DNA of 64,000 bases. Origin: Chryseobacterium gilvum (GTDB taxonomy: Bacteria > Bacteroidota > Bacteroidia > Flavobacteriales > Weeksellaceae). The translations under genes were made by a program, and so were the position numbers. This document shows positions 1 through 64,000 of the stretch, in pieces (position 1 is the stretch's first letter; each line of letters opens with the position of its first letter). The stretch lies in the NCBI RefSeq assembly GCF_025628965.1, contig NZ_JAOTEN010000005.1:1-64000 (forward strand), written 5' to 3'. The notes under the pieces are model-generated. The model ran no database searches, was not told the origin of the DNA, and saw nothing but the letters and a program-made list of their open reading frames with translations.

Positions 1-82
<82 letters not shown>

Positions 83-90
83 TCTTTTTT

Positions 91-127
91 AAAAGCTCAT
101 CAATATCAATTGATGAGCTTTTTTTAT
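91..127 (+). terminator. rRNA operon terminator
   Basis: A perfect 12-bp stem (AAGCTCATCAAT at 93-104 pairing with 109-120) with a 4-nt loop is followed by a T-run from 119. It sits about 10 bases after the 5S end, so it is the Rho-independent stop of the rRNA operon. Confidence 0.93.
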
Positions 128-143
128 TTATATACATAAAGGC

Positions 144-172
144 AGTACTGATTAAACGTAGTACTGATTAAA
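144..172. repeat. 13-bp direct repeat, 16-bp period
   Basis: AGTACTGATTAAA occurs at 144-156 and again at 160-172 without mismatch, separated by 3 bases. It lies between the rRNA terminator and the small heptad ORF. It could be a paired regulator site or a local duplication; nothing in the sequence decides between these. Confidence 0.8.
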
Positions 173-214
173 GATTATTTATTATCCTTAATTAATAAAG
201 AAACACCTTTTACT

Positions 215-232
215 AACCTCAGCATGGAGGTT
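215..232. other. short perfect hairpin upstream of the heptad ORF
   Basis: AACCTC (215-220) pairs perfectly with GAGGTT (227-232) around a 6-nt loop. No T-run follows, so it is not a terminator. It lies 30 bases before the ATG at 262 and could be a leader structure of that ORF. The rest of 127-261 holds only the direct repeat and AT-rich sequence. Confidence 0.5.
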
Positions 233-261
233 GACAAAGGGCTGTAAATGTAAATACTGAA

Positions 262-483
262 ATGTCATCAATAGTACTTGATTGCCTCTTCGAAGTGGTT
301 GATTGCTTATTCGAAACACTTCAACGTCTCAACGGAATGCTTGAGCCCTTCAATAGAATATCTGATTGTATTTACGAATCTTTTAATTACATTCACGAAG
401 GAATAAGCAGCATTGTTGAAATGATTACAGGTTTTGTTGAAATGGTTTTCGCAGGTTTTGCTTTAAATAGCTATGAACATTGA
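262..483 (+). CDS. small heptad-repeat protein (unrecognised)
   Basis: A 73-residue ORF with an ATG start, not assigned to any family I know. Residues 7-62 split cleanly into eight seven-residue units (DCLFEVV, DCLFETL, QRLNGML, EPFNRIS, DCIYESF, NYIHEGI, SSIVEMI, TGFVEMV). Positions 3 and 7 of each unit are nearly always hydrophobic and position 5 is often Glu, the a/d spacing of an amphipathic, coiled-coil-like helix. There is no signal peptide and no clear transmembrane stretch. It follows an rRNA terminator and converges on the Omp85 gene at 533. No TAnnTTTG promoter with a good -33 partner was found in front of it. Translation is unproven: it may be a real microprotein, a remnant of a longer heptad-repeat protein, or a chance reading of repeat DNA. 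Confidence 0.4.
   Translation: MSSIVLDCLFEVVDCLFETLQRLNGMLEPFNRISDCIYESFNYIHEGISSIVEMITGFVEMVFAGFALNSYEH
280..447 (+). repeat. degenerate 21-bp tandem repeat, about 8 units
   Basis: Units of 21 bases start at 280, 301 and so on to 427. Units 1 and 2 match at most positions (GATTGC...TTCGAA in both) and unit 5 at 364 returns to GATTG...TTACGAA. The period is a multiple of three, so the reading frame is kept through the array and each unit codes one heptad. Confidence 0.65.
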
Positions 484-532
484 GCTAGACTACAGTAGTA
501 GATGATGATAACTCTCACACCTAAAACCCAAT

Positions 533-2137
533 CTAGAATCTACTTAAAATTCCCCAATGAATCTTGATATCATTAAATTTGAAAGGATTTCCGAACTCAT
601 TACCGTTAGACAGCTGGAAGCTCATTAAACCTATTGGAATAAAAAAGTTAAACCCGAGACCAACACTGTATAACTTTGGCTTTACATTCAGCGTTTTATT
701 GTTAAGCTGCCCGTATTGTCCAAATACATCAAAAAATGCCTGATTTCCAATTAAATAACGGTATTCCAAACTTCCAAAATAATAAAAATCTGCAGCAAGA
801 GAGTTTTCATTGAAACCTCGCAAAGAATTCCATCCTCCAAAACGATACAATTCATTGGCAGAAAACTCATTTTTTGAACTCATCATCGCACCTTCCCCTT
901 TTATATTGAGGAAATGATTACCATTGATATGATAATTATGTTCTGCAAAAAGATAAAATTGATTTTGAATAGCATTCACATTATCTAGGGTGTAATTGGT
1001 CGTCAGATAATCAAATTCTGCCCGTATTTTAGTTTTGTACAGGAAAAGATCAATATCTGTGGGCTCTGTCATGTCATACCAAATACCGATTCCTTTTTTG
1101 TTATAATCTTTCCCCTGAACATATAATGTATCAATAATGGTTGATGTTTCAAATGTTCCTCTGAAACCGATTTTTTGACGGTTATTGATATGGTAATATA
1201 AAGCAGGCTGCATTTTAACATTGGCATATGTAGAATCCTGCCTGAAAATATTGATCTTCATATTTAAGCCGACATTGGATTTGAAAAGGTAGGGAATGTC
1301 TGTTTGGAGATCAAACGTCTGCCCTTTATCCGGGTTTCTCTGCCAATAAAGATTTATAGCTTCAAAACCATTAAACATATTTCTGAAATTTACATTTAAA
1401 GTTCCGTTTAGTGTAAATTTGTCTGTTTTATCATTCCCAAAACCGATGACACCGTCAAATGTATTTGTTTTCTTCTTCTCCATGAAAAGATAAATCTGCG
1501 TAGAATCTTTTGTGAAAAGTGTTTGTGGTGGTCTTTCCAGGCTTACAAAAGGATGGCTCTGAAAGTTTTTATTAATGGCGATCAGATTTTTGTCGTCGTA
1601 TGTTTTACCTTTAAAATCTTTTTCAAGATTTTTCATAAACCGTTTTGGTACTTTATCATACCCTTTCACTACAAACCCGTTGATAATTCTTTTATCATTT
1701 TTATTAATATCAAGTTCCACGATCGGGAAGCCATCTTTCTGACCTTTATATTTTGTTTTAATTCTGCTGAAAGAATAGCCGTCGTCAATATATTTTTTAT
1801 TGATGCTTTTTTTAGTGGAATCTAAATTCTTGGTAAAAAACTCTCTTTTAATTTTAAGGCGGTCAATAATAGAGTCTGATACATTGACAAAAGTTTGATT
1901 GAAGTTTTTTCCTTTATCAAAATAGATTTCTGTACTGTCTCCTTTTATTTTTACATCTTTCAATTGTGTAAAAAAGTAATTGCTTTGGGAGAGGGAATCT
2001 AAGAATTTTACGGCTGTCGCAGAATCTTTTACTTTTTTCCTCACATTGGTCTCCGTATCAATCAGAAAATAATGTTTTTTCTGCGCTTGTAAACAAACAC
2101 AGAACAATACGAAAAATATTTTTAGGAGTAACTTCAA
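533..2137 (-). CDS. Omp85/BamA-superfamily outer membrane protein
   Basis: A 534-aa outer membrane protein with a signal peptide (residues 1 to about 19, ending CLQAQ). An N-terminal periplasmic part (about 85-215) looks like POTRA-type beta-alpha repeats. The C-terminal two thirds alternate polar and aromatic residues like a beta-barrel. The signature LRGF (about 439-442, inside RFGGWNSLRGF) matches the conserved L6 RGF/Y motif of Omp85 proteins, and the chain ends in Phe. Family members insert or export proteins or lipids. This one is short compared with BamA (about 800 aa), so it is more like TamA/ShlB-type accessory members than the essential BamA. The start is TTG at 2137: an in-frame stop lies three codons upstream and the signal peptide begins right there. 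It is the last gene of the run of minus-strand genes from 6596, 19 bases after the SDR stop. Confidence 0.85.
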   Translation of the reverse strand: MKLLLKIFFVLFCVCLQAQKKHYFLIDTETNVRKKVKDSATAVKFLDSLSQSNYFFTQLKDVKIKGDSTEIYFDKGKNFNQTFVNVSDSIIDRLKIKREFFTKNLDSTKKSINKKYIDDGYSFSRIKTKYKGQKDGFPIVELDINKNDKRIINGFVVKGYDKVPKRFMKNLEKDFKGKTYDDKNLIAINKNFQSHPFVSLERPPQTLFTKDSTQIYLFMEKKKTNTFDGVIGFGNDKTDKFTLNGTLNVNFRNMFNGFEAINLYWQRNPDKGQTFDLQTDIPYLFKSNVGLNMKINIFRQDSTYANVKMQPALYYHINNRQKIGFRGTFETSTIIDTLYVQGKDYNKKGIGIWYDMTEPTDIDLFLYKTKIRAEFDYLTTNYTLDNVNAIQNQFYLFAEHNYHINGNHFLNIKGEGAMMSSKNEFSANELYRFGGWNSLRGFNENSLAADFYYFGSLEYRYLIGNQAFFDVFGQYGQLNNKTLNVKPKLYSVGLGFNFFIPIGLMSFQLSNGNEFGNPFKFNDIKIHWGILSRF

Positions 2138-2156
2138 GCTTTCTTACAAACTGAAA

Positions 2157-2951
2157 CTAAGCCAGTTTATTGTATTTTTTCATTAAATTTTCATAAGTTC
2201 CCTGCGGAAGGATCCATTTGAGAGGAACACCTATTTTCTGTCCGAATTTACCAAAATAATAATGAGCTTTCCACTTATTTTTTTGTAAAAGTGCGTCGAT
2301 ATATTGTGCGACTTCCAACGGTTCGGTTCCGTCTCCCACATGGGAATTCATCAAAGCATATACTTTATCAAAAACATTTTTATAAGGCTCGGAAACTTTT
2401 GTTCTCACTCTGTTTTCGGCAATATTGGTCTTTATATCGCCTAAATGAAGCGAGCAAACCGTAATATTCCAGGGATACACTTCGTATCTCATCGCTTCGG
2501 TAACTTTATCTAAAGCTGATTTTGATGCCGAGTAAAATCCTCGGAAAGGAAGCCCCATTTCGCTTCCAATACTCGAAATATTAATAATCTGACCGAACTT
2601 GTTATCCCGCATTTTTGGTAAAACAGCAGTCATCATCTGAACAGCTCCTACGAGATTCAGGTTAAATAATTTTAAAATATCTTCTTTTGTAGAATCTTCT
2701 ACTGAACCTACCATTCCCATTCCCGCGTTGTTGATCAAAACATCAATTCCTGTTTCGGTTTTTAATATTTCTGCAATCGCATTCTGAACAGCGCTATTAT
2801 CCGTAATATCTGTCGGAATAGATTTAAAATACTGACTTTCCGTATGTTTTCTGCTTAAACCGAAGACTTTATGGCCTTTCTTTCCAAAATATTCTGCTAA
2901 AACAAAGCCGATTCCTGATGAAGTTCCTGTAATGATAATAGTTTTTGACAT
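2157..2951 (-). CDS. short-chain dehydrogenase/reductase (SDR)
   Basis: A 264-aa classical SDR. The Rossmann motif TGTSSGIG (residues 8-15) binds NAD(P), NNAG (74-77) stabilises the sheet, and the catalytic set is Ser127, Tyr140 and Lys144 (YSASK). The substrate cannot be read from the sequence; the family oxidises or reduces alcohols, ketones and acyl groups. The ATG at 2951 shares one base with the stop of the upstream gene (TAATG), so the two are translationally coupled. The C-terminal stretch, rich in Lys and aromatic residues, is typical of the SDR group found in Bacteroidota, but I cannot name a closer subfamily. Confidence 0.9.
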   Translation of the reverse strand: MSKTIIITGTSSGIGFVLAEYFGKKGHKVFGLSRKHTESQYFKSIPTDITDNSAVQNAIAEILKTETGIDVLINNAGMGMVGSVEDSTKEDILKLFNLNLVGAVQMMTAVLPKMRDNKFGQIINISSIGSEMGLPFRGFYSASKSALDKVTEAMRYEVYPWNITVCSLHLGDIKTNIAENRVRTKVSEPYKNVFDKVYALMNSHVGDGTEPLEVAQYIDALLQKNKWKAHYYFGKFGQKIGVPLKWILPQGTYENLMKKYNKLA

Positions 2952-3610
2952 TAGTAATATAAATATTTGTTTGAATTTGGGATTTTGATCTTATGTTCGC
3001 CAATCCTGAAATCGTTCATTTTGATGAGATCGAATGGATGAGTAAATTCTGTATGATTATCTTCCGGTAGATTTTTGTGCTCGTCATCGCAGGATGAATA
3101 TTGCTCATCCACAATTACTTTTCCGGTCGAAAAATTAATTTCATTTTTAAGATTAAAATCGCAGGTATCGTCAAATTGGCTGACTATGCCGATCAGATAA
3201 AAATCACCATTCTGAAACCGGAAGGTATATTTTGACTGATCTGTATGTCTGGAATTGGTAAAATACATTTGCGAAATAATGAGACATTGATTCTTAATGG
3301 TTATATCAACTTGATTATCTGCAGGATAAAATCCGTATATACTGTCAATAATCAAAGAGGAATTCTTTTTCCAGACTTTTAAATTACCGGAGATGCTTTT
3401 TAGGATATAAAACTTTCTTTCATACCCTCCAGATTGATTTTTCTTATCAGTATTAAAAACAATAACCGTTTCATCTTTTCCGTCTTTGTCTAAATCTCCT
3501 TTAGTTTCAATAATTTTTTCGTACCCTTTAGGAATAACAAAATCTTTCAATATCTGTGTTCGAAATAGAGAAATCATTAAAACTAAAAATAAAGAGAACG
3601 TTTTTTTCAT
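2951..3610 (-). CDS. secreted protein of unknown function
   Basis: The frame is open up to 3646, but I place the start at the ATG at 3610. It forms an ATGA overlap with the aroA stop and begins a signal peptide (MKKTFSLFLVLMISLF). That gives 219 aa. Residues just after the leader read GDLDKDGKDE, an Asp-rich loop of the FG-GAP/EF-hand-like kind seen in secreted beta-propeller-type domains, but here it occurs once. Four Cys (two in the segment SSCDDEH and DDTCDF) could form disulfides. No family was recognised. It sits inside the operon from 6596 to 533, between aroA and an SDR enzyme, with which it shares no obvious function. Confidence 0.7.
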   Translation of the reverse strand: MKKTFSLFLVLMISLFRTQILKDFVIPKGYEKIIETKGDLDKDGKDETVIVFNTDKKNQSGGYERKFYILKSISGNLKVWKKNSSLIIDSIYGFYPADNQVDITIKNQCLIISQMYFTNSRHTDQSKYTFRFQNGDFYLIGIVSQFDDTCDFNLKNEINFSTGKVIVDEQYSSCDDEHKNLPEDNHTEFTHPFDLIKMNDFRIGEHKIKIPNSNKYLYY

Positions 3611-4827
3611 GACATCGTATTTAAAATCTCTGTCACATCCTTCCAAAACATGGGATACGATTTTTCTACTACCTTTTCATCTTCAATATGTAGTTCTTTG
3701 ATCAGGCAAAAGGGGGCAAAACTCATAGCCATCCTGTGATCCTGATAGGTTTTAATGCTAATATTATCTTCGGGTTCATTAAAGCTGACAGATTGTATGG
3801 TAGAATCTGTAATTGCTGTCTCGGCTCCCAGTTTTTTCAATTCGTGATGCAAAGCCAAAAGCCGGTCGGTTTCTTTTACTTTTAACGTACCTAATCCTGA
3901 TATTTCAAAAGGTATTTTCAATGCCACAGCAGTTACACAGAGAGTTTGTGCAATATCCGGACAATTATTCATATCCAAAATAATTTTTTCCGGAAATGAA
4001 AAATTGTCATTTGGCTGTAGTGTTATGGTATGATCATCCGAAAATATTGTTTTCACACCGAAAAAATCTGCATATATTTTTGAAATTTCTGCATCTCCCT
4101 GATTTGATTTTTTATAAAAGCTTTTCAAATGAATAATCTCTCTTCCGATGGCGCACAAAGAATAAAAATAAGAAGCAGAGCTCCAGTCGCTTTCCACTTC
4201 ATAATTTGTTGAATAGTTGCTGATAAAATGCTCAACATGTATGGTATTTCCTTCAAATCTGTTTTTAATGCCGAATTGAGTCAGAAGATCTAATGTCATT
4301 TCAATGTAAGACTTTGAAGTAATTTCTCCGATAAGATGTATCGTTAAACCGTTTTCAAGTTTTCCGGCAATCAATAAAAGCGAAGTAATAAACTGGCTTG
4401 AGATATGAGCAGGAATATCAACTTCGGATTCTGTAATTTTTCTTCCTGTAATTTTTAAAGGTGGAAAACCTTCATTTTCTAAATATTCAATTTTAACACC
4501 TAAATTCTGTAAAGCAGTAACCAGGTTTTTAATCGGTCGTTCTTTCATTCTTTTGGAACCGGTAAGAATGGTTGTTTTTCCTTCCTGAATAGAGTAATAG
4601 GAAGTCAGAAAACGCATCGCCGTTCCTGCGTGGTGAATATCCACCGTTTCTGCACGGTCTTCCAATAATGCTTTTTTTAAAAGTTGGGTGTCCTGAGAAT
4701 TAGAAATATTATTGATTATAACCGTTTTAAAAAGACTTTCCAAAATCAACAAACGATTCGAGATACTTTTCGAACCGCTGATCTGTATGGTGGTATTCCC
4801 AATTAATGTTGATTTGCCTAGCTTCAT
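3607..4827 (-). CDS. aroA: 3-phosphoshikimate 1-carboxyvinyltransferase (EPSP synthase)
   Basis: A 406-aa enzyme joining shikimate-3-phosphate and phosphoenolpyruvate in the sixth step of the chorismate pathway; cytoplasmic. Visible family motifs are SGSKSISNR (Lys20, Ser21, Arg25) at the substrate site, HAGTAMRF, RMKERPI, DWSSASYF, LKVKETDRL and YQDHRMAM near the C-terminus. It is somewhat shorter than the E. coli enzyme (427 aa). In the loop that usually reads NAGTAMRPL it has His in place of Asn and Phe in place of Pro, a departure I take to be lineage-typical. No other aro gene is in the window. It overlaps the secreted-protein gene by 4 bases and follows the MazG-like gene by 39 bases. 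Confidence 0.95.
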   Translation of the reverse strand: MKLGKSTLIGNTTIQISGSKSISNRLLILESLFKTVIINNISNSQDTQLLKKALLEDRAETVDIHHAGTAMRFLTSYYSIQEGKTTILTGSKRMKERPIKNLVTALQNLGVKIEYLENEGFPPLKITGRKITESEVDIPAHISSQFITSLLLIAGKLENGLTIHLIGEITSKSYIEMTLDLLTQFGIKNRFEGNTIHVEHFISNYSTNYEVESDWSSASYFYSLCAIGREIIHLKSFYKKSNQGDAEISKIYADFFGVKTIFSDDHTITLQPNDNFSFPEKIILDMNNCPDIAQTLCVTAVALKIPFEISGLGTLKVKETDRLLALHHELKKLGAETAITDSTIQSVSFNEPEDNISIKTYQDHRMAMSFAPFCLIKELHIEDEKVVEKSYPMFWKDVTEILNTMS

Positions 4828-4866
4828 GATTGCATTCCGGATTAATAGACTGAAAATAAATGCTTT

Positions 4867-5193
4867 CTATTTCAGTTTTTCATTATTCTGATGACGGTCT
4901 CTATCACGCTCAGTCTTTACCTTGAGTTTTCTGTTAAAAGCTTCCTGAAGATCTACTCCCGTTTGATTGGCCAAACATAAGGTCACAAACAAAACATCGG
5001 CTAATTCTTCGCCTAAATCTTTATTCTTATCACTTTCTTTTTCACTCTGTTCGCCATATCTTCTGGCAATAATCCGTGCGACTTCGCCTACTTCTTCGGT
5101 AAGCATCGCCATATTGGTCAATTCATTGAAATATCGGACACCGATGGTTTTGATCCATTCATCCACCTGTCGTTGGAGATTTGTAATTTCCAT
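4867..5193 (-). CDS. MazG-like nucleotide pyrophosphohydrolase
   Basis: A 108-aa single-domain all-alpha NTP pyrophosphohydrolase. The metal-binding motifs are EEVGE (residues 33-37) and GEELAD (61-66), the EExxE...ExxD pattern of the MazG/dUTPase-like superfamily. Such short forms remove non-canonical or oxidised NTPs, or dCTP-type nucleotides. The C-terminus is highly charged and probably disordered. The ATG shares one base with the stop of the lipoprotein gene (TAATG), so it is co-translated. Its place beside aroA is seen directly; a shared pathway is not evident. Confidence 0.9.
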   Translation of the reverse strand: MEITNLQRQVDEWIKTIGVRYFNELTNMAMLTEEVGEVARIIARRYGEQSEKESDKNKDLGEELADVLFVTLCLANQTGVDLQEAFNRKLKVKTERDRDRHQNNEKLK

Positions 5194-6596
5194 TATTGGT
5201 ACGCTCCAAGTGTAGGATTAGACGTTCTGGTTACATTGACGATATCGGTAGGAACTGTCGCGGCAACTGCGGTATTCCCTTTATTTCTTGCCGGTGAATC
5301 TGTTTTTACTCTCAGATTCATCTGTGCGGCAAAATAATTGGTAAATTTCGGGTCTTCATTTTTAATGCTCTGAATGACATTTGGAGAACTATCAAAAGTA
5401 AATCCTGCAGCAGAAGGTCCGGAATATTTTAGCAGTGAATTCTGGATCTGGAAATTATATTGTCCGGGAGTTAATTCAAGCTGTACCGAATTATCACGGT
5501 CAGAATATACAATACTGTTTCTTAGATTTAAAACTAATGGCCCTAATTCTATTTGTCCTGCCTGATTTTGATATTCATTGGAGGCAAAAAGGCCGTTCCT
5601 ATTCAGAGAATTCATTGTTTCGGAATAATTAGCAATCGTAGAGTGCAGGAAGTTATATGTTCCTCCTTTAAAAATTCCGATGCAAGATTCACCACAGTTA
5701 TTCATCACAAGATTTTTAGTATTAACGGTAGATTTTATAGAACGAATACCGTATTCATAAAAAGTATGGATGAAAGAATTGCTGATATTGGCAGTAGTTT
5801 CCGTCAGATCAAGCCCTCTTGTTCCGCCGAAAAGCCTTGCGTGATTCATATTCAAAGTTGACGCTGCAGCCATTCTGATAGAATTCCAGTTTCTGGGAAT
5901 GGTATCGTAATATGGATCATTACGATCACCACGGAGAATAACCTGGTTGTTTTGGGTTCCATTGATATTCAATGTTGCTCCGGCAGAAACTTTCATACCG
6001 CTGTTTTTATGGAAATATACTTTGGTTCCTGCCTGAATATCTAAAGTTACGTTTTGATTCACAGTTAAATCTCCGTAAATAATTTTAGCTTTATTATTGG
6101 TCCAGGTGGTATTGCTGGCCAAAATATTTGGATTGGAAGGAGTCTGAATAAAAAATTCTGCATCCTGAACTACAGAAAACAAAGTAACATGTTGCTGTCC
6201 TGCAGGACTGGTGAAAATAACACGGTCTTCTGCAATTGCTTCAGGACCTGTTGCCTGTGGTGCAATTTCTACAAATATAAATAAACTGTCTTTTTTTCTG
6301 AGCGGAACATTCTGAAAGTCATATCCTGGCTTTCCGTCAACATTTATTTTATACAAAGAGGCGGCCCCTTTCTCAAGGTTGATTCTTGGGATCAGAATAT
6401 CTTTATCTTCATTATTATATACTTTCACTGCGTATGTTTCTGAGCGCACCTGATGATAAACCGTATCGCAGAATACAGTGTCTTTGGAAAATCTGAGTTC
6501 CTGAGAGGGAGAATCAAAAGTGATCTCATCCTTATTACAGGAAACAACGATCAGAAGCATCCAGAAAGAGCAGAACAGAAGTAATTTGAATTTCAT
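5193..6596 (-). CDS. surface lipoprotein with right-handed beta-helix
   Basis: A 467-aa lipoprotein: a 19-residue leader ends in VVSC, making Cys20 the lipidated residue. Residues about 25-140 form a beta-sandwich-like region; from about 150 the chain shows short repeated turns (Gxx-N-x-x-V/I patterns, INISN, LNMNHARL) typical of right-handed parallel beta-helices in the pectate-lyase-like fold. The C-terminus ends LGAYQ, a common ending in this Bacteroidota family, often annotated as choice-of-anchor Q domain. It may bind or cleave polysaccharide; no catalytic residue can be assigned. It is the first gene of the operon. A minus-strand TAnnTTTG element (CAAATTTA on plus at 6620-6627) lies about 24 bases upstream of the ATG. 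Confidence 0.8.
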   Translation of the reverse strand: MKFKLLLFCSFWMLLIVVSCNKDEITFDSPSQELRFSKDTVFCDTVYHQVRSETYAVKVYNNEDKDILIPRINLEKGAASLYKINVDGKPGYDFQNVPLRKKDSLFIFVEIAPQATGPEAIAEDRVIFTSPAGQQHVTLFSVVQDAEFFIQTPSNPNILASNTTWTNNKAKIIYGDLTVNQNVTLDIQAGTKVYFHKNSGMKVSAGATLNINGTQNNQVILRGDRNDPYYDTIPRNWNSIRMAAASTLNMNHARLFGGTRGLDLTETTANISNSFIHTFYEYGIRSIKSTVNTKNLVMNNCGESCIGIFKGGTYNFLHSTIANYSETMNSLNRNGLFASNEYQNQAGQIELGPLVLNLRNSIVYSDRDNSVQLELTPGQYNFQIQNSLLKYSGPSAAGFTFDSSPNVIQSIKNEDPKFTNYFAAQMNLRVKTDSPARNKGNTAVAATVPTDIVNVTRTSNPTLGAYQ

Positions 6597-6676
6597 TGAA
6601 ATAAAGTTTATATACGTTTCAAATTTAACGAAAATAGTTTAATTTTCTTGTCTCTGAAAAATTATTGATAAGGGAT

Positions 6677-6706
6677 TTGTATATTATAAAAAATATTGTA
6701 TTTTTG
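6677..6706 (+). promoter_or_regulatory. promoter of rpmE2
   Basis: TTG at 6677-6679 and TATTTTTG at 6699-6706, 19 bases apart, match the Bacteroidota primary-sigma promoter (TTG, 17-23 bases, TAnnTTTG). The ATG of rpmE2 is 75 bases further on, leaving room for an AT-rich leader. Confidence 0.75.
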
Positions 6707-6780
6707 CAACCTAAAATTAGCAGAGAAATACCATTACTATTTCGAAAGCAAAAACTTTAATTTTTTTTAAAAATTGTATT

Positions 6781-7032
6781 ATGAAAAAAGGACTTCACCC
6801 AGAAAATTATAGACTTGTTGTTTTCAAAGATATGAGTAACGACGAAGTATTTCTTAGCAAATCAACTGCTGAAACAAAAGACACCATTGAATATGAAGGA
6901 CAGGAGTTTCCTTTAATTAAAATGGAAATCTCTTCTACTTCTCACCCTTTCTACACAGGAAAAACCAAATTGGTAGATACTGCAGGTAGAGTAGATAAAT
7001 TCATGAACAAATACAAAAAATTCTCCAAGTAA
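6781..7032 (+). CDS. rpmE2: ribosomal protein bL31, type B
   Basis: An 83-aa large-subunit protein, bL31 type B, recognised by MKKGLHPENY at the start and SSTSHPFYTGKTK plus GRVDKFMNKY in the middle and end. It contains no cysteine, so it is the zinc-free (C-minus) form of bL31. In several bacteria the type B form replaces zinc-binding bL31 under zinc limitation; here it may simply be the constitutive copy, since no Zur-like site is evident. It is monocistronic, with its own promoter (6677-6706) and terminator (7057-7085). Confidence 0.97.
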   Translation: MKKGLHPENYRLVVFKDMSNDEVFLSKSTAETKDTIEYEGQEFPLIKMEISSTSHPFYTGKTKLVDTAGRVDKFMNKYKKFSK

Positions 7033-7056
7033 TTTTTTGTTTATAAAATAAGTAAG

Positions 7057-7085
7057 GTCTTCCAGTTTTTGGAAGACTTTTTTTG
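7057..7085 (+). terminator. terminator of rpmE2
   Basis: GTCTTCC pairs with GGAAGAC around an AGTTTTT-type loop, followed by a run of T. Confidence 0.88.
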
Positions 7086-7186
7086 TGCCTTACAGAAATA
7101 CTGGAGATAGCACAATTTCATTTTAGTATTTGTATTTTTGTTTTAATAAACGTAGAATTTTAAACATTTAAAAAAAATCCTGAATC

Positions 7187-8347
7187 ATGCAATTGGTATT
7201 TTCAGATGCACAATACTGGGAAGATTTTCTTCCGCTTACTTTTACACGCCCGGTTGCAGAAATGCGATGTGGGATTCTCACTTTCTCCGAAAGATGGCAG
7301 AAAATTTTAGAAAATGAGGAAGTTTCTTTTTTTACCGAAACGTTCCTGCAGCATAAATTTAAAAATCCTGAAGAAAAGGAAAGCCTTTTTCTTGTTACTA
7401 ACTTTTTGCCGACAGAAAACGTCACTCAGCAGATTAAAGATCTTCAAGTGGGGGAAGCTTTGGTGTATGAAGATGAATTGGTGGCTGCAAGAATCAACAT
7501 GAAAGGGTTTTCTCTAAACCAGATTGAGAAAATGACTGACATTAAAGAAGACCTCATTTTTTTCAAAAAACCGACCGATCTTTTTACCTACAATCATAAA
7601 GCTATCGATTTTGATTTTGAACTGCTTACCCGAAACAGAGTTTCCCAAAAGTTGTCTGGAACCAACGGGTTTTTAGGAGATCAAAAAGATCTGTTCATTG
7701 AAGAAGGTGCGCAAATAGAGTTTTCTACCCTCAATACAATAACAGGGAAGATCTACATCGGCAAAAATACGGAAGTGATGGAAGGTTGCAATCTTCGCGG
7801 CCCGATTGCGTTGTGTGAAGAATCAAAATTCAATTTAGGCGCAAAAATTTATGGGGCGACTACGGTGGGTCCGCATTGTAAAGTGGGTGGAGAAGTGAGC
7901 AATATTGTTATTTTCGGATATTCCAATAAAGGGCATGACGGTTTTGTAGGTAATTCCGTAATCGGAGAGTGGTGCAATCTGGGTGCAGATACCAATTCTT
8001 CGAATTTAAAAAACAATTACGGAAATGTAAAACTCTGGAATTATAGATCCAAAGCCTTTGAAGACAGCGGTTTGCAGTTTGCAGGATTAATCATGGGAGA
8101 TCATTCTAAAACAGCGATCAATACGCAATTAAACACAGGAACAGTGATCGGAGTAGCCTCCAACATATTTAAGGAAGGTTTCCCTCCGAACCTGATCGAA
8201 AATTTTTCATGGGGCGGATTTAAAGACGATGAAAGATTCAAATTAGATAAGGCCTACGAAGTCGCCGAAAAAGTAATGGCCAGAAGAAAAATCGTGTTAA
8301 CGGATGATGATAAAGCTATTTTAAAATATATATTTAACGAGTATTAA
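7187..8347 (+). CDS. GlmU-family sugar-phosphate nucleotidyl/acetyltransferase, Bacteroidota type
   Basis: A 386-aa protein whose N-terminus (FSDAQYWEDFLPLTFTRPVAEMRCG) and C-terminal left-handed beta-helix hexapeptides (about 180-330) match the alternative GlmU form of Bacteroidota. That form is thought to make UDP-GlcNAc from glucosamine-1-phosphate, the precursor of peptidoglycan and LPS. The helix part includes GNSVIGEWCNLGADTNSSN and HSKTAINTQLNTGTVIG, as in acetyltransferases. The N-terminal half lacks the classic LxxGxGTRM nucleotide loop of ordinary GlmU, which is normal for this form. A TATTTTTG element at 7133-7140 precedes it without a clear -33 TTG. The predicted role rests on family membership, and two-step activity is not proven. 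Confidence 0.82.
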   Translation: MQLVFSDAQYWEDFLPLTFTRPVAEMRCGILTFSERWQKILENEEVSFFTETFLQHKFKNPEEKESLFLVTNFLPTENVTQQIKDLQVGEALVYEDELVAARINMKGFSLNQIEKMTDIKEDLIFFKKPTDLFTYNHKAIDFDFELLTRNRVSQKLSGTNGFLGDQKDLFIEEGAQIEFSTLNTITGKIYIGKNTEVMEGCNLRGPIALCEESKFNLGAKIYGATTVGPHCKVGGEVSNIVIFGYSNKGHDGFVGNSVIGEWCNLGADTNSSNLKNNYGNVKLWNYRSKAFEDSGLQFAGLIMGDHSKTAINTQLNTGTVIGVASNIFKEGFPPNLIENFSWGGFKDDERFKLDKAYEVAEKVMARRKIVLTDDDKAILKYIFNEY

Positions 8348-8360
8348 CCGCTTATACAGC

Positions 8361-8391
8361 AAAAACTTCAAACTTTTTTGAAGTTTTTTTT
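8361..8391 (+). terminator. terminator after the GlmU-family gene
   Basis: A 12-bp perfect stem (AAAAACTTCAAA at 8361-8372 with 8377-8388), a 4-nt loop and a T-run. An open frame for the next gene begins inside it at 8378, which is one reason to start that gene later. Confidence 0.9.
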
Positions 8392-8446
8392 ATTTATATG
8401 TAATAAAGTCTGTTTTTTAATTGTCTTACTAATAGAAACCAAACTA

Positions 8447-8956
8447 ATGACTCAGGAAACTTTCAAAAACACGGTATTTATTCTCAAAAATGAGATGTAT
8501 CGTTTTGCGAAAAGATTTGTCATGAGCAGCGATGAAGCAGAAGATGTGGTTCAGGATCTGATGATTAAATTCTGGCAGAAAAAAGAAGAGCTGGAAACAT
8601 TTGGGAATTTAAAATCCTATGCATTGAGAGCCGTAAAAAATGAATGTTTAAACAGGCTGAAGCATCACAATGTAAAGCAGGGTTTTGCAGATTTGCAGCT
8701 ACACCGGTCAGAGCTTTACAGCATGGAAGTAAATAATTTAAAAGAACATATCATCGGATTTATCAATCAGCTTCCGGAAAAACAAAAAATGGTTATCCAT
8801 TTGAAAGATGTAGAAGAATATGACGTGTCTGAAATTTCCGGAATGTTGGAAATGGAAGAAAACGCAGTGAGAGTGAATCTTATGCGGGCAAGACAAAAAG
8901 TAAAAGAACAAATATCACAACTGATGAGCTATGAGCAAAGATCAATATCAGAATAA
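8447..8956 (+). CDS. ECF-type RNA polymerase sigma factor
   Basis: A 169-aa sigma-70 family factor of the extracytoplasmic type. Region 2 lies at about 20-60, with DEAEDVVQDLMIKFW as the core-binding helix, and region 4 at about 105-160, with LPEKQKMV and the helix-turn-helix VSEISGMLEMEENAVRVNLMRARQKVKE. The open frame starts at 8378, inside the preceding terminator, so I choose the ATG at 8447, which gives the usual sigma N-terminus (MTQETFKNTVF). It overlaps the downstream membrane-protein gene by 26 bases. Together with that gene and the two DUF4252 genes it forms a probable stress-response operon. Target promoters cannot be read from this window. Confidence 0.93.
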   Translation: MTQETFKNTVFILKNEMYRFAKRFVMSSDEAEDVVQDLMIKFWQKKEELETFGNLKSYALRAVKNECLNRLKHHNVKQGFADLQLHRSELYSMEVNNLKEHIIGFINQLPEKQKMVIHLKDVEEYDVSEISGMLEMEENAVRVNLMRARQKVKEQISQLMSYEQRSISE

Positions 8957-9572
8957 ATACAACGAAATCTTAAAAGATTTAAAAGAAGAGAAAATGAACT
9001 GGGATTTTGAAGATTTTCTTCAAAAAGCAGATGGAAAAAGTACAGACGCAAAGATAATCTCAATTCATAAAAAAACATCGTTTCCAAAATGGTTTTGGAT
9101 GGCAGCAAGTATTATTGTGATTTTCGGGATTGGTTTTATATTGAATTATAATCATCAGACCGGAAACCGGGCAAAACTGGTTGAAAATGAAGTTTTAAAG
9201 CAGAAATCAGATTTTATTAAAGAAAATCATGAAGTACAGCAACAGGTTGCAGTCAATAATCCGGATTCTTTAGCAGGAGCCAAAAAAGATTCCATCTTTC
9301 AGAATACTGATTTTGCAGAAAAAGATGTTCTGGATGAGATTCTCCCCAAAAGAGGAAGAATGAAAAAAGAATCAAGACCAAGATATGTAAGCAATTCGCC
9401 GGTAGCAATAGATTCTACAGGATATAAAGATTCTTATGTGATTGTAAACGGAAAAAGAATAGACAATATGGAGGAGGCAATTAATGTCACAAAATATTCC
9501 TTCCAGGTTGTTGCCAATAATGTGCATCAGACTTTGTCACAACCTAAAGTAATGGATAACGTAGATTATTAA
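8931..9572 (+). CDS. membrane protein, probable anti-sigma partner
   Basis: A 213-aa protein with a cytoplasmic N-terminus (about 1-52), one transmembrane helix (about 53-72, FWMAASIIVIFGIGFIL) and a periplasmic part of about 140 residues rich in Lys, Gln and Glu. The topology and the 26-base overlap with the sigma gene are typical of anti-sigma factors, but there is no zinc HxxxCxxC motif and the cytoplasmic part is short. The role is therefore inferred from position. The start at 8931 gives MSKDQYQNKYNEIL and keeps the TM segment complete. No clear RBS is visible, as is usual in this phylum. Confidence 0.7.
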   Translation: MSKDQYQNKYNEILKDLKEEKMNWDFEDFLQKADGKSTDAKIISIHKKTSFPKWFWMAASIIVIFGIGFILNYNHQTGNRAKLVENEVLKQKSDFIKENHEVQQQVAVNNPDSLAGAKKDSIFQNTDFAEKDVLDEILPKRGRMKKESRPRYVSNSPVAIDSTGYKDSYVIVNGKRIDNMEEAINVTKYSFQVVANNVHQTLSQPKVMDNVDY

Positions 9573-9626
9573 CAATAAAGATTATGCGACTGATCAGGCA
9601 GATAATCGTCAATTTAAATTAAACTC

Positions 9627-10892
9627 ATGAAAAAAATATTCATCATACTCGCAGTGGCTTTTTCACATTTTTTCAATGTGTATGGCCAGAAAGATAAGCT
9701 AGACCAGCTTTTCGATAAATATCAGGAAGAGGAAGGAGTAACCTCTATCAAGATTGCAAAACCCATGTTCGGAATGCTCAGCAATCTCAATATTGAAGAT
9801 TCTCAGCTGGAGCAGATTCAGCCTCTGCTGGCCAAAATCAACGGACTGAAAATTCTTATTTCAGAAAATCCGGAAGATAATAAAGGTGGAAATGCAAGAA
9901 TGAATTCTATCAATAAAGAAATCTCATCTTACATCAGCAATCTGAATTACAGCGAAATCATGTCTGTAAAAAACGGGGGCAGTAAGATAAAATTCCTTTC
10001 TTCGGAAGCAAAAAACGGCATTCTGGATAATCTGTTACTAAGCATTCACGGTGATGACGGTGAAAATATTCTGGTCATGCTGGATGGGAAACTTTCTATG
10101 GATGATGTGAATAAAATCATCAATTCCAGCGAAAATAAAATCAACACAACTACGAATAATACCAGAAGCGGTTCTGCTTCAGAAAACAGCTCGTACCTTA
10201 ATGGTGAAGCAAGAAATGTAGGGGAGTTTACCGGAATTCAGGTCAGTTCGGGAGTGAATGTGGTATACAAGCAGGAAAGTCCTATCAATGTAAAAGTAAT
10301 CGCAGATGCAGATAAACTGAAATATGTAGTGACCAAAGTAGAAAATGGTATTCTGAAAGTATATGTCGATAATAAAGGGGTTAAAAATTTAAAATTCAAA
10401 AACCTGAATGTCAATGTTTCTACTCCGCGAATGGAAAATATCCAGACCAATTCCGGCGCCCGTTTTACGACAGTTAATTCCGTGAATGAAAATAATATGA
10501 ATATCGAAGTTTCATCAGGCTCAGAAATTAAAGGAAAATTTAATATTTCAAATACGGTGAATGTTTCTGTTGATTCAGGCTCAAAAATGAAAGCAGACAT
10601 TAATTCCGGTACATTTATCTTTAAAGGAACCAGTGGCTCCAATTCCAGCTTTGAAGGTAAAACAGACAGAGGGAATTTTGAAATCAGCAGCGGAGCCGTA
10701 TGTAAATCTGAGAATTTTACCGTGAATGTGGCTCATGTTGAATCTTCATCCGGCGGAAACATCAGTCTGGATGTGAGAGAAAAACTGAAGGTGAGTGCTT
10801 CATCCGGAGGTGTTGTAAAATATAAAGGAAACCCGGAACTTGAGTCCAATATCAGTAAAATGTCCGGAGGAAACTTACAGTCAATTCAATAA
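9627..10892 (+). CDS. secreted DUF4252-GIN (DUF2807) fusion protein
   Basis: A 421-aa exported protein. Residues 1-20 are a signal peptide. About 21-165 form a DUF4252 domain (KLDQLFDKYQEEEGVTSIKI, then NKIINSSENK at the end). From about 195 a GIN domain (DUF2807, putative auto-transporter-adhesin fold) begins with GEFTGIQVSSGVNVVYKQ and continues as a beta-helix with repeated Ser-Ser-Gly turns (SSGSEI, DSGSKM, ISSGAV, SSSGGN). GIN and DUF4252 proteins are common in Bacteroidota, often beside sigma-anti-sigma pairs, and their functions are unknown. The gene follows the anti-sigma gene by 54 bases and precedes another DUF4252 gene by 13. The C-terminal Ser-Gly turns may mediate surface contacts. 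Confidence 0.82.
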   Translation: MKKIFIILAVAFSHFFNVYGQKDKLDQLFDKYQEEEGVTSIKIAKPMFGMLSNLNIEDSQLEQIQPLLAKINGLKILISENPEDNKGGNARMNSINKEISSYISNLNYSEIMSVKNGGSKIKFLSSEAKNGILDNLLLSIHGDDGENILVMLDGKLSMDDVNKIINSSENKINTTTNNTRSGSASENSSYLNGEARNVGEFTGIQVSSGVNVVYKQESPINVKVIADADKLKYVVTKVENGILKVYVDNKGVKNLKFKNLNVNVSTPRMENIQTNSGARFTTVNSVNENNMNIEVSSGSEIKGKFNISNTVNVSVDSGSKMKADINSGTFIFKGTSGSNSSFEGKTDRGNFEISSGAVCKSENFTVNVAHVESSSGGNISLDVREKLKVSASSGGVVKYKGNPELESNISKMSGGNLQSIQ

Positions 10893-10905
10893 AAACCTAT
10901 CTGCC

Positions 10906-11406
10906 ATGAAAATCTTAAAAAGTATTATCCTGCTTGTTTTTACGCTTTCTTTGATGCAGTCATGCATCGTCTCAGAAAGACCCGATATGGCTTTTTTTTC
11001 AAACTCGGAGTATGATTATAAAGATGCCAAATTTGTAAGCATGAATGTCCCTCTTTTTTTAGCAAAACCTTTTATCAGAAAAGCTTTAAGAGAAGATCAC
11101 GAAGATGAAGAAGTGATTCATCTGATCAATAAAGTATCCAAAATAAAAGTTCTTACTGTAGAGAATGGAAATCAGTTGATGTTGAAAGATTATGCAAATT
11201 ATCTCAGTGATAATGATTATGAAGACTGGGCAACCATTAAGCATGACGGAGACAAAGTCAATATCAGAGTAAAACAGACAGGAGAAACCATTAAAAATAT
11301 GATGATCACGGTAAATTCCGATAAGGAGCTGGTTTTTGTAGATGTAAAAGGCAATTTCACGGCAGATGATATTTCAAGATTTATCAATTCAGTTTCAGAC
11401 AAATAG
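10906..11406 (+). CDS. DUF4252 lipoprotein
   Basis: A 166-aa lipoprotein. I start it at the ATG at 10906: the frame is open from 10840, but MKILKSIILLVFTLSLMQSC is an ideal lipoprotein leader with Cys20, and the earlier ATG lies inside the upstream gene. The mature part (VKFVSMNVPLFLAKPFIRKAL..., SKIKVLTVE, KMMITVNSDKELVFVDVKGNFTADDISRFIN) is a DUF4252 domain like that of the preceding fusion gene. A paired secreted fusion and outer-membrane lipoprotein sharing one domain suggests they work in one envelope complex under the sigma factor. The function of the domain is unknown. Confidence 0.83.
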   Translation: MKILKSIILLVFTLSLMQSCIVSERPDMAFFSNSEYDYKDAKFVSMNVPLFLAKPFIRKALREDHEDEEVIHLINKVSKIKVLTVENGNQLMLKDYANYLSDNDYEDWATIKHDGDKVNIRVKQTGETIKNMMITVNSDKELVFVDVKGNFTADDISRFINSVSDK

Positions 11407-11431
11407 TTTCATATTCGTTTTTTTATATTGT

Positions 11432-11466
11432 AAAAGCCGCAGTTATTATAATTGCGGCTTTTTTAA
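11432..11466 (+). terminator. terminator of the sigma operon
   Basis: AAAGCCGCA pairs with TGCGGCTTT around an AT loop, then a T-run. It closes the sigma/DUF4252 operon about 25 bases after its last stop. Confidence 0.9.
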
Positions 11467-11557
11467 TATAATCTGTTGATTATTAAATTTTATGTAAACT
11501 ATCAGAAACCACTTTTTTATTACATTCAAATAGCCTAATTTTGCAAAGAAAGTAAAG

Positions 11558-13018
11558 ATGTCTATTCATAACAAAATTGTAGAGACAGCCATCACTTTCG
11601 ATGACGTTCTTCTCGTTCCTTCTTATTCAGAAGTTTTACCTAACCAGGTTTCTTTAAAATCAAGACTTACCGACAAAATTACGCTCAATGTTCCGATCGT
11701 TTCGGCAGCAATGGATACCGTTACAGAAGGTGATCTTGCAATTGCTTTGGCAAGAGTGGGAGGTTTGGGTTTCATCCATAAAAATATGACCATCGCCGAA
11801 CAGGCTGCACAGGTCAACCGTGTAAAACGTTCCGAAAACGGGATGATCTCAGATCCTGTAACGCTTTCAAAAGACCATACTTTAGCTCAGGCAAAAGATA
11901 CGATGGCCAAATATAAAATCTCAGGACTTCCTGTTGTTGACGAAAATAATATCCTGATCGGAATTATCACCAACAGAGATGTAAAATATCAGGAGAATCT
12001 TAATGTGAAAGTGGAAGAGATCATGACTAAAGAAAAGCTGATCACTTCTGACAAAAGCACCAATCTTGAAAAAGCAAAAGAAATTCTTCTTAAAAACAGA
12101 GTAGAAAAACTTCCGATTGTAGATAAAGAATACAAACTTGTGGGGTTGATTACCATTAAAGATATTGATAATCAGTTAGAATATCCCAATGCCAACAAAG
12201 ACGAAAACGGACGATTACTCGTTGGAGCCGGAGTGGGAGTAGGGGAAGATACAATGGAAAGAATCGCTGCCTTGGTGAAAGCCGGTGTAGATATTATTGC
12301 TATTGATTCTGCACACGGTCATTCTAAAGGCGTTTTGGATAAAATTTCAGAAATCAGAAAAGCATATCCGGATTTGGATCTGGTTGGAGGAAATATCGTA
12401 ACGGCTGAAGCTGCAAAAGATTTGATCAAAGCCGGAGCAAATGTACTGAAAGTAGGAGTGGGGCCTGGTTCTATCTGTACGACGAGAGTCGTTGCAGGAG
12501 TAGGCGTTCCTCAATTATCTGCAATATATAATGTCTACGAATATGCGAAGTCTAAAAATGTAGCGGTAATTGCTGACGGAGGTGTCAAACTTTCAGGAGA
12601 TATCGTAAAAGCAATCGCAAGTGGAGCAGGAGCTGTAATGGTAGGTTCTCTTTTAGCAGGAACGGATGAGTCTCCGGGAGAAGAAATTATTTATCAGGGA
12701 AGAAAATTTAAAGCGTATCAGGGAATGGGAAGCCTTTCTGCCATGAAAAGAGGTGGTAAGGAAAGATATTTCCAGAGTGAAGCTAAAAAATTCGTTCCGG
12801 AAGGTATTGAAGGCAGAGTGCCGCACAAAGGGAAACTGGAAGACGTTATTTTCCAGCTGACCGGTGGTTTAAGAGCCGGAATGGGATATTGTGGGGCAAA
12901 AGATATTGAAGCGCTACAGAAAGATACAAAAATGGTAATGATCACCGGAAGCGGCCTGAAAGAATCTCATCCTCATGATGTGATTATCACTTCAGAAGCT
13001 CCCAATTATTCTTTATAA
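11558..13018 (+). CDS. guaB: inosine-5'-monophosphate dehydrogenase
   Basis: A 486-aa enzyme oxidising IMP to XMP with NAD, the committed step of GMP synthesis. The barrel surrounds two CBS domains (about 94-150 and 155-208), and the active-site loop GSICTTR holds the catalytic Cys307. Family motifs [21 protein letters not shown] and [12 protein letters not shown] are all present. The chain is full length. A TAATTTTG element at 11536-11543 lies 14 bases before the ATG, so the leader is very short. A hairpin terminator follows at 13039-13063. It is a single gene with no purine partners nearby. Confidence 0.98.
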
Positions 13019-13038
13019 AAATTATTTTTATCATCATA

Positions 13039-13063
13039 AAAGCCATGTTTCGTACATGGCTTT
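13039..13063 (+). terminator. terminator of guaB
   Basis: A 10-bp perfect stem (AAAGCCATGT with ACATGGCTTT) and loop TTCGT, followed by T-rich sequence. Confidence 0.88.
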
Positions 13064-13115
13064 ATTATTTTGTGTAAATAAATTAAATTATTGTCAGCAA
13101 CAGAAATTGATAATT

Positions 13116-13319
13116 TCAGTTTATTTTCTGATATCTGAATCTGCGTTTAATCACGGTGTTGAGAAACTGCCCTTTTGATTTCGCTTGCCTGAAATTTTCA
13201 TACGTTTCTGGCGGAACTCCAAAATAATGATACACCGAACCCGACTGATATATGATTCTTAATATTTCAGTTTCAGGGAAATACACATATTGATGTACGA
13301 CACTTGAAGGCATACGCAT
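13116..13319 (-). CDS. KTSC-domain protein
   Basis: A 67-aa protein that is almost entirely a KTSC domain (VVHQYVYFPETEILRIIYQSGSVYHYFGVPPETY, then AKSKGQFLNTVI). The domain is known from phage and bacterial small proteins; its function is unknown, though a nucleic-acid-binding role is often suggested. It is a small orphan between guaB and the DUF4407 gene with no partner in frame. The terminator at 13366-13395 separates it from the upstream minus-strand gene. No TAnnTTTG promoter is evident before it. Confidence 0.75.
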   Translation of the reverse strand: MRMPSSVVHQYVYFPETEILRIIYQSGSVYHYFGVPPETYENFRQAKSKGQFLNTVIKRRFRYQKIN

Positions 13320-13365
13320 TTATAATCAAAAAATATTCCCAAACTTTTTCTTTAGAAGAATGCAT

Positions 13366-13395
13366 CAAAAAACCTTTCATTTTTGGTGAAAGGTT
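13366..13395 (-). terminator. terminator of the DUF4407 gene
   Basis: On the minus strand, AACCTTTCA (13371-13379) pairs with TGAAAGGTT (13387-13395), followed by an A-run on plus (T-run of the transcript). It is placed after the DUF4407 stop at 13403. Confidence 0.85.
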
Positions 13396-13402
13396 GTGAT
13401 CG

Positions 13403-14473
13403 TTATTTTTTTAAATTTTCCTTAAAATCATCGATCCGGTAATCGGTCCATGCGTTTCCTTTTTCTATTTTTTCTTTAGAGTAGAGACGGAAATCGTTTT
13501 CGGTTTTTTCTAAAAGATAATCATAAGGCCCTACTGCGGAAATGAGTTTTACCAGAACCGGAGAAATTTCCAGGCAGATGAAAAGCCCCATAATAAAAGC
13601 CGCTGCAGTAGCTATGATTGCGGAGTTTTTTCCCAGCTCATCCAAAGCCTGTAATCTTGCGGCAAATCCGTTGAATTTATCCTCAAAAGTCTCAGTAGAT
13701 CTTCTTTCCGTTTCCAGGTTGCTGTAGACTTTGGAAATTTCTTTGTCAAGATAATCCAGTCTCGGAGCAGATTGTTTCTGGTAATTCTCAAGATCCTGTC
13801 TTCTCTGTTCTTTCAGTTGCTGCTTGCGTTTTGCATTTGGGCCGAAACCTTCTTTTCCGCTTGTTAATCCGGATTGTTTCCCGAGAATTTCTTTTTCCAG
13901 CTCTACCGCTGCAGAATCATATGATTTCTGATATTGGGCGGTTTTATCAGAGATCTGTTTTTTCTCTGTTTCAAAAGGTCCGCTCTGCTGAAGGATCCTT
14001 CCGCTCATCTCGCCCTGCAGCTGTTTTTTATTTCTCTGGATAATGGTATTAAGCTGCTTGTTGACTTCTTTTTCGAAAATTTTTAGTTCTAAAGGTTTAG
14101 AAATGATAATTCCTAAAAAAGTTGCCAGAACCAATCTGGGAATCGACATGATAATCTGGTTCCACCACGTTCCTGTTTTTTTAATGGAAGAAACGATATA
14201 ACGGTCCAGGTTAAAAATCATTAATCCCCACAGAATCCCGAATCCTATTGAGATCAAAATATCATCAAATACGGTATACATTGCATATGCGGCTGAAAGT
14301 GTTGCAAAAACTGCCGTAAAAAGCACAATGCCGCCGATTCCTGAAAACTTATTCCATTCGCTGGGGGTTTTCCGGAGAATATGGATGTTCCCACCGGAAC
14401 ATACCATTAAAAATTTCTGAAACCAATTGATGCGGTGACTGGTCTGATTTATAGTTTGTTGTATGTTTTTCAT
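13403..14473 (-). CDS. DUF4407 integral membrane protein
   Basis: A 356-aa protein with a transmembrane N-terminal third (helices about 46-66, 72-88, 107-125), a long charged middle (about 130-275, many Lys, Glu and Gln; coiled-coil-like) and a last helix (about 285-305). The layout and the CSGGNI and FNLDRYIVSS stretches match DUF4407. Its function is unknown. The long helical part suggests a membrane-anchored rod or oligomer. A minus-strand TAnnTTTG element (CAAAATTA on plus, 14489-14496) lies 16 bases before the ATG. No neighbour gene gives a functional clue. Confidence 0.8.
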   Translation of the reverse strand: MKNIQQTINQTSHRINWFQKFLMVCSGGNIHILRKTPSEWNKFSGIGGIVLFTAVFATLSAAYAMYTVFDDILISIGFGILWGLMIFNLDRYIVSSIKKTGTWWNQIIMSIPRLVLATFLGIIISKPLELKIFEKEVNKQLNTIIQRNKKQLQGEMSGRILQQSGPFETEKKQISDKTAQYQKSYDSAAVELEKEILGKQSGLTSGKEGFGPNAKRKQQLKEQRRQDLENYQKQSAPRLDYLDKEISKVYSNLETERRSTETFEDKFNGFAARLQALDELGKNSAIIATAAAFIMGLFICLEISPVLVKLISAVGPYDYLLEKTENDFRLYSKEKIEKGNAWTDYRIDDFKENLKK

Positions 14474-14610
14474 CTACAAAAATTTATACAAAATTAGTAG
14501 TAAAAACCATACCATTGTTACAAATAGTAATATGTTTTACCAAGTAATTAGATATTTACTTATAATCAGTTGAATCACAATGATTTATTTTGTCAGAAAT
14601 GAGAATTGAA

Positions 14611-15165
14611 TTATTTAAGACGATCCGGATTTTGTTTCAAAAAGCTTTCCCAACCGGTATACGATTTTGTTTCAGACAAAGTTCCCGAATTAAAATGATG
14701 ACAGACCGCTACTGCCAAACCATCCGAAGCGTCTAAATATTTGGTAGGAAATTCCTTTAAGTTAAGCAGATTCTGAAGCATTCCTGCAACCTGTTCTTTA
14801 CTCGCATTCCCATTTCCGGTGATGGCCATTTTAATTTTCTTCGGAGAATATTCTGTAATCGGAATATTTCTGTGCAGGCTTGCCGCCATTGCAACGCCTT
14901 GAGCACGGCCCAATTTCAGCATAGATTGTACGTTTTTCCCAAAAAACGGGGCTTCAAGGGCGACTTCATCCGGATGAAACTCATCAATTAATGCTAAAGT
15001 CTTGTCGAAAATATATTTAAGCTTTGTTTCGTGGTTGGGATATTTTTTCAGAATCAGCTCGTGAATGGATATCATCTCCATTTTTCCTTTTATTACAGAG
15101 ATAATTCCAAATCCCATGATGGACGTTCCGGGATCTATTCCTAAGATTATTTTTTCTGAAATCAT
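14611..15165 (-). CDS. ruvC: Holliday junction resolvase RuvC
   Basis: A 184-aa endonuclease that cuts Holliday junctions symmetrically during recombination, acting with RuvAB. The catalytic acidic set is visible: Asp11 (GIDPGTS), Glu71 (ALEAPFFG), Asp145 and Asp148 (LDASDGLA). The frame can be extended to a TTG at 15174, but that codon lies inside a TATCTTTG promoter element (CAAAGATA on plus at 15172-15179). I therefore use the ATG at 15165, and the leader is then only about 6 bases, nearly leaderless. ruvA and ruvB are not in the window. Confidence 0.95.
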   Translation of the reverse strand: MISEKIILGIDPGTSIMGFGIISVIKGKMEMISIHELILKKYPNHETKLKYIFDKTLALIDEFHPDEVALEAPFFGKNVQSMLKLGRAQGVAMAASLHRNIPITEYSPKKIKMAITGNGNASKEQVAGMLQNLLNLKEFPTKYLDASDGLAVAVCHHFNSGTLSETKSYTGWESFLKQNPDRLK

Positions 15166-15258
15166 GTACTGCAAAGATAGGTTTTCTCAATTTCAGAATG
15201 AAAAATGATACAAAACAATTTTCAAATAAAAATTTTATTAACTTAGTCAAAAACGATT

Positions 15259-15744
15259 ATGAAAAATCACATTATCTTATTTCTCGTTCCGTTCTTGCTC
15301 TGCGGCAGTATGAATCAGCTTAGAAGCCAGGTTAAGAAAAGCTTTGCCAATGAGACTCGCACAAAAGATCAGATTGTATATCTTTTTTTTAAGGTTAATA
15401 AAAATAATTCCGCGTCAGAAAAAATAACTCTTGAAGAGATAAAGCGTGTTGACGGAAAACTGAAATCAAAACCGGAATTGGAAGAAAATGAAGTTAAAAA
15501 AGGAGATTATATCATAACACTCAAAAATGCTGACGGGAAATCAGTTGAAAAATATCATATAGAAAACCCTCTGAATCCGGAGCTTGAAAATTTTGCGGAT
15601 CATTTGTCAAGACATACAGTTTCACTTACCCAGGCCGAATTCAGCATCAGATATTCATTTTCTGCAGATATTACATCAATCCAGATCGAAAAAGCTTCAG
15701 AAAAAGGAACACATCTGCTTTTTACCCAAAATATACAGCCATGA
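15259..15744 (+). CDS. small secreted protein of unknown function, partner of M64 gene
   Basis: A 161-aa protein with a signal peptide (about 1-24, ending near LRSQ). The mature part is charged and mostly beta-like, with no domain I recognise. The stop overlaps the following metallopeptidase start by 4 bases (ATGA at 15741-15744), so the two are very likely made together. It could be an inhibitor, a chaperone or a surface partner of the peptidase, but this rests only on gene order. No cysteine suggests disulfide bonding beyond the leader. Confidence 0.65.
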   Translation: MKNHIILFLVPFLLCGSMNQLRSQVKKSFANETRTKDQIVYLFFKVNKNNSASEKITLEEIKRVDGKLKSKPELEENEVKKGDYIITLKNADGKSVEKYHIENPLNPELENFADHLSRHTVSLTQAEFSIRYSFSADITSIQIEKASEKGTHLLFTQNIQP

Positions 15745-17105
15745 AAAAATCATTACTTTTTCTTTTGTTAAGCAGTTCATTTTGCTTTTCACAGGTATTT
15801 GAAACGGTTGCTGTTTTACAGAACGGCCCGAATGATAACCGGATCAATATTGCGGTATTGGGTGATGGGTTTACGACTGCGCAACAGCCTGCATTTCTTT
15901 CTGCTGCACAGTCTACCATTAATTATCTGTTCACGAAAAGTCCTTATTCTGAATATAAAAATTATTTTAATGCGTATGCGGTAAAGGTAATTTCTACCGA
16001 TACAGGCGTAAAGCATCCGGGAACGGCAACAGATGTTACAGAGCCAGCCATTCCTGTTACCAATCCTAATAATTATCTGGGTTCTTCTTTTGATTTCGGA
16101 GTTCATCGCTGCATATACAGCAATACGACCAATAAAGTAGCGCAGGTTTTATCGGCAAATGTTCCGGATTATGATATTACTTATGTTCTGGGAAATTCTA
16201 CAGAATACGGAGGTTGCGGCGGAACCTATGCATTTGCCTCTCTCAATTCTTCATCCAATGAAATTGTAGTGCACGAATTGGGGCATTCTTTCGGTAAACT
16301 TGCCGATGAATATTGGTTTTCGGGATCGGGAGAATCGCCTAATAAAACCCAAATTTCAAACCCGGCTACGATCAAATGGAAAAACTGGCTTAATATCAAT
16401 AACGTTGGGATTTTTGCACATGCAGAAAGCCCTACATGGTTTCGGCCGCATCAAAGCTGCGAGATGAGATACCTTAATCAGCAGTTTTGTTCTGTCTGTA
16501 AAGAAGCAATTATAGAAAAAATTCATGCTCTTGTTTCTCCTGTAGATTCTTATGCCCCTTCCAATAGCAGTACTGTTGATGCAAATTCCAGCGTTACGTT
16601 TTCCGTGAACGAAATTTTGCCCATTCCCAACACACTGGTGAATTCCTGGACGCTGAATGGAAATCTGCAGACTGCAACCGGAAATTCAATTACAATTTCT
16701 CCGGCACAGTTAGTGACAGGCACTAATACACTTCTCTTTTCGGTAACGGATCAGACGCCTCTTGTAAAAACCGATAATCACAGTACCGTACATTTTACAA
16801 ATGTCTCGTGGACATTGAATAAAAACGCATTGGGAACTTCTGAAATAAAAGTGGACGAAAGGAGATTCAGCATCTATCCCAATCCTGCAAACACGGAATT
16901 TTTTATCAAAGGCAAATTAAATTTCGGAAAAGATTTAAAAATAACTTTATATGATGCATCAGGGAAATTGGTGTCCGCGAAATTTGAATTGAGAGATACT
17001 GCAACAGTGTATGTTGATATTCATGATCTGCCTTCAGGTATGTATACAGTAACTGCAACTGAGGGCAAAAGCCTAATTATTTCTCAGAAGATCATTAAAG
17101 AATAA
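15741..17105 (+). CDS. secreted M64-family (IgA-peptidase-like) metallopeptidase, T9SS type A
   Basis: A 454-aa exported protein: signal peptide 1-18 (FCFSQ), an M64 peptidase domain (about 20-265) and a C-terminal T9SS type A sorting region (about 375-454, starting FSIYPNPANTEFF). The zinc motif is HELGH (His178, Glu179, His182) followed by GKLADEY, with Asp189 a likely third ligand, as in M64 and related metzincin-like proteases. Between the two lies an Ig-like region (about 270-360). The signal fits delivery through the type IX secretion system and attachment to the cell surface or release. IgA1 cleavage is known for one family member; no evidence here fixes the substrate. Confidence 0.9.
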   Translation: MKKSLLFLLLSSSFCFSQVFETVAVLQNGPNDNRINIAVLGDGFTTAQQPAFLSAAQSTINYLFTKSPYSEYKNYFNAYAVKVISTDTGVKHPGTATDVTEPAIPVTNPNNYLGSSFDFGVHRCIYSNTTNKVAQVLSANVPDYDITYVLGNSTEYGGCGGTYAFASLNSSSNEIVVHELGHSFGKLADEYWFSGSGESPNKTQISNPATIKWKNWLNINNVGIFAHAESPTWFRPHQSCEMRYLNQQFCSVCKEAIIEKIHALVSPVDSYAPSNSSTVDANSSVTFSVNEILPIPNTLVNSWTLNGNLQTATGNSITISPAQLVTGTNTLLFSVTDQTPLVKTDNHSTVHFTNVSWTLNKNALGTSEIKVDERRFSIYPNPANTEFFIKGKLNFGKDLKITLYDASGKLVSAKFELRDTATVYVDIHDLPSGMYTVTATEGKSLIISQKIIKE

Positions 17106-17122
17106 TATCAGATATCAATAAA

Positions 17123-17151
17123 ATAAAAACCGGCTTGTACAGTCGGTTTTT
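17123..17151. terminator. bidirectional terminator between the M64 and 2'-5' ligase-like genes
   Basis: AAAACCG pairs with CGGTTTT, with A and T tracts on both sides, so it can stop both convergent transcripts. The minus-strand gene even ends inside it (stop at 17150). Confidence 0.75.
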
Positions 17152-17677
17152 ATTTTCCGGAAAGCTTCTTTTCAGCGATCGGTATCCATTTTCTGTCGTG
17201 ACGCAACAGGGAAATTTTATCAACGGTAAATTTAGTTTTAAATTCTTTTTCCCTGTATATTTCCCATGCTTTCAGGTAATTTTCGAAACTGAGGTCTCTG
17301 TAACCTATTGTCATGTGAGGATTAAATGATCTTTTATTAAACGTAAATACTTCTTTAATATTTAAAAACAAGTGTTTTAGACTTTCATTCTCTTCTGGTT
17401 GTACAAATAGAACCGGGCTGTTTGGATTAGGAAAACTTCCGAAACCGTTTAATTCAACTTCAAAAGGAGAAATATCAGTATCAATTTTATCGAATGCCAC
17501 ATGAATATCATTTTCCATTGTTAACTCTCTCTCAAAAGGCGGGAGTAAAGTGATGTGAGCATCATTTTTTAAGGCTTTCGAATTATTAAAATTTGAGGCT
17601 AAATCTTTCTGGAAGACTTTTACCGCATCAATAATTTTCTGTGACGGATAGATGGCTATGAAATACATTTTTTTCAT
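17150..17677 (-). CDS. 2'-5' RNA ligase superfamily protein (2H phosphoesterase)
   Basis: A 175-aa protein with two HxT motifs, HITL at 41-44 and HMTI at 121-124, the catalytic pair of the 2H phosphoesterase fold (LigT/CPDase group). Members open or close 2'-5' or cyclic nucleotide bonds in RNA; the natural substrate here is unknown. Length and motif spacing are typical of the family. The stop lies in the shared terminator with the M64 gene. The gene diverges from padR, and only an AT-rich region of 87 bases with operator repeats separates them. Confidence 0.87.
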   Translation of the reverse strand: MKKMYFIAIYPSQKIIDAVKVFQKDLASNFNNSKALKNDAHITLLPPFERELTMENDIHVAFDKIDTDISPFEVELNGFGSFPNPNSPVLFVQPEENESLKHLFLNIKEVFTFNKRSFNPHMTIGYRDLSFENYLKAWEIYREKEFKTKFTVDKISLLRHDRKWIPIAEKKLSGK

Positions 17678-17715
17678 CCAGTAAAAATAACTTTTTAAAA
17701 ATTATAATTATAATT

Positions 17716-17755
17716 TTATACATAAGAAAATTATACATAAATTTGTTATATATAA
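17716..17755 (+). promoter_or_regulatory. three tandem 10-bp boxes at a 15-bp period, likely PadR operator
   Basis: TTATACATAA occurs at 17716-17725 and 17731-17740, and TTATATATAA at 17746-17755. They are spaced exactly 15 bases apart. The third copy is a perfect palindrome and the other two differ from it by one base. The array overlaps the -7 element TAAATTTG (17738-17745) and ends 9 bases before the padR TTG start, where bound protein would block transcription. PadR proteins usually bind palindromes upstream of their own gene, so autorepression is the simplest reading. Confidence 0.6.
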
Positions 17756-17764
17756 AATGAAGCA

Positions 17765-18088
17765 TTGAAAAAAAACAGCCTTTATAAAGGAACATTACAG
17801 AACATCATTTTGAAACTACTTTCAAAAGAGGTAAAAATGTATGGTTACCAAATGACTCAGCGTGCAAAAGAACTTACAGAGGGCGAGCTTGAAATGACTG
17901 AAGGTGCGCTTTATCCTTTATTGCATAGATTGGAAGGTGATGGCATCATTACTTCTGAAATTCAGAAAATTAATGGGCGAGACCGCAAATATTATCTTTT
18001 GACGGAAAAAGGTAAAAAACAGCAAGCTACACAAGAAGACGAGATGAAAAGCTATTTGTTTAATCTAAATACTATTTTCAATATATGA
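17765..18088 (+). CDS. PadR-family transcriptional regulator
   Basis: A 107-aa PadR regulator: a winged helix (about 1-80, with LKLLSKEVKMYGYQMTQRA and GALYPLLHRLEGDGIITSE) and a short C-terminal dimerisation helix. PadR proteins repress genes for efflux or envelope change in response to phenolics or antibiotics. The start is TTG at 17765; an in-frame stop lies four codons upstream and later ATG codons would cut into the DNA-binding domain. Its stop overlaps the next gene by 4 bases (ATGA), so the membrane protein is its co-translated partner. The three repeat boxes just upstream are the likely site of autoregulation. Confidence 0.9.
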   Translation: MKKNSLYKGTLQNIILKLLSKEVKMYGYQMTQRAKELTEGELEMTEGALYPLLHRLEGDGIITSEIQKINGRDRKYYLLTEKGKKQQATQEDEMKSYLFNLNTIFNI

Positions 18089-18696
18089 TAACTAAATTTC
18101 AAGAGCGTGAAATAAAAGATTTCCTACGCAAAAAAAAATTGAGTGCTGTTATTTTAAATGAAATTTATGATCATTTTCTGACGCAGATTTCAGAATTAAT
18201 GAAAGAAGATATTAGCTTTCAGGAAGCATTTCTCACCACTAAAATCGGCTGGCAACACGAACTGGAAATGGTGAATGCTGATGCCCTGTCATTCAAAAAA
18301 ATCGCAAGAATAGAGAAAATGATTTTGAAGTCCAGATTTAGAAATATTATTTTTTCTTCAATAGCTCTTTCTATGATGAGTCTGGCTGTATTTTTATTTT
18401 TTAATGATTATTTTTATATCGTGCAAATAGGTTTAGCATTTCTTTCTCTTGCGATGCTTGTATACAATTTTGTATTCAAAAAATTGAAATTCAGAGAGTA
18501 TATCGAATTGAGCTTTCATCCTTTGATTTTGAAAAACTTTTTTATAGGAGGTATTTTATTCTTTGGGATAGGTTATATTTCTCAAAGTGCACATTTCTGG
18601 AATTTTGGAATAGGGCAGGCTTTTGGCGTCTATGCTACATTGGTACAGATTCAGCTGTTGTATTTCAGAAGTAAAAAAGTAAATGTTTTAATATAG
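18085..18696 (+). CDS. membrane protein coupled to PadR
   Basis: A 203-aa protein: an N-terminal soluble part of about 85 residues rich in Lys, Glu and Ile, then about four hydrophobic helices (FSSIALSMMSLAVFLFF, IGLAFLSLAMLVYNFVF, FFIGGILFFGIGY, AFGVYATLVQIQLLYF). It is not a recognised transporter. Short PadR-linked membrane proteins with an N-terminal alpha-helical domain are common in Firmicutes and Bacteroidota (HAAS/DUF1700-like), where they may signal to PadR, but I do not claim family membership. The ATGA overlap with padR makes co-expression near certain. Confidence 0.7.
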   Translation: MITKFQEREIKDFLRKKKLSAVILNEIYDHFLTQISELMKEDISFQEAFLTTKIGWQHELEMVNADALSFKKIARIEKMILKSRFRNIIFSSIALSMMSLAVFLFFNDYFYIVQIGLAFLSLAMLVYNFVFKKLKFREYIELSFHPLILKNFFIGGILFFGIGYISQSAHFWNFGIGQAFGVYATLVQIQLLYFRSKKVNVLI

Positions 18697-18714
18697 TGCA
18701 AGCGGTGTTACCTA

Positions 18715-19437
18715 TTAAATTATACGCTGACTTTGGATGAGATCACAAAACCAGAAAACATACTCATCATCTTGATCTTCAGGATTTAATTTTGGTTTAG
18801 GATACGTTTTTTTAACCGTTTCTCCAATTTCAAACGGTATGGGAGCTTTAAAAATAGGACCGTCAAAAGTGAACGTATGAAACTCTCCGTTTTCACCGCA
18901 GGGATCAACGTTTTTAGGAAGATCTTTAATTAAATCTTTATCAATAATTCTTCCAGCAAAACTTTTATCCAAGTAAGTCTCGTTGACACAGGTGATAATA
19001 GTTTTAAAATCGAGATCTAAAAATTCATCGATGAGGTCTGAAGTATTTCTTTTCCACAGAGGAAAAACAGCTTCCATTCCAACTTCTTTTAACTGATCTT
19101 CTCTGTATTTCCTTAAATCTTCAAGGAAAATATCTCCGAAAACAGAATGCGTAACGCCTTGAGATTGTATGGCATTCATTGTTTGAGCCATGATTTCGCG
19201 ATATTCTTCCATGGAAGGTTCTCTCGGAAGTTCTATTTTGATTAAAGGAAATCCTAAACTTTCAGCCTGCTTTTCTAACAATGAAACAGGAACACCATGC
19301 ATTGAAATTCGCCGGAATTCTTTATTGATGCTTGTCAACAGTGAAGTTATTTCAAACTTATTTTCCAGTAAGATTTTATATAATGCGAGTGCGGAATCTT
19401 TTCCGCTGCTCCAGTTGAAGATGGCTTTGGGTTTCAT
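18715..19437 (-). CDS. DUF71/Dph6-like ATP-pyrophosphatase
   Basis: A 240-aa PP-loop ATPase of the diphthine-ammonia ligase-related group (DUF71). The nucleotide loop is SSGKDSALA (Ser10 to Ala18), and later family stretches are GVTHSVFGDIFLEDLR, FPLWKRNTSDLI and DPCGENGEFHTF. Eukaryotic and archaeal Dph6 amidates diphthine on EF2; bacteria have no diphthamide, so the bacterial substrate is unknown. A minus-strand TAnnTTTG element (CAAATTTA on plus at 19454-19461) lies just upstream. It stands alone, convergent with the PadR pair. Confidence 0.85.
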   Translation of the reverse strand: MKPKAIFNWSSGKDSALALYKILLENKFEITSLLTSINKEFRRISMHGVPVSLLEKQAESLGFPLIKIELPREPSMEEYREIMAQTMNAIQSQGVTHSVFGDIFLEDLRKYREDQLKEVGMEAVFPLWKRNTSDLIDEFLDLDFKTIITCVNETYLDKSFAGRIIDKDLIKDLPKNVDPCGENGEFHTFTFDGPIFKAPIPFEIGETVKKTYPKPKLNPEDQDDEYVFWFCDLIQSQRII

Positions 19438-19546
19438 TTAAAATGATTGATCACAAATTTAATTATATGAATCTATAATTTCAATAATTATTTATTCTTA
19501 AATTATTTCTTAGGTTTTTTTATATTTGAAAACATGTATATTCGAA

Positions 19547-20161
19547 ATGAAACAAATATTACTCCTGACTTTTCTTATTTCAACTTTATTTTCCTTTGCT
19601 CAAAGTGTTAAAATGCTAAGGCAGGAAGCTGTAAAAGCGATTAACAATAATGATTTTTCAACGGCTAAAACTTATTATGAAAAAATTTTAAAGAAAGGTC
19701 ATAAAACCTGGGAGACTTATGTGCTTTTAGGAGACTGCGAGTTTAAATTAGGTAATGTTGATGCAGCTTGGAATTATTATCAAGAAGGATATAAAAAAGC
19801 TAAGGTTCAAGATTATGCAACTATAGATATTAGAACAGGAACAATTCTAATGCAACAAAAAAAATATGAAGATGCTTGGATAAGATTTCTAAAAGTAGAA
19901 ATTACAAGACCAAACGATCCAGCCGCAAAAAAATTACAGGCAACGGCTCTGTATCATATGGAAAAATATAATGATGCATTATTTACTCTTAATCAAGCGG
20001 AAAAATATGATGATTCTGACTTAGAAATTAAATATTATAAAGGTTTGATTTTATTTAAACAAAATAAAATTGAAGATGCCTGCAAAAATTTTGAAATGGC
20101 AAAAGGTTTAGAGATTCCTGATTTGAAAATTTTAGCAGCACAACATTGTAGCAAGCCTTGA
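19547..20161 (+). CDS. secreted TPR-repeat protein
   Basis: A 204-aa exported protein. The open frame begins with a TTG at 19526, but that codon lies in a TATATTTG element (19521-19528), so I use the ATG at 19547, which begins a clean signal peptide (MKQILLLTFLISTLFSFAQS). Four TPR-type repeats follow (AVKAINNNDFSTAKTYYEKI, VLLGDCEFKLGNVDAAWNYY, KKYEDAWIRFLKV, LIFKQNKIEDACKNFEMA). TPR solenoids bind peptides or scaffold complexes; nothing here names the partner. It has its own promoter and terminator, so it is a single gene. Confidence 0.8.
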   Translation: MKQILLLTFLISTLFSFAQSVKMLRQEAVKAINNNDFSTAKTYYEKILKKGHKTWETYVLLGDCEFKLGNVDAAWNYYQEGYKKAKVQDYATIDIRTGTILMQQKKYEDAWIRFLKVEITRPNDPAAKKLQATALYHMEKYNDALFTLNQAEKYDDSDLEIKYYKGLILFKQNKIEDACKNFEMAKGLEIPDLKILAAQHCSKP

Positions 20162-20166
20162 TAAAT

Positions 20167-20200
20167 AAAAAGCCATAGAATTTAATCTACGGCTTTTTAT
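20167..20200. terminator. terminator between the TPR gene and icmF
   Basis: AAAAAGCC pairs with GGCTTTTT, with TAGA/TCTA extending the stem past one mismatch, and AT tracts on both sides. It can serve the TPR gene and, in the other direction, icmF. Confidence 0.75.
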
Positions 20201-20224
20201 TTAATTGCCCGTCCGATTACGGGC

Positions 20225-23200
20225 TTACATGTTTCTTCTATATTTACCACCCACTTCAAACAAAGCATTGGTAATCTGCCCAAGCGAACAGTATTTCACG
20301 GCATCCATCATGACGTTGAATAAATTCTGCTGATTGATGGCTGCGTATTGTAGCGTTTTAAGTGCGGCTTCAGATTTATCTTCATTCGATTTCTGGAAAT
20401 TATGAAGCGTTTCAATCTGTACCTGCTTTTCTTCCTCAGTAGAACGGATCACTTCTCCCGGACGAACCGTTGGGGAACCATCTTTTCCAAGGAACGTATT
20501 TACCCCGATGATTGGATATTCTCCGGTGTGTTTCAACCATTCATAATGCATTGATTCTTCCTGAATTTTTGAACGTTGATACATGGTTTCCATCGCGCCC
20601 AGAACGCCACCTCTTTCTGTAATTCTGTCGAATTCTGCGTAAACAGCTTCTTCCACCAGATCCGTCAATTCTTCAATAATAAATGAACCCTGAAGCGGAT
20701 TTTCGTTCTTCGCCAATCCTAATTCTTTATTGATAATCAACTGAATCGCCATCGCTCTTCTTACAGACTGCTCAGTCGGCGTGGTAATCGCTTCGTCATA
20801 AGCATTGGTGTGCAGTGAATTACAGTTATCGTAAATCGCATACAAAGCTTGAAGCGTAGTTCTGATATCATTGAAATCAATTTCCTGAGCGTGAAGTGAA
20901 CGACCTGAAGTTTGAATGTGGTATTTCAACATCTGGCTTCTTTCGTCTGCGCCGTATTTGAGTTTCATGGCTTTTGCCCAAACTCTTCTGGCTACCCGTC
21001 CAATCACTGAATATTCAGGGTCAATCCCGTTGGAGAAGAAGAAGGATAAGTTGGGAGCAAAATCATTGATATCCATTCCTCTTGACAAATAATATTCGAC
21101 GTACGTGAAGCCATTTGCCAAAGTAAATGCCAGTTGAGAAACCGGATTTGCACCCGCTTCTGCAATGTGATAACCCGAAATAGAAACAGAGTAAAAATTT
21201 CTTACTTTTTCGGTGATAAAATATTCCTGAACGTCACCCATTAATCTTAAGGCAAATTCAGTAGAGAAAATACAGGTATTCTGAGCCTGGTCTTCTTTTA
21301 AAATATCTGCCTGAACCGTACCACGAACTGTTGCGATTGTTTTGGCTTTAATTTCAGCATACGCTTCCGCAGGAATCACTTCATCTCCCGTGATTCCTAA
21401 TAGTTTTAAACCTAAACCATTATTTGATGGAGGTAATTCTCCGTTATATTTTGGTCTTTCTAAACCTTTATCGTCAAATTTTGCTTTTAAAGCTTTTTCA
21501 ACATTCGCTTCCAATTGATGTTCAGCGATATATTTTTCAACATTCTGGTCGATGGCCGCATTCATAAAGAAAGCCAGCAACATCGGTGCAGGTCCGTTGA
21601 TGGTCATGGAAACGGATGTCATAGCATTCACCAAATCAAATCCGGAATACAGTTTTTTCGCATCATCTAAAGTTGCGATAGAAACTCCCGCATTTCCGAT
21701 TTTCCCGTAAATATCCGGTGGTAAAGCAGGATCTTGTCCGTAAAGCGTTACAGAGTCGAATGCTGTGGAAAGACGTTTTGCATCCATTTCCGCAGAAACG
21801 TAATGGAATCTTCTGTTGGTTCTTTCAGGTCCACCTTCTCCGGCGAACATCCTTGTCGGGTCTTCTCCGGTTCTTTTGAAAGGATAAATTCCTGCAGTGT
21901 AAGGAAATCCTCCCGGAAGGTTTTCCTGACCTTTCCATTTAATCAAATCACCCCAATCGGTGTATTTTGGTAAAGATATTTTTGGAATTTTTAAATGAGA
22001 TAAAGATTCTGTTGAGGTTTCCACTTTAATTTCTTTTCCACGAACAAAATAAGAATAAAACTCAGCCTTAAAAGCCTGTTTAGTATCTTCCCAATTGTTC
22101 AGGAAGTCAATATTTTCCTGCTGAAGGTCTTTTTCGGCTTTTTGATATTCAGCATCTAATGTTTCATTGGAAAGGAAACTTCTTACCCCTTCGATATGAT
22201 ACATTTTTCTGGCTAATTCTGCCTGTTTTTGAACATTAGCGTCGTACTGTCTGTTGTTTTCAACAATTTCAGATAAATAACGCACTCTCTTCGGAGGGAT
22301 GATGGTTACTTCTTCTGTAATTTCCTGCTCAACAAAACCCTGAAGATTTAAATTTGAATATTTTTCGTTTACTTTTTCGACTAATCTGTTGTACAATTCC
22401 GTGGTGCCGTGGTCATTGAACTGAGAAGCTTTTGTCGCATAAACCGGCATATCATCCAATGGGCTTTCCCATAACAGATGGTTTCTCTGGAACTGTTTTC
22501 TGACCGCCTGAAGTGCATCCAAAGCACCACGTTTATCAGATTTATTTAATGCAACCAGATCTGCATAATCTAACATGTCGATTTTTTCCAATTGCGTGGA
22601 AGCTCCGTATTCGGGAGTCATCACGTACATGGAAACATCTGCAAAATCAGAAACTTCCGAACCAGATTGTCCGATACCCGAAGTTTCCAGAATAATAACA
22701 TCAGGATGAGCCAGTTTCAATACGTTCAAAGCAGAATGAATGAACGGAGAAACAGAAACGTTGTTTTCTCTGGTCGCCATCGAACGCATATAGACTCTTG
22801 GATCATTAATGGCATTCATGCGGATTCTGTCGCCCAATAATGCGCCGCCGGTTTTCTTTTTCGAAGGGTCAATGGAAATGATAGCGATTTTTTTATCCGG
22901 ATTGGAACGGAGAAATCGTCTTACCAATTCGTCTGTTAAAGAAGATTTTCCGGCTCCACCGGTTCCTGTAATCCCGATGATTGGAATATTTAAATCTTTT
23001 GATTTTTCGTCAATGGCTTTTACCAATTCCGGTTTTTCTTCTGAGAAGTTTTCAACAGCAGAAATGATTTTAGCAATGCTGGTAGAATTTTCAAAACTGA
23101 TTGAATCTAAATCATTAGCCGTAATATCTTTTCCCGTTGCGAAGTCTGATCTTTTTACCAGATCATCAATCATTCCCTGTAAACCGAGTTCTCGGCCGTC

Positions 23201-23572
23201 ATCCGGAGAATAAATCCTGTCGATTCCGTAAGACATGATATCTTCGATTTCTTCGGGCAGAATAACGCCGCCGCCGCCGCCGAAAATTTTAATTTGAGGA
23301 GAATTTTTCTCTCTTAAAAGGTCATAGATATATTTAAAATATTCATTGTGACCTCCTTGATAAGAAGTTAATGCAATTGCGTTGGCATCCTCCTGAATAG
23401 CTGTATTTACGACTTCTTCAGCTGATTTGTCGTGGCCAAGGTGAATCACTTCGCATCCTGTACCCTGAATGACACGACGCATGATGTTAATCGCAGCATC
23501 ATGACCGTCAAATAATGACGCTGCTGTTACGATTCTTACTTTATTGGTTGGAGTATATTTTTGGGTTTCCAT
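20225..23572 (-). CDS. icmF: fused isobutyryl-CoA mutase IcmF
   Basis: A 1115-aa adenosylcobalamin-dependent mutase of the IcmF type, which rearranges isobutyryl-CoA and butyryl-CoA. Order: B12-binding domain (about 11-140, ligand motif FDGHDAAI, His24), GTPase chaperone domain (about 195-400, Walker [13 protein letters not shown] near 200-211, NKSD 343-346) and the mutase barrel (about 545-1115, with [20 protein letters not shown]). Fusion with a MeaB-like GTPase is the mark of IcmF rather than separate methylmalonyl-CoA mutase subunits, and length fits (about 1090-1120 aa). The frame extends to a TTG at 23602, but [14 protein letters not shown] at 23572 is the usual N-terminus, and a CAAATATA element (23600-23607) lies over the earlier codon. 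Substrate choice is inferred. Confidence 0.92.
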
Positions 23573-23755
23573 AAAAAATCTTGAGAATTTCTGAATTTCC
23601 AAATATAATAATAAAATAAGAACATTTAATTGTTGTTTAACACTTTGATTTATATGGATTTAATCTATTCAAATAAAATAAATCTCTCCTGAAATGAGAT
23701 ACACCCATAAGAGATCACAACTAAAATCTTACTTTTGCATCATATTATATAAGGT

Positions 23756-24088
23756 ATGAAAAAAGCGCTGCTCTATTTTGCTTTAGGAAGTATTTTAAGT
23801 TTCCTGATTAATTATTTTTTCTACAGTTCCGAGAATATCGCATTGGATATTTATTATGCTTTGGCGTTCGGGATTGCGTGGGGACTGGCTTATTATTTAG
23901 ACACTCCGGATTTTACATTGCCCCAAAAGCTTATTTTCTCATTTGCAGCAATGGGATTACTGGTTTTAGCAGGAACGTTGATGTTTACGCTGGAACTGGC
24001 CATTCCTTCTATTCTTAAATTTTCTACGGTGTTTGTAGCGTATTACCTGATTGCAAGTTTCAGAGGAAGCAAATCGCTCCGAAATTAA
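23756..24088 (+). CDS. small integral membrane protein (unknown)
   Basis: A 110-aa protein made mostly of four hydrophobic helices (about 5-20, 28-46, 58-78, 84-102) with a short basic C-terminus. No family recognised. A TACTTTTG element (23730-23737) lies 18 bases before its ATG. Its stop and that of the opposite DUF3667 gene share the palindrome TTAA at 24085-24088, so the two genes meet tail to tail with a 4-base overlap and no terminator between. Confidence 0.65.
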   Translation: MKKALLYFALGSILSFLINYFFYSSENIALDIYYALAFGIAWGLAYYLDTPDFTLPQKLIFSFAAMGLLVLAGTLMFTLELAIPSILKFSTVFVAYYLIASFRGSKSLRN

Positions 24089-25194
24089 TGCAGCATCACA
24101 AAACTGATATACGCCAAAATCATCAGCATACAGGATAATCCTATACAATTGACGATAAAAAGTACAGACCCTTTAAAAATACTCATCCTTTTGCTGCTCT
24201 CATACACCCTGTAATGGGCAATAAAAAAGTAAACCGACATATATACAATAATGACCAGTGTGATAAGTCCGGAAAGAAAATTAAACAGCAGATAATCGGG
24301 AAGCCAGGCAAATATTTTCTTGACTACAATCAAAATCAGAATCGTTAAAAGTAAAAATGAGAAATAGTGGAGTGTAAAAATACCATGATCAAAGTACCAC
24401 CATTTTTTCTTATTATGAAAAATCCATAAGAAAAATGCGAATACAGGAAGATAAATAAACAGTGCTTTAGGAATGGTGTGAATAAGCGTTTCAAAATATT
24501 TATTGACCATCTGTTTTTTACTCAGGCCATTTGCTTTCATTTCAAACATTTTTTCTGCCAACGGACGAAAAACGGTATACGTTCCGCTTTTATCAGTCTT
24601 TTTTATAGAATCATATTCTTTCATAGAATCTGCACCCATAATGGTGCGGCTTTTATCCGAAAACGTTTCCCGGATAATTTTGCTCTCATTGGTCATCGCA
24701 TTACCGGTAGAGTCTGTAATTTTTACATAATCTTTTGAATCCATCTTTTTTTTGATCTTATCAGAAGTAGCTTTTGATAAAATACCGGTCTGCTGCATTT
24801 TTTCCAGTGTTTTTTTGGTGTTTTCTTTTTCGAGATTTAAATTAGTCTGTGTTTTGAAGGCAGGTGCCTCTTTCTTAGATTCAGGCAAGAGACCCGGAAG
24901 CAAAAAAGTGATAAAACTGATAAAGATATAAAGCTTTACAGGCGCTACAAATACCTGTCTTTTACCTGAAAGGTATTGTTTTGTTAATTTCCCGGGTTTA
25001 AAAAGAAGGTATTGTAAGGTTTTCCAGAACTGGCCGTCATAATGTGTGAAGTCTTCAATAAAATGAGTAAACAGAAAATAAAAAGGTTGTCGGCTTTCAG
25101 TATTTTCCTGGCCGCAGTACGGGCAGAATCTTTCTTCTACGATATGGCTGCAGTTCAGGCACGTTTTATCATCTCTTATTTTTCCGTGGCTCAT
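24085..25194 (-). CDS. DUF3667 membrane protein with zinc ribbon
   Basis: A 369-aa protein typical of DUF3667: an N-terminal zinc ribbon (Cys12, Cys15, Cys24, Cys27 in CLNCSHIVEERFCPYCG), the conserved FTHYDGQFWKTLQYLLFKPG stretch, and four to five membrane segments (one around 85-105, the rest in the last third). A long lysine-rich soluble loop lies between. Its function is unknown; the family is widespread in Bacteroidota and related phyla. A minus-strand promoter element (CAAATATA on plus at 25211-25218) sits 16 bases before its ATG. Confidence 0.87.
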   Translation of the reverse strand: MSHGKIRDDKTCLNCSHIVEERFCPYCGQENTESRQPFYFLFTHFIEDFTHYDGQFWKTLQYLLFKPGKLTKQYLSGKRQVFVAPVKLYIFISFITFLLPGLLPESKKEAPAFKTQTNLNLEKENTKKTLEKMQQTGILSKATSDKIKKKMDSKDYVKITDSTGNAMTNESKIIRETFSDKSRTIMGADSMKEYDSIKKTDKSGTYTVFRPLAEKMFEMKANGLSKKQMVNKYFETLIHTIPKALFIYLPVFAFFLWIFHNKKKWWYFDHGIFTLHYFSFLLLTILILIVVKKIFAWLPDYLLFNFLSGLITLVIIVYMSVYFFIAHYRVYESSKRMSIFKGSVLFIVNCIGLSCMLMILAYISFVMLH

Positions 25195-25381
25195 TTTTTA
25201 TAGTTTTCAGCAAATATAATTATTTGGAGTAAGATATAGATATTTTTATTATTTAGCATAAGTGCTTTATTTTCAATTCTTTTCTAGATATTAGATAAAT
25301 TATACTTTTACAGTAAAAAAATAATTGTATCTTTGCACACCCGTAAAAGGGAAAATTATGTTTAATCTTTAACTAAAACGT

Positions 25382-25837
25382 GTGAATACATTAAGTTACA
25401 AAACTGTTTCAGCGAACAAAGCTACTGCAAATAAAGAATGGGTTGTGGTAGACGCTGAAGGACAACCATTGGGAAGATTAGCTTCTCAGGTTGCAAAGAT
25501 TTTGAGAGGTAAGCACAAAGCAAACTTTACACCTCACGTAGATTGTGGTGATAATGTTATTGTTTTGAATGCTGGGAAAATTACGCTTTCCGGAAACAAG
25601 TGGGCAGACAAGACTTATATCTGGCATACAGGATATCCTGGAGGTCAAAAGTCTATGACGGCAACTGAACTTCTAAAGAAAGATTCTCTGAAAGTATTGG
25701 AAAAATCTGTAAAAGGAATGCTTCCAAAAACAAGATTAGGATCTGTTTTGTTCAAAAACCTTTATTTATATGAAGGAACTGAGCATAAGCATGAAGCGCA
25801 GCAGCCTAAAACAATTAATATTAACGAATTTAAATAA
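25382..25837 (+). CDS. rplM: ribosomal protein uL13
   Basis: A 151-aa large-subunit protein, full length, with family blocks [29 protein letters not shown] and [12 protein letters not shown]. The start is GTG at 25382. A TATCTTTG element at 25328-25335 gives a leader of about 40 bases with a small hairpin (CCC-GGG around 25340-25351), which may be a site of control by the protein, though this is only a guess. It is followed 5 bases later by rpsI, the near-universal pairing of uL13 and uS9. Confidence 0.97.
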
Positions 25838-25842
25838 TTAAT

Positions 25843-26229
25843 ATGTCTATAGTTCACAAAATCGGAAGAAGAAAGACTTCTGTAGCAAGAGTTTATGTAA
25901 AGCCGGGTTCTGGTATTATTACAGTAAACGGTAAAGAGGCTGCAACGTATTTCTCTACAGACGTAATGGTTTATAAATTAAATCAGCCGTTTATCCTTTC
26001 TGAAACTGTTGGTCAGTACGACGTTACCGTAAATGTTTTCGGTGGTGGAAATACAGGTCAGGCAGAAGCGATCAGATTGGGGATTTCTAGAGCGCTTTGT
26101 GAGATCAATGCAGAATTCAGGTTAGCATTGAAACCTGCAGGGTTACTTACCAGAGATGCAAGAATGGTAGAAAGAAAGAAACCAGGTCAGAAAAAAGCAA
26201 GAAAGAGATTCCAATTCTCAAAACGTTAA
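25843..26229 (+). CDS. rpsI: ribosomal protein uS9
   Basis: A 128-aa small-subunit protein with the conserved [16 protein letters not shown] start, [19 protein letters not shown] core and the basic C-terminal [18 protein letters not shown] tail that reaches the P-site tRNA. It is co-transcribed with rplM, and no terminator is seen between them. A folded intergenic element of about 95 bases follows before rpsB. Confidence 0.98.
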
Positions 26230-26240
26230 AAAAGCGTATG

Positions 26241-26335
26241 GCTATTGGCTTATGGCGGATAGCTTTAGAAAAATTTTTAAAATTATTTTTTAACCAATGC
26301 TGGAAAGCCAGTTGCCAATGCAATAAGCCAACAGC
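26241..26335. repeat. imperfect palindromic element between rpsI and rpsB
   Basis: GCT-A-TTGGCTTAT at 26241-26253 pairs with ATAAGCCAA-C-AGC at 26323-26335: 12 of 13 positions match. Inside lies a smaller hairpin (CTGG-AAAG-CCAG around 26299-26310) and an AT-rich middle. The ends read like terminal inverted repeats, so it may be a small mobile palindromic element. It may also be a leader or attenuator structure for rpsB. There is no T-run, so it is not an ordinary terminator. Confidence 0.6.
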
Positions 26336-26433
26336 AACTTTGCCCGTTACGTTTAGCATCCAAACACTTCTCCCATCTAAAGAAGTTGTTGATTGTTTAA
26401 AAGACGGAAAGTAAACTAACAAAAACAGAAAAC

Positions 26434-27201
26434 ATGGCAAAAGCAAATGTAAAAGACCTTCTAGAGGCTGGTGTACACTTCGGTCACATGACTAGAAAGT
26501 GGAATCCAAATATGGCTCCATACATTTTTATGGAGAAAAATGGTATTCACATTGTAGACTTACATAAAACAGCTGTTAAATTGGATGAAGCGTGCAGCGC
26601 TTTAGAAAAATTAACTTCTGCAGGTAAAAAAGTTCTTTTCGTAGCTACTAAGAAGCAAGCGAAAGAGGTTGTTGCAAAACACGCTTCAGAACTTAATATG
26701 CCTTATATTACAGAAAGATGGCCGGGAGGGATGTTAACAAATTTTGTTACCATCAGAAAGGCTGTAAAGAAGATGAACTCTATCGACAAAATGAAAAAAG
26801 ACGGTACGTTCGAAACTTTATCTAAAAAAGAAAGATTACAGGTTGACAGACAGAGAGCTAACTTAGAAAAGAACTTAGGTTCTATCTCTGATATGGTGCG
26901 TCTTCCTTCTGCAATCTTCGTAGTAGATATCATGAGAGAACACATCGCCGTAACGGAAGCTAAGAAATTAGGGATCCCTGTTTTCGGAATTGTTGATACC
27001 AACTCTGACCCAAGAAAAGTAGACTTCGTTATCCCAGGAAACGATGATGCTTCAAAATCTATCGATATGATCTTAAACGTAGTTTCAGATTCTATCAAAG
27101 AAGGTCAGTCTCAGAGAAAAGCTGATAAAGAAAAATCTAAAGAAGAAGGAGAAGTAGTATCTGCTGATAAAGATGCAGATTTCGACGCTGCTGCTGAATA
27201 A
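26434..27201 (+). CDS. rpsB: ribosomal protein uS2
   Basis: A 255-aa small-subunit protein with conserved DLLEAGVHFGHMTRKWNPNM, ITERWPGGMLTNF and the C-terminal DTNSDP motif. The C-terminus is an acidic, Ala-rich tail (GEVVSADKDADFDAAAE) typical of the phylum. It is normally followed by tsf, but here a hairpin terminator ends the transcript and tsf is about 16 kb away on the minus strand. The 204-base gap from rpsI holds the palindromic element. Confidence 0.98.
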   Translation: MAKANVKDLLEAGVHFGHMTRKWNPNMAPYIFMEKNGIHIVDLHKTAVKLDEACSALEKLTSAGKKVLFVATKKQAKEVVAKHASELNMPYITERWPGGMLTNFVTIRKAVKKMNSIDKMKKDGTFETLSKKERLQVDRQRANLEKNLGSISDMVRLPSAIFVVDIMREHIAVTEAKKLGIPVFGIVDTNSDPRKVDFVIPGNDDASKSIDMILNVVSDSIKEGQSQRKADKEKSKEEGEVVSADKDADFDAAAE

Positions 27202-27221
27202 TTAAAATTATCTTTAAAATA

Positions 27222-27257
27222 AAAAACTCCGCTAAACTTGTTTAGCGGAGTTTTTTA
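27222..27257 (+). terminator. terminator of rplM-rpsI-rpsB
   Basis: CTCCGCTAAA pairs perfectly with TTTAGCGGAG, extended by A6/T6, so the stem reaches 16 bp. It forms a very strong end to the operon. Confidence 0.95.
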
Positions 27258-27278
27258 TTTTCATGTGGATTAATTAAA

Positions 27279-27737
27279 TTAGTTTGAAAGCTTTACAGAA
27301 TATGAGTCGGTAACAAATTTTGTCTTTTGATAAACTGAATTGCATATCATTCCGGATAAATTGTAATTCTGATTTTTGGGAACCATAACCGATCCTGTTT
27401 TTTTTGCGCCAATCGGTATCTTTTTAAAATAATTATTTCCGCTTATCGTTAAAACCATGTTGCACGCAGATTGGTTTTCCGCAATAATTGAGGTCTTGGA
27501 GTTTTGGGATGAACCATTTAGCAAATCATTTAAAACATCTGCTGTTTCAGATTTATAGGTTTTTATTAATGTCTGATATTCTATTTCAGTTTGGGCTGCA
27601 GGGCTGGTTTTTGTTCCGGTGGTTGAGATTACAGGCGCAGCAGGTCTTTTTACAGGTTGTTTCGTATGGTGAATTGTACCTCCGCAATTGGTCAGGAACA
27701 AGATAACCAGGGTCGAAATTGAAAAAGTTTTTATCAT
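27279..27737 (-). CDS. lipoprotein with the shared Cys-containing C-terminal domain
   Basis: A 152-aa lipoprotein (lipobox LTNC, Cys18). After a Thr/Pro/Lys-rich linker (about 20-50) comes a C-terminal domain of about 90 residues. The domain aligns with the ends of two other proteins in this window (28613-29395 and 44408-45100): SxxNxSxCNMVLTISGNNYFKKIPIGA, then GSVMVPKNQNYNLSGMIC. The shared pattern is Asn-x-Ser-x-Cys, Ile-x-Gly, Tyr-x-x-x-Val/Ile-x-Ala, Lys-x-x-Tyr-x-Leu and a final Val/Ile-Cys. The two Cys may form a disulfide. I believe the domain is a Chryseobacterium-type DUF (DUF6759-like), but cannot confirm it. Confidence 0.7.
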   Translation of the reverse strand: MIKTFSISTLVILFLTNCGGTIHHTKQPVKRPAAPVISTTGTKTSPAAQTEIEYQTLIKTYKSETADVLNDLLNGSSQNSKTSIIAENQSACNMVLTISGNNYFKKIPIGAKKTGSVMVPKNQNYNLSGMICNSVYQKTKFVTDSYSVKLSN

Positions 27738-27806
27738 ATTAATATTTTCGTAATGTAAATTTAAATGTTATTCTTTTAAATCTGAATGTATCTACTTTCT
27801 TTTGCC

Positions 27807-27834
27807 AAAAAAAGCTGTATAGATTACAGCTTTT
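27807..27834 (-). terminator. terminator of trmB
   Basis: A 10-bp perfect stem (AAAAGCTGTA with TACAGCTTTT) and a 5-nt loop. It sits 25 bases after the trmB stop. Confidence 0.88.
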
Positions 27835-27858
27835 AGTTATTTTTTGATTCAGTAAAGA

Positions 27859-28536
27859 TTAATTGATCTTGAATTTTATATACGTAATCGTTTTTCCTTT
27901 TGCCGAGAAAAGTTCTTCATAATGGGTTCTGATATCTCTTAAGTGTGGCGTATCCGGATCGTATTCCAATGCTCCGTAAATATCGTGGTGCGCGGAAATG
28001 ATTTCGTATCCTGCGCCTTGTAAAAATCCTAAAGTATACCCGTGTAAGAATTCTGAATCAGTTTTAAGATGAATGATTCCGCCCGGTTTCAGGAATTTTT
28101 TGTAGCGTTCGAGAAAATCGGGATGGGTAAGTCTGTGTTTGGTACGTTTGTACTTTATTTGCGGGTCCGGAAAGGTAATCCAGATTTCGTCAACTTCATT
28201 TTCAGCAAAGAAATAATCTACCAGCTCAATCTGAGTACGGATGAAAGCAACATTATGCATGTCATTCTGAATGGCTTCTTTTGCGCCAAACCAGAATCTT
28301 GCTCCTTTGATATCAACTCCGATGAAATTTTTTTCTGTAAATGTTTTTGCGAGTCCTACCGTATATTCTCCTTTACCACAGCCTAATTCAAGCACAATAG
28401 GTTTGTCATTCTTAAAGAATGTTTTTCTCCAGTTTCCTTTTAATTCAAAACCGTTAAGTGCTTCTTCTCTGGTCGGCTGGATGACATTTGGTAATATTTT
28501 ATTCTCAGCGAATCTCGCTAATTTGTTTTTGCCCAT
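27859..28536 (-). CDS. trmB: tRNA (guanine-N7-)-methyltransferase
   Basis: A 225-aa SAM-dependent enzyme that makes m7G46 in the variable loop of tRNA. Motif I LELGCGKGEYTVGLA binds SAM; WITFPDPQIKYKRTKHRL is the substrate-binding signature of TrmB; IHLKTDSEFLHGY follows. Length is usual. Minus-strand promoter candidates CAAAATTA (28557-28564) and CAAAAATA (28566-28573) lie directly upstream of the ATG. A single gene with its own terminator, between two paralogous secreted-protein genes. Confidence 0.95.
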   Translation of the reverse strand: MGKNKLARFAENKILPNVIQPTREEALNGFELKGNWRKTFFKNDKPIVLELGCGKGEYTVGLAKTFTEKNFIGVDIKGARFWFGAKEAIQNDMHNVAFIRTQIELVDYFFAENEVDEIWITFPDPQIKYKRTKHRLTHPDFLERYKKFLKPGGIIHLKTDSEFLHGYTLGFLQGAGYEIISAHHDIYGALEYDPDTPHLRDIRTHYEELFSAKGKTITYIKFKIN

Positions 28537-28612
28537 GAAAATGTATATGAAAGCCGCAAAATTAACAAAAATAAAACAGAACTTGCTTTTAAAGACTTTT
28601 AGTTTTAAATAT

Positions 28613-29395
28613 TTATTTAGATGAAGAACTTCCCAAAGCGACCATTAATGGTTTCTGAATTGTTTTTTGGGAGGCATACTGAGCTCCGCAGACTATGCTT
28701 GTAAGCAAATAATCCCCTTTTTGTATTACAATAGAATTATCACCATGAGCAGGAATAGGAAGCCTGTATTTAGTATTTCCAATGCCATCTATTCTCATGA
28801 TAATATTGCAGTCAGACTTATTCTCAATCATAATAATGCATTCTTTTGCATTAGGGTCATTATCAAACAGAGAGTTCAGTATTTTTACGGTTTTATTTTT
28901 ATGTTCTACCGGGTTATCTGCCATAAGCATATTAAATTCTGCCGCTTCCGTATCTGCAATGGCAACAACGGTTTTTATAGCTGCTGTAGGGGCAACATAG
29001 ACATTCTGAGGTTTGCTGGGAATATATACTACCGCAGACTGGCCAACCTGAAGCTGTTTCTGGTACTTTGCAATCTGTTTTTGCCTGATAATGGCATTCA
29101 TCTCATCAAAAGTAATTTTTGTAGAAGGCTTCCTTTTCAACATGGCAAGCCATTCCTGAATCTGTTTTACTTTCTGATCTCCGGGCGGAGCGGTTTTGAT
29201 ATACTCTTTCATCATGTCCATTACTTTTGGTTTCAGGACAGATCTGCGTGGATCATCTGGATGCGCGTCTCTTAAAAAAGCGTTGATCTCGTAAATACTT
29301 TTGCTTTTCAAAATATTGCTGTAATCTTTGCCTTTCTGTTGGCAAAAAATGCTTACAGATAGTAAAGTGCAAAAGAATATAAGTAACTTTTTCAT
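28613..29395 (-). CDS. secreted protein with the shared C-terminal domain
   Basis: A 260-aa exported protein (signal peptide 1-18, SIFCQ). The first half has a helical section (SIYEINAFLRDAHPDDPRRSVLKPKVMDMMKEY) that resembles the 44408-45100 protein (EARIIAGFLKQNPGHAKTDKLKRRLIDLIM). The last 85 residues repeat the shared domain: LFDNDPNAKECIIMIENKSDCNIIMRIDG, RLPIPAHGDNSIVIQKGDYLLTSIVC. The two proteins thus agree over their whole length, and the 27279 lipoprotein shares only the end. A CAAAGTTA element (29415-29422) precedes the ATG. Function unknown; T9SS signals were not seen. Confidence 0.75.
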   Translation of the reverse strand: MKKLLIFFCTLLSVSIFCQQKGKDYSNILKSKSIYEINAFLRDAHPDDPRRSVLKPKVMDMMKEYIKTAPPGDQKVKQIQEWLAMLKRKPSTKITFDEMNAIIRQKQIAKYQKQLQVGQSAVVYIPSKPQNVYVAPTAAIKTVVAIADTEAAEFNMLMADNPVEHKNKTVKILNSLFDNDPNAKECIIMIENKSDCNIIMRIDGIGNTKYRLPIPAHGDNSIVIQKGDYLLTSIVCGAQYASQKTIQKPLMVALGSSSSK

Positions 29396-29565
29396 TGAAT
29401 AATAATTATACGGTCAAAGTTATTTTTTTTAAGATGTTTTTGATTATCATCGATACAGTATCATTAAAATTACTTAAATGCATAATAAATATCAATATGA
29501 AAGAATAAAAATAAACAATTTTTAAATGTTATACGTGCATATTTTTTATCATACTTTTAAAATAT

Positions 29566-30354
29566 CTATTTAATAATTTCCTGAAGATGAGAATTTTTCA
29601 GCCTTCGCTGATAGATAGGTACATATTTTTCAATAGGAATTTTTACTGCTTCAAAATTTCCGGACTGTACAAAAACATCAATATTTTCTGAAGTATAGAC
29701 AAACTGCAAAAAATTATCAATAAGATTTTCAGGGATTTTAAATTTGGTAAAATACTCTTTTCCTAAATAATTCTTGATTTGAGTAACGGAAGTATTCATT
29801 CTTTCGTATGCGACATAGCGCTGCTTTTTCTTTCTCTCTCCCGATAAAATATCAAATATACTTTCTAAGCTGAACGTCAAACCACCGTCTCTGAAACCCG
29901 CAACCGGTAAAACAGGAGAACTGCCATCACCTTTCGGTTCCGGCAACCCGATTACCTTTTTTAAGGCATATGCTTTATCTTCTTTCCTTAAAGAATTCAC
30001 ATCATACCGCAAATTTCCGGTGGGCCGGAATCTGTTGATTACCACTTCCTGAATATCATGATATGCAATTTTCAGTTCTACTAAACTTTTAGCATTAAAC
30101 ATCTGCGGAGTAAGGATGATGTCTTTTCTCTCTGTAACAATGGAGGTGAAGCGGATTACATCTCCGGAAGTCGCTTCCAGGCTGAAATCGCCGTTATAAT
30201 TCGTAAGAACGGTTTTTTGTGTGTTGAGATTGGTCACATAAGCCTGATTAAGATATAAAACGGAATTATCTCTTAAAAACACCTGTCCGGAAAAAGTCTG
30301 AGCATTAATTTCAGCAATAAAAATTAACAGTAAAAGGGTAATAAGGTTTTTCAT
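29566..30354 (-). CDS. secreted CarboxypepD_reg-like protein
   Basis: A 262-aa exported protein (signal peptide 1-18, EINAQ). Residues about 19-100 form a carboxypeptidase regulatory-like beta-sandwich (FSGQVFLRDNSVLYLNQAYVTNLNTQKTVLTNYNGDFSLEATSGDVIRFTS), the fold used as the N-terminal plug of many Bacteroidota TonB-linked or surface proteins. The remaining part is basic and unrecognised. A CAAAATTA element (30363-30370) lies just before the ATG. Nothing in its surroundings fixes a role, though it sits at the 3' end of the giant surface-protein array. Confidence 0.72.
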   Translation of the reverse strand: MKNLITLLLLIFIAEINAQTFSGQVFLRDNSVLYLNQAYVTNLNTQKTVLTNYNGDFSLEATSGDVIRFTSIVTERKDIILTPQMFNAKSLVELKIAYHDIQEVVINRFRPTGNLRYDVNSLRKEDKAYALKKVIGLPEPKGDGSSPVLPVAGFRDGGLTFSLESIFDILSGERKKKQRYVAYERMNTSVTQIKNYLGKEYFTKFKIPENLIDNFLQFVYTSENIDVFVQSGNFEAVKIPIEKYVPIYQRRLKNSHLQEIIK

Positions 30355-30496
30355 ATAATGTGCAAAATTACATAAGAATATATGAATACTTTATCACGAA
30401 ATTTCAGAAAGCAGGTTAAAGTATATTAAACTTTCACCCGAAAATGTTAAGGAATGTTATAGAAGTAAGAATTTTTATATGATTAAGAAGAACAGC

Positions 30497-33400
30497 TTAT
30501 TTATCCCACAAATTGTCATTTCGGTGTTTTACCAACAGCCAGCTCGAATATTTCACGGAAGTTATATTGTCGTCTTCTGTCCAGCTTATAAAATACCAAT
30601 AGGTCGCTGTAGGTACAGGTCTGCCTTGCATATTGCCGTCCCAGGTCAGCTTATTTAATTTTTCACCTCTGAATACTTCTGCTCCATATCGGTCAAATAT
30701 TCTGAACTCGATATTTTTCTTATTCATTAGAGAAGAATAATCAATATCATCATTCAATCCGTCTCCGTTTGGCGTGATGGTATTGATGAGGTTGATAACG
30801 ATAAATGGTTTTTTTACAACCTCACATCTTTGGGAATCTCTTACATAGATCGTATTATTTCCTCTCGGAACATTATTAAATATATTAGAATCCTGCCAGC
30901 TGAAACCATCTAAAGAATATTCGTAAGGAGGTATTCCTCCGCTGACTCCAATTGTAACGGTAGTGCCGTTAATGTCTATGGATGTAATTGATGGCAAAGG
31001 AGATTCTGTAACACTTACATTTTGTCTGTAAGCGCATCCGTTGAAAGAAAGATCAACCCAATAATTCCCTACAGGGACATTGTTAATGCTTGGTGTAGTT
31101 GCACCCGTACTCCATAAATAACTGTCAAAACCGGGACCCGCATCAAGGTTGGTTAATGTATTGGTACATATCTTTTTATCGACAAGGATATCAGATTTTT
31201 TAGGCGTTTTTATGGTGATGCTGACTGACCCGATATTCGGACAGGCTCCTGCTTTTTCAAATCGTAAATAATAGGTCTGTGTTCCCGTAGCAGATACGGT
31301 ACTTCCGATAGGTGAAACATCATTTTGAGCATTTGCTAAAGTGGTGTGATAACTTATAGTCACTAAAGGATCTGTAGTAAACTGACTGACATATTGTGCA
31401 AGATTGACCTGTTTAATGCCATCTAAATCGTCATCACAGAAATTGGTAATAACACTGCCTGTCAGCAAAGGAATTTTAGTGTTAACCGCAAAATTCAGAT
31501 TGTCAATCACCGGAGCACACCCGTCCGGAGAATCTACGCGTATATAAATCGTAGTATTGGTGCTGTAGCTCCATGCATTAGGAAGGGTATTATTGTTTCC
31601 TACATTGGCATCAGCTAAAACTGCATAATATCTTACATTGGTAAAATAGGCCGGATTATTAAGCACCTGTTGCGTAATATCAGATAATAAAACATCTACA
31701 ATCCCATCCACATTTTCGTCGCATAATGCAATAACGTTCAATGGAGCTATTACTGCTAAAGGATATACGTTAAGTGTAATTTGTGCGATATTTTTACAAC
31801 CCAGCGAGTTTTTAACCACAGCATACACAATAGTTCCGCCTACAGCAGGATAATTAGTGGGCGTTGCAATAAGCGCGGCTGCATTTTCGGTCTGTGCATC
31901 TGCTAAACTCGGGTAATAGGTGATTGTTACAGGAGAATTCGACGTTACATTGGCTAATGTTAAATTAAAATTTCCCTGCCCGTTATTCAGATTACAAGAG
32001 TTGAGAGTAGCATTCGTTACGGTTAAAGCCTGAATATTTAGAGTGACGGTTACCGTTTCGCAATCAGGGAAATCCGGGTCGTTTCCACAAAATGTATAGG
32101 TAAAAGTATCTGTTCCTGTTGTCCCGGGATTGGTAACATTATAGGTAATAATTCCTGTTGTAGCGTTGATGGTTACAGTTCCCAAAGTTGGAGCCGTTAC
32201 AATGGCTACCGTAGAAACTACCGGTGTTTGTGCGGATGTTGTAAATGTGGGTGTAATGGTTTTGGATGTACAGACATCATATATTGCCGTACTTTGCTTC
32301 GTACAGTTTAAAACTTTATACTGCTCGGTTACCAGAGGTGCACAGCTTCCCAATGTTACTGAACAGGTGTAATACCCTGATTGCGTAGGAGTATAGGATG
32401 CAGATGTTGCGCCGGGTATTAAATTACCGTTCCTGTACCATTGATACGTGTCATAAATAATAGGATCAATTGTAAGTACAATTCCCGGAACGCAATCTCC
32501 GCCTGATTTTAAGATGACCGGCTGCGTTGGAAATCCTGCAAAAAAACCTCCATATCCTACAGCATCACTTCCCGCTGTAATCCCCGCTGTAATCGCTTTG
32601 GTGGAAATTACAGTTATGGTTCCTACCGTATTCGGGATTCCATAGGTAACCCAATTTGGATTTCCCGTCATATCATAAGGGCCTGTAACAGCAGGCGGCG
32701 TGACACCGTTTACGGTAACTACTGCTCCTCTTTCTGTAATTAAATTCAATTTTGTCGGAATGTTTAATACCCCGGAAGGATTTACATTGGTATGAACAAA
32801 ATTTTCATCAATCAATCCTATTTCATTAATTTGCTTCGGAAGATAACAGTTAAGCCCCGGAATAAAATTAAAACCGCCGGTTGCAATCTCATTTCCCACA
32901 CTGGAATTTCCGGCAAGCATCTGATACACATAGGCATTTTTTGTGGTTCTGATGTACAGGTTGTAATGATTGGTACCCTGAAGCTGATATTTGGTATCGG
33001 GAATTACAAAGTATTGTCCCGTATTCAGAGTAGTAACAGGAGTAGCTTCATTGTTAACAAAAACCTGGGTATTATCTTGTGTGGCAATCACCAAAGCTCC
33101 CTCCATATTTGATCCTATGCTTCCATTGCCTTTGACCAGAGCAAACTGGTTTCCCAATTTCTCAACGGGTATAGACTGATCCATCAAAATATCAGAACTG
33201 TTGGGATTATTCCCTGCATACTGACCGTTAAAATTTCCGTTGGTGACATTGACGTCTTTATTGGATGTAATTTTTGCGCCGATAAATCCGTCAAAGTTTC
33301 CCGTAATATTTCCAATTCCGTCGATGATATATGATTGTCCCTTATTAAGGGTAAAAGTCAGGGTAGGATTGGTGGCTCCGGTGGTTCCGTTGGAAAACTG

Positions 33401-33919
33401 AACGGTCGGCTTATATCCCGAAACGGTAACCGTCGTATTGTCTTCCGTAGCCAAAATACTGGTCATAAAATTTAAAATCCCATTGCTCACCGTAATCGGT
33501 GCACTGGCGGTATGAAAATTTTTCCCGATGGAGGCAATGCCTTTAGAAGTGATAATTTCGGCATGATTAAAAACCGAAAATCTCAGATTGGCGTAAAAAG
33601 GAAATTCTGCTTTCACATATATCCCTTTTGTGGTGGGAGTAAATAGATCTGCCTGCAGTGTGGTAATAATATAATCTCTTAAAACATCAAATTTCTGAGG
33701 ATTGTTTTTGCTGATGGTTACTGTACCTATTAAAACATTATTGTTATAAATGCTTACCGGAAAAGGAGTGGTGCGGTTAGTTGATAAGTATAGTTTTTGA
33801 TAAGGATTGGGATTTCCCGTACGGTCTACCATAGGCGCAAACCAGTGATCTCTATCCAGCTGTGCGAATGTGATAGAGAATATAAAAAAAATAAGAAAAA
33901 AAGATAAAATTTTCTTCAT
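30497..33919 (-). CDS. giant T9SS type B surface protein, copy 1 (long form)
   Basis: A 1140-aa exported protein: signal peptide 1-19; IgGFc_binding-type N-terminal domain (about 24-470, opening DRDHWFAPM, with SILATEDNTTVTV and GYGGFFAGF); an Ig-like domain with TYQWYRNGNLIPGAT and SGYYTCSV; a cadherin-like/Big_9 segment (TGTDTFTYTF); a long-form module with two CDxDxDGI stretches (about 732-905, 31205-31726); an LDAGPGFDSYLWSTGATT repeat block; and the CHU_C domain (about 1043-1140, LINTITPNGDGLND) that sends it through T9SS as type B. Type B proteins are held on the surface, commonly as adhesins. It is the last of four tandem minus-strand copies. A CAAATTTA element (33939-33946) precedes its ATG. 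Ligand unknown; IgG binding is not implied. Confidence 0.88.
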   Translation of the reverse strand: MKKILSFFLIFFIFSITFAQLDRDHWFAPMVDRTGNPNPYQKLYLSTNRTTPFPVSIYNNNVLIGTVTISKNNPQKFDVLRDYIITTLQADLFTPTTKGIYVKAEFPFYANLRFSVFNHAEIITSKGIASIGKNFHTASAPITVSNGILNFMTSILATEDNTTVTVSGYKPTVQFSNGTTGATNPTLTFTLNKGQSYIIDGIGNITGNFDGFIGAKITSNKDVNVTNGNFNGQYAGNNPNSSDILMDQSIPVEKLGNQFALVKGNGSIGSNMEGALVIATQDNTQVFVNNEATPVTTLNTGQYFVIPDTKYQLQGTNHYNLYIRTTKNAYVYQMLAGNSSVGNEIATGGFNFIPGLNCYLPKQINEIGLIDENFVHTNVNPSGVLNIPTKLNLITERGAVVTVNGVTPPAVTGPYDMTGNPNWVTYGIPNTVGTITVISTKAITAGITAGSDAVGYGGFFAGFPTQPVILKSGGDCVPGIVLTIDPIIYDTYQWYRNGNLIPGATSASYTPTQSGYYTCSVTLGSCAPLVTEQYKVLNCTKQSTAIYDVCTSKTITPTFTTSAQTPVVSTVAIVTAPTLGTVTINATTGIITYNVTNPGTTGTDTFTYTFCGNDPDFPDCETVTVTLNIQALTVTNATLNSCNLNNGQGNFNLTLANVTSNSPVTITYYPSLADAQTENAAALIATPTNYPAVGGTIVYAVVKNSLGCKNIAQITLNVYPLAVIAPLNVIALCDENVDGIVDVLLSDITQQVLNNPAYFTNVRYYAVLADANVGNNNTLPNAWSYSTNTTIYIRVDSPDGCAPVIDNLNFAVNTKIPLLTGSVITNFCDDDLDGIKQVNLAQYVSQFTTDPLVTISYHTTLANAQNDVSPIGSTVSATGTQTYYLRFEKAGACPNIGSVSITIKTPKKSDILVDKKICTNTLTNLDAGPGFDSYLWSTGATTPSINNVPVGNYWVDLSFNGCAYRQNVSVTESPLPSITSIDINGTTVTIGVSGGIPPYEYSLDGFSWQDSNIFNNVPRGNNTIYVRDSQRCEVVKKPFIVINLINTITPNGDGLNDDIDYSSLMNKKNIEFRIFDRYGAEVFRGEKLNKLTWDGNMQGRPVPTATYWYFISWTEDDNITSVKYSSWLLVKHRNDNLWDK

Positions 33920-33974
33920 TCAGGTATTGCATTGACAACAAATTTAATAATAAAAAGTATTATCTGCTAAAAAA

Positions 33975-34007
33975 TAAACAAAAAACCGCGATATAAAATC
34001 GCGGTTT
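33975..34007 (-). terminator. terminator of surface-protein copy 2
   Basis: AAACCGCGAT (33983-33992) pairs with ATCGCGGTTT (33998-34007), and the A-run on plus is the T-run of the minus transcript. It separates copy 2 from copy 1. Confidence 0.9.
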
Positions 34008-34030
34008 CATTTTAATATGGTAAGAATAAC

Positions 34031-36865
34031 CTATTCTCTGTTTTTAACCAAGATCCAGCCCGAATATTTTACAGGAGTCTGATTCTTATTATTTTCGTTC
34101 CAGCTTATGCTGTACCAGTAGCTCCCTGTAGAAACTTTTTTGCTTCCGTTGGTGGTTCCGGCCCATTTGTATCCGTTTTCTTTATTTCCCTGATAAATTT
34201 TGGTTCCATACCGGTCAAAAATATCAAAGATCAGATTAGGTTTTCCCGCAAGTGCAGAATAATCCAGGATATCATTTACCCCGTCACCATTTGGTGTGAT
34301 AACATTAATTAAATTAGGAACCGTAATCCCGATTTCTATTGGCTCACAATCATAAGCATCTTTTACATATACATTGATCTCTCCTCTCGGCAGATTTGAA
34401 AATACATTAGAATCCTGCCAGTTGATATTGTCTATTGAGTATTGATAAGGAAGGGTTCCTGAAACGACACTTACAGAGATTCCGTTATTGTCAATATTTA
34501 CATTCGAAATAACCGGCTGTTCAGAAGCATATACTTTTACGTTCTGTCTTGTAATACAATCTCCTTTTTTTAAATTTACCCAATATGTACCTACTCCTAC
34601 ATTAGAAATAGACTGCGTAATTGCACCGGTACTCCAGAGATATCCGTCAAAACCGATTCCGGCATCTAATGTTGTTTTATCTTCTATACAGATAATTTTA
34701 TCAACTAAAACGGTAGAAAATACTGGAGGGAGAACAACTAAAGTAACTTCGGCTACTCTGTAACATCCGTTAGCGTTGGTAACTCTGATGTATACCACGC
34801 CATTCGGGGCAATATATGCAGAAGGGTTGGTAATTTCGTTGGTTCCGTTTACCGCATCCGTAGGGGAAGGATAATACTTTTTAGTAACTCCGGGCTGCGA
34901 TGTTACGGTAGCAACTGTAAGATTAAACAACGCGGTAGAAGGGTTGGCTTCAAGAAAACAGGATCTTAATATTGCACTGTTTACAATCGGGCTTTCTGAG
35001 ACCGTAAGATTTAAGGTGATCTTTTCACAATCAATAAATTCGGGGGCGTTCCCGCAGAATCTGTAAACAATGGTATCTGTACCTGCAAATCCAAAATTCG
35101 GAGTATAGCTGATAATTCCTGTGGTAGGATTCACACTCGCCGTTCCATTGGCCGGTGATGTAAGAATCTGAACTGTTGCAGGAACAAAATTTTGAGTGGA
35201 TGAGGTAAATTCCGGTACAATCGTTAAATACCCTTCACAGACCGTTTTAGCAATAGTCGTTTCTTTAAGACAGGTAAACACTTTATACACCGGTGTAAAT
35301 ACAGGAGGACAAGATCCTACTGTAATTCTGACCGTATAATTCCCTGCCAGATTCGGAGTGTAAGAATTGGTAGTTGCACCCGGAATCGGGGTGTTATTAA
35401 AATACCATTGATACGTTTCAAAACTGTCATCCACTTCTAGAACAATACCGGGAATGCAATCTCCCGTTTGCTTTGCGATAACAGGAATCGAAGAAAATCC
35501 TGCAAAATAACCACCATATCCTACAACGCCACTCCCGCCGGAAATTCCCGCGGTTACTGCTTTTGTGGAAGTAATGGTCATATTCCCCGAAACGTTCGGT
35601 ACAGAATACGAAACCCAATTTGCGGTGCCTGTTACAGGATAAGGTCCCTGTACAGTGGGAGGTGTCGCTCCGTTTACGGTAACAGCGGCTCCTGCTTCCG
35701 TTAAGATATTCAGCTTTACATTATTCGTAGTGGGAGGGAGGATATTAATCAGCCCTATTTCATCAATTTTCCTTGGAAGATAACAGTTCAATGGCGGAAC
35801 ATAATTAAATCCTATCGTTGCGTTACTTGCTGCAACCCCTGCAAGAAGCTGGTAAACATATACGTTTTTCGTTGTTTTAATGTACATATTGTAATGCTCG
35901 TTGCCTTGATTGATATAATTGGTGTTGCTCAGCTGATTTACTCTATAGCTGTCGCCTTCGCCCAATGTGGTAACCGGTGTAGGATTATTATTGATGAAAA
36001 CCTGTGTATTGTTCTCCGTCGCTACGATTAAAGCATCTTCCATTCTCTCATTGATGTTGCCATTTCCTTTTACAAGAACAAACTCGTTTCCTAAACGGTC
36101 TACGGGTACAGACTGATCCATCACAATATCTGATCCGTCAAATGAAGTGGTCAAGGCAAACTGCCCGTTAAAATTTCCATTGGTTACCGAAATGGGTTTG
36201 TTGGCAACAATTTTTGCTCCGATAAACCCTTTCCTGTTTCCCTGTTTATCTCCTACTCCTTCTATGACGTAAGATTGTCCTTTATTTAAGGTGAAAGTAA
36301 GGGTAGGATTTGTAATTCCGGTCCATCCGTTGGTAAAAATCACATCCGGAGAATAGTCGGAAACCGTCACCGTGGTATTGTCTTCTGTTGCCAGAATTCC
36401 GGTTGTAAAATTCAGGATTGTAGAAGGGTTTTCAATAGGAGAAACTACTGCGTAAAATGTGGTTCCGATCCCTGCTTTTCCTTTAGAGGTTAAGATTTCT
36501 CCATGGCTCAGTACTGAAAATCTCAAGGTAACAAAATAAGGCTTTGTACCTTTTGTGTATAAACCTTTATTAACAGGATTAAACAAATCTGAAGTATTGC
36601 TGACAATTATATTTCCTAACGGCACTGTAAATGTTTGTGGATTTCCCTTACTTACCGTTACCGTTCCTATCACCACATTATTGCTGAAAATCTGAACCGG
36701 GAAAGGGGTTATAGAATCGGTAGAAAAATATAAAGCCTGTTGCGGACTGCTGAGATTGGTAGATCTTGCTGCCATTGGTGCAAACCAATGATCTGTATCC
36801 CGCTGAGCAAACAGCGTATTAATTGTTGAAAAAATTAATAATAAAGAGAGTAAAAGTTTTCTCAT
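34031..36865 (-). CDS. giant T9SS type B surface protein, copy 2 (short form)
   Basis: A 944-aa paralog of its neighbours. The frame reaches a TTG at 36871, but the ATG at 36865 opens the usual signal peptide (MRKLLLSLLLIFSTINTLFAQ). It has the IgGFc_binding-type domain (DTDHWFAPMAARS, GILATEDNTTVTVSDY, VGYGGYFAGFSS), an Ig-like part with DSFETYQWYFNNTPIPGAT, a Big_9-type segment (AGTDTIVYRFCGN), the LDAGIGFDGYLWSTGAIT block and the CHU_C domain (about 851-944, NVITPNGDGVNDILDYS). The 174-residue module of copies 1 and 4 is absent. It has its own promoter (36890-36921) and terminator (33975-34007), so it may be expressed independently. Predicted role: surface attachment or gliding-related adhesion. 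Confidence 0.88.
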   Translation of the reverse strand: MRKLLLSLLLIFSTINTLFAQRDTDHWFAPMAARSTNLSSPQQALYFSTDSITPFPVQIFSNNVVIGTVTVSKGNPQTFTVPLGNIIVSNTSDLFNPVNKGLYTKGTKPYFVTLRFSVLSHGEILTSKGKAGIGTTFYAVVSPIENPSTILNFTTGILATEDNTTVTVSDYSPDVIFTNGWTGITNPTLTFTLNKGQSYVIEGVGDKQGNRKGFIGAKIVANKPISVTNGNFNGQFALTTSFDGSDIVMDQSVPVDRLGNEFVLVKGNGNINERMEDALIVATENNTQVFINNNPTPVTTLGEGDSYRVNQLSNTNYINQGNEHYNMYIKTTKNVYVYQLLAGVAASNATIGFNYVPPLNCYLPRKIDEIGLINILPPTTNNVKLNILTEAGAAVTVNGATPPTVQGPYPVTGTANWVSYSVPNVSGNMTITSTKAVTAGISGGSGVVGYGGYFAGFSSIPVIAKQTGDCIPGIVLEVDDSFETYQWYFNNTPIPGATTNSYTPNLAGNYTVRITVGSCPPVFTPVYKVFTCLKETTIAKTVCEGYLTIVPEFTSSTQNFVPATVQILTSPANGTASVNPTTGIISYTPNFGFAGTDTIVYRFCGNAPEFIDCEKITLNLTVSESPIVNSAILRSCFLEANPSTALFNLTVATVTSQPGVTKKYYPSPTDAVNGTNEITNPSAYIAPNGVVYIRVTNANGCYRVAEVTLVVLPPVFSTVLVDKIICIEDKTTLDAGIGFDGYLWSTGAITQSISNVGVGTYWVNLKKGDCITRQNVKVYASEQPVISNVNIDNNGISVSVVSGTLPYQYSIDNINWQDSNVFSNLPRGEINVYVKDAYDCEPIEIGITVPNLINVITPNGDGVNDILDYSALAGKPNLIFDIFDRYGTKIYQGNKENGYKWAGTTNGSKKVSTGSYWYSISWNENNKNQTPVKYSGWILVKNRE

Positions 36866-36889
36866 AAGCAAAAAATATTATGGTTTTTA

Positions 36890-36921
36890 CAAAAATAGCA
36901 GAATATTTATAATGTTTGCAA
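36890..36921 (-). promoter_or_regulatory. promoter of surface-protein copy 2
   Basis: On the minus strand, TTG (CAA at 36919-36921) and TATTTTTG (CAAAAATA at 36890-36897) are 21 bases apart, a full match to the Bacteroidota promoter. The ATG of copy 2 at 36865 is 24 bases downstream. Confidence 0.7.
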
Positions 36922-36950
36922 TATTTTTTAGAATCTGTATTGCAGATATA

Positions 36951-36982
36951 AAAAAGCCACGATAATTATTTATCGTGGCTTT
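36951..36982 (-). terminator. terminator of surface-protein copy 3
   Basis: A 13-bp perfect stem (AAAGCCACGATAA with TTATCGTGGCTTT) around a TTAT loop, plus an A-run on plus. It ends copy 3 before the promoter of copy 2. Confidence 0.92.
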
Positions 36983-36997
36983 GTAGTTTATATTGAA

Positions 36998-39817
36998 TTA
37001 TTCTCTGTTTTTTACCAAGATCCAACCGGTATATTTTATTGGAGTCTTCGCGGCATTCGGCTCATTCCAGTTGATATGATACCAATATGTTCCGGTCTGT
37101 ATTTTCTTGTCAAAATGCTTCCCGTCCCACTTATAATCGTTGAATTTATCTCCCGTAAATATCTTGTTCCCGTATCGGTCGTAGATTACAAAAGTAAGAT
37201 TCAGTTTATAAGATAATTCGCTGTAGTCGATAAAATCGTTTACATTATCACCGTTTGGAGTAATGGCATTCAATAAATTAGGAACCGTAATTTCTGTAGA
37301 GGTTGGGGTACAGTCATATGCGTCTTTTACATAGAATGTATGCTGCCCTCTGGAAAGACCGGTAAATACATTTGAATCCTGCCAAACGGTAATTCCGTCA
37401 ACAGCAAATTTATAAGGTGCTTTTCCGCCGTTTACCATCACTGTTGCAGTCGTGTTTGATATTTCAATAGAGGTAATTACAGGATCCGGAGTTTTCTTCA
37501 CGTTGACGATCTGTGTTACAAAACATCCGTTATTTTCAAGTTTCACCCAATATTCTCCTACCGGAACGCCCTGAATGCTTTGTGTTGTTGCTCCTGTATT
37601 CCATAAATAGCTGCTGTAACCAGGACCTGCATCTAGATCTGTTCTGTCATCAATACAAATGTATTTATCAACCAATGTCGGCGATTTTTTAATAGGAATC
37701 GCAATCAGCGTAATTTTTGCGTTGGCAGAACATCCTTCGGCTGTGGTTACTTTTACATACACAAAGCCCCCTGCGGAAAGATACGTTGTAGGATTGGTAA
37801 TGATATTTTGATTGGTATTCAGATCATTTAAAGTCGGGTAAAATACTTTAACAGCTGCATTGTAGGTTGTTACCGCTGCCGATGTTAAATCAAATACCGC
37901 TTTATCAGCAAAGTTACATGAGGTCAATGTTTTATCATTTACAACAAATGGAACAATATTTAAATTTAAGGTAATTTCTTCACAATCCGTAAATTCAGTG
38001 GCATTCCCGCAGAATCTGTATACGATTTTATCTGGTCCTAAATATCCCGCTGTCGGTACATAGGTAATAGTTCCTGTAGAGGTATTCAGAGTGGCAGTAC
38101 CATGGGTAGGCTGTGTAAGGATAATTACCGTACTTGGAACCGGACTTTGGGTTGAGCTCGTAAAGGCAGGTACAATTAAAGTCGTTCCACAGATATTTAA
38201 AGATTTCGTAGTTAATTTCAAGCAAGGATATACCTTGTAGATAGGTGTTGTAACCGGCGGACAAGTTCCTACGGTCACTTTACAAGTATAGTTTCCTGCA
38301 GCAGTTGGTGTAAAGGTATGTGAGGTCGCTCCCGGAATGGCAACACCATTTAAGAACCACTGATAAGTATCATAGCTGTCATCCACTTCAAGAATAATTC
38401 CTGGTACACATTCTCCCGTTTGTTTAGAAATGATAGGGATCGAAGAGAATCCGGCAAAATATCCTCCATATCCTGCGGTGCTGTATCCTCCGTTAATTCC
38501 GGCAGTTACTGCCTTATTGGATTCAATGGTAACATTCCCTGTAATGTTTTCAACAGCGTATGTTACCCATGTTGCGTTACCGGTAAGAGGATATGGTCCC
38601 TGTGCAGCAGTAGGTGCGACACCATTTACAGTTACAGTCGCTCCTGCTTCGGTCAAGATATTCAGTTTGACATTGATCCCGCCGCTTCCAATGGTAGGCA
38701 TTTCGTTAATTTTCCCTATCTCATCAATCTTACGAGGTAAAAAACAGCTTAAAGGCGGGATAAAATTATATCCTCCCGTATTATTGGCTGATCCTACTCC
38801 GACTAACTGATAAAGATAAATATTTTTTGAGGCAGTCACCAACATATTGGCGTGTCCGTTTGTGCCTTGATTTACATAATTTGTTTCATCAATTCTGTAA
38901 AATTGGCCCTCATTCAAAGTGGTCAGAGGAGTTGTAGATCCATTTACAAATATCTGGGTATTGTTTTCTGTAGCAATAACAATTCCACCTTCCATGTTTT
39001 CACTCGGTTCAGTCGATCTCGTTTTTACCATTGCAAAAGTGCTTCCTAATCTTTCCACCGGAACAGACTGATCTAAGATTAAATCTGAACCTGAGCTGCT
39101 GCCTGCTCCAAAATTACCATTTGAGTTACCATTGGTTACACTGATGGGTTTATCAGAAACAATTTTAGCCCCGATAAATCCGGTTCTGTTGGCAACTGTG
39201 GTTGTATTTCCTGAAAAAATGAAAGATTGCCCTTTATTTAAATTGATCGTATGAGTGGTTCCTGTAGGATTTCCATTGATAAATACCAATCCGGCAGTAG
39301 TCCATGTGGTCGTCACTACTGTATTGTCTTCGGTGGCAAGAATACCTACCGTAAAGTTATTTCCAGTAAAGTTGGTCGGTGTATAAGCGGCATAAAATAA
39401 TTTCCCGATTCCAGCTTTTCCTTTGCTGGTCACAATTTCACCATGAGAACTTACCGCAGATCTAAGAGTAGCAAAAAAAGGTTTATCCCCTCTTACGTAC
39501 AGCCCTTTTGTAATATTGGTAAAGGCATCCGTCAATGAGCTGGCTCTTATCAAGTCAACTCCGGCCGTAACCGGTAAAGTAAATACCTGCGGATTGTTTT
39601 TACTGATCGTTGATGTTCCTACCACCGTACTCCCTGTACCGTTGTAGATGGTAACAACAAATGGGGTTACAGAATCGGTAGATAAATATAATGCGTTGGT
39701 GTATGAGCTACCCGAAACATCATAATATGGTGCAAACCAGTGATCTGTATCTCTTTGTGCAAAAAGCGTACTTGCGGTACAGAAAAATAATATAAAACTG
39801 AGTAGAAATCTTTTCAT
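36998..39817 (-). CDS. giant T9SS type B surface protein, copy 3 (short form)
   Basis: A 939-aa paralog with signal peptide 1-20 (TASTLFAQ), IgGFc_binding-type domain (DTDHWFAPYYDVSG, VGILATEDNTVVTT), Ig-like part (DSYDTYQWFLNGVAIPGAT), Big_9-type segment (LGPDKIVYRFCGN), the LDAGPGYSSYLWNTGATT block and CHU_C end (LLNAITPNGDNVNDFIDYS). It is the same short form as copy 2, lacking the CDxDxDGI module. Only 79 bases and no hairpin separate it from copy 4, so the two may be co-transcribed, though a CAAAATTA element (39841-39848) precedes its ATG. Copies 2 and 3 look most alike, which suggests they arose from a later duplication. Expression and ligand are unknown. Confidence 0.87.
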   Translation of the reverse strand: MKRFLLSFILFFCTASTLFAQRDTDHWFAPYYDVSGSSYTNALYLSTDSVTPFVVTIYNGTGSTVVGTSTISKNNPQVFTLPVTAGVDLIRASSLTDAFTNITKGLYVRGDKPFFATLRSAVSSHGEIVTSKGKAGIGKLFYAAYTPTNFTGNNFTVGILATEDNTVVTTTWTTAGLVFINGNPTGTTHTINLNKGQSFIFSGNTTTVANRTGFIGAKIVSDKPISVTNGNSNGNFGAGSSSGSDLILDQSVPVERLGSTFAMVKTRSTEPSENMEGGIVIATENNTQIFVNGSTTPLTTLNEGQFYRIDETNYVNQGTNGHANMLVTASKNIYLYQLVGVGSANNTGGYNFIPPLSCFLPRKIDEIGKINEMPTIGSGGINVKLNILTEAGATVTVNGVAPTAAQGPYPLTGNATWVTYAVENITGNVTIESNKAVTAGINGGYSTAGYGGYFAGFSSIPIISKQTGECVPGIILEVDDSYDTYQWFLNGVAIPGATSHTFTPTAAGNYTCKVTVGTCPPVTTPIYKVYPCLKLTTKSLNICGTTLIVPAFTSSTQSPVPSTVIILTQPTHGTATLNTSTGTITYVPTAGYLGPDKIVYRFCGNATEFTDCEEITLNLNIVPFVVNDKTLTSCNFADKAVFDLTSAAVTTYNAAVKVFYPTLNDLNTNQNIITNPTTYLSAGGFVYVKVTTAEGCSANAKITLIAIPIKKSPTLVDKYICIDDRTDLDAGPGYSSYLWNTGATTQSIQGVPVGEYWVKLENNGCFVTQIVNVKKTPDPVITSIEISNTTATVMVNGGKAPYKFAVDGITVWQDSNVFTGLSRGQHTFYVKDAYDCTPTSTEITVPNLLNAITPNGDNVNDFIDYSELSYKLNLTFVIYDRYGNKIFTGDKFNDYKWDGKHFDKKIQTGTYWYHINWNEPNAAKTPIKYTGWILVKNRE

Positions 39818-39896
39818 GTGAAATTGAATTAGGATTTCTACAAAATTAAAACAAAATTTAATATATTGTTAATAAATCTTAAAGAATGTTGAAAGA

Positions 39897-42800
39897 TTAT
39901 TCTCTATTCTTAATTAAAAGCCATCCCGAGTACGAAACTGGTAATTTGGTATCCGGCTCAATCCATTTCAGAATATACCAATACGTACCTGTTGGAAGAG
40001 TTCTTCCGGCAGATTTTCCGTCCCAGATATAATTTTTATCTGAAGATTTATAAACTGCTGCCCCGTATCTGTCTACTATTTCGATGCTTACATCTTGTTT
40101 TATCCTTAAATCAGAATAGTTCAGTACATCATTCCTTCCGTCACCATTAGGAGTAATAGCATTGATGAGGTTCAGAACTAAAAATTCTTTGCGTACTGGC
40201 TGACAGCCGTCTGCCGACAAAACATATATCGTATGAATTCCTCTTGTTAAACCTGTAAAAATATTAGAAGTCTGATAATCATAGCCATTCAGCGAGTATT
40301 GATACGGTGCTGTTCCGCCGGAAACGTTAACAGTTGCATTAGGTCCTGTTACCACAATGCTCGTGATCGTTGGAGATTGTGCGGTGGTTACCGTTACGGT
40401 TTGTCTGTATATACACCCATTAAACCCTAAATCTACATAATAATTCCCCGCACCAACACTGATGGTCTGTGTCGTGGCACCCGTACTCCAAAGATAAGAT
40501 GTAAATCCGGAGCCTGCATCCAAAACAGCCTGCTCACCAGAACAGACCACCTGATCTCTTAAAACATCAGATTTTTTCCCGGCTTTCAAAGTGATTTTAA
40601 GGGTTCCTATATTGGGACAGCTTGTAGGGCTTGTAAATCTTACATAAAAAGTACTGGTGGTTGTGATAATCTGTGAAGCAGCTATTGCATTTACACCAGC
40701 CTGTGCATCGGCTAATGTTGAATGAAAAGTTAGGACCACTGCAGGATCAGCAGTAAACTGGTTTTTGTAATCATTGAGATTGACTGTTTCAGAACCATTC
40801 AGATCAGTATCGCACACTTGTGTGTTAACAAGTGTGGTAAGTAAGGGTATTTTATTTCCGACTGTGAAATTTATCTGCCCAAATACGGGAGGACAATTGT
40901 TATTGCTGTCTACTCTTACGTAAACTGTAGTATTGGAAGTATAAGTCCAGTTAGAAGGAAGTGTATTGTTGTTTCCCGCGGTGGCATCTGCCTGAACGAG
41001 GTAGTATCTTACATTAAAATTAGCAGAATTCGAAACAATCTGCGGAGTAACCGTTGTAAAGTTGACGCTGATAATTCCGTCAAAGTTATCATCACAAAGA
41101 CTGGCATTATAATTTGCCGTATTGATGTTGGGAGCAGGGCTTAATGTCAAAGTAATCTGAGCTGTTTTTGAACAGCCATACGCTGAAGTCACATTTGCAT
41201 ATACTATCCCTGAACCGGAATTATAAGCGGCCGGAGTTGTAATCGGTTGTGTTAATGCCGCATCAGAAAAATAACTTACAGTAGTTCCCGCATCCGGGGT
41301 GACCCCTGCGCTGGTCAGGTTAAATGTTCCGCTTCCTGAAGCATTGGTACACGAAGTAAGCGTAGCATTATTAGTCTGTAAAACATCAATATTCATATTG
41401 ATTTTAAAATATTCAAAATCAGCAGGATTGCCATTGCCCTGGATGTAATAAGTAAAGGTATCGGTAGTATCTGTGGTGAGTCCTGGATTAGGAGTATAGG
41501 TAATCTGTCCGTTTGCAGGGTTAATTGTTGCCGTTCCTGAAGTAGGCGCTACAATGATGCTGGTATTTGCTGGGGTAACCATTTGTGTAGAAGCTGTAAA
41601 AACGGGGGTGATTACTTTTGTGTTGCAAGATCCTATCGTATATGTCGTTGTAGATATAGGAGGACAAACCGTATACGCGTACGGATTTGTCAGTTTAGAA
41701 TCACAGTTGTTTTTAGTAATCAAACACGTGTAATTTCCTGCGCCATACAATTCCGGGTTGATAGAATAGGAGATTGCTCCGGGAATAGGATTTCCATTCA
41801 GAAACCACTGATAGGCATCATATGTATTATCTACCTGCAAAATAACGCCGGTATAACAATCCCCGGTTTTTGAAATCGAAGGAACGGAAGAAAATCCCGC
41901 AAAATAACCGCCATATCCTACCGCGCCGCTTCCACCGGTAATACCTGCTGTCACAGATTTTGTAGAGTTTACGGTAACATTTCCCGTAATATTCGGGATA
42001 GAGTAGGATACCCAATTCGGATTTCCTGTTACCGGATAAGGTCCGTTTGCCGAAATAATCGGGTTCCCGTTGATGGTAACTGTTGCACCGGTTTGGGTAA
42101 TAATATTAAGTTTAGTATTGTACGTTTGAAAACCGATCCGGTTGATAAAACCGATCTCATCAATTTTATTAGGTAAAAAACAGCTCAATGGCGGAATATA
42201 ATTAAATCCTCCGGTTGCGTAGATGGTCCCTGTGGAAACACCTGCTAGTAATTGATAAACATAAATATTTTTCGTTGAAGAAATACTCATGTTGTAATTA
42301 TTATTCCCCTGATTGTTGTAGGCCGCTCCGGGAACCATAAAATATTCTCCTTCATTCAATGTAACTCCAGAATAAACACCGTTTACATTAACAGGAGTAT
42401 TGTTTTCGGTAGCAATCACTAAAACCGTTTCCATTCCCGATGTTGCAGGTCCGTTTCCTTTTACCACAACAAAATCTTTACCGAGCCGGTCTGTAGGGAC
42501 AGCCTGATCCATCAGAATATCATTATTGGTAAAATTCTGATTGGTATAAATGGCGTTAAAATTACCATTGGTTACAGAAATGGGTTTTGTAGATTCAATT
42601 TTAGCGCCTACCAATCCGTCAAAATTGGCGGTTCCATCTGTGCTTATGGCATCCAGAATGTAAGACTGGCCTTTATTCAGGGTAAAAGTTTTGGTAGCAG
42701 AAGAGGTTCCGTCAGAAAAAACCACGGCAGGATCATAACCGGAAACCACAACGTTTGTATTGTCTTCAGTGGCAGTAACGCCAATTGTTGAATTGATATA

Positions 42801-43238
42801 AAATTCACCCGCTGTAAGCGGAGCCATAGCGGCATAAAATTTTGTTCCTAATCCGGCTAAGCCTTTTGAGGTGATAATTTCAGCATGATTGGTGACCGAA
42901 AAACGGTAATTGGCAAAAAATTTCTTCGGCCCTTTCACATACATTCCCATAGAATTGGGTGTCAGAATATCAGACTGATCCGTAGCCAGTAAAAAATTAC
43001 CGGGGATATCGACCTGCTGAGGGTTTCCTTTACTGATCTGTACGGTGGTATAAAGCGTATTGCTGTTATAAATCTGTACGGAAAAAGGTGTAACCTCATT
43101 TGTCGACAGGTACAAATAACTTTGTAACCCATTGGTACCGGCTCTTGCCGCCATTGGAGCAAACCAATGATCCGTATCCAATTGAGCATTCACGACTACA
43201 CAAAGAAATGTAAAGATACTTAGTAAAAATTTTTTCAT
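39897..43238 (-). CDS. giant T9SS type B surface protein, copy 4 (long form)
   Basis: A 1113-aa paralog, first of the array in the transcription direction. Signal peptide 1-18 (VVNAQ); IgGFc_binding-type domain (DTDHWFAPMAARAG, GVTATEDNTNVVV, VGYGGYFAGFSS); Ig-like part (NTYDAYQWFLNGNPIPGAI, GNYTCLIT); Big_9-type segment (TDTTDTFTYYIQGNG); a long-form module (about 40581-41103) with LCDDNFDGI and VCDTDLNGS; LDAGSGFTSYLWSTGATT; and CHU_C end (LINAITPNGDGRNDVLNYS). Like copy 1 it carries the module missing from copies 2 and 3. A CAAATTTA element lies at 43258-43265. It is predicted to sit on the surface after T9SS export; adhesion is the usual role of such proteins but is not shown here. Confidence 0.88.
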   Translation of the reverse strand: MKKFLLSIFTFLCVVVNAQLDTDHWFAPMAARAGTNGLQSYLYLSTNEVTPFSVQIYNSNTLYTTVQISKGNPQQVDIPGNFLLATDQSDILTPNSMGMYVKGPKKFFANYRFSVTNHAEIITSKGLAGLGTKFYAAMAPLTAGEFYINSTIGVTATEDNTNVVVSGYDPAVVFSDGTSSATKTFTLNKGQSYILDAISTDGTANFDGLVGAKIESTKPISVTNGNFNAIYTNQNFTNNDILMDQAVPTDRLGKDFVVVKGNGPATSGMETVLVIATENNTPVNVNGVYSGVTLNEGEYFMVPGAAYNNQGNNNYNMSISSTKNIYVYQLLAGVSTGTIYATGGFNYIPPLSCFLPNKIDEIGFINRIGFQTYNTKLNIITQTGATVTINGNPIISANGPYPVTGNPNWVSYSIPNITGNVTVNSTKSVTAGITGGSGAVGYGGYFAGFSSVPSISKTGDCYTGVILQVDNTYDAYQWFLNGNPIPGAISYSINPELYGAGNYTCLITKNNCDSKLTNPYAYTVCPPISTTTYTIGSCNTKVITPVFTASTQMVTPANTSIIVAPTSGTATINPANGQITYTPNPGLTTDTTDTFTYYIQGNGNPADFEYFKINMNIDVLQTNNATLTSCTNASGSGTFNLTSAGVTPDAGTTVSYFSDAALTQPITTPAAYNSGSGIVYANVTSAYGCSKTAQITLTLSPAPNINTANYNASLCDDNFDGIISVNFTTVTPQIVSNSANFNVRYYLVQADATAGNNNTLPSNWTYTSNTTVYVRVDSNNNCPPVFGQINFTVGNKIPLLTTLVNTQVCDTDLNGSETVNLNDYKNQFTADPAVVLTFHSTLADAQAGVNAIAASQIITTTSTFYVRFTSPTSCPNIGTLKITLKAGKKSDVLRDQVVCSGEQAVLDAGSGFTSYLWSTGATTQTISVGAGNYYVDLGFNGCIYRQTVTVTTAQSPTITSIVVTGPNATVNVSGGTAPYQYSLNGYDYQTSNIFTGLTRGIHTIYVLSADGCQPVRKEFLVLNLINAITPNGDGRNDVLNYSDLRIKQDVSIEIVDRYGAAVYKSSDKNYIWDGKSAGRTLPTGTYWYILKWIEPDTKLPVSYSGWLLIKNRE

Positions 43239-43373
43239 GCCTAAATTTGAAGGGCGACAAATTTAAGCATTAATAATCAAATTTTTACATAAATTTTTTA
43301 ATCTATCGTTTGATGCATTAGGAATATCATAAAATTAAGATACAGGTCATAAAAAATTAATATAGCAATACCA

Positions 43374-43409
43374 TCATAAAAAATCCCGGTAGAAATTTCC
43401 ACCGGGATT
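43374..43409 (-). terminator. terminator of tsf
   Basis: AATCCCGGT pairs with ACCGGGATT around a 10-nt AT-rich loop; the A-run on plus (T-run in the transcript) follows. It lies 22 bases after the tsf stop. Confidence 0.88.
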
Positions 43410-43431
43410 ATATTGTATAATAAAAGAAAGA

Positions 43432-44259
43432 TTATGTTAAGCTTACTCTTACAAATCCTGTTACTTTAAGATCTCCGTTTACAGATTTTACATAATCAGC
43501 AACAGACATCCCGCCGTCTTTAATGAAAGACTGGTGTACCAGAGTATTTTCTTTGTAGAATTTTTGCATTTTACCTTTAAGGATGTTATCGATAATATTG
43601 GCAGGTTTTCCTTCTTTAGTCAGTAATTCTCTTTCAATTTCCAATTCTTTATCGATTGTCTCCTGAGAAACCATCGTTTCGTCAAGCGCAATAGGGTTCA
43701 TGGCAGCAACCTGCATAGAAACAGATTTTGCAGCTTCGTCTGCACCGTCTACTTTTGCAGAAAGTGAAGTGATTGCAGCAATTTTGTTTCCGGCATGGAT
43801 GTAAGCGCCTAAGTAAGGTCCTGTGATTCTTTCGAATGCACCGATCTCGATTTTTTCACCGATTACCCCAGTTTGCTCGATTAATTTTTCAGCAACAGTT
43901 ACTCCGTGGAAATCTGTAGCCAACAATTCTTCTTTAGTTGCAGCAAAAACAGCCATCTCAGCCAATTCGTACGCTAACTCAATAAAAGCTTCATTTTTAG
44001 CAACAAAATCAGTCTCACAGTTTAAAGAAATGATCGTACCTAAAGTATTATCTTCGTTTACTCTTGCGATTACAGCACCTTCAGAAGACTCTCTGTCTGC
44101 TCTGTTAGCCGCTACTTTCTGACCTTTTTTTCTAAGGATATCTACTGCTTTTTCGAAATCTCCTTCTGCTTCAACTAAAGCTTTTTTGCAGTCCATCATA
44201 CCTGCACCTGTTTGGTTTCTCAATTTTGCTACGTCTGCAGCAGCTGGTGTATAAGACAT
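43432..44259 (-). CDS. tsf: translation elongation factor Ts
   Basis: A 275-aa nucleotide-exchange factor for EF-Tu. The UBA-like N-terminus VAKLRNQTGAGMMDCKKALVEAEGD and the core GTIISLNCETDFVAKNEAF are family signatures. A minus-strand TATCTTTG element (CAAAGATA on plus at 44322-44329) lies 62 bases upstream of its ATG. In most bacteria tsf directly follows rpsB; here it is isolated and points the other way, with the surface-protein array between the two. The chain is intact and has its own terminator, so it should be functional. Confidence 0.97.
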   Translation of the reverse strand: MSYTPAAADVAKLRNQTGAGMMDCKKALVEAEGDFEKAVDILRKKGQKVAANRADRESSEGAVIARVNEDNTLGTIISLNCETDFVAKNEAFIELAYELAEMAVFAATKEELLATDFHGVTVAEKLIEQTGVIGEKIEIGAFERITGPYLGAYIHAGNKIAAITSLSAKVDGADEAAKSVSMQVAAMNPIALDETMVSQETIDKELEIERELLTKEGKPANIIDNILKGKMQKFYKENTLVHQSFIKDGGMSVADYVKSVNGDLKVTGFVRVSLT

Positions 44260-44407
44260 AATATTTATTATTTTTTTTATTTAAATTAGGATTAACTTTA
44301 ATCGTTTATTTTTGAGCTGTGCAAAGATAATGATTTTAATGATAAACTAAAAAACGAGTTTTCACGTTATAGTATTTATTTAATAATTTTTTAAAAGATT
44401 CCGTTTA

Positions 44408-45100
44408 ATGAAAAAAATATTTCTAATTATATTCTTATGCATATTCAGTCTGGGCTTCTCCCAAAAGAAGAAAAAAGCTAAATCTAAAGTAGTGGCCGAA
44501 AAGGAGACCGCGATTATATATACTGAAGCTGAAGCAGAAAGTACCAATGAAGCGAGAATTATCGCAGGTTTTTTGAAGCAAAACCCGGGTCATGCTAAAA
44601 CCGATAAACTGAAAAGAAGATTGATCGATCTCATCATGGCAGATAATTCACCGGAAGCCAAACCGACGATCAAACCGATCAGTAAAGATAAGATTGCAAA
44701 AATTGTAAGCAATAGTGAACTTAACAAACCGGCCGCATCAAATTCAAAAGCAGCGACACCCGCAAGAGATGTTAGTTTTGCAAGTACAGGGACAGCTGTA
44801 AAAAAATCTGAACCCAGCGAGAAAAGCAAAAAGACTGCAGCGATGCTCACTCACCTTTTTAATAATGACCCAAGTGATAAGGAAGCATATATCAATATTA
44901 AAAATAAATCCAACTGCAGACTGATTGTAAAAATCAGCGGCAAAAAATATTATAATCTCGATGTTCCGGCAAAAGGGCAGAATTTTATCCTGATTGATAA
45001 AGGAGAATATATTTTAACAACCATGGTGTGTGATGCAAAATATTCTTCCCTCAAGAAGATTACGAAAGATATCGAGCTTGAGTTGAATGTGTCTGATTAA
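44408..45100 (+). CDS. secreted protein with the shared C-terminal domain
   Basis: A 230-aa exported protein (signal peptide 1-18, LGFSQ). A Lys-rich stretch follows, then a helical part (EARIIAGFLKQNPGHAKTDKLKRRLIDLIM) like that of the 28613-29395 protein, a Lys/Ser/Thr-rich linker, and the shared C-terminal domain (LFNNDPSDKEAYINIKNKSNCRLIVKISG, YNLDVPAKGQNFILIDKGEYILTTMVC). It lies on the opposite strand, upstream of tsf, on the other side of the giant surface-protein array from its two paralogs. The pattern suggests an old local duplication or a set of proteins that share a partner. Function unknown. Confidence 0.73.
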   Translation: MKKIFLIIFLCIFSLGFSQKKKKAKSKVVAEKETAIIYTEAEAESTNEARIIAGFLKQNPGHAKTDKLKRRLIDLIMADNSPEAKPTIKPISKDKIAKIVSNSELNKPAASNSKAATPARDVSFASTGTAVKKSEPSEKSKKTAAMLTHLFNNDPSDKEAYINIKNKSNCRLIVKISGKKYYNLDVPAKGQNFILIDKGEYILTTMVCDAKYSSLKKITKDIELELNVSD

Positions 45101-45103
45101 AAC

Positions 45104-45137
45104 AAAAAAAGCTAAGAAATTGTTCTTAGCTTTTTTT
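45104..45137. terminator. bidirectional terminator between 44408 gene and accA
   Basis: GCTAAGAA pairs with TTCTTAGC, flanked by A7 and T7, around a 4-nt loop. It is symmetrical and can serve both convergent genes. Confidence 0.92.
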
Positions 45138-45138
45138 A

Positions 45139-46095
45139 TTATCCTTTAAACTGACCCATTGCAATAAATTTATCCTGTCTTTGGGTTTCCAGTTCTTTTC
45201 CTGTAAATTTTGAAAACGCTTTGATGTTTTGTAAAATGGAGCTTTTCAGATTGAGGAATGTCGTTTCCGGATCATAATGGGCGCCTCCAAGAGGTTCTTC
45301 AATGATTCCGTCTATGAACTTTTCTCTTAAAGCATCTTTTGGAGTAAGGTTCAGCGCGTTTGCAGCATCTTCCTTATGCTCCCAGTTTCTCCATAAAATT
45401 GAAGAACAACTTTCCGGTGCGATTACGGTATACCAAGTGTTTTCAAGCATGTATACTTTATTTCCGACACCAATTCCCAATGCTCCGCCACTTGCTCCTT
45501 CACCTATAATGTAGGTGAAAATCGGGGTTTTGAGCATCGTCATTTCAAAAATATTTCTGGCGATGGCTTCTCCCTGTCCTCTTTCTTCAGCTTCTAAACC
45601 AGGATAAGCTCCCGGTGTATCGACCAAAGTGATTACAGGAATTCTGAATTTTTCAGCAAGCTTCATCAGTCGCAAAGCTTTTCTGTATCCTTCAGGATTC
45701 GGCATCCCGAATCTTCTGTACTGTCTTTCTTTGGTTGTTCTGCCTTTCTGAGTACCGATAATCATGACTTTCTGGCCGTCAAGCGTAGCCAGGCCACCGA
45801 TCATGGCAGGATCATCTGCAAAATTTCTGTCTCCGTGCAGCTCCAGAAAACTTCCTTTATCTACCATACCGTTGATATAGTCTATCGTATAAGGACGATC
45901 CGGATGACGGGACAGCTGTACTCTTTGCCAAGGCGTAAGATTTCCGTAGATTTCCTTTTTCTTTTCTATGATCTTATCTTCGATCTGGCTGCATGCTAAT
46001 TTTACATCAACACCACTTTCTTCTCCTACCAGTGAACAGGTTTGGTACTGATCCATCAGTTCTTGTATAGGGAGTTCGAAACTTAAATATTCCAT
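45139..46095 (-). CDS. accA: acetyl-CoA carboxylase carboxyltransferase subunit alpha
   Basis: A 318-aa subunit of the enzyme that moves CO2 from biotin to acetyl-CoA, making malonyl-CoA for fatty acids. The crotonase-like fold motifs [17 protein letters not shown] and [15 protein letters not shown] are present, and the N-terminal helix is full length. The partner AccD is not in the window, while accB and accC are at 53737-55667, so the complex is encoded at two or more loci. A CAAATTTA element (46117-46124) lies upstream of the ATG. Confidence 0.97.
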
Positions 46096-46141
46096 TCTTG
46101 AAGTAAATTAATCTTTCAAATTTATGAAAAATAATGAAATT

Positions 46142-47647
46142 TTATGAGAAATTATTGATTGCATTGTTTATTCTGGAGATACTTTCCTGTTTTCCAATGA
46201 GTTCCAATATATCCGGAACATCAGGACCTTTCAGTTCTCCCACCAATGCCAAACGTAGCGGCATCATTACTTTACCCATTCCTAAACCTTTATCTTCGGC
46301 AAAATCGTGGATTTGCTGCTTCAAGGCTTCCGAATTAAATTCTGTGACTTCCAATTTTTGGGCAAAATCTTTTAAAATGTCTGAAGTTTCATCATTCCAC
46401 GCTTTTTTTGATGCTTTTTCATCATAAGAAACAGGCGCTTCAAAAAAGAATTTTCCGTTTTCATAAATATCTTTAGGGAAGGTTGCTCGTTCTTTCATCA
46501 GGTGAATAATCTTTAACAGTTTTTCATCTTCGATATTGAGGTTTAAACCTGAGCTTTTTACGATCTGCAGCAATGCTTCATCTGATTTTAACTGGATATA
46601 CTGATGATTAAACCACTCTGATTTTTCTTTACTGAATCTCGCACCGGCTTTGTGAACTTTATGAAGATCAAATTCCTGAATCATTTCTTCTAAAGTTAAA
46701 ATTTCTTTATCGTTTGCGGGAGACCAGCCTAATAATGCAACCATATTGATGAATGCATCCGGAAGATAACCGTTTTCTCTGTATCCTTTGGAAACCGTTC
46801 CGGTTTCAGGATCTTTGAAATCTAAGGGAAATACCGGAAATCCGAATTTATCCCCGTCTCTTTTGCTTAGTTTTCCTTTTCCTTCGGGTTTGAGAATCAA
46901 TGAAAGATGAGCAAACTGTGGTGCTTCCCAACCCATGGCTTCATATAATAAAGTGTGCAAACCTAAAGAAGGCAGCCATTCTTCACCCCGAATAACGTGG
47001 GTGATTTCCATTTCGTGATCATCAATAATATTGGCAAAATGGTAAGTAGGCATTCCGTCGTTTTTTACCAGCACCTTATCATCTAAAGTATTGGTGTTTA
47101 CCGCAGAATTTCCTCTGATAATATCTACCAGATTTAAGGTTCTGTCAACCGGCATTTTGAATCTGACAACATACGGTGTTTTTTCGTCAAGTAATCTCTG
47201 AACTTCCTCCTCAGAAAGCGCAATGCTGTTTCTCAGGCGGTTTCGGGTTTGGTTATCATAAGAAAACACTTCTCCTTTTGATTCATATTCAGCACGTATG
47301 GCGTCCAGCTCCTCTGATGTATCAAAAGCAAGATAAGCATAGTTGGTTTCTAAAATCTGTTTCGTGTACCGGTCATAAATGTCTCTTCTTTCCGATTGTC
47401 TGTATGGGGCAAATTTCCCCCCTTTTTTAGGGCTTTCATCCGGGATGATTCCGCACCATTCCAAGGCTTCTTCAATGTATTCTTCCGCACCTTCCACATA
47501 TCTTGCCGTGTCGGTGTCTTCAATTCTCAATACAAAATCACCACCCTGGTTTTTCGCAAAAAGATAGTCATATAATGCAGTTCTCACTCCTCCTAAATGC
47601 AGCGGTCCTGTAGGACTGGGTGCAAAACGGACTCTCACTTTCCCCAT
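46142..47647 (-). CDS. gltX: glutamyl-tRNA synthetase
   Basis: A 501-aa class I synthetase joining glutamate to tRNA-Glu. The HIGH-like motif PSPTGPLHLGG is at residues about 10-20 and the KMSKS-like motif reads KLSKRDG. The rest is the discriminating type found in many bacteria. In organisms with GatCAB it may also charge tRNA-Gln. A CAAATTTA element (47665-47672) precedes the ATG by about 17 bases. It is a single gene. Confidence 0.97.
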   Translation of the reverse strand: MGKVRVRFAPSPTGPLHLGGVRTALYDYLFAKNQGGDFVLRIEDTDTARYVEGAEEYIEEALEWCGIIPDESPKKGGKFAPYRQSERRDIYDRYTKQILETNYAYLAFDTSEELDAIRAEYESKGEVFSYDNQTRNRLRNSIALSEEEVQRLLDEKTPYVVRFKMPVDRTLNLVDIIRGNSAVNTNTLDDKVLVKNDGMPTYHFANIIDDHEMEITHVIRGEEWLPSLGLHTLLYEAMGWEAPQFAHLSLILKPEGKGKLSKRDGDKFGFPVFPLDFKDPETGTVSKGYRENGYLPDAFINMVALLGWSPANDKEILTLEEMIQEFDLHKVHKAGARFSKEKSEWFNHQYIQLKSDEALLQIVKSSGLNLNIEDEKLLKIIHLMKERATFPKDIYENGKFFFEAPVSYDEKASKKAWNDETSDILKDFAQKLEVTEFNSEALKQQIHDFAEDKGLGMGKVMMPLRLALVGELKGPDVPDILELIGKQESISRINNAINNFS

Positions 47648-47739
47648 TTTATCAAATTTTGGTGCAAATTTACTTAAATTATATTTTTTATTAGTTTTTA
47701 TACCCGTTTTATCTTTGCTTTTCTTTGAGATAAGAATAT

Positions 47740-48720
47740 TTAGCCGTTTTTAGTAAGCTGTCTTTTGTTGAGTATTTTATCGGTAAGGTTTAATAAAAAA
47801 AACCGGACGGGATATTTTTCTGCCATTCTCTTTTTAGCTTCATGGTATGCTTTTTCTATAAGCGGCAGATTTTTTTCTATAAAATGGAATTTCTGTTTAT
47901 CCTCAACCTTAGACAACAGATTTTTTGTTTTCTGATGAGATACTGAGAATTTTTTAATGAGTTTTTTAAGCGATGAAAAATCCTGATGCTCAAGGCTTAA
48001 ATCAAAAAACTGAATCAGAAATAATTTGTCGTCTTCGGTTTTTTTAAAAAAAACACCTCCTACCTGTTGAGAAGAATGCTCTCTGTAATAAAATAATTTA
48101 TCATCCAGCATCTCAAACTTGTTTTCATATGAAGAAACCATCGCGATCCATTCATCGTGATGCAGACCTTCTACTGCAGGGAATGGAAGAATATGCCCCA
48201 AATAAGATTTTCTTATTGCCATACTCGCTCCTGTCGCAATATTAGACACATTAGAAATCATTTTAAAATAATCAGGCTTCTGATTTTTTTCACGTAAAAA
48301 CATGGGAACATCCCATAGAGAATATCTTTCGATCAACTCATCCTGATCATTAATCGCATATCCATTGGTGGCAACCACAGTAATATTGAGGTTGGCGTTT
48401 AAAAAGTCGGTGATTTTTTCAACTTTATCATTCCTCCATTTATCATCCTGATCACTCAGAAATATAAGATCTCCGCTGCATAATGAAATTGCTTTTTCAA
48501 AGTTTTTGACGCTTTTCAGATTTTTCTCGTTAACAAATATTTTAAAAAGCCCGGGATGTTTTTCGTGATATTCATTGAGGATTTTTAGCGTGTCATCAGT
48601 GGAACGGTCGTCACAAACTACAATTTCGTCAATAGAAACAGTCTGATCCAAGATGCTTTCGATCTGCGTTCTTAAAAAATGTTCTCCGTTATAAGTACAT
48701 AACGCTACAGAAGTTTTCAT
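47740..48720 (-). CDS. family 2 glycosyltransferase
   Basis: A 326-aa GT-A enzyme. The nucleotide-sugar part is ALCTYNGEHFLRTQIESIL, DDRSTDDT (37-44) and the DxD-type motif LSDQDDKW (Asp90, Asp92). The C-terminal half, with basic Lys-rich ends, resembles rhamnosyltransferase-like enzymes of O-antigen and capsule clusters; acceptor and sugar are unknown. It ends a minus-strand pair with the gene at 48723 (2 bases apart). Confidence 0.87.
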   Translation of the reverse strand: MKTSVALCTYNGEHFLRTQIESILDQTVSIDEIVVCDDRSTDDTLKILNEYHEKHPGLFKIFVNEKNLKSVKNFEKAISLCSGDLIFLSDQDDKWRNDKVEKITDFLNANLNITVVATNGYAINDQDELIERYSLWDVPMFLREKNQKPDYFKMISNVSNIATGASMAIRKSYLGHILPFPAVEGLHHDEWIAMVSSYENKFEMLDDKLFYYREHSSQQVGGVFFKKTEDDKLFLIQFFDLSLEHQDFSSLKKLIKKFSVSHQKTKNLLSKVEDKQKFHFIEKNLPLIEKAYHEAKKRMAEKYPVRFFLLNLTDKILNKRQLTKNG

Positions 48721-48722
48721 GA

Positions 48723-49697
48723 TTAATTGATTTTAAAAACGGTGTTTATCCAATGGTCCAAAGTGTATTTCTGATAAATATCTTCTGGCAGTTTTTCATA
48801 CGGAGTATCAAAAAAGTCTCGCTCGATGTTATTATACGATTCATTCAGGATCAAAATATTGTTAGGATTATAAAAATCGTAATTTTTAAGGGTTTCATTA
48901 TCTGCAATGATCTTTTTTTCCAGCGCCATGGCTTCGAAAATCCTAAAGCTCAATCCGGTCTGGTTTTTACGCATGAGATCAAGAATTACTTTTGTGTTTT
49001 TGTAATAATCGGGAAGTTCGTGATGAGGAATGTTTTTAGTCTTAAACGTCAATATATCAGCATTTGTTTGATCAAAAATTTGCTGTACTTTATGCTTCCA
49101 GCTTTTTTTCCCAGCAATAATCACTCTGAATTGTATCGACAGGTATTTCAGCTTTTTGACTAAAACGTTGAGCCGGCTTATTCTGTTTTTGTCATAAGAC
49201 GTAATATAAAATAAGTCATTTTCAGGGTTTTGCTGTTCGGCAGGAATGTATTTCAGATAATTATAATTGTTTATTTTTTCGAATCCGAAATTTTTAACAT
49301 CTTCATCATCGAACGAAAAAACAGAATCGAAAAAATGAAGAATATGTTGCGCCGGATTCCGGGACATACTGTCATAGAGATAGGCAATATTTCGTTTTGC
49401 AAATTTTCGTATTTCCTGATGTACACGCTCTTCAATCGCTTCCGGATTGATCACTAAAATCTGATCCTGTTTCCCTATTGTATGTAAAGATTCTATGATG
49501 AAATTCTGTCGTTTTTCATGCTTCAGATTTTTGCCTGCGAAAATTTTGCTCAAGGTATTTTTTACTCTTTCTCCGAAGTTTTTGTGGGTGAAAGCGCCGA
49601 TATTGATGTGATGTGCTTCAATACCTTTTTCCTTTAGCTTGCGGACAATATGCTCGTCGTAGTGCCAAAAGTCGAAACTGATTAAACAAATTTTCAT
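48723..49697 (-). CDS. CgeB/RfaS-like putative glycosyltransferase
   Basis: A 324-aa protein with a GT-B-like outline: an N-terminal Rossmann-type half (MKICLISFDFWHYDEHIVRKL) and a C-terminal half with KTKNIPHHELPDYYKNTKVILDLMR and SFRIFEAMALEKKIIADN, resembling the nucleotide-binding end of GT-B enzymes. No clear catalytic residue is evident, so activity is an inference. It is transcribed with the GT2 gene downstream and diverges from the GT1 gene at 49759, so the three belong to one surface-polysaccharide cluster. Confidence 0.68.
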   Translation of the reverse strand: MKICLISFDFWHYDEHIVRKLKEKGIEAHHINIGAFTHKNFGERVKNTLSKIFAGKNLKHEKRQNFIIESLHTIGKQDQILVINPEAIEERVHQEIRKFAKRNIAYLYDSMSRNPAQHILHFFDSVFSFDDEDVKNFGFEKINNYNYLKYIPAEQQNPENDLFYITSYDKNRISRLNVLVKKLKYLSIQFRVIIAGKKSWKHKVQQIFDQTNADILTFKTKNIPHHELPDYYKNTKVILDLMRKNQTGLSFRIFEAMALEKKIIADNETLKNYDFYNPNNILILNESYNNIERDFFDTPYEKLPEDIYQKYTLDHWINTVFKIN

Positions 49698-49758
49698 CCT
49701 GTAAAAATAAAGATTTTAATTTTAAATGTATATTTTTGAAGCAAAGCAAGGTTTTTAT

Positions 49759-50838
49759 ATGAAAAAGAAAGTCCTTATCGATGCAGAGCGATTAAAATAT
49801 CCAAGATCAGGAATTGCAAACGTATGCATTGCTTTGATAAAAGGGCTTGATGAAAAGACACAGAAATTTGCCTATACTATTTATGGCCCCAAAAAAAATA
49901 TTCCTTCTATACGCTCTGATTTTCAGGTCATTAATTGGAAATTCTGGCAGAAAAAACTTCCGGTAAAAAAATCTTCCTTTTCACTTATACATACCACACA
50001 CCAGCTTTCAGAATATTTTCACCGGATTCATAACAAACAGAAAAAAGTGGTAACGCTACATGATTTAAATTTTCTTCACGATCAAAGCTCAGAAAGGAAA
50101 ATCAGAAAAAGTACGGCTCTTGTTCAGAAAAATATTGGCAATGCAGACGCGATTGTATGTATTTCTGAATTTGTAAAAGAAGATTTTTTAAGAAATAAGT
50201 CTCTTTTTCATTTAAAAAGCAATGTAAAAATTGAAGTCATCTACAATGGATTGATTTTTCCGGATCAGAATTGTTTTGAGTCTCAATCCGAATATCATTT
50301 TATCAATAAAAAATATATACTCAATATCGGGGTTTTATTTCCCAAGAAAAACCAGGAAGTTTTATTGGATTTGATTTCACAAACCGACAGAGACCTGGTT
50401 TTGGTCACTTCATCAGCGAAATCAGACTATAAGGAGAAATTCCTGGAAAAGATAAGGGTTTTAGGTCTTGAAAAAAGAGTTCATATTTTGGAAAATATTG
50501 AGAATGATGAAAAGTATAATCTCCTTCAGAACTGTGAATCGTATTGTCATCCGTCTTTGGCAGAAGGTTTTGGAATTCCGCCGGTAGAAGCCATGTTTTT
50601 CGGGAAACCTCTATTTTTAAGCCGTTTAACGAGCCTTCCGGAAATCGGGGGTGATCTGGCTTTTTATTTTGATGATTTTTCTGCCGAAAATATGAAAAAA
50701 GTATACGAGTCTGGTATGGAAGTGTATGATGCAAATAAAGAAGTATATTCTGCAAAACTAAAGAAAAGAGCCTTGGAATTCAGCTATACAAAAATGGCAG
50801 ATTCTTATGAACAGCTTTACGAATCTCTACTAATTTAA
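49759..50838 (+). CDS. family 1 glycosyltransferase
   Basis: A 359-aa GT-B enzyme. The open frame begins at 49726, but a TATTTTTG promoter element at 49731-49738 lies downstream of that ATG, so translation must start at the ATG at 49759 (MKKKVLIDAERLKYPRSG). Glycosyltransferase 1 motifs are YILNIGVLFPKKNQEVLLDL, SLAEGFGIPPVEA (the E-x7-E signature) and the final alpha-helical part. The N-terminal half with PRSGIANV resembles mannosyl or rhamnosyl transferases of O-antigen. Its stop shares TTAA (50835-50838) with the opposite deacetylase gene. Confidence 0.85.
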   Translation: MKKKVLIDAERLKYPRSGIANVCIALIKGLDEKTQKFAYTIYGPKKNIPSIRSDFQVINWKFWQKKLPVKKSSFSLIHTTHQLSEYFHRIHNKQKKVVTLHDLNFLHDQSSERKIRKSTALVQKNIGNADAIVCISEFVKEDFLRNKSLFHLKSNVKIEVIYNGLIFPDQNCFESQSEYHFINKKYILNIGVLFPKKNQEVLLDLISQTDRDLVLVTSSAKSDYKEKFLEKIRVLGLEKRVHILENIENDEKYNLLQNCESYCHPSLAEGFGIPPVEAMFFGKPLFLSRLTSLPEIGGDLAFYFDDFSAENMKKVYESGMEVYDANKEVYSAKLKKRALEFSYTKMADSYEQLYESLLI

Positions 50839-51581
50839 AATTTTAATTTTCCCAATCTGAGTTTCCACTTAAATATTTTCAGGCTGTCACTGTATTTGAT
50901 ATTGATTCGGTTGATCTCAAATTTATTTTTCCAGGGAAAAGTTTCGATATTGTTCCCGATTCTCAAAGCAGCCATAATTCCCAGTTTTTCAAGCATAGAG
51001 AAGAATAGTTTTTTTTCAGTCTTACCTTTAGGAAACTTTCCGTAAGGATACGCAAGTACTTTGGTGAAAGGAATATGATGCTTTTTTAAAACCTCCATAT
51101 TCTTCAGCAGGTCATTTTCGGCTTCTTCTAAAGTCAGCTGTGTGTAATTTGTATGGGAATGACTGTGCAGCGCGATTTCTATATATTCTGAGGGAAGAGC
51201 CTGCAATTCTTCAAATTTCATCAAATATCTTTCAGAGCTATTATCTTGATCTTCAATGAGTTTTGTAGGGATAAAAATGGTAGCTTTAAGCCTGTACTTT
51301 TCAAGCAAAGGGATTGCATATTGAAGATTATTATAATATCCGTCGTCAAAAGTGATGATGATCTTATTTTTAAGAAATGTATTTTCTTGTACATCTTTAA
51401 AAAAAACAGGATTAAAATGTTCCTTAATATATTTAAACTGCTCTTCGAGATTTTCTGCCGTGACAACCAGATCATTCTTAAAGCTGATACTTTGAGGTAA
51501 AACCTGATGGTACATCAGAATACGAACGCTTTTATGACGCTGAATTCCGGCAATATTTTTTAAAAAATGAAATACTATCAT
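50835..51581 (-). CDS. polysaccharide deacetylase
   Basis: A 248-aa NodB-type deacetylase: TFDDGYYNN holds the catalytic Asp and the metal Asp, and HSHSH the two metal-binding histidines, followed by AYPYGKF. Members remove acetyl groups from GlcNAc-containing polymers or LPS parts. A lower-case extension would begin at a TTG at 51590; the ATG at 51581 forms an ATGA overlap with the stop of the glycosyltransferase at 51578, so it is the chosen start. Probably part of surface polysaccharide modification. Confidence 0.86.
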   Translation of the reverse strand: MIVFHFLKNIAGIQRHKSVRILMYHQVLPQSISFKNDLVVTAENLEEQFKYIKEHFNPVFFKDVQENTFLKNKIIITFDDGYYNNLQYAIPLLEKYRLKATIFIPTKLIEDQDNSSERYLMKFEELQALPSEYIEIALHSHSHTNYTQLTLEEAENDLLKNMEVLKKHHIPFTKVLAYPYGKFPKGKTEKKLFFSMLEKLGIMAALRIGNNIETFPWKNKFEINRINIKYSDSLKIFKWKLRLGKLKF

Positions 51582-52336
51582 GGTCTGCAACGATGTATTT
51601 CGTGAAGTTTCTGGTATTTTAAAAATGTGTAAAATGCGGCTGTTACGGCGGCATAATATCCCACAAGACCGTCCAGAAAACCAAGTCGTATAAAGTAAGA
51701 TTTGATAAACTGGTAGAACGGTTTGAATAAGATTTTAGCCACACTTGACCTCTTGCCGTTTTTATACATTTTCTCGGCCATCAGTGAAGTATATTTATTT
51801 GATTTTTCAATATGATGGTGAATGTCTTTATAGGTATAGTGATTGATTTTGCCTTCTAATTTACCTTTTTCCTGATCTGTGAGAAACTCCTCATGCACAA
51901 TATCTTCAGAATATTTTCCTGCATTTTTTTTAAAAAGCCGTTCTCTTTTGACATTTCCCCAACCTCCATATTTTAGGTTTTTGCCCAAAAAAATGTTGTT
52001 AAACTCAATCTCATAAACAGAAAATTCGGCTCGTGCTTCAGAAACTATTTTTGCGATTTCTTTTTTTGCCTTTTCATCAGGAATTTCATCGGCATCCAGA
52101 AAAAGAATCCATTCTGAACTGCACAGACTGATGGCAAAGTTTTTTTGGCGCCCGAAACCTTCAAACGGATGTTGATAAAATGTAACATTCGGAAATTTTG
52201 CGCAGATTTCTGCAGTATTGTCTTCGGAAAAGCTGTCGACAATGATAATTTCATCCGCAAGGTCCTGAACCGAACGTAATGTTTTTTCGAGAATTCTTTC
52301 TTCGTTAAAAGTAATAATGGCAACAGAAAGACTCAT
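51578..52336 (-). CDS. WaaE/KdtX-like family 2 glycosyltransferase
   Basis: A 252-aa GT-A enzyme. AIITFNEERILEKTLRSV, DSFSEDNT and LFLDADE (the DxD equivalent) are clear. The C-terminal part, HHHIEKSNKYTSLMAEKM and GYYAAVTAAFYTFLKY, matches the KdtX/WaaE type that adds glucose to the LPS inner core. The family match is good; the acceptor in this organism is an inference. It is the first gene of the minus-strand pair with the deacetylase. Confidence 0.85.
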   Translation of the reverse strand: MSLSVAIITFNEERILEKTLRSVQDLADEIIIVDSFSEDNTAEICAKFPNVTFYQHPFEGFGRQKNFAISLCSSEWILFLDADEIPDEKAKKEIAKIVSEARAEFSVYEIEFNNIFLGKNLKYGGWGNVKRERLFKKNAGKYSEDIVHEEFLTDQEKGKLEGKINHYTYKDIHHHIEKSNKYTSLMAEKMYKNGKRSSVAKILFKPFYQFIKSYFIRLGFLDGLVGYYAAVTAAFYTFLKYQKLHEIHRCRP

Positions 52337-52384
52337 AGATCAGTAACTTACTTCTGCAAATATTTAATTCAGTATATTTTAATA

Positions 52385-53635
52385 TTATCTTTTATATTCA
52401 AGAATTGTTTTCTCAATAATTTTCACACAATCTAAAAGCTGCTCTTCGGTAATAATCAATGGCGGTGCTAATCTGATGATATTTCCGTGGGTGGGCTTTG
52501 CCAATAATCCGTTTTCTTTAAGCTGTAAGCAAAGATTCCATGCAGTAGAACTTTCCGGCGTGTCGTTGATCAGGATTGCATTTAATAAACCTTTTCCTCT
52601 TACCTTAGTAATGAGATCAGATTTTTCAATCAGTTTTTGAATCTCAGCTCTGAATAATTGGCCTAATTCTTCAGCTCTTTCTGATAGATTTTCATCTGCA
52701 ACCACGTCTAAAGCGGCAATGGCAACCGCACATGCAATAGGATTTCCACCAAAGGTAGAACCATGCTGTCCTGGTTTAATTACATTCATAATCTCATCAT
52801 TCGCCAAAACTGCCGAGACAGGGTACATCCCTCCCGAAAGTGCTTTTCCTAAGATCAGAATATCCGGTTGTACCTCTTCATGATAACAGGCGATGAGTTT
52901 TCCGGTTCTTGCAATTCCGGTCTGCACTTCATCCGCAATAAAAAGGACATTGTATTTTTTACACAGTTCAGAAGCGTTTTTCAGGAAATGATCATCCGGA
53001 ACATACACTCCGGCTTCTCCCTGAATAGGCTCCACTAAAAATGCGGCAATATTCTGAGCGTCATTTTTTAAGATTTCTTCCAGTGCAGCAAGGTCATTGT
53101 AAGGAATTTTAATAAATCCGGGCGTGAACGGACCGTAGTTTTTATTGGCATCAGGATCGTTGGAGAAAGAAACAATCGTGGTTGTTCTTCCATGAAAATT
53201 GTTTTCACAAACGATAATTTTCGCTGCATTTTCAGCAATGCCTTTTACTTCATAGCTCCATTTTCGGGCTAATTTTACGGCTGTTTCTACTGCTTCCGCT
53301 CCGGAATTCATTGGTAACACTTTATCAAAACCAAAAAGAGCGGTAATCTTTTTTTCATATTCCCCTAAAACAGAATTATGAAACGCTCTTGAAGTCAATG
53401 CCAGTTTTTTAGCCTGATTTACCAAAGCCTCCACAATTTTTGGGTGCGAATGTCCTTGATTTACAGCAGAATAAGCTGAAAGAAAATCATAATATTTTTT
53501 GCCTTCCACATCCCAAACAAAAACACCTTCACCTTTATCCAAAACCACCGGAAGCGGATGATAATTGTGAGCACCGTGCTTTTCTTCAAGTTCGATGAAA
53601 TATTGTGAATTTTTTGTTTGTTCTGCTGTTGACAT
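52385..53635 (-). CDS. rocD: ornithine--oxo-acid transaminase
   Basis: A 416-aa class III PLP aminotransferase converting ornithine and 2-oxoglutarate to glutamate semialdehyde, a step in arginine and proline catabolism. Motifs [35 protein letters not shown] and [16 protein letters not shown] (active-site Lys in GKALSGG) are typical of ornithine aminotransferase. A CAAAGTTA element (53652-53659) lies 17 bases upstream. No other arginine gene is in the window. Terminator 53685-53715 separates it from accC. Confidence 0.93.
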
Positions 53636-53684
53636 AAAATAAGGATTTTGGCAAAGTTAATAATTTAATACGAAAAAGGCGAAT

Positions 53685-53715
53685 ACAAAAAAACTGCTTC
53701 AAAATGAAGCAGTTT
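53685..53715 (-). terminator. terminator of accC
   Basis: A 10-bp perfect stem (AAACTGCTTC with GAAGCAGTTT) around AAAAT, next to an A-run (T-run on the transcript). It ends the accB-accC unit before rocD. Confidence 0.9.
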
Positions 53716-53736
53716 CTGTTGTATTTAAAAAAAATC

Positions 53737-55092
53737 TTAGTGATTTTCATATTTTCTATCCATTACAAAATCTTCCATAAATTTTGTCGTGTAATTTCCT
53801 GAAAGATATCTTTCGTCTTCCATCAATTGTCTGTGGAAAGGAATGGTTGTTTTTACCCCTTCTACGTAGAATTCTTCCAGGGCACGTTTCATTTTTGCAA
53901 TCGCTTCTTCACGGGTTTGTGCCGTTGTAATTAATTTTGCAATCATAGAATCGTAGTTGGAAGGAATGGTGTATCCTGAATATACATGCGTATCCACTCG
54001 GATTCCGTGTCCGCCTGGAATGTTTAATCCTGTGATTTTTCCCGGAGAAGGTCTGAAATCAGCATACGGATCTTCCGCATTGATCCTGCATTCAATAGAA
54101 TGCAATTTAGGATAATGGTTGATTCCTGAAATAGGGGTTCCTGCTGCCAAAAGTATTTGTTCTCTGATCAAATCATAATCAATGACCTGCTCAGTAATCG
54201 GATGCTCCACCTGAATTCTCGTATTCATTTCCATGAAATAGAAATTTCTGTGCTTGTCTACAAGGAATTCGATTGTTCCGACCCCTTCATATCCAATAAA
54301 CTCGGCTGCTTTCACGGCTGCTTCACCCATTTTCTCACGAAGCTCGTCGGTCATAAATGGTGAAGGTGTTTCTTCGGTTAATTTTTGATTTCTTCTTTGT
54401 ACGGAACAGTCTCTTTCAGAAAGGTGGCAAGCTTTTCCGAACTGGTCACCTGCAACCTGAATTTCGATATGTCTCGGTTCTTCAATCAGTTTCTCCATAT
54501 ACATTCCTCCGTTTCCGAAGGCTGCAACAGCTTCCTGAATGGCAGATTCCCAATGATCTTTAAGGTCTTCTGCTTTCCATACCGCTCTCATTCCTTTTCC
54601 GCCTCCTCCTGCGGTCGCTTTGATCATGACAGGATATCCTGTTTCTTCTGCAGTTTTTACCGCGTGTTCGTAAGACTCAATTAATCCTTCTGAACCCGGT
54701 ACACATGGTACACCTGCCGCTTTCATAGTAGCTTTTGCATTTGCCTTGTCACCCATTTTTTCGATTTGCTCAGGACTTGCACCAATGAATTTGATGCCGT
54801 TTTTCTGGCAAATTCTTGAAAAATTAGCGTTTTCAGACAGGAAACCATATCCCGGATGAATAGCATCGGCATTGGTAATTTCTGCGGCTGCGATAATGCT
54901 TGGAATTCTCAGATAAGAATCTTTACTCATTGGCGGGCCAATGCAAACTGCTTCATCAGCAAATCTCACATGAAGGCTGTCTTTGTCTGCAGTCGAGTAG
55001 ACTGCAACGGTTTTGATTCCCATTTCTTTGCAAGTACGCAGAATACGCATTGCAATTTCGCCACGATTGGCAATTAATATTTTTTTGAACAT
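53737..55092 (-). CDS. accC: acetyl-CoA carboxylase biotin carboxylase subunit
   Basis: A 451-aa ATP-grasp enzyme that carboxylates biotin on AccB. The chain opens [17 protein letters not shown], the ATP loop is [12 protein letters not shown], and [11 protein letters not shown] and the C-terminal barrel are complete. It follows accB by 92 bases that are almost all A and T, including a 7-bp tandem repeat, and ends at a strong terminator. The first gene of the pathway is shared with accA at 45139. Confidence 0.97.
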
Positions 55093-55099
55093 CTCTCTG

Positions 55100-55134
55100 A
55101 AATTTTAAATTTTAAATTTTGAATTTTAAATTAT
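55100..55134. repeat. 7-bp AT tandem repeat between accB and accC
   Basis: AAATTTT occurs at 55100-55106, 55107-55113 and 55114-55120, followed by GAATTTT and AAATTAT. Slippage of such tracts could change the accB-accC spacing, but this is only a possible consequence. Confidence 0.8.
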
Positions 55135-55184
55135 TTTAAATGAAACAAGTCATCTAAAATTTATAATCTTTCATCTAAAATTCC

Positions 55185-55667
55185 TTAAGATGGGTCTACT
55201 AAGAATAAAGGCTGATCATATTCTACCGGAGATGCATCGTCTACTAAAATTTTTACGATTTTTCCACTGATTTCAGATTCAATCTGGTTAAATAATTTCA
55301 TTGCTTCGATAACGCACACTACTTTTCCGGTTGAAACTTCATCACCTACGTTGATGAAAACATCTTTATCTGGAGATGGCTTTCTGTAGAAAGTTCCGAT
55401 CATTGGAGATTTAATTGTTACATATTTACTATCGGAAGCAGCTTCTGTCTGTTCTGCAGAAACCGGTGCAACGGCAGGAGTTTGTGCAGGAGCAGCTTGT
55501 TGAGGAGCCGCAGAATGATACATTGCAGGTTGTGCAACATAGCTTACTTCATTCCCTCCAAGCGGGGTTTTAATAGTAATTTCGAAATCTTTAGTTTTGT
55601 ATTTTACTTCTGAAACTTCAGCTTTGGATACAAATTTAATAAGATTCTGTATGTCTTTAATGTCCAT
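55185..55667 (-). CDS. accB: biotin carboxyl carrier protein of acetyl-CoA carboxylase
   Basis: A 160-aa carrier. The frame runs up to 55730, but its promoter element lies at 55691-55698, so I use the ATG at 55667 (MDIKDIQNLI). The Pro/Ala/Gln-rich linker (about 48-78) leads to the biotinyl domain with EAMK (Lys124 is the biotin site). It works with accC just downstream and accA and accD elsewhere. A promoter with -33 and -7 elements (55691-55719) sits just upstream and follows the terminator of the rpmF operon directly. Confidence 0.96.
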   Translation of the reverse strand: MDIKDIQNLIKFVSKAEVSEVKYKTKDFEITIKTPLGGNEVSYVAQPAMYHSAAPQQAAPAQTPAVAPVSAEQTEAASDSKYVTIKSPMIGTFYRKPSPDKDVFINVGDEVSTGKVVCVIEAMKLFNQIESEISGKIVKILVDDASPVEYDQPLFLVDPS

Positions 55668-55690
55668 AAAATTGATATTTAATTTGGCGT

Positions 55691-55719
55691 CAAAGATACC
55701 AAAAAAAGACAAAAAGCAA
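55691..55719 (-). promoter_or_regulatory. promoter of accB
   Basis: On the minus strand, TTG (CAA at 55717-55719) and TATCTTTG (CAAAGATA at 55691-55698) are 18 bases apart. The -33 element abuts the terminator stem that starts at 55721. Confidence 0.75.
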
Positions 55720-55720
55720 C

Positions 55721-55759
55721 AAAAAACCACTCATTTTTATTAAAATGAGTGGTTTTTTG
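55721..55759 (-). terminator. strong terminator of the DUF177-rpmF operon
   Basis: A 17-bp perfect stem (AAAAAACCACTCATTTT at 55721-55737 with 55742-55758) around a TATT loop, flanked by AT tracts on both sides. It ends the rpmF transcript immediately before the accB promoter. Confidence 0.92.
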
Positions 55760-55790
55760 TATTAAATAGAGTTTTTTCAGATAAAAGCTC

Positions 55791-55997
55791 TTAGTTTTCT
55801 TCTGTAGTTGTTTCAACAGTTTTTTCCAATACTACTTTACCTCTGTAATATAATTTTCCTTCATGCCAGTGAGCTCTGTGGTATAAATGCATTTCTCCTG
55901 TTGTTGCATCTTTTGCTAATTGAGGAACTGTTGCTTTGTAATGAGTTCTTCTCTTATCTCTTCTTGTGGACGACTGTCTTCTCTTTGGATGTGCCAT
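55791..55997 (-). CDS. rpmF: ribosomal protein bL32
   Basis: A 68-aa large-subunit protein starting [19 protein letters not shown], then [17 protein letters not shown]. It has no cysteine, so it is the zinc-free form of bL32; many bacteria keep a Cys4 version. It follows the DUF177 gene in the widely conserved yceD-rpmF pairing. bL31 at 6781 is also zinc-free. Confidence 0.96.
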
Positions 55998-56067
55998 TTT
56001 GTAATAACTTTTTTAATTTGATGAGCGATGAGAATCTTTGCATCATCTCATCATATTATAATTATTT

Positions 56068-56586
56068 TTAATTTTTATCTTTTAATTTCTTCAAAGCTTC
56101 CCATCTCGGGTCTACTTCCTCTTCTATTTCAATTTCTTTTGGACTGAACTGTTCAAGTATTTTTAAATCTTCATCACTGATATTCGGTGATATTTTTTTC
56201 ATAGGTATTGATAGGGCCACAATTTCATAAATCAGTTGTGATACATTGAAAGCATGGTCATTCGTAGGGATGGTAATCACATCTTCTTCGCTGTCATCAT
56301 ATTCTTCCCCGAATTTTACCAAAATACCAATCTCGTTTTCAATAGGATAACTGAAGTTATCGGTAGTGATATCACAAACCAATTCTACTGTTCCCTTTAC
56401 CTTAATCTCAAATTCTAAAAATGTAGTATGTTTATTTAAAAAAACATGTACATTGATCTTAGGATCTGTAAATTCCTGTTCAGTGTCAAATAATTGAAAG
56501 AACTCTTTATCTATCTCAAAGCTGAACTCGTGTTTACCGGTTTTTAGTCCGGAAAAGCTTATATCATAGTTTCTTAACCTGTCCAT
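56068..56586 (-). CDS. DUF177 (YceD-family) protein
   Basis: A 172-aa protein of the DUF177/YceD family, linked to 23S rRNA accumulation in other species, and usually encoded before rpmF, as here. The family stretch VKGTVELVCDITTDNFSYPIENEIGILV is present. The frame extends to a TTG at 56601, but that codon lies in the -7 element (CAAAAATA, 56599-56606), so the ATG at 56586 is used. The leader is then only about 6 bases. The C-terminal part is acidic and ends PRWEALKKLKD, typical of the family. Confidence 0.9.
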   Translation of the reverse strand: MDRLRNYDISFSGLKTGKHEFSFEIDKEFFQLFDTEQEFTDPKINVHVFLNKHTTFLEFEIKVKGTVELVCDITTDNFSYPIENEIGILVKFGEEYDDSEEDVITIPTNDHAFNVSQLIYEIVALSIPMKKISPNISDEDLKILEQFSPKEIEIEEEVDPRWEALKKLKDKN

Positions 56587-56598
56587 AAAATGAGTGTG

Positions 56599-56628
56599 CA
56601 AAAATATGCATTTTTTTTAATATTGCAA
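56599..56628 (-). promoter_or_regulatory. promoter of DUF177-rpmF
   Basis: On the minus strand, TTG (CAA at 56626-56628) and TATTTTTG (CAAAAATA at 56599-56606) are 19 bases apart, a full match. The ATG at 56586 is 12 bases downstream of the -7 element, so the transcript may be almost leaderless. Confidence 0.78.
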
Positions 56629-56666
56629 ATAAAATTGATAACTAAATTATTTTTAATTAGGATTGA

Positions 56667-57758
56667 TTACAATTCGCTTTCAACAGGAAGATCTTCATCC
56701 ACCCCATTATCGGCAGGCATTCTTCTTGGCTGTAGGCGGTTACTCATCATTTCGCTGTAATCGTTTCTGTTTTTAAATATCCTGATCGCGGCAAAAACAG
56801 CTTCTCTGAAACTCTGTTCGTCGGCGATATTTTTTCCGGCGATATCATAGGCAACTCCGTGATCGGGAGAGGTTCTGATAAACGGAAGTCCTGCAGTATA
56901 ATTTACTCCTTCCTCATAAGCAAGTGTTTTGAAAGGCGCCAAACCCTGATCGTGATACATCGCTAAAACGGCATCAAAATTTTTGTATTTTCCGGGCTGG
57001 AAATAGCTGTCTGCGGGAAATGGGCCGAAAGCCAAAATGCCATTGTCAGAAAGTTCTTTGATCGCCGGTGAAATAATTTCAATTTCTTCATTCCCGATAA
57101 CACCGCCGTCTCCGGAATGCGGGTTTAAACCCAAAACAGCAATTTTCGGTCTTGGAATGGAAAAATCTTCTATTAATGTCTGATTTAAAGCCCGGATCTG
57201 TTTTTTAATTTTCTCTTTAGAAATATTTTCCGCGACTTGGGAAATCGGGATATGGTGGGTGGAAACGGCTACTTTTAGATCGTCTGATACTAAAAACATC
57301 AGTCCTTTTTTATTAAATTTTTCTTCAAAATATCCGGTATGCCCTGCATGTTTAAAACCCATTTTCACCATTTCATCCTTATTAATAGGGGCCGTTACCA
57401 ATACATCAATCTCTCCTTTCATTAAAGCTTCTGTTGCGGCTTCTAAAGAATCGATTGCCATTCTGGTAGAATCTTCTGTAGGTTTTCCCAGTTCTACGGT
57501 TACATTATCTTTCACAAGATTCAGCATATTGATCTTGCCGTTCTGTGCCTGCGACGGTTCTGTAATGTAATTAAAATTGATCGTAAGCTTAAATATATTT
57601 TTCTGATAAGTAAAAAGCTTTCCAGAGCCAAAAATGACGGGCGTAAAAAAATCGGTGATTGTTTTGTCCTGCAGAGATTTCATGATGATTTCCGGACCGA
57701 TTCCGTTGAAGTCGCCAATTGAAATTCCTACGCGTACTTTATGGTTTTTTGGGCTCAT
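56667..57758 (-). CDS. pdxA: 4-hydroxythreonine-4-phosphate dehydrogenase
   Basis: A 363-aa metal-dependent NAD enzyme of vitamin B6 (pyridoxal phosphate) synthesis. Family blocks GISIGDFNGIGPEII, PINKD, HAGHTGYF, LNPHSGDGGVIG, and DQGLAPFKTLAYEEGVNYTAGLPF are clear, with metal His in HAGH and MYHDQG. No other pdx gene is in the window; pdxJ is often elsewhere in flavobacteria. A minus-strand CAAATTTA element at 57790-57797 is its likely promoter, facing the ribE promoter across 50 bases. Confidence 0.97.
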   Translation of the reverse strand: MSPKNHKVRVGISIGDFNGIGPEIIMKSLQDKTITDFFTPVIFGSGKLFTYQKNIFKLTINFNYITEPSQAQNGKINMLNLVKDNVTVELGKPTEDSTRMAIDSLEAATEALMKGEIDVLVTAPINKDEMVKMGFKHAGHTGYFEEKFNKKGLMFLVSDDLKVAVSTHHIPISQVAENISKEKIKKQIRALNQTLIEDFSIPRPKIAVLGLNPHSGDGGVIGNEEIEIISPAIKELSDNGILAFGPFPADSYFQPGKYKNFDAVLAMYHDQGLAPFKTLAYEEGVNYTAGLPFIRTSPDHGVAYDIAGKNIADEQSFREAVFAAIRIFKNRNDYSEMMSNRLQPRRMPADNGVDEDLPVESEL

Positions 57759-57809
57759 TTTGATTATATTTGAAGATTACAATATTTTACAAATTTAGCA
57801 AAAAATAAT

Positions 57810-58409
57810 ATGTTCACAGGAATTATTGAAGCAGTAGGCGTGATCGAGAAAATTGAAGAAAAAGGAAGCAATATTAATTTTACTTTGAGCTGTCCTTTTA
57901 CGCAGGAATTAAAGATCGATCAAAGTCTTGCGCATAACGGCTGCTGTCTTACCGTGGTTGAAATCAGCGGTCATCAATATGTAGTAACAGCAATTCATGA
58001 AACTTTAGAAAAAACAAATCTCGGAAAATGGGAGACGGGAAGTGTGGTGAATCTTGAACGGTGCATGAAGATGGACGGAAGGCTTGACGGACATATTGTT
58101 CAGGGTCATGTAGATAAAACCGGAGAAATTATCAACATTGAAAATAAAGATGGCAGCTATTTTGTTACAGTAAGGTATAATTCAGAAGGTAATTTTGTAA
58201 CGGTACCTCAAGGTTCAATCACAATGAATGGAATCAGCCTTACCGTCGCCAAAAGCGAAGATTCTCAGTTTTCTGTTGCCATTATTCCTTACACATGGGA
58301 ATTTACCAATATGCAGCATGCAAAAATAGGAGATCGGGTAAACCTTGAATTTGATATTATCGGTAAATACATCGCAAAATTAATACACAGGCAGAATGGC
58401 ATTGAATAA
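57810..58409 (+). CDS. ribE: riboflavin synthase alpha chain
   Basis: A 199-aa enzyme converting two 6,7-dimethyl-8-ribityllumazine molecules to riboflavin. It has two homologous barrels (about 1-95 and 96-190); MFTGIIEAVG opens the first, and CCLTVVE and GISLTVAKS mark the two. A TATATTTG element (57765-57772) lies 37 bases upstream; no FMN riboswitch was recognised. It overlaps the sensor-kinase gene by 14 bases, so the two are co-transcribed. Confidence 0.96.
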   Translation: MFTGIIEAVGVIEKIEEKGSNINFTLSCPFTQELKIDQSLAHNGCCLTVVEISGHQYVVTAIHETLEKTNLGKWETGSVVNLERCMKMDGRLDGHIVQGHVDKTGEIINIENKDGSYFVTVRYNSEGNFVTVPQGSITMNGISLTVAKSEDSQFSVAIIPYTWEFTNMQHAKIGDRVNLEFDIIGKYIAKLIHRQNGIE

Positions 58410-59850
58410 ATATAAGGGATATAGTTTAAGGAACCGGGTTTTTTTCGGTTTTTTACTTGTCTGTCTTTTAAGTATTGCCGCGTCATCGCTTGTTCCTTAT
58501 TTCGTTTTAAAAAATAACTCTTCAGAACAGAGTACGATTGATATGCAGGAAAAAACCAATGCTGTAATGGGTTTTTTCGATTATGCACTCAGTAGATCTG
58601 CCGTTGAGACAAAAGATCTGCCTCAGGTTTTAGGAAATAAGATTTTTGAGATTGCAGATATCAATCATCATGATATCGTGATCTATGATCTTAAGGGAAA
58701 TTATCTGCTTTCTAATAAAGATAAAAATCTCGTGGAGCAGAAACGTGTTCCTATCAAAATTGTTAATAAAGTACTTTCCAATGAGGCACGGGTTGACATC
58801 AGAGGATATGATGCTTCAAAAGATGCCGTTTTTACATCTTCTTATCTGTTGTTGAGAAATAATGTTTGGGAGCCCATAGGAATTATTTATATTCCACTTT
58901 ACCATAATGAATCTGCTTATCTGGATGTTCTGCATAAATATGTAATGTATATCCTTCTGATTGATGTACTGCTTATTTTCTTCAGTGTCTGGCTAAGTTG
59001 GGTAACGTCTAACAATTTAGCGAAAACAATCACCAAATTTTCTGATATGATCACCAGAATCACGCTTTTCGAAAACGAAATGCATCCTATCAGATATTAT
59101 AAAAATGACGAGTTGAATGCTTTAGCCAGAGCCTATAACCGGATGATTCTCCAGATTCAGGATCAGAAAGAAAGGCTTCGCTTTAAAGCTTCCGAGGAAG
59201 CATGGCGCGAGATGGCAAAACAGGTTGCTCACGAGGTGAAAAACCCTTTGACACCAATGAAACTTACCATTCAGAATTTTGAAAGAAAGTTTGATCCTCA
59301 AGATCCGAATGCCAAAGAACGGGTAAAGCAGATGAGTAAAACCATGGTAGATCAGATTGATCTGATTGCAACTGTTGCTTCTGCATTTTCGGAGTTTGCC
59401 AAACTTCCCGAAAAATATAATGAAGTGCTGAATCTTAATACCGAAATTGATGATATTCTGAGAGTATTCAATGATGATCATATTTTTGTTCATTCCAATA
59501 AAAGCAATATCATGATTAATATAGATAGGATCTACCTTTCCAGAATCATTACCAACTTGGTGACCAATGCAAAGCAGGCTCAGAGTGAAGATCGTGAACT
59601 GCTCGTGAATGTAGATATAGAACAGCATCAGAGACGTGTCATGATCTCGGTACAGGATAATGGGATCGGAATTCCGGAAGCAATGTTTGAGCGTATTTTC
59701 GAGCCGAATTTCACCTCAAAAAGTAGTGGAATGGGTCTGGGTTTATCGATGGTCAGAAAAATGGTGGAAGATTACAAAGGCGTCATCAGCGTAAAATCTG
59801 AAGTTGGAAAAGGCTCTACGTTTATCATTACTCTACCCACCAATTTATAG
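58396..59850 (+). CDS. HAMP-type sensor histidine kinase
   Basis: A 484-aa membrane kinase: TM1 about 14-37, a periplasmic sensor part of about 140 residues, TM2 about 182-205, HAMP about 205-260, HisKA with [13 protein letters not shown] (phospho-acceptor His279), and HATPase_c with NLVTNAKQ (N box), DNGIGI and GMGLGL. It resembles NtrY-like kinases of Bacteroidota. No response regulator lies near, so it is an orphan; its regulator is elsewhere. It overlaps ribE by 14 bases and abuts the TrmN6-like gene. Confidence 0.9.
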
Positions 59851-60545
59851 TGAAGCCTTTTACGTTTAAATATTTTGATATTCAGCAGTCTGAAAATGTT
59901 TTTCGCGTAGGAACAGACGGCGTGATATTGGGCGCTTTGGCTACTATCGATAATGCAAAAAACGTATTGGAAATAGGAACCGGAACAGGTTTGATATCGT
60001 TAATGTTAGCTCAAAGAAATCCTGAAGCCCAATTTTTAGGAATTGATATCAATACAGAAGCGGTACATCTTACCCGGATTAACTTTGAAAATTCAGTTTT
60101 TCATTCGAGATTAAAAAATATTTTGCAGGATTTTAAAACTTTTACATCACAGGAAAAATTTGATTTCATTGTTTCAAATCCTCCGTATTTCGAAGAGTCG
60201 GGGTCTGTAAAAGATAAAGTGGCACGACAGATTGTAGAATTAAATTTTCAACAGCTAATTTCAAAATCTTCAGAACTGCTTTCGGAAGACGGAATTTTTT
60301 CAGTGGTTATTCCTTTTGAAGCAGGGGAAGAATTTATTGGTACAGCTCGTAAGCATCAATTGTTTCTTATCCGTAAAATCAATATTTATGGAATTGAAAA
60401 CTCAAAAGTAAAAAGACTGATCTTAGAATTTTCTCCTACTGAAAAACAATTTGAAGAGTCTGATTTTATTATAGAAAAAAGTCCGAGAAAATACTCGGAC
60501 CAATATCTTAAACTTACGAAGGAGTTTCATGTTTTTAAAAAATAG
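59850..60545 (+). CDS. tRNA1(Val) (adenine(37)-N6)-methyltransferase-like protein
   Basis: A 231-aa SAM-dependent methyltransferase. Motif I EIGTGTGLISLMLAQR and the NPPY catalytic motif (SNPPYFEESG, from about 107) mark the TrmN6/YfiC type of N6-adenine enzymes. The start is GTG at 59850, sharing one base with the kinase stop (TAG and GTG). Tight overlap with the kinase suggests co-translation. A ribosomal or tRNA target is inferred from the family. Confidence 0.88.
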   Translation: MKPFTFKYFDIQQSENVFRVGTDGVILGALATIDNAKNVLEIGTGTGLISLMLAQRNPEAQFLGIDINTEAVHLTRINFENSVFHSRLKNILQDFKTFTSQEKFDFIVSNPPYFEESGSVKDKVARQIVELNFQQLISKSSELLSEDGIFSVVIPFEAGEEFIGTARKHQLFLIRKINIYGIENSKVKRLILEFSPTEKQFEESDFIIEKSPRKYSDQYLKLTKEFHVFKK

Positions 60546-60585
60546 AAATTAGATTAGAAATTGATTTAATTTCTCAATCCATTAT

Positions 60586-61296
60586 TTATTCAAATAATTC
60601 TGCCGTATCCAATACGGAAACCTTACCGTCTTCACATCTGATCGCTTCTCCCGGAAAGTTCTGAATCATGTGGTAATCGTGCGTTGCCATCACCACTGCC
60701 GCTCCGTTATCTGCTGCTACCTGCTTCAGCAAAGTCATAATTTCGTTAGAGGTTTCAGGATCCAGGTTTCCTGTAGGTTCATCAGCAAGAATAAGATCGG
60801 GATGATTTAATAAAGCCCTTGCGATAGCAATACGCTGCTGTTCACCACCGGAAAGCTCATGAGGCATTTTATGTTTTTTCCCTTTCATATTCACGCTCGA
60901 AAGCACTTCATTGATACGCTCATCGATTTTCGTATTGTCGCTCCAACCGGTAGCTTCGAGTACAAATTTCAGGTTTTTTTCTACCGTTCTGTCCGAAAGC
61001 AGTTGAAAATCCTGGAAAACAATTCCGAGCTTTCTTCTTAGGTTCGGAACATCAGAAGTTTTTAATTTTGCAAGATCAAAGCCTACCACTTCGCCTTGTC
61101 CTGCCACCAAAGGAATGTGCCCGTATAATGTTTTCAGAAGAGAGCTTTTTCCGGAGCCTGTTTTCCCGATAAGATAGCAGAATCTGCCTTTTTTAATGTT
61201 CAGATTAACATCAGAAAGCACCGTGAAATTTTTCTGGGCAATTTTTGCATGCTGTAAATTGATGATGTTGTCTCCGGAGATATGTGTGTGTGGCAT
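60586..61296 (-). CDS. ftsE: FtsE-like cell-division ABC ATPase
   Basis: A 236-aa ABC ATPase: Walker A GKTGSGKSS, signature LSGGEQQR, Walker B LILADEPTGNLD and switch His in THDYHM. It matches FtsE, which acts with FtsX to regulate peptidoglycan hydrolysis at division; in Bacteroidota ftsE is often not beside ftsX, and ftsX is not visible here. A basic extension of about 10 residues precedes the usual start. The nearest minus-strand gene upstream is rpmH. Confidence 0.9.
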   Translation of the reverse strand: MPHTHISGDNIINLQHAKIAQKNFTVLSDVNLNIKKGRFCYLIGKTGSGKSSLLKTLYGHIPLVAGQGEVVGFDLAKLKTSDVPNLRRKLGIVFQDFQLLSDRTVEKNLKFVLEATGWSDNTKIDERINEVLSSVNMKGKKHKMPHELSGGEQQRIAIARALLNHPDLILADEPTGNLDPETSNEIMTLLKQVAADNGAAVVMATHDYHMIQNFPGEAIRCEDGKVSVLDTAELFE

Positions 61297-61391
61297 AATT
61301 TAATTTTTAGAGGCTTTTTCTAAAATATTTTTCAGATTTTAAAAATAGAAAAAAGAAGCTTAACAAACCTAAAATTTAGGAAATTTTAACA

Positions 61392-61425
61392 ACAAAAAAT
61401 GCCTGAAAAACTTCTTTTCAAGCAT
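61392..61425 (-). terminator. terminator of rpmH
   Basis: ATGC-TGAAAA pairs with TTTTCA-GCAT with one mismatch, and the plus-strand A-run (T-run on the transcript) follows. It is 24 bases downstream of the rpmH stop. Confidence 0.75.
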
Positions 61426-61448
61426 GATTTGTATATTGTAAGATAAAA

Positions 61449-61607
61449 TTATCTTTTTGCTCTTGCGGAGCTGATCGATAAACTTTTTCTGCCTTTAGCT
61501 CTTCTTGCAGCCAAAACTCTTCTTCCATTTGGCGTAGACATTCTTTCTCTGAAACCGTGCTTGTTTCTTTTCTTTCTTTCTGATGGCTGGAATGTTCTTT
61601 TACTCAT
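61449..61607 (-). CDS. rpmH: ribosomal protein bL34
   Basis: A 52-aa basic protein read from the minus strand ([20 protein letters not shown], then [19 protein letters not shown]). The motif [15 protein letters not shown] is the bL34 signature. The open frame is short, so it is easy to miss in a simple scan. It has its own promoter (61654-61683) and terminator. dnaA and rnpA, often near rpmH, are not visible here. Confidence 0.96.
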
Positions 61608-61653
61608 TACTATATTTTTAAATCGTAATTATTACTGTTAATTTTTCAGGTTG

Positions 61654-61683
61654 CAAAGATATATATTTTTTTATAAGATGCAA
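61654..61683 (-). promoter_or_regulatory. promoter of rpmH
   Basis: On the minus strand, TTG (CAA at 61681-61683) and TATCTTTG (CAAAGATA at 61654-61661) lie 19 bases apart, a full match. The leader to the ATG at 61607 is about 40 bases. Confidence 0.78.
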
Positions 61684-61837
61684 ATTTATCAAGTCTTTTT
61701 TTAATATTATTTCAGATTTATGCAGTGGTATTTTGTTCTGTTTTATGTTGTTAAATTGATTCAACTTATCCTTGATTATTATTCTTGCATGCATATAAAT
61801 ACTTATCTTTGGAAACTCAATTTTAAAGAACAGACCG

Positions 61838-62842
61838 ATGTTTACACCTGCAGAACTTTTAGAAATCAATACGTTACTTATTCCGGAAAATAAAATTGTC
61901 ATTCTTACCCATTACAATCCGGATGGTGATGCGATCGGTTCAAGTTTAGGATTAAAACATTATCTGCATGCAAAAGGTATCGAAGCGGAGGTGATCACAC
62001 CTAATGATTTTCCCAAGTTCCTGAAATGGATGCCTGAAGCAAAGAAAAATATTGTTGCCGAATACAAAAGAAAAATCGCATCAGATCTCATCAGAGATGC
62101 CGATGTAATTTTCTGCTTAGATTTTAATTCACCGTCCAGAATTGGTATTTTAGGAGATTGGTTAACCAGAGCCAAAGCAAAAAAGATTCTTATCGATCAT
62201 CATCAGCAGCCGGAACCTTTTGATTTTGTATATTCGGATACCGTGATTCCTGCGACCTGTCAGATGATTTATCATTTCATTGAAGCAATGGGTGACGAAA
62301 ATCTTGTTAATAAAGAAATTGCAGAATGTTTATACACAGGAATCATGACGGATACCGGTGGTTTCCGTTTTAGGTCTACCAGTGCGGCAACCCACAGGAT
62401 TGTGGCTAATCTTATTGAAAAAGGTGCAGATCCTTCCATTATTACCTCTAATACATGGGATACAAATACGGTTTCCCGACTGCATTTATTAGCCCTGATT
62501 TTAGGGAGAATTGAAGTGGTGAATGATGGGAAAGCAGCTATTTTGTATCTAACAAGAAAAGAACTGAAAGAATATGGCTTTCAGAAGGGGGATACTGAAG
62601 GTTTTGTCAATTATGGACTGAGTATCATCGGAGTAAAAATGGCAGCATTTTTTATGGAAGATTTATATGAGGATTTTATCAAGATTTCTTTCAGAAGTAA
62701 AGATGATGTAGATGTGAACCAGTTTTCAAGAAAATATTTTAACGGGGGAGGCCACATTAATGCAGCAGGAGGGAAATCAGACGAAACTTTAGAGGAAACT
62801 ATTAGAACCTTTACACAGAGATTAGCAGAAGAAAATATGTAA
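61838..62842 (+). CDS. nrnA: DHH-family oligoribonuclease/pAp phosphatase (NrnA type)
   Basis: A 334-aa DHH-DHHA1 phosphoesterase, of the type that degrades short RNA and 3'-phosphoadenosine 5'-phosphate. Motifs NPDGDAIGSSLG (metal), DFNSPSRIG, IDHHQQP (the DHH), TGIMTDTGGF and the DHHA1 GGGHINAAGGK are present. The start ATG at 61838 is preceded by a TATCTTTG element (61804-61811) with a TTG only 16 bases further upstream. It is a single gene, convergent with the patatin gene. Confidence 0.9.
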   Translation: MFTPAELLEINTLLIPENKIVILTHYNPDGDAIGSSLGLKHYLHAKGIEAEVITPNDFPKFLKWMPEAKKNIVAEYKRKIASDLIRDADVIFCLDFNSPSRIGILGDWLTRAKAKKILIDHHQQPEPFDFVYSDTVIPATCQMIYHFIEAMGDENLVNKEIAECLYTGIMTDTGGFRFRSTSAATHRIVANLIEKGADPSIITSNTWDTNTVSRLHLLALILGRIEVVNDGKAAILYLTRKELKEYGFQKGDTEGFVNYGLSIIGVKMAAFFMEDLYEDFIKISFRSKDDVDVNQFSRKYFNGGGHINAAGGKSDETLEETIRTFTQRLAEENM

Positions 62843-62845
62843 TAT

Positions 62846-63649
62846 TTAAATCAGATACTCACTCTTTTTATATCCTTTGCTTTCAAGCTCAGTACAGGTA
62901 TATTCATAGACTTCAGAAAACATTTCGTCGAAAAACTTTTTGTTGAATAAACTGAATTTCGTCATTTTCGGCGGATCTAAAAATATATCGCACGATTTTG
63001 CCTTAGAGTACACCGATTTTGCAATGGCTAAATGTAAAATACGGTCAAATTCCTTCATAATACTCATATTTTCTAACCCGTCATAACTGATGGAATTCAC
63101 ATGGGAACCGATCAGGAAGTCACATTTGTCGATAATAGGTTCTATCGGAAGATTGTCTAAAACCCCTCCGTCTACATACACTTTTTCACCAATTCTTACA
63201 GGAGGAAGCACAAACGGAACACTGGACGATGCCAAAAGCGGCCCGAAAAGTTCACCTTCTGAGAAAAAATCGACAATACCGTGCGTAAGATCTGTTGCAG
63301 CAATATAAATAGGAATTTTTAAAACTTTAAAATCATCTTCAGGAAAATGATCGTTCAGGAGTTTCAGGATAAATTTTGAGCTGAAAATCCCGTTTCTGGA
63401 TAATTTTAAATAAGAACGCGAGAAAAACGTGGTTTCTCTCACGATATCCATCATTTCATCCGGACTTTTCCCTAAGGAATAAAATGCAGCAATGATAGAG
63501 CCTGCGCTGGTTCCGGAAATAATTTGAGGCTTCAGGCTGTATTCTTCCAGAGCTTTTAAAACGGCAATATGGGCAATTCCGCGCATTCCGCCGCCGGAAA
63601 GGGTAAGCCCAATAACCGGTTTTTTCTTTTTAGATGAAAAAAATCCCAT
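62846..63649 (-). CDS. patatin-like phospholipase
   Basis: A 267-aa serine lipase: oxyanion loop GGGMRG (19-24), nucleophile GTSAGS (Ser48) and the dyad Asp in DGG (Asp160). The layout matches bacterial RssA/patatin proteins. It hydrolyses phospholipids or lysophospholipids; location cannot be told because no signal peptide is evident. The start is the ATG at 63649. The upstream alpha/beta hydrolase ends 12 bases away, so both may be one transcript. Confidence 0.92.
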   Translation of the reverse strand: MGFFSSKKKKPVIGLTLSGGGMRGIAHIAVLKALEEYSLKPQIISGTSAGSIIAAFYSLGKSPDEMMDIVRETTFFSRSYLKLSRNGIFSSKFILKLLNDHFPEDDFKVLKIPIYIAATDLTHGIVDFFSEGELFGPLLASSSVPFVLPPVRIGEKVYVDGGVLDNLPIEPIIDKCDFLIGSHVNSISYDGLENMSIMKEFDRILHLAIAKSVYSKAKSCDIFLDPPKMTKFSLFNKKFFDEMFSEVYEYTCTELESKGYKKSEYLI

Positions 63650-63661
63650 GATAAAATAAAA

Positions 63662-64000
63662 CTAGAGGATGAGATTTTTGGGCATATTATGAAGCAGTTC
63701 TGTATTGATGATTTCCGCACAGATACGCGGTTTTTCCCAGTGCCCATTATGTCCGCAATCCAAAATATAAGATTTGATATTTGTCTTGTCGGGAAGATGT
63801 TTAATGGTATTTTCTGTTTTTACGGCATTATCATGTTTACCGGCTAAAACCAATATTTTAGCATTCAGGTTTTCCAGGACGTTTTTTTTATCAGTTCTGG
63901 CAACCATTCCTTTTACACAGGCTAAAGCACCTAGATTATTGGTAGAAAGTGCGATCTCAAGCGCGGTTTCAATTTTACCTTCCAGAATATCTCTTTCGTT
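63662..64000 (-). CDS. alpha/beta hydrolase, C-terminal part (cut by window end)
   Basis: The frame is open to the window edge, giving 112 residues of a longer gene. The visible end has LVLAGKHDNAVKTENT, with the acid Asp typical after the beta-7 strand, and CGHNGHWEKP, with the catalytic His. It matches the lid-less end of alpha/beta hydrolases such as epoxide or haloalkane hydrolase-like enzymes. The nucleophile is outside the window. Its stop is 12 bases before the patatin gene. Substrate unknown. Confidence 0.8.
   Translation of the reverse strand, partial: NERDILEGKIETALEIALSTNNLGALACVKGMVARTDKKNVLENLNAKILVLAGKHDNAVKTENTIKHLPDKTNIKSYILDCGHNGHWEKPRICAEIINTELLHNMPKNLIL

Follow-up and report, generated by a model that had tools for sequence, protein, structure and literature searches.

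A stretch of 64,000 nucleotides from Chryseobacterium gilvum (hereafter the window) holds four consecutive genes which, with a probability of roughly 0.7, form a tandem array of surface proteins exported by the type IX secretion system (T9SS), in which the heads are replaced as cassettes by recombination at two motifs and the bodies that belong to each slot are inherited vertically. A comparison of 36 genomes, consisting of the source and 35 genomes of the same genus (one genome per species), demonstrates at the level of sequence: i) a cassette-like replacement of heads with borders at two conserved motifs; ii) tails that are fixed by slot; iii) a constant last gene, D; and iv) a variable copy number. 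In the mechanism that we propose, each protein would consist of a signal peptide, a beta head of about 420 residues (IgGFc_binding), an Ig-like stalk and a type B C-terminal domain (CTD), and would be transcribed separately. Homologous recombination at the motifs DTDHWFAP and GYGGYFAGF would swap the head, the signal peptide, stalk and CTD of the slot being passed on vertically, and the new head would come from the slot next to it, from a related species or, possibly, from a satellite locus. D would be the constant member and A and the middle slots the variable ones, and a new head would alter what the surface binds or what recognises the cell, with export undisturbed.

Four genes with a common head and sorting domain

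A row of four genes of 939-1140 codons on one strand had been described in an earlier note on this DNA, and the open reading frames are found exactly at 30497-43238, consecutively and all on the minus strand, in the transcription order A, B, C, D:

39897..43238, minus strand: gene A, 1113 aa, the first gene of the array, beside tsf; signal peptide, IgGFc_binding head, stalk with an extra repeat block, type B CTD
36998..39817, minus strand: gene B, 939 aa, first middle slot; tail class b, head class B
34031..36871, minus strand: gene C, 946 aa, last middle slot; tail class c, head class C
30497..33919, minus strand: gene D, 1140 aa, last gene, single copy in 36 of 36 genomes; head conserved and not exchanged

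Gene C probably starts at its third codon, the ATG at 36865, in preference to the TTG. The four proteins are 51-55% identical to each other and can be aligned over their full length, and a genome-wide profile search recovered them as the only PF17517 genes of the genome. The label "giant" that had been attached to them is generous for proteins of 939-1140 residues.

The common domain order that had been read from the sequence was retained at both ends and only partly in between. All four heads match the PF17517 IgGFc_binding profile (E-values 1e-36 to 1e-41; 124.5-141.8 bits against a gathering score of 25.6), and the C-terminal CHU_C/TIGR04131 sorting domain scores above its curated cut-off in all four proteins (51.9-64.1 bits against 35; E-value 1.2e-14 in gene C), in agreement with the proposed T9SS type B sorting. 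Within the region between head and tail, Ig-like domains find partial support, as Big_9 passes its cut-off in B and C only and the matches to Ig_2 in D and B stay under the cut-off. The cadherin-like domain is not supported, no cadherin profile scoring above its cut-off in A-D (the best is Cadherin_5 in B; E-value 0.8, 10 bits against 26.5), and the extra repeat block of about 180 residues is restricted to A and D, B and C being without it. An N-terminal Sec signal peptide, with a positive N-terminus, a hydrophobic stretch and an AQ junction, was recognised in all four translations by eye. The name of the IgGFc_binding family stems from an animal mucus protein, and as a name inherited from there it offers no basis to assume that these heads bind IgG Fc.

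Transcription signals and flanking genes

A promoter-like element of the Bacteroidota type, TAnnTTTG, is situated 18-23 nt ahead of the start of each of the four genes, and direct reading of the sequence gave three terminator-like hairpins, the last of which parts tsf from the array. These signals and the fixed flanks are:

43258..43265, minus strand: TAnnTTTG promoter-like -7 element of gene A
39841..39848, minus strand: TAnnTTTG promoter-like element of gene B
36890..36897, minus strand: TAnnTTTG promoter-like element of gene C
33939..33946, minus strand: TAnnTTTG promoter-like element of gene D
36950..36982, minus strand: terminator-like hairpin and T-run after gene B
33980..34007, minus strand: terminator-like hairpin and T-run after gene C
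43378..43406, minus strand: terminator-like hairpin and T-run after tsf
43432..44259, minus strand: tsf (elongation factor Ts), the fixed upstream flank
29566..30354, minus strand: BamP-like periplasmic/outer-membrane protein, the fixed downstream flank (41.6 bits, below the equivalog cut-off of 230)

Because every gene has its own promoter-like element and terminator-like hairpins follow B and C, A-D are probably separate transcription units. Among the relatives, the element occurs within 120 nt upstream of 102 of the 123 array genes, against 14.4 expected from shuffling.

Downstream, the array is followed by the BamP-like protein, a DUF6759-like protein and trmB. The BamP-like protein adjoins D in every genome that has the flank and is perhaps a paralogue of a component of outer-membrane barrel assembly. 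Proteins of the two flanks are also related to one another (28613-29395 and 44408-45100): the DUF6759 protein beyond tsf and the unnamed protein beside trmB can be matched over a part of their sequences, at about 28-46%.

Export machinery and other type B proteins of the genome

Type B CTDs direct the export and targeting of putative adhesins (PMC12618676, PMC9143113), and PorP and SprF are connected to anchoring (PMC9143113). A-D have the same signal peptide, modular ectodomain and TIGR04131/CHU_C C-terminus as the type B substrates SprB and Fjoh_3952 of Flavobacterium johnsoniae and PG1035 of Porphyromonas gingivalis (PMC12618676, PMC9143113). In substrates of this kind the CTD sets export and localisation, so that heads are freely exchangeable; the tandem array with IgGFc_binding heads sets the present locus apart from them.

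The genome encodes 13 type B CTD proteins and a single PorP/SprF gene above cut-off (G000:C1:39956-40870; L190), and no PorP/SprF gene adjoins the array. Each of 20 Chryseobacterium genomes likewise contains one PorP/SprF (split over two contigs in G001). In F. johnsoniae 9 of the 12 type B CTD genes neighbour a shuttle, whereas in the present genome there is one PorP/SprF for 13 type B CTD genes. An adjacent shuttle is usual but not obligatory, since orphan type B substrates have been documented, which in F. johnsoniae share one shuttle (PMC12618676). By analogy, A-D would probably be exported and anchored via the only PorP/SprF of the genome.

Contig C3 contains four more type B CTD genes (G000:C3:200770-217850; L009) in two pairs, one pair with short N-terminal heads of another kind and one with legume-like lectin heads (PF03388, verified for one of the genes). 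Between the pairs lies an island with a KAP-like P-loop ATPase and a transposase-like gene. In the tail tree, these genes group as sisters of tail c and of the array's rare third tail. A tail identity of 71-73% had suggested recent ectopic conversion between the lectin-head genes on C3 and the array, which was rejected: the tails form clades of their own per locus throughout the genus, and the sharing of tails between the array and C3 is therefore old.

The array across Chryseobacterium

The array site (tsf ... bamP-like, trmB) is common to all 35 same-genus genomes. The fixed copy number and uniform divergence that the earlier note had weighed against a recombining array were not encountered: heads and bodies diverge unequally, and the number of genes per array ranges from 2 to 6 among the 36 genomes, examples being B-D (G002, G020, G023 and G029) and A-A-B-C-C-D (G019). 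Per genome there are 0-2 copies of A and 1-3 middle genes; the single D is monophyletic in the head tree as well as in the tail tree. Decayed remnants of A and of c-type genes lie between the intact genes in several genomes.

A second type of variation at the locus concerns the length of gene A, which runs from 1111 to 1619 aa among species, the longer forms having extra stalk (L046, L056, L057, L061, L070, L075 and L081).

PF17517 is present in 39 of 148 genomes of the order, the genus itself counted, and outside Chryseobacterium it occurs mostly as one or two genes per genome. In some relatives, satellite PF17517 type B genes were found at other loci (L191-L199), which are possible donors of heads. 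Two satellite genes of G018 are closest to the odd array head of their own genome, at 72-73% on the amino acid level only, and this is the best match of a satellite gene to an array head within one genome.

Heads and tails have separate histories

The head tree splits the middle genes into classes B and C, and the tail tree (based on the C-terminal 225 residues) groups them by position in the array: b for the first and c for the last middle gene, with p as a rare third tail. All combinations of head B or C with tail b or c were recovered (Bb 28, Bc 10, Cb 7, Cc 14), together with Cp (3). For gene C, the modules and borders that matter in the following are:

35531..36799, minus strand: exchangeable head cassette, residues 25-447, one predicted all-beta domain
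36776..36799, minus strand: 5' cassette border with the DTDHWFAP motif, residues 25-32; 5' breakpoints map just after it
35495..35521, minus strand: 3' cassette border with the GYGGYFAGF motif, residues 451-459, at the low-confidence hinge 449-451; site of the 3' breakpoints
34034..34708, minus strand: tail c, the C-terminal module specific to this position, residues 722-946, with the CHU_C/TIGR04131 sorting domain in it; used for the tail tree

A single origin was rejected by AU tests for the heads on tail b (p=1.9e-5), for the tails with head B (p=5e-5) and with head C (p=9e-6), and for the A tails with head type I (p=8e-4); as the groups were named after the trees had been seen, these p values should be taken as a guide and not as a strict test. 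By parsimony the head tree requires the tail label to change at least 5 times, and the tail tree requires the head label to change at least 8 times. With such conflict between head and tail trees (AU p 8e-4 to 9e-6) and with breakpoints that bound the head, the suggestion that the array is a substrate for recombination yielding variants was upheld, on the scale of differences between species. Some of the Bc genes carry a deep third head lineage, and therefore not all discordant genes are recent swaps. In the group of G001, G011 and G031 the third-slot head is derived from a second-slot head.

Head identity is only weakly correlated with an independent species distance taken from tsf, bamP-like and trmB (r=0.25 in A, 0.49 in b and 0.43 in c); body identity is strongly correlated with it (0.79 in A, 0.80 in b and 0.67 in c). 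Two controls are coherent, namely gene D (r 0.73 for the head and 0.83 for the body) and a type B gene with a lectin head from a different locus (r 0.84 for the head and 0.80 for the tail), and the decoupling is therefore confined to the variable slots. D takes no part in the exchange of heads.

The A heads come in two types, I and II, that recur in distant species on species-specific tails, and within a type the head identity is at the vertical level (82% for G005-G015, with D at 81%; 85% for G006-G032, with D at 87%). Such a pattern would suit a trans-species balanced polymorphism, in which at least two old head alleles per slot are kept by frequency-dependent selection (phage, predator, immune or kin recognition) and recombination homogenises the flanks. 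However, a transfer between species, with the donor outside the sample, accounts for these data too, the sample contains one genome per species, and B heads have also been copied between slots (G026; the G001/G011/G031 group), so that we regard this explanation as possible but unlikely. More doubtful still is a recognition system based on head alleles. In such a system the fixed tail of each slot would give the protein a place of its own on the cell, and the head alleles, few in number and very old, would circulate among the species of Chryseobacterium. They would be subject to frequency-dependent selection by phage, predator, host or kin recognition, and D would be the invariant partner of the variable heads.

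Breakpoints at conserved borders

Cassette replacement of heads is visible in pairs of close relatives: the signal peptide (about 30 residues at the N-terminus) and the body, with identities of 84-99% and 81-90%, are close to the species level, and the head, with 57-67%, is not. On the nucleotide level, these values (signal peptide/head/body) are 99/63/90% for gene A of G005/G006 (D 93%), 93/57/82% for the third gene of G001/G018, 84/58/81% for the second gene of G022/G004 and 95/67/85% for the b-slot gene of G033/G019. Fits with two breakpoints raised the log-likelihood by 75-174 in these four pairs, compared with gains of 6-11 for their D genes and of no more than 17 for shuffles; the gain for G016/G030 was 41, with a clear border on the 3' side only. 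In the numbering of C, the breakpoints lie at residues 30-34 and, for the most part, at 429-451, the fitted 3' border of G001/G018 being earlier (around residue 357), and identity profiles change sign around residues 440-490 of C, where the head ends. Contig breaks fall inside the array in some of the drafts (G033, G034); mosaic combinations are also present between finished or nearly finished genomes, at lower species identity.

These pairs bear on a plain birth-and-death of paralogues, by which apparent mosaics would result from hidden paralogy and fast-evolving heads and no heads would be exchanged. The variation in copy number, the decayed A and c-type remnants between intact genes, and the faster divergence of middle-gene heads as compared to D heads all fit this scenario. 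Yet hidden paralogy cannot explain why sister species have a head that is not orthologous between a signal peptide and a body that are, as in G005/G006, and co-inheritance is rejected by the AU tests and identity shifts at sharp borders; being contradicted for the listed pairs, birth-and-death is quite improbable.

The lowest site entropies in the proteins coincide with the borders of the cassette: 0.3 bit at residues 21-30 (DTDHWFAP) and 0.0 bit at residues 451-460 (GYGGYFAGF). We infer that these conserved borders serve as the homology for recombination. Since the motif borders coincide with the ends of the domain, swapped heads would still fold and be exported.

For most head replacements no donor of high identity was found. 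Within the genome of G026, the head of one middle gene was copied onto another middle gene: the two are identical over the first 218 nt, 82-85% identical up to about residue 499 and 61% identical thereafter. Apart from this case and the two A copies of G019, exact tracts of at least 40 nt shared between copies within one genome are rare, and recent homogenisation of whole genes within genomes was rejected accordingly. The G026 tract, and the presence of tandem paralogues with conserved borders, would be in line with antigenic variation from silent cassettes, whereby one expressed gene takes heads from silent copies within the lifetime of a single strain. This is nevertheless highly improbable, given the rarity of such tracts, the signal peptide, full reading frame and promoter-like element that all copies possess, and the terminator-like hairpins after B and C. 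The own promoter-like site and intact reading frame of each gene rather argue for co-existing expressed genes than for one expression site with silent copies.

Selection

Pairwise dN/dS values were 0.04-0.17 throughout and never exceeded 1. Head residues 40-100 of the tail-b genes change fastest (median dN/dS 0.17 versus 0.06 for the body); middle-gene heads diverge faster than D heads, and the head of D is more conserved than its body. Positive selection on residues was considered and found unsupported, pairwise dN/dS being <0.2 everywhere. The turnover of heads may reflect selection on recognition.

Predicted structure and putative ligands

The AlphaFold2 model of gene C has a mean pLDDT of 85, with low confidence at the signal peptide and at residues 449-451 only. 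Modelled alone (residues 23-460; pLDDT 89.6, pTM 0.91), the head forms a compact, single all-beta domain that ends at the 3' border. A profile comparison of its second and third unit revealed an internal repeat. A fold search with the whole head gave no match over the full domain, and no sequence relatives of solved structure were found. The first unit (model residues 2-111) superposes on TM1070 (Z 10.4, rmsd 3.4, 99 residues), the prototype of a domain that is predicted to bind sugars (PMC2739507), and in the fold search it also resembles domains of alpha-2-macroglobulin and complement. The first head unit is like the ASRAH/TM1070 sugar-binding beta-sandwich (PDB 1nc7, PMC2739507) in fold; no sequence match and no Pfam match were found, and the resemblance covers one head unit. 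The stalk of gene C (residues 458-856) resembles Ig-like repeats, among them those of Aureispira GhpA (Z around 8). The GhpA grappling hook (PDB 9flv, 9g8b) shares these Ig-like stalk domains; it is far longer (numbered past residue 5000), and the likeness does not show a common function.

The behaviour of type B substrates and the weak fold resemblance together suggest a role in adhesion, most likely to glycans: the heads would face outward and bind ligands, probably glycans.

Relation to known systems and implications

The closest published analogue that we found is the domain rearrangement and allelic exchange in P. gingivalis, where recombination has likewise made mosaics of surface proteins (Kgp, RgpA, HagA and FimA, several of them T9SS-exported) that are unrelated to strain phylogeny (PMC5266723). 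In that pathogen the exchange takes place between strains, at several kinds of loci that include gingipain and fimbrial ones, whereas in Chryseobacterium one N-terminal head cassette, bordered by fixed motifs, is exchanged in a tandem array at a fixed site with an invariant D, and across the species of a genus. A literature search, subscription papers not covered, retrieved no published account of this array; nothing was found on IgGFc with type IX secretion or with Chryseobacterium, and IgGFc-binding with Bacteroidetes led to host and gut-microbiome papers only.

Few ligands are known for type B T9SS proteins, which are known or presumed adhesins, and the array naturally separates the parts: a constant module for export and placement from an exchangeable head with mapped borders, with the head of D held constant. 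A design in which heads are swapped and tails are kept would thereby offer a route to the ligands of PF17517 heads and to the drivers of their turnover. The locus also supplies 36 natural variants, and it shows that one PorP/SprF shuttle is compatible with a large number of type B substrates in the same genome.
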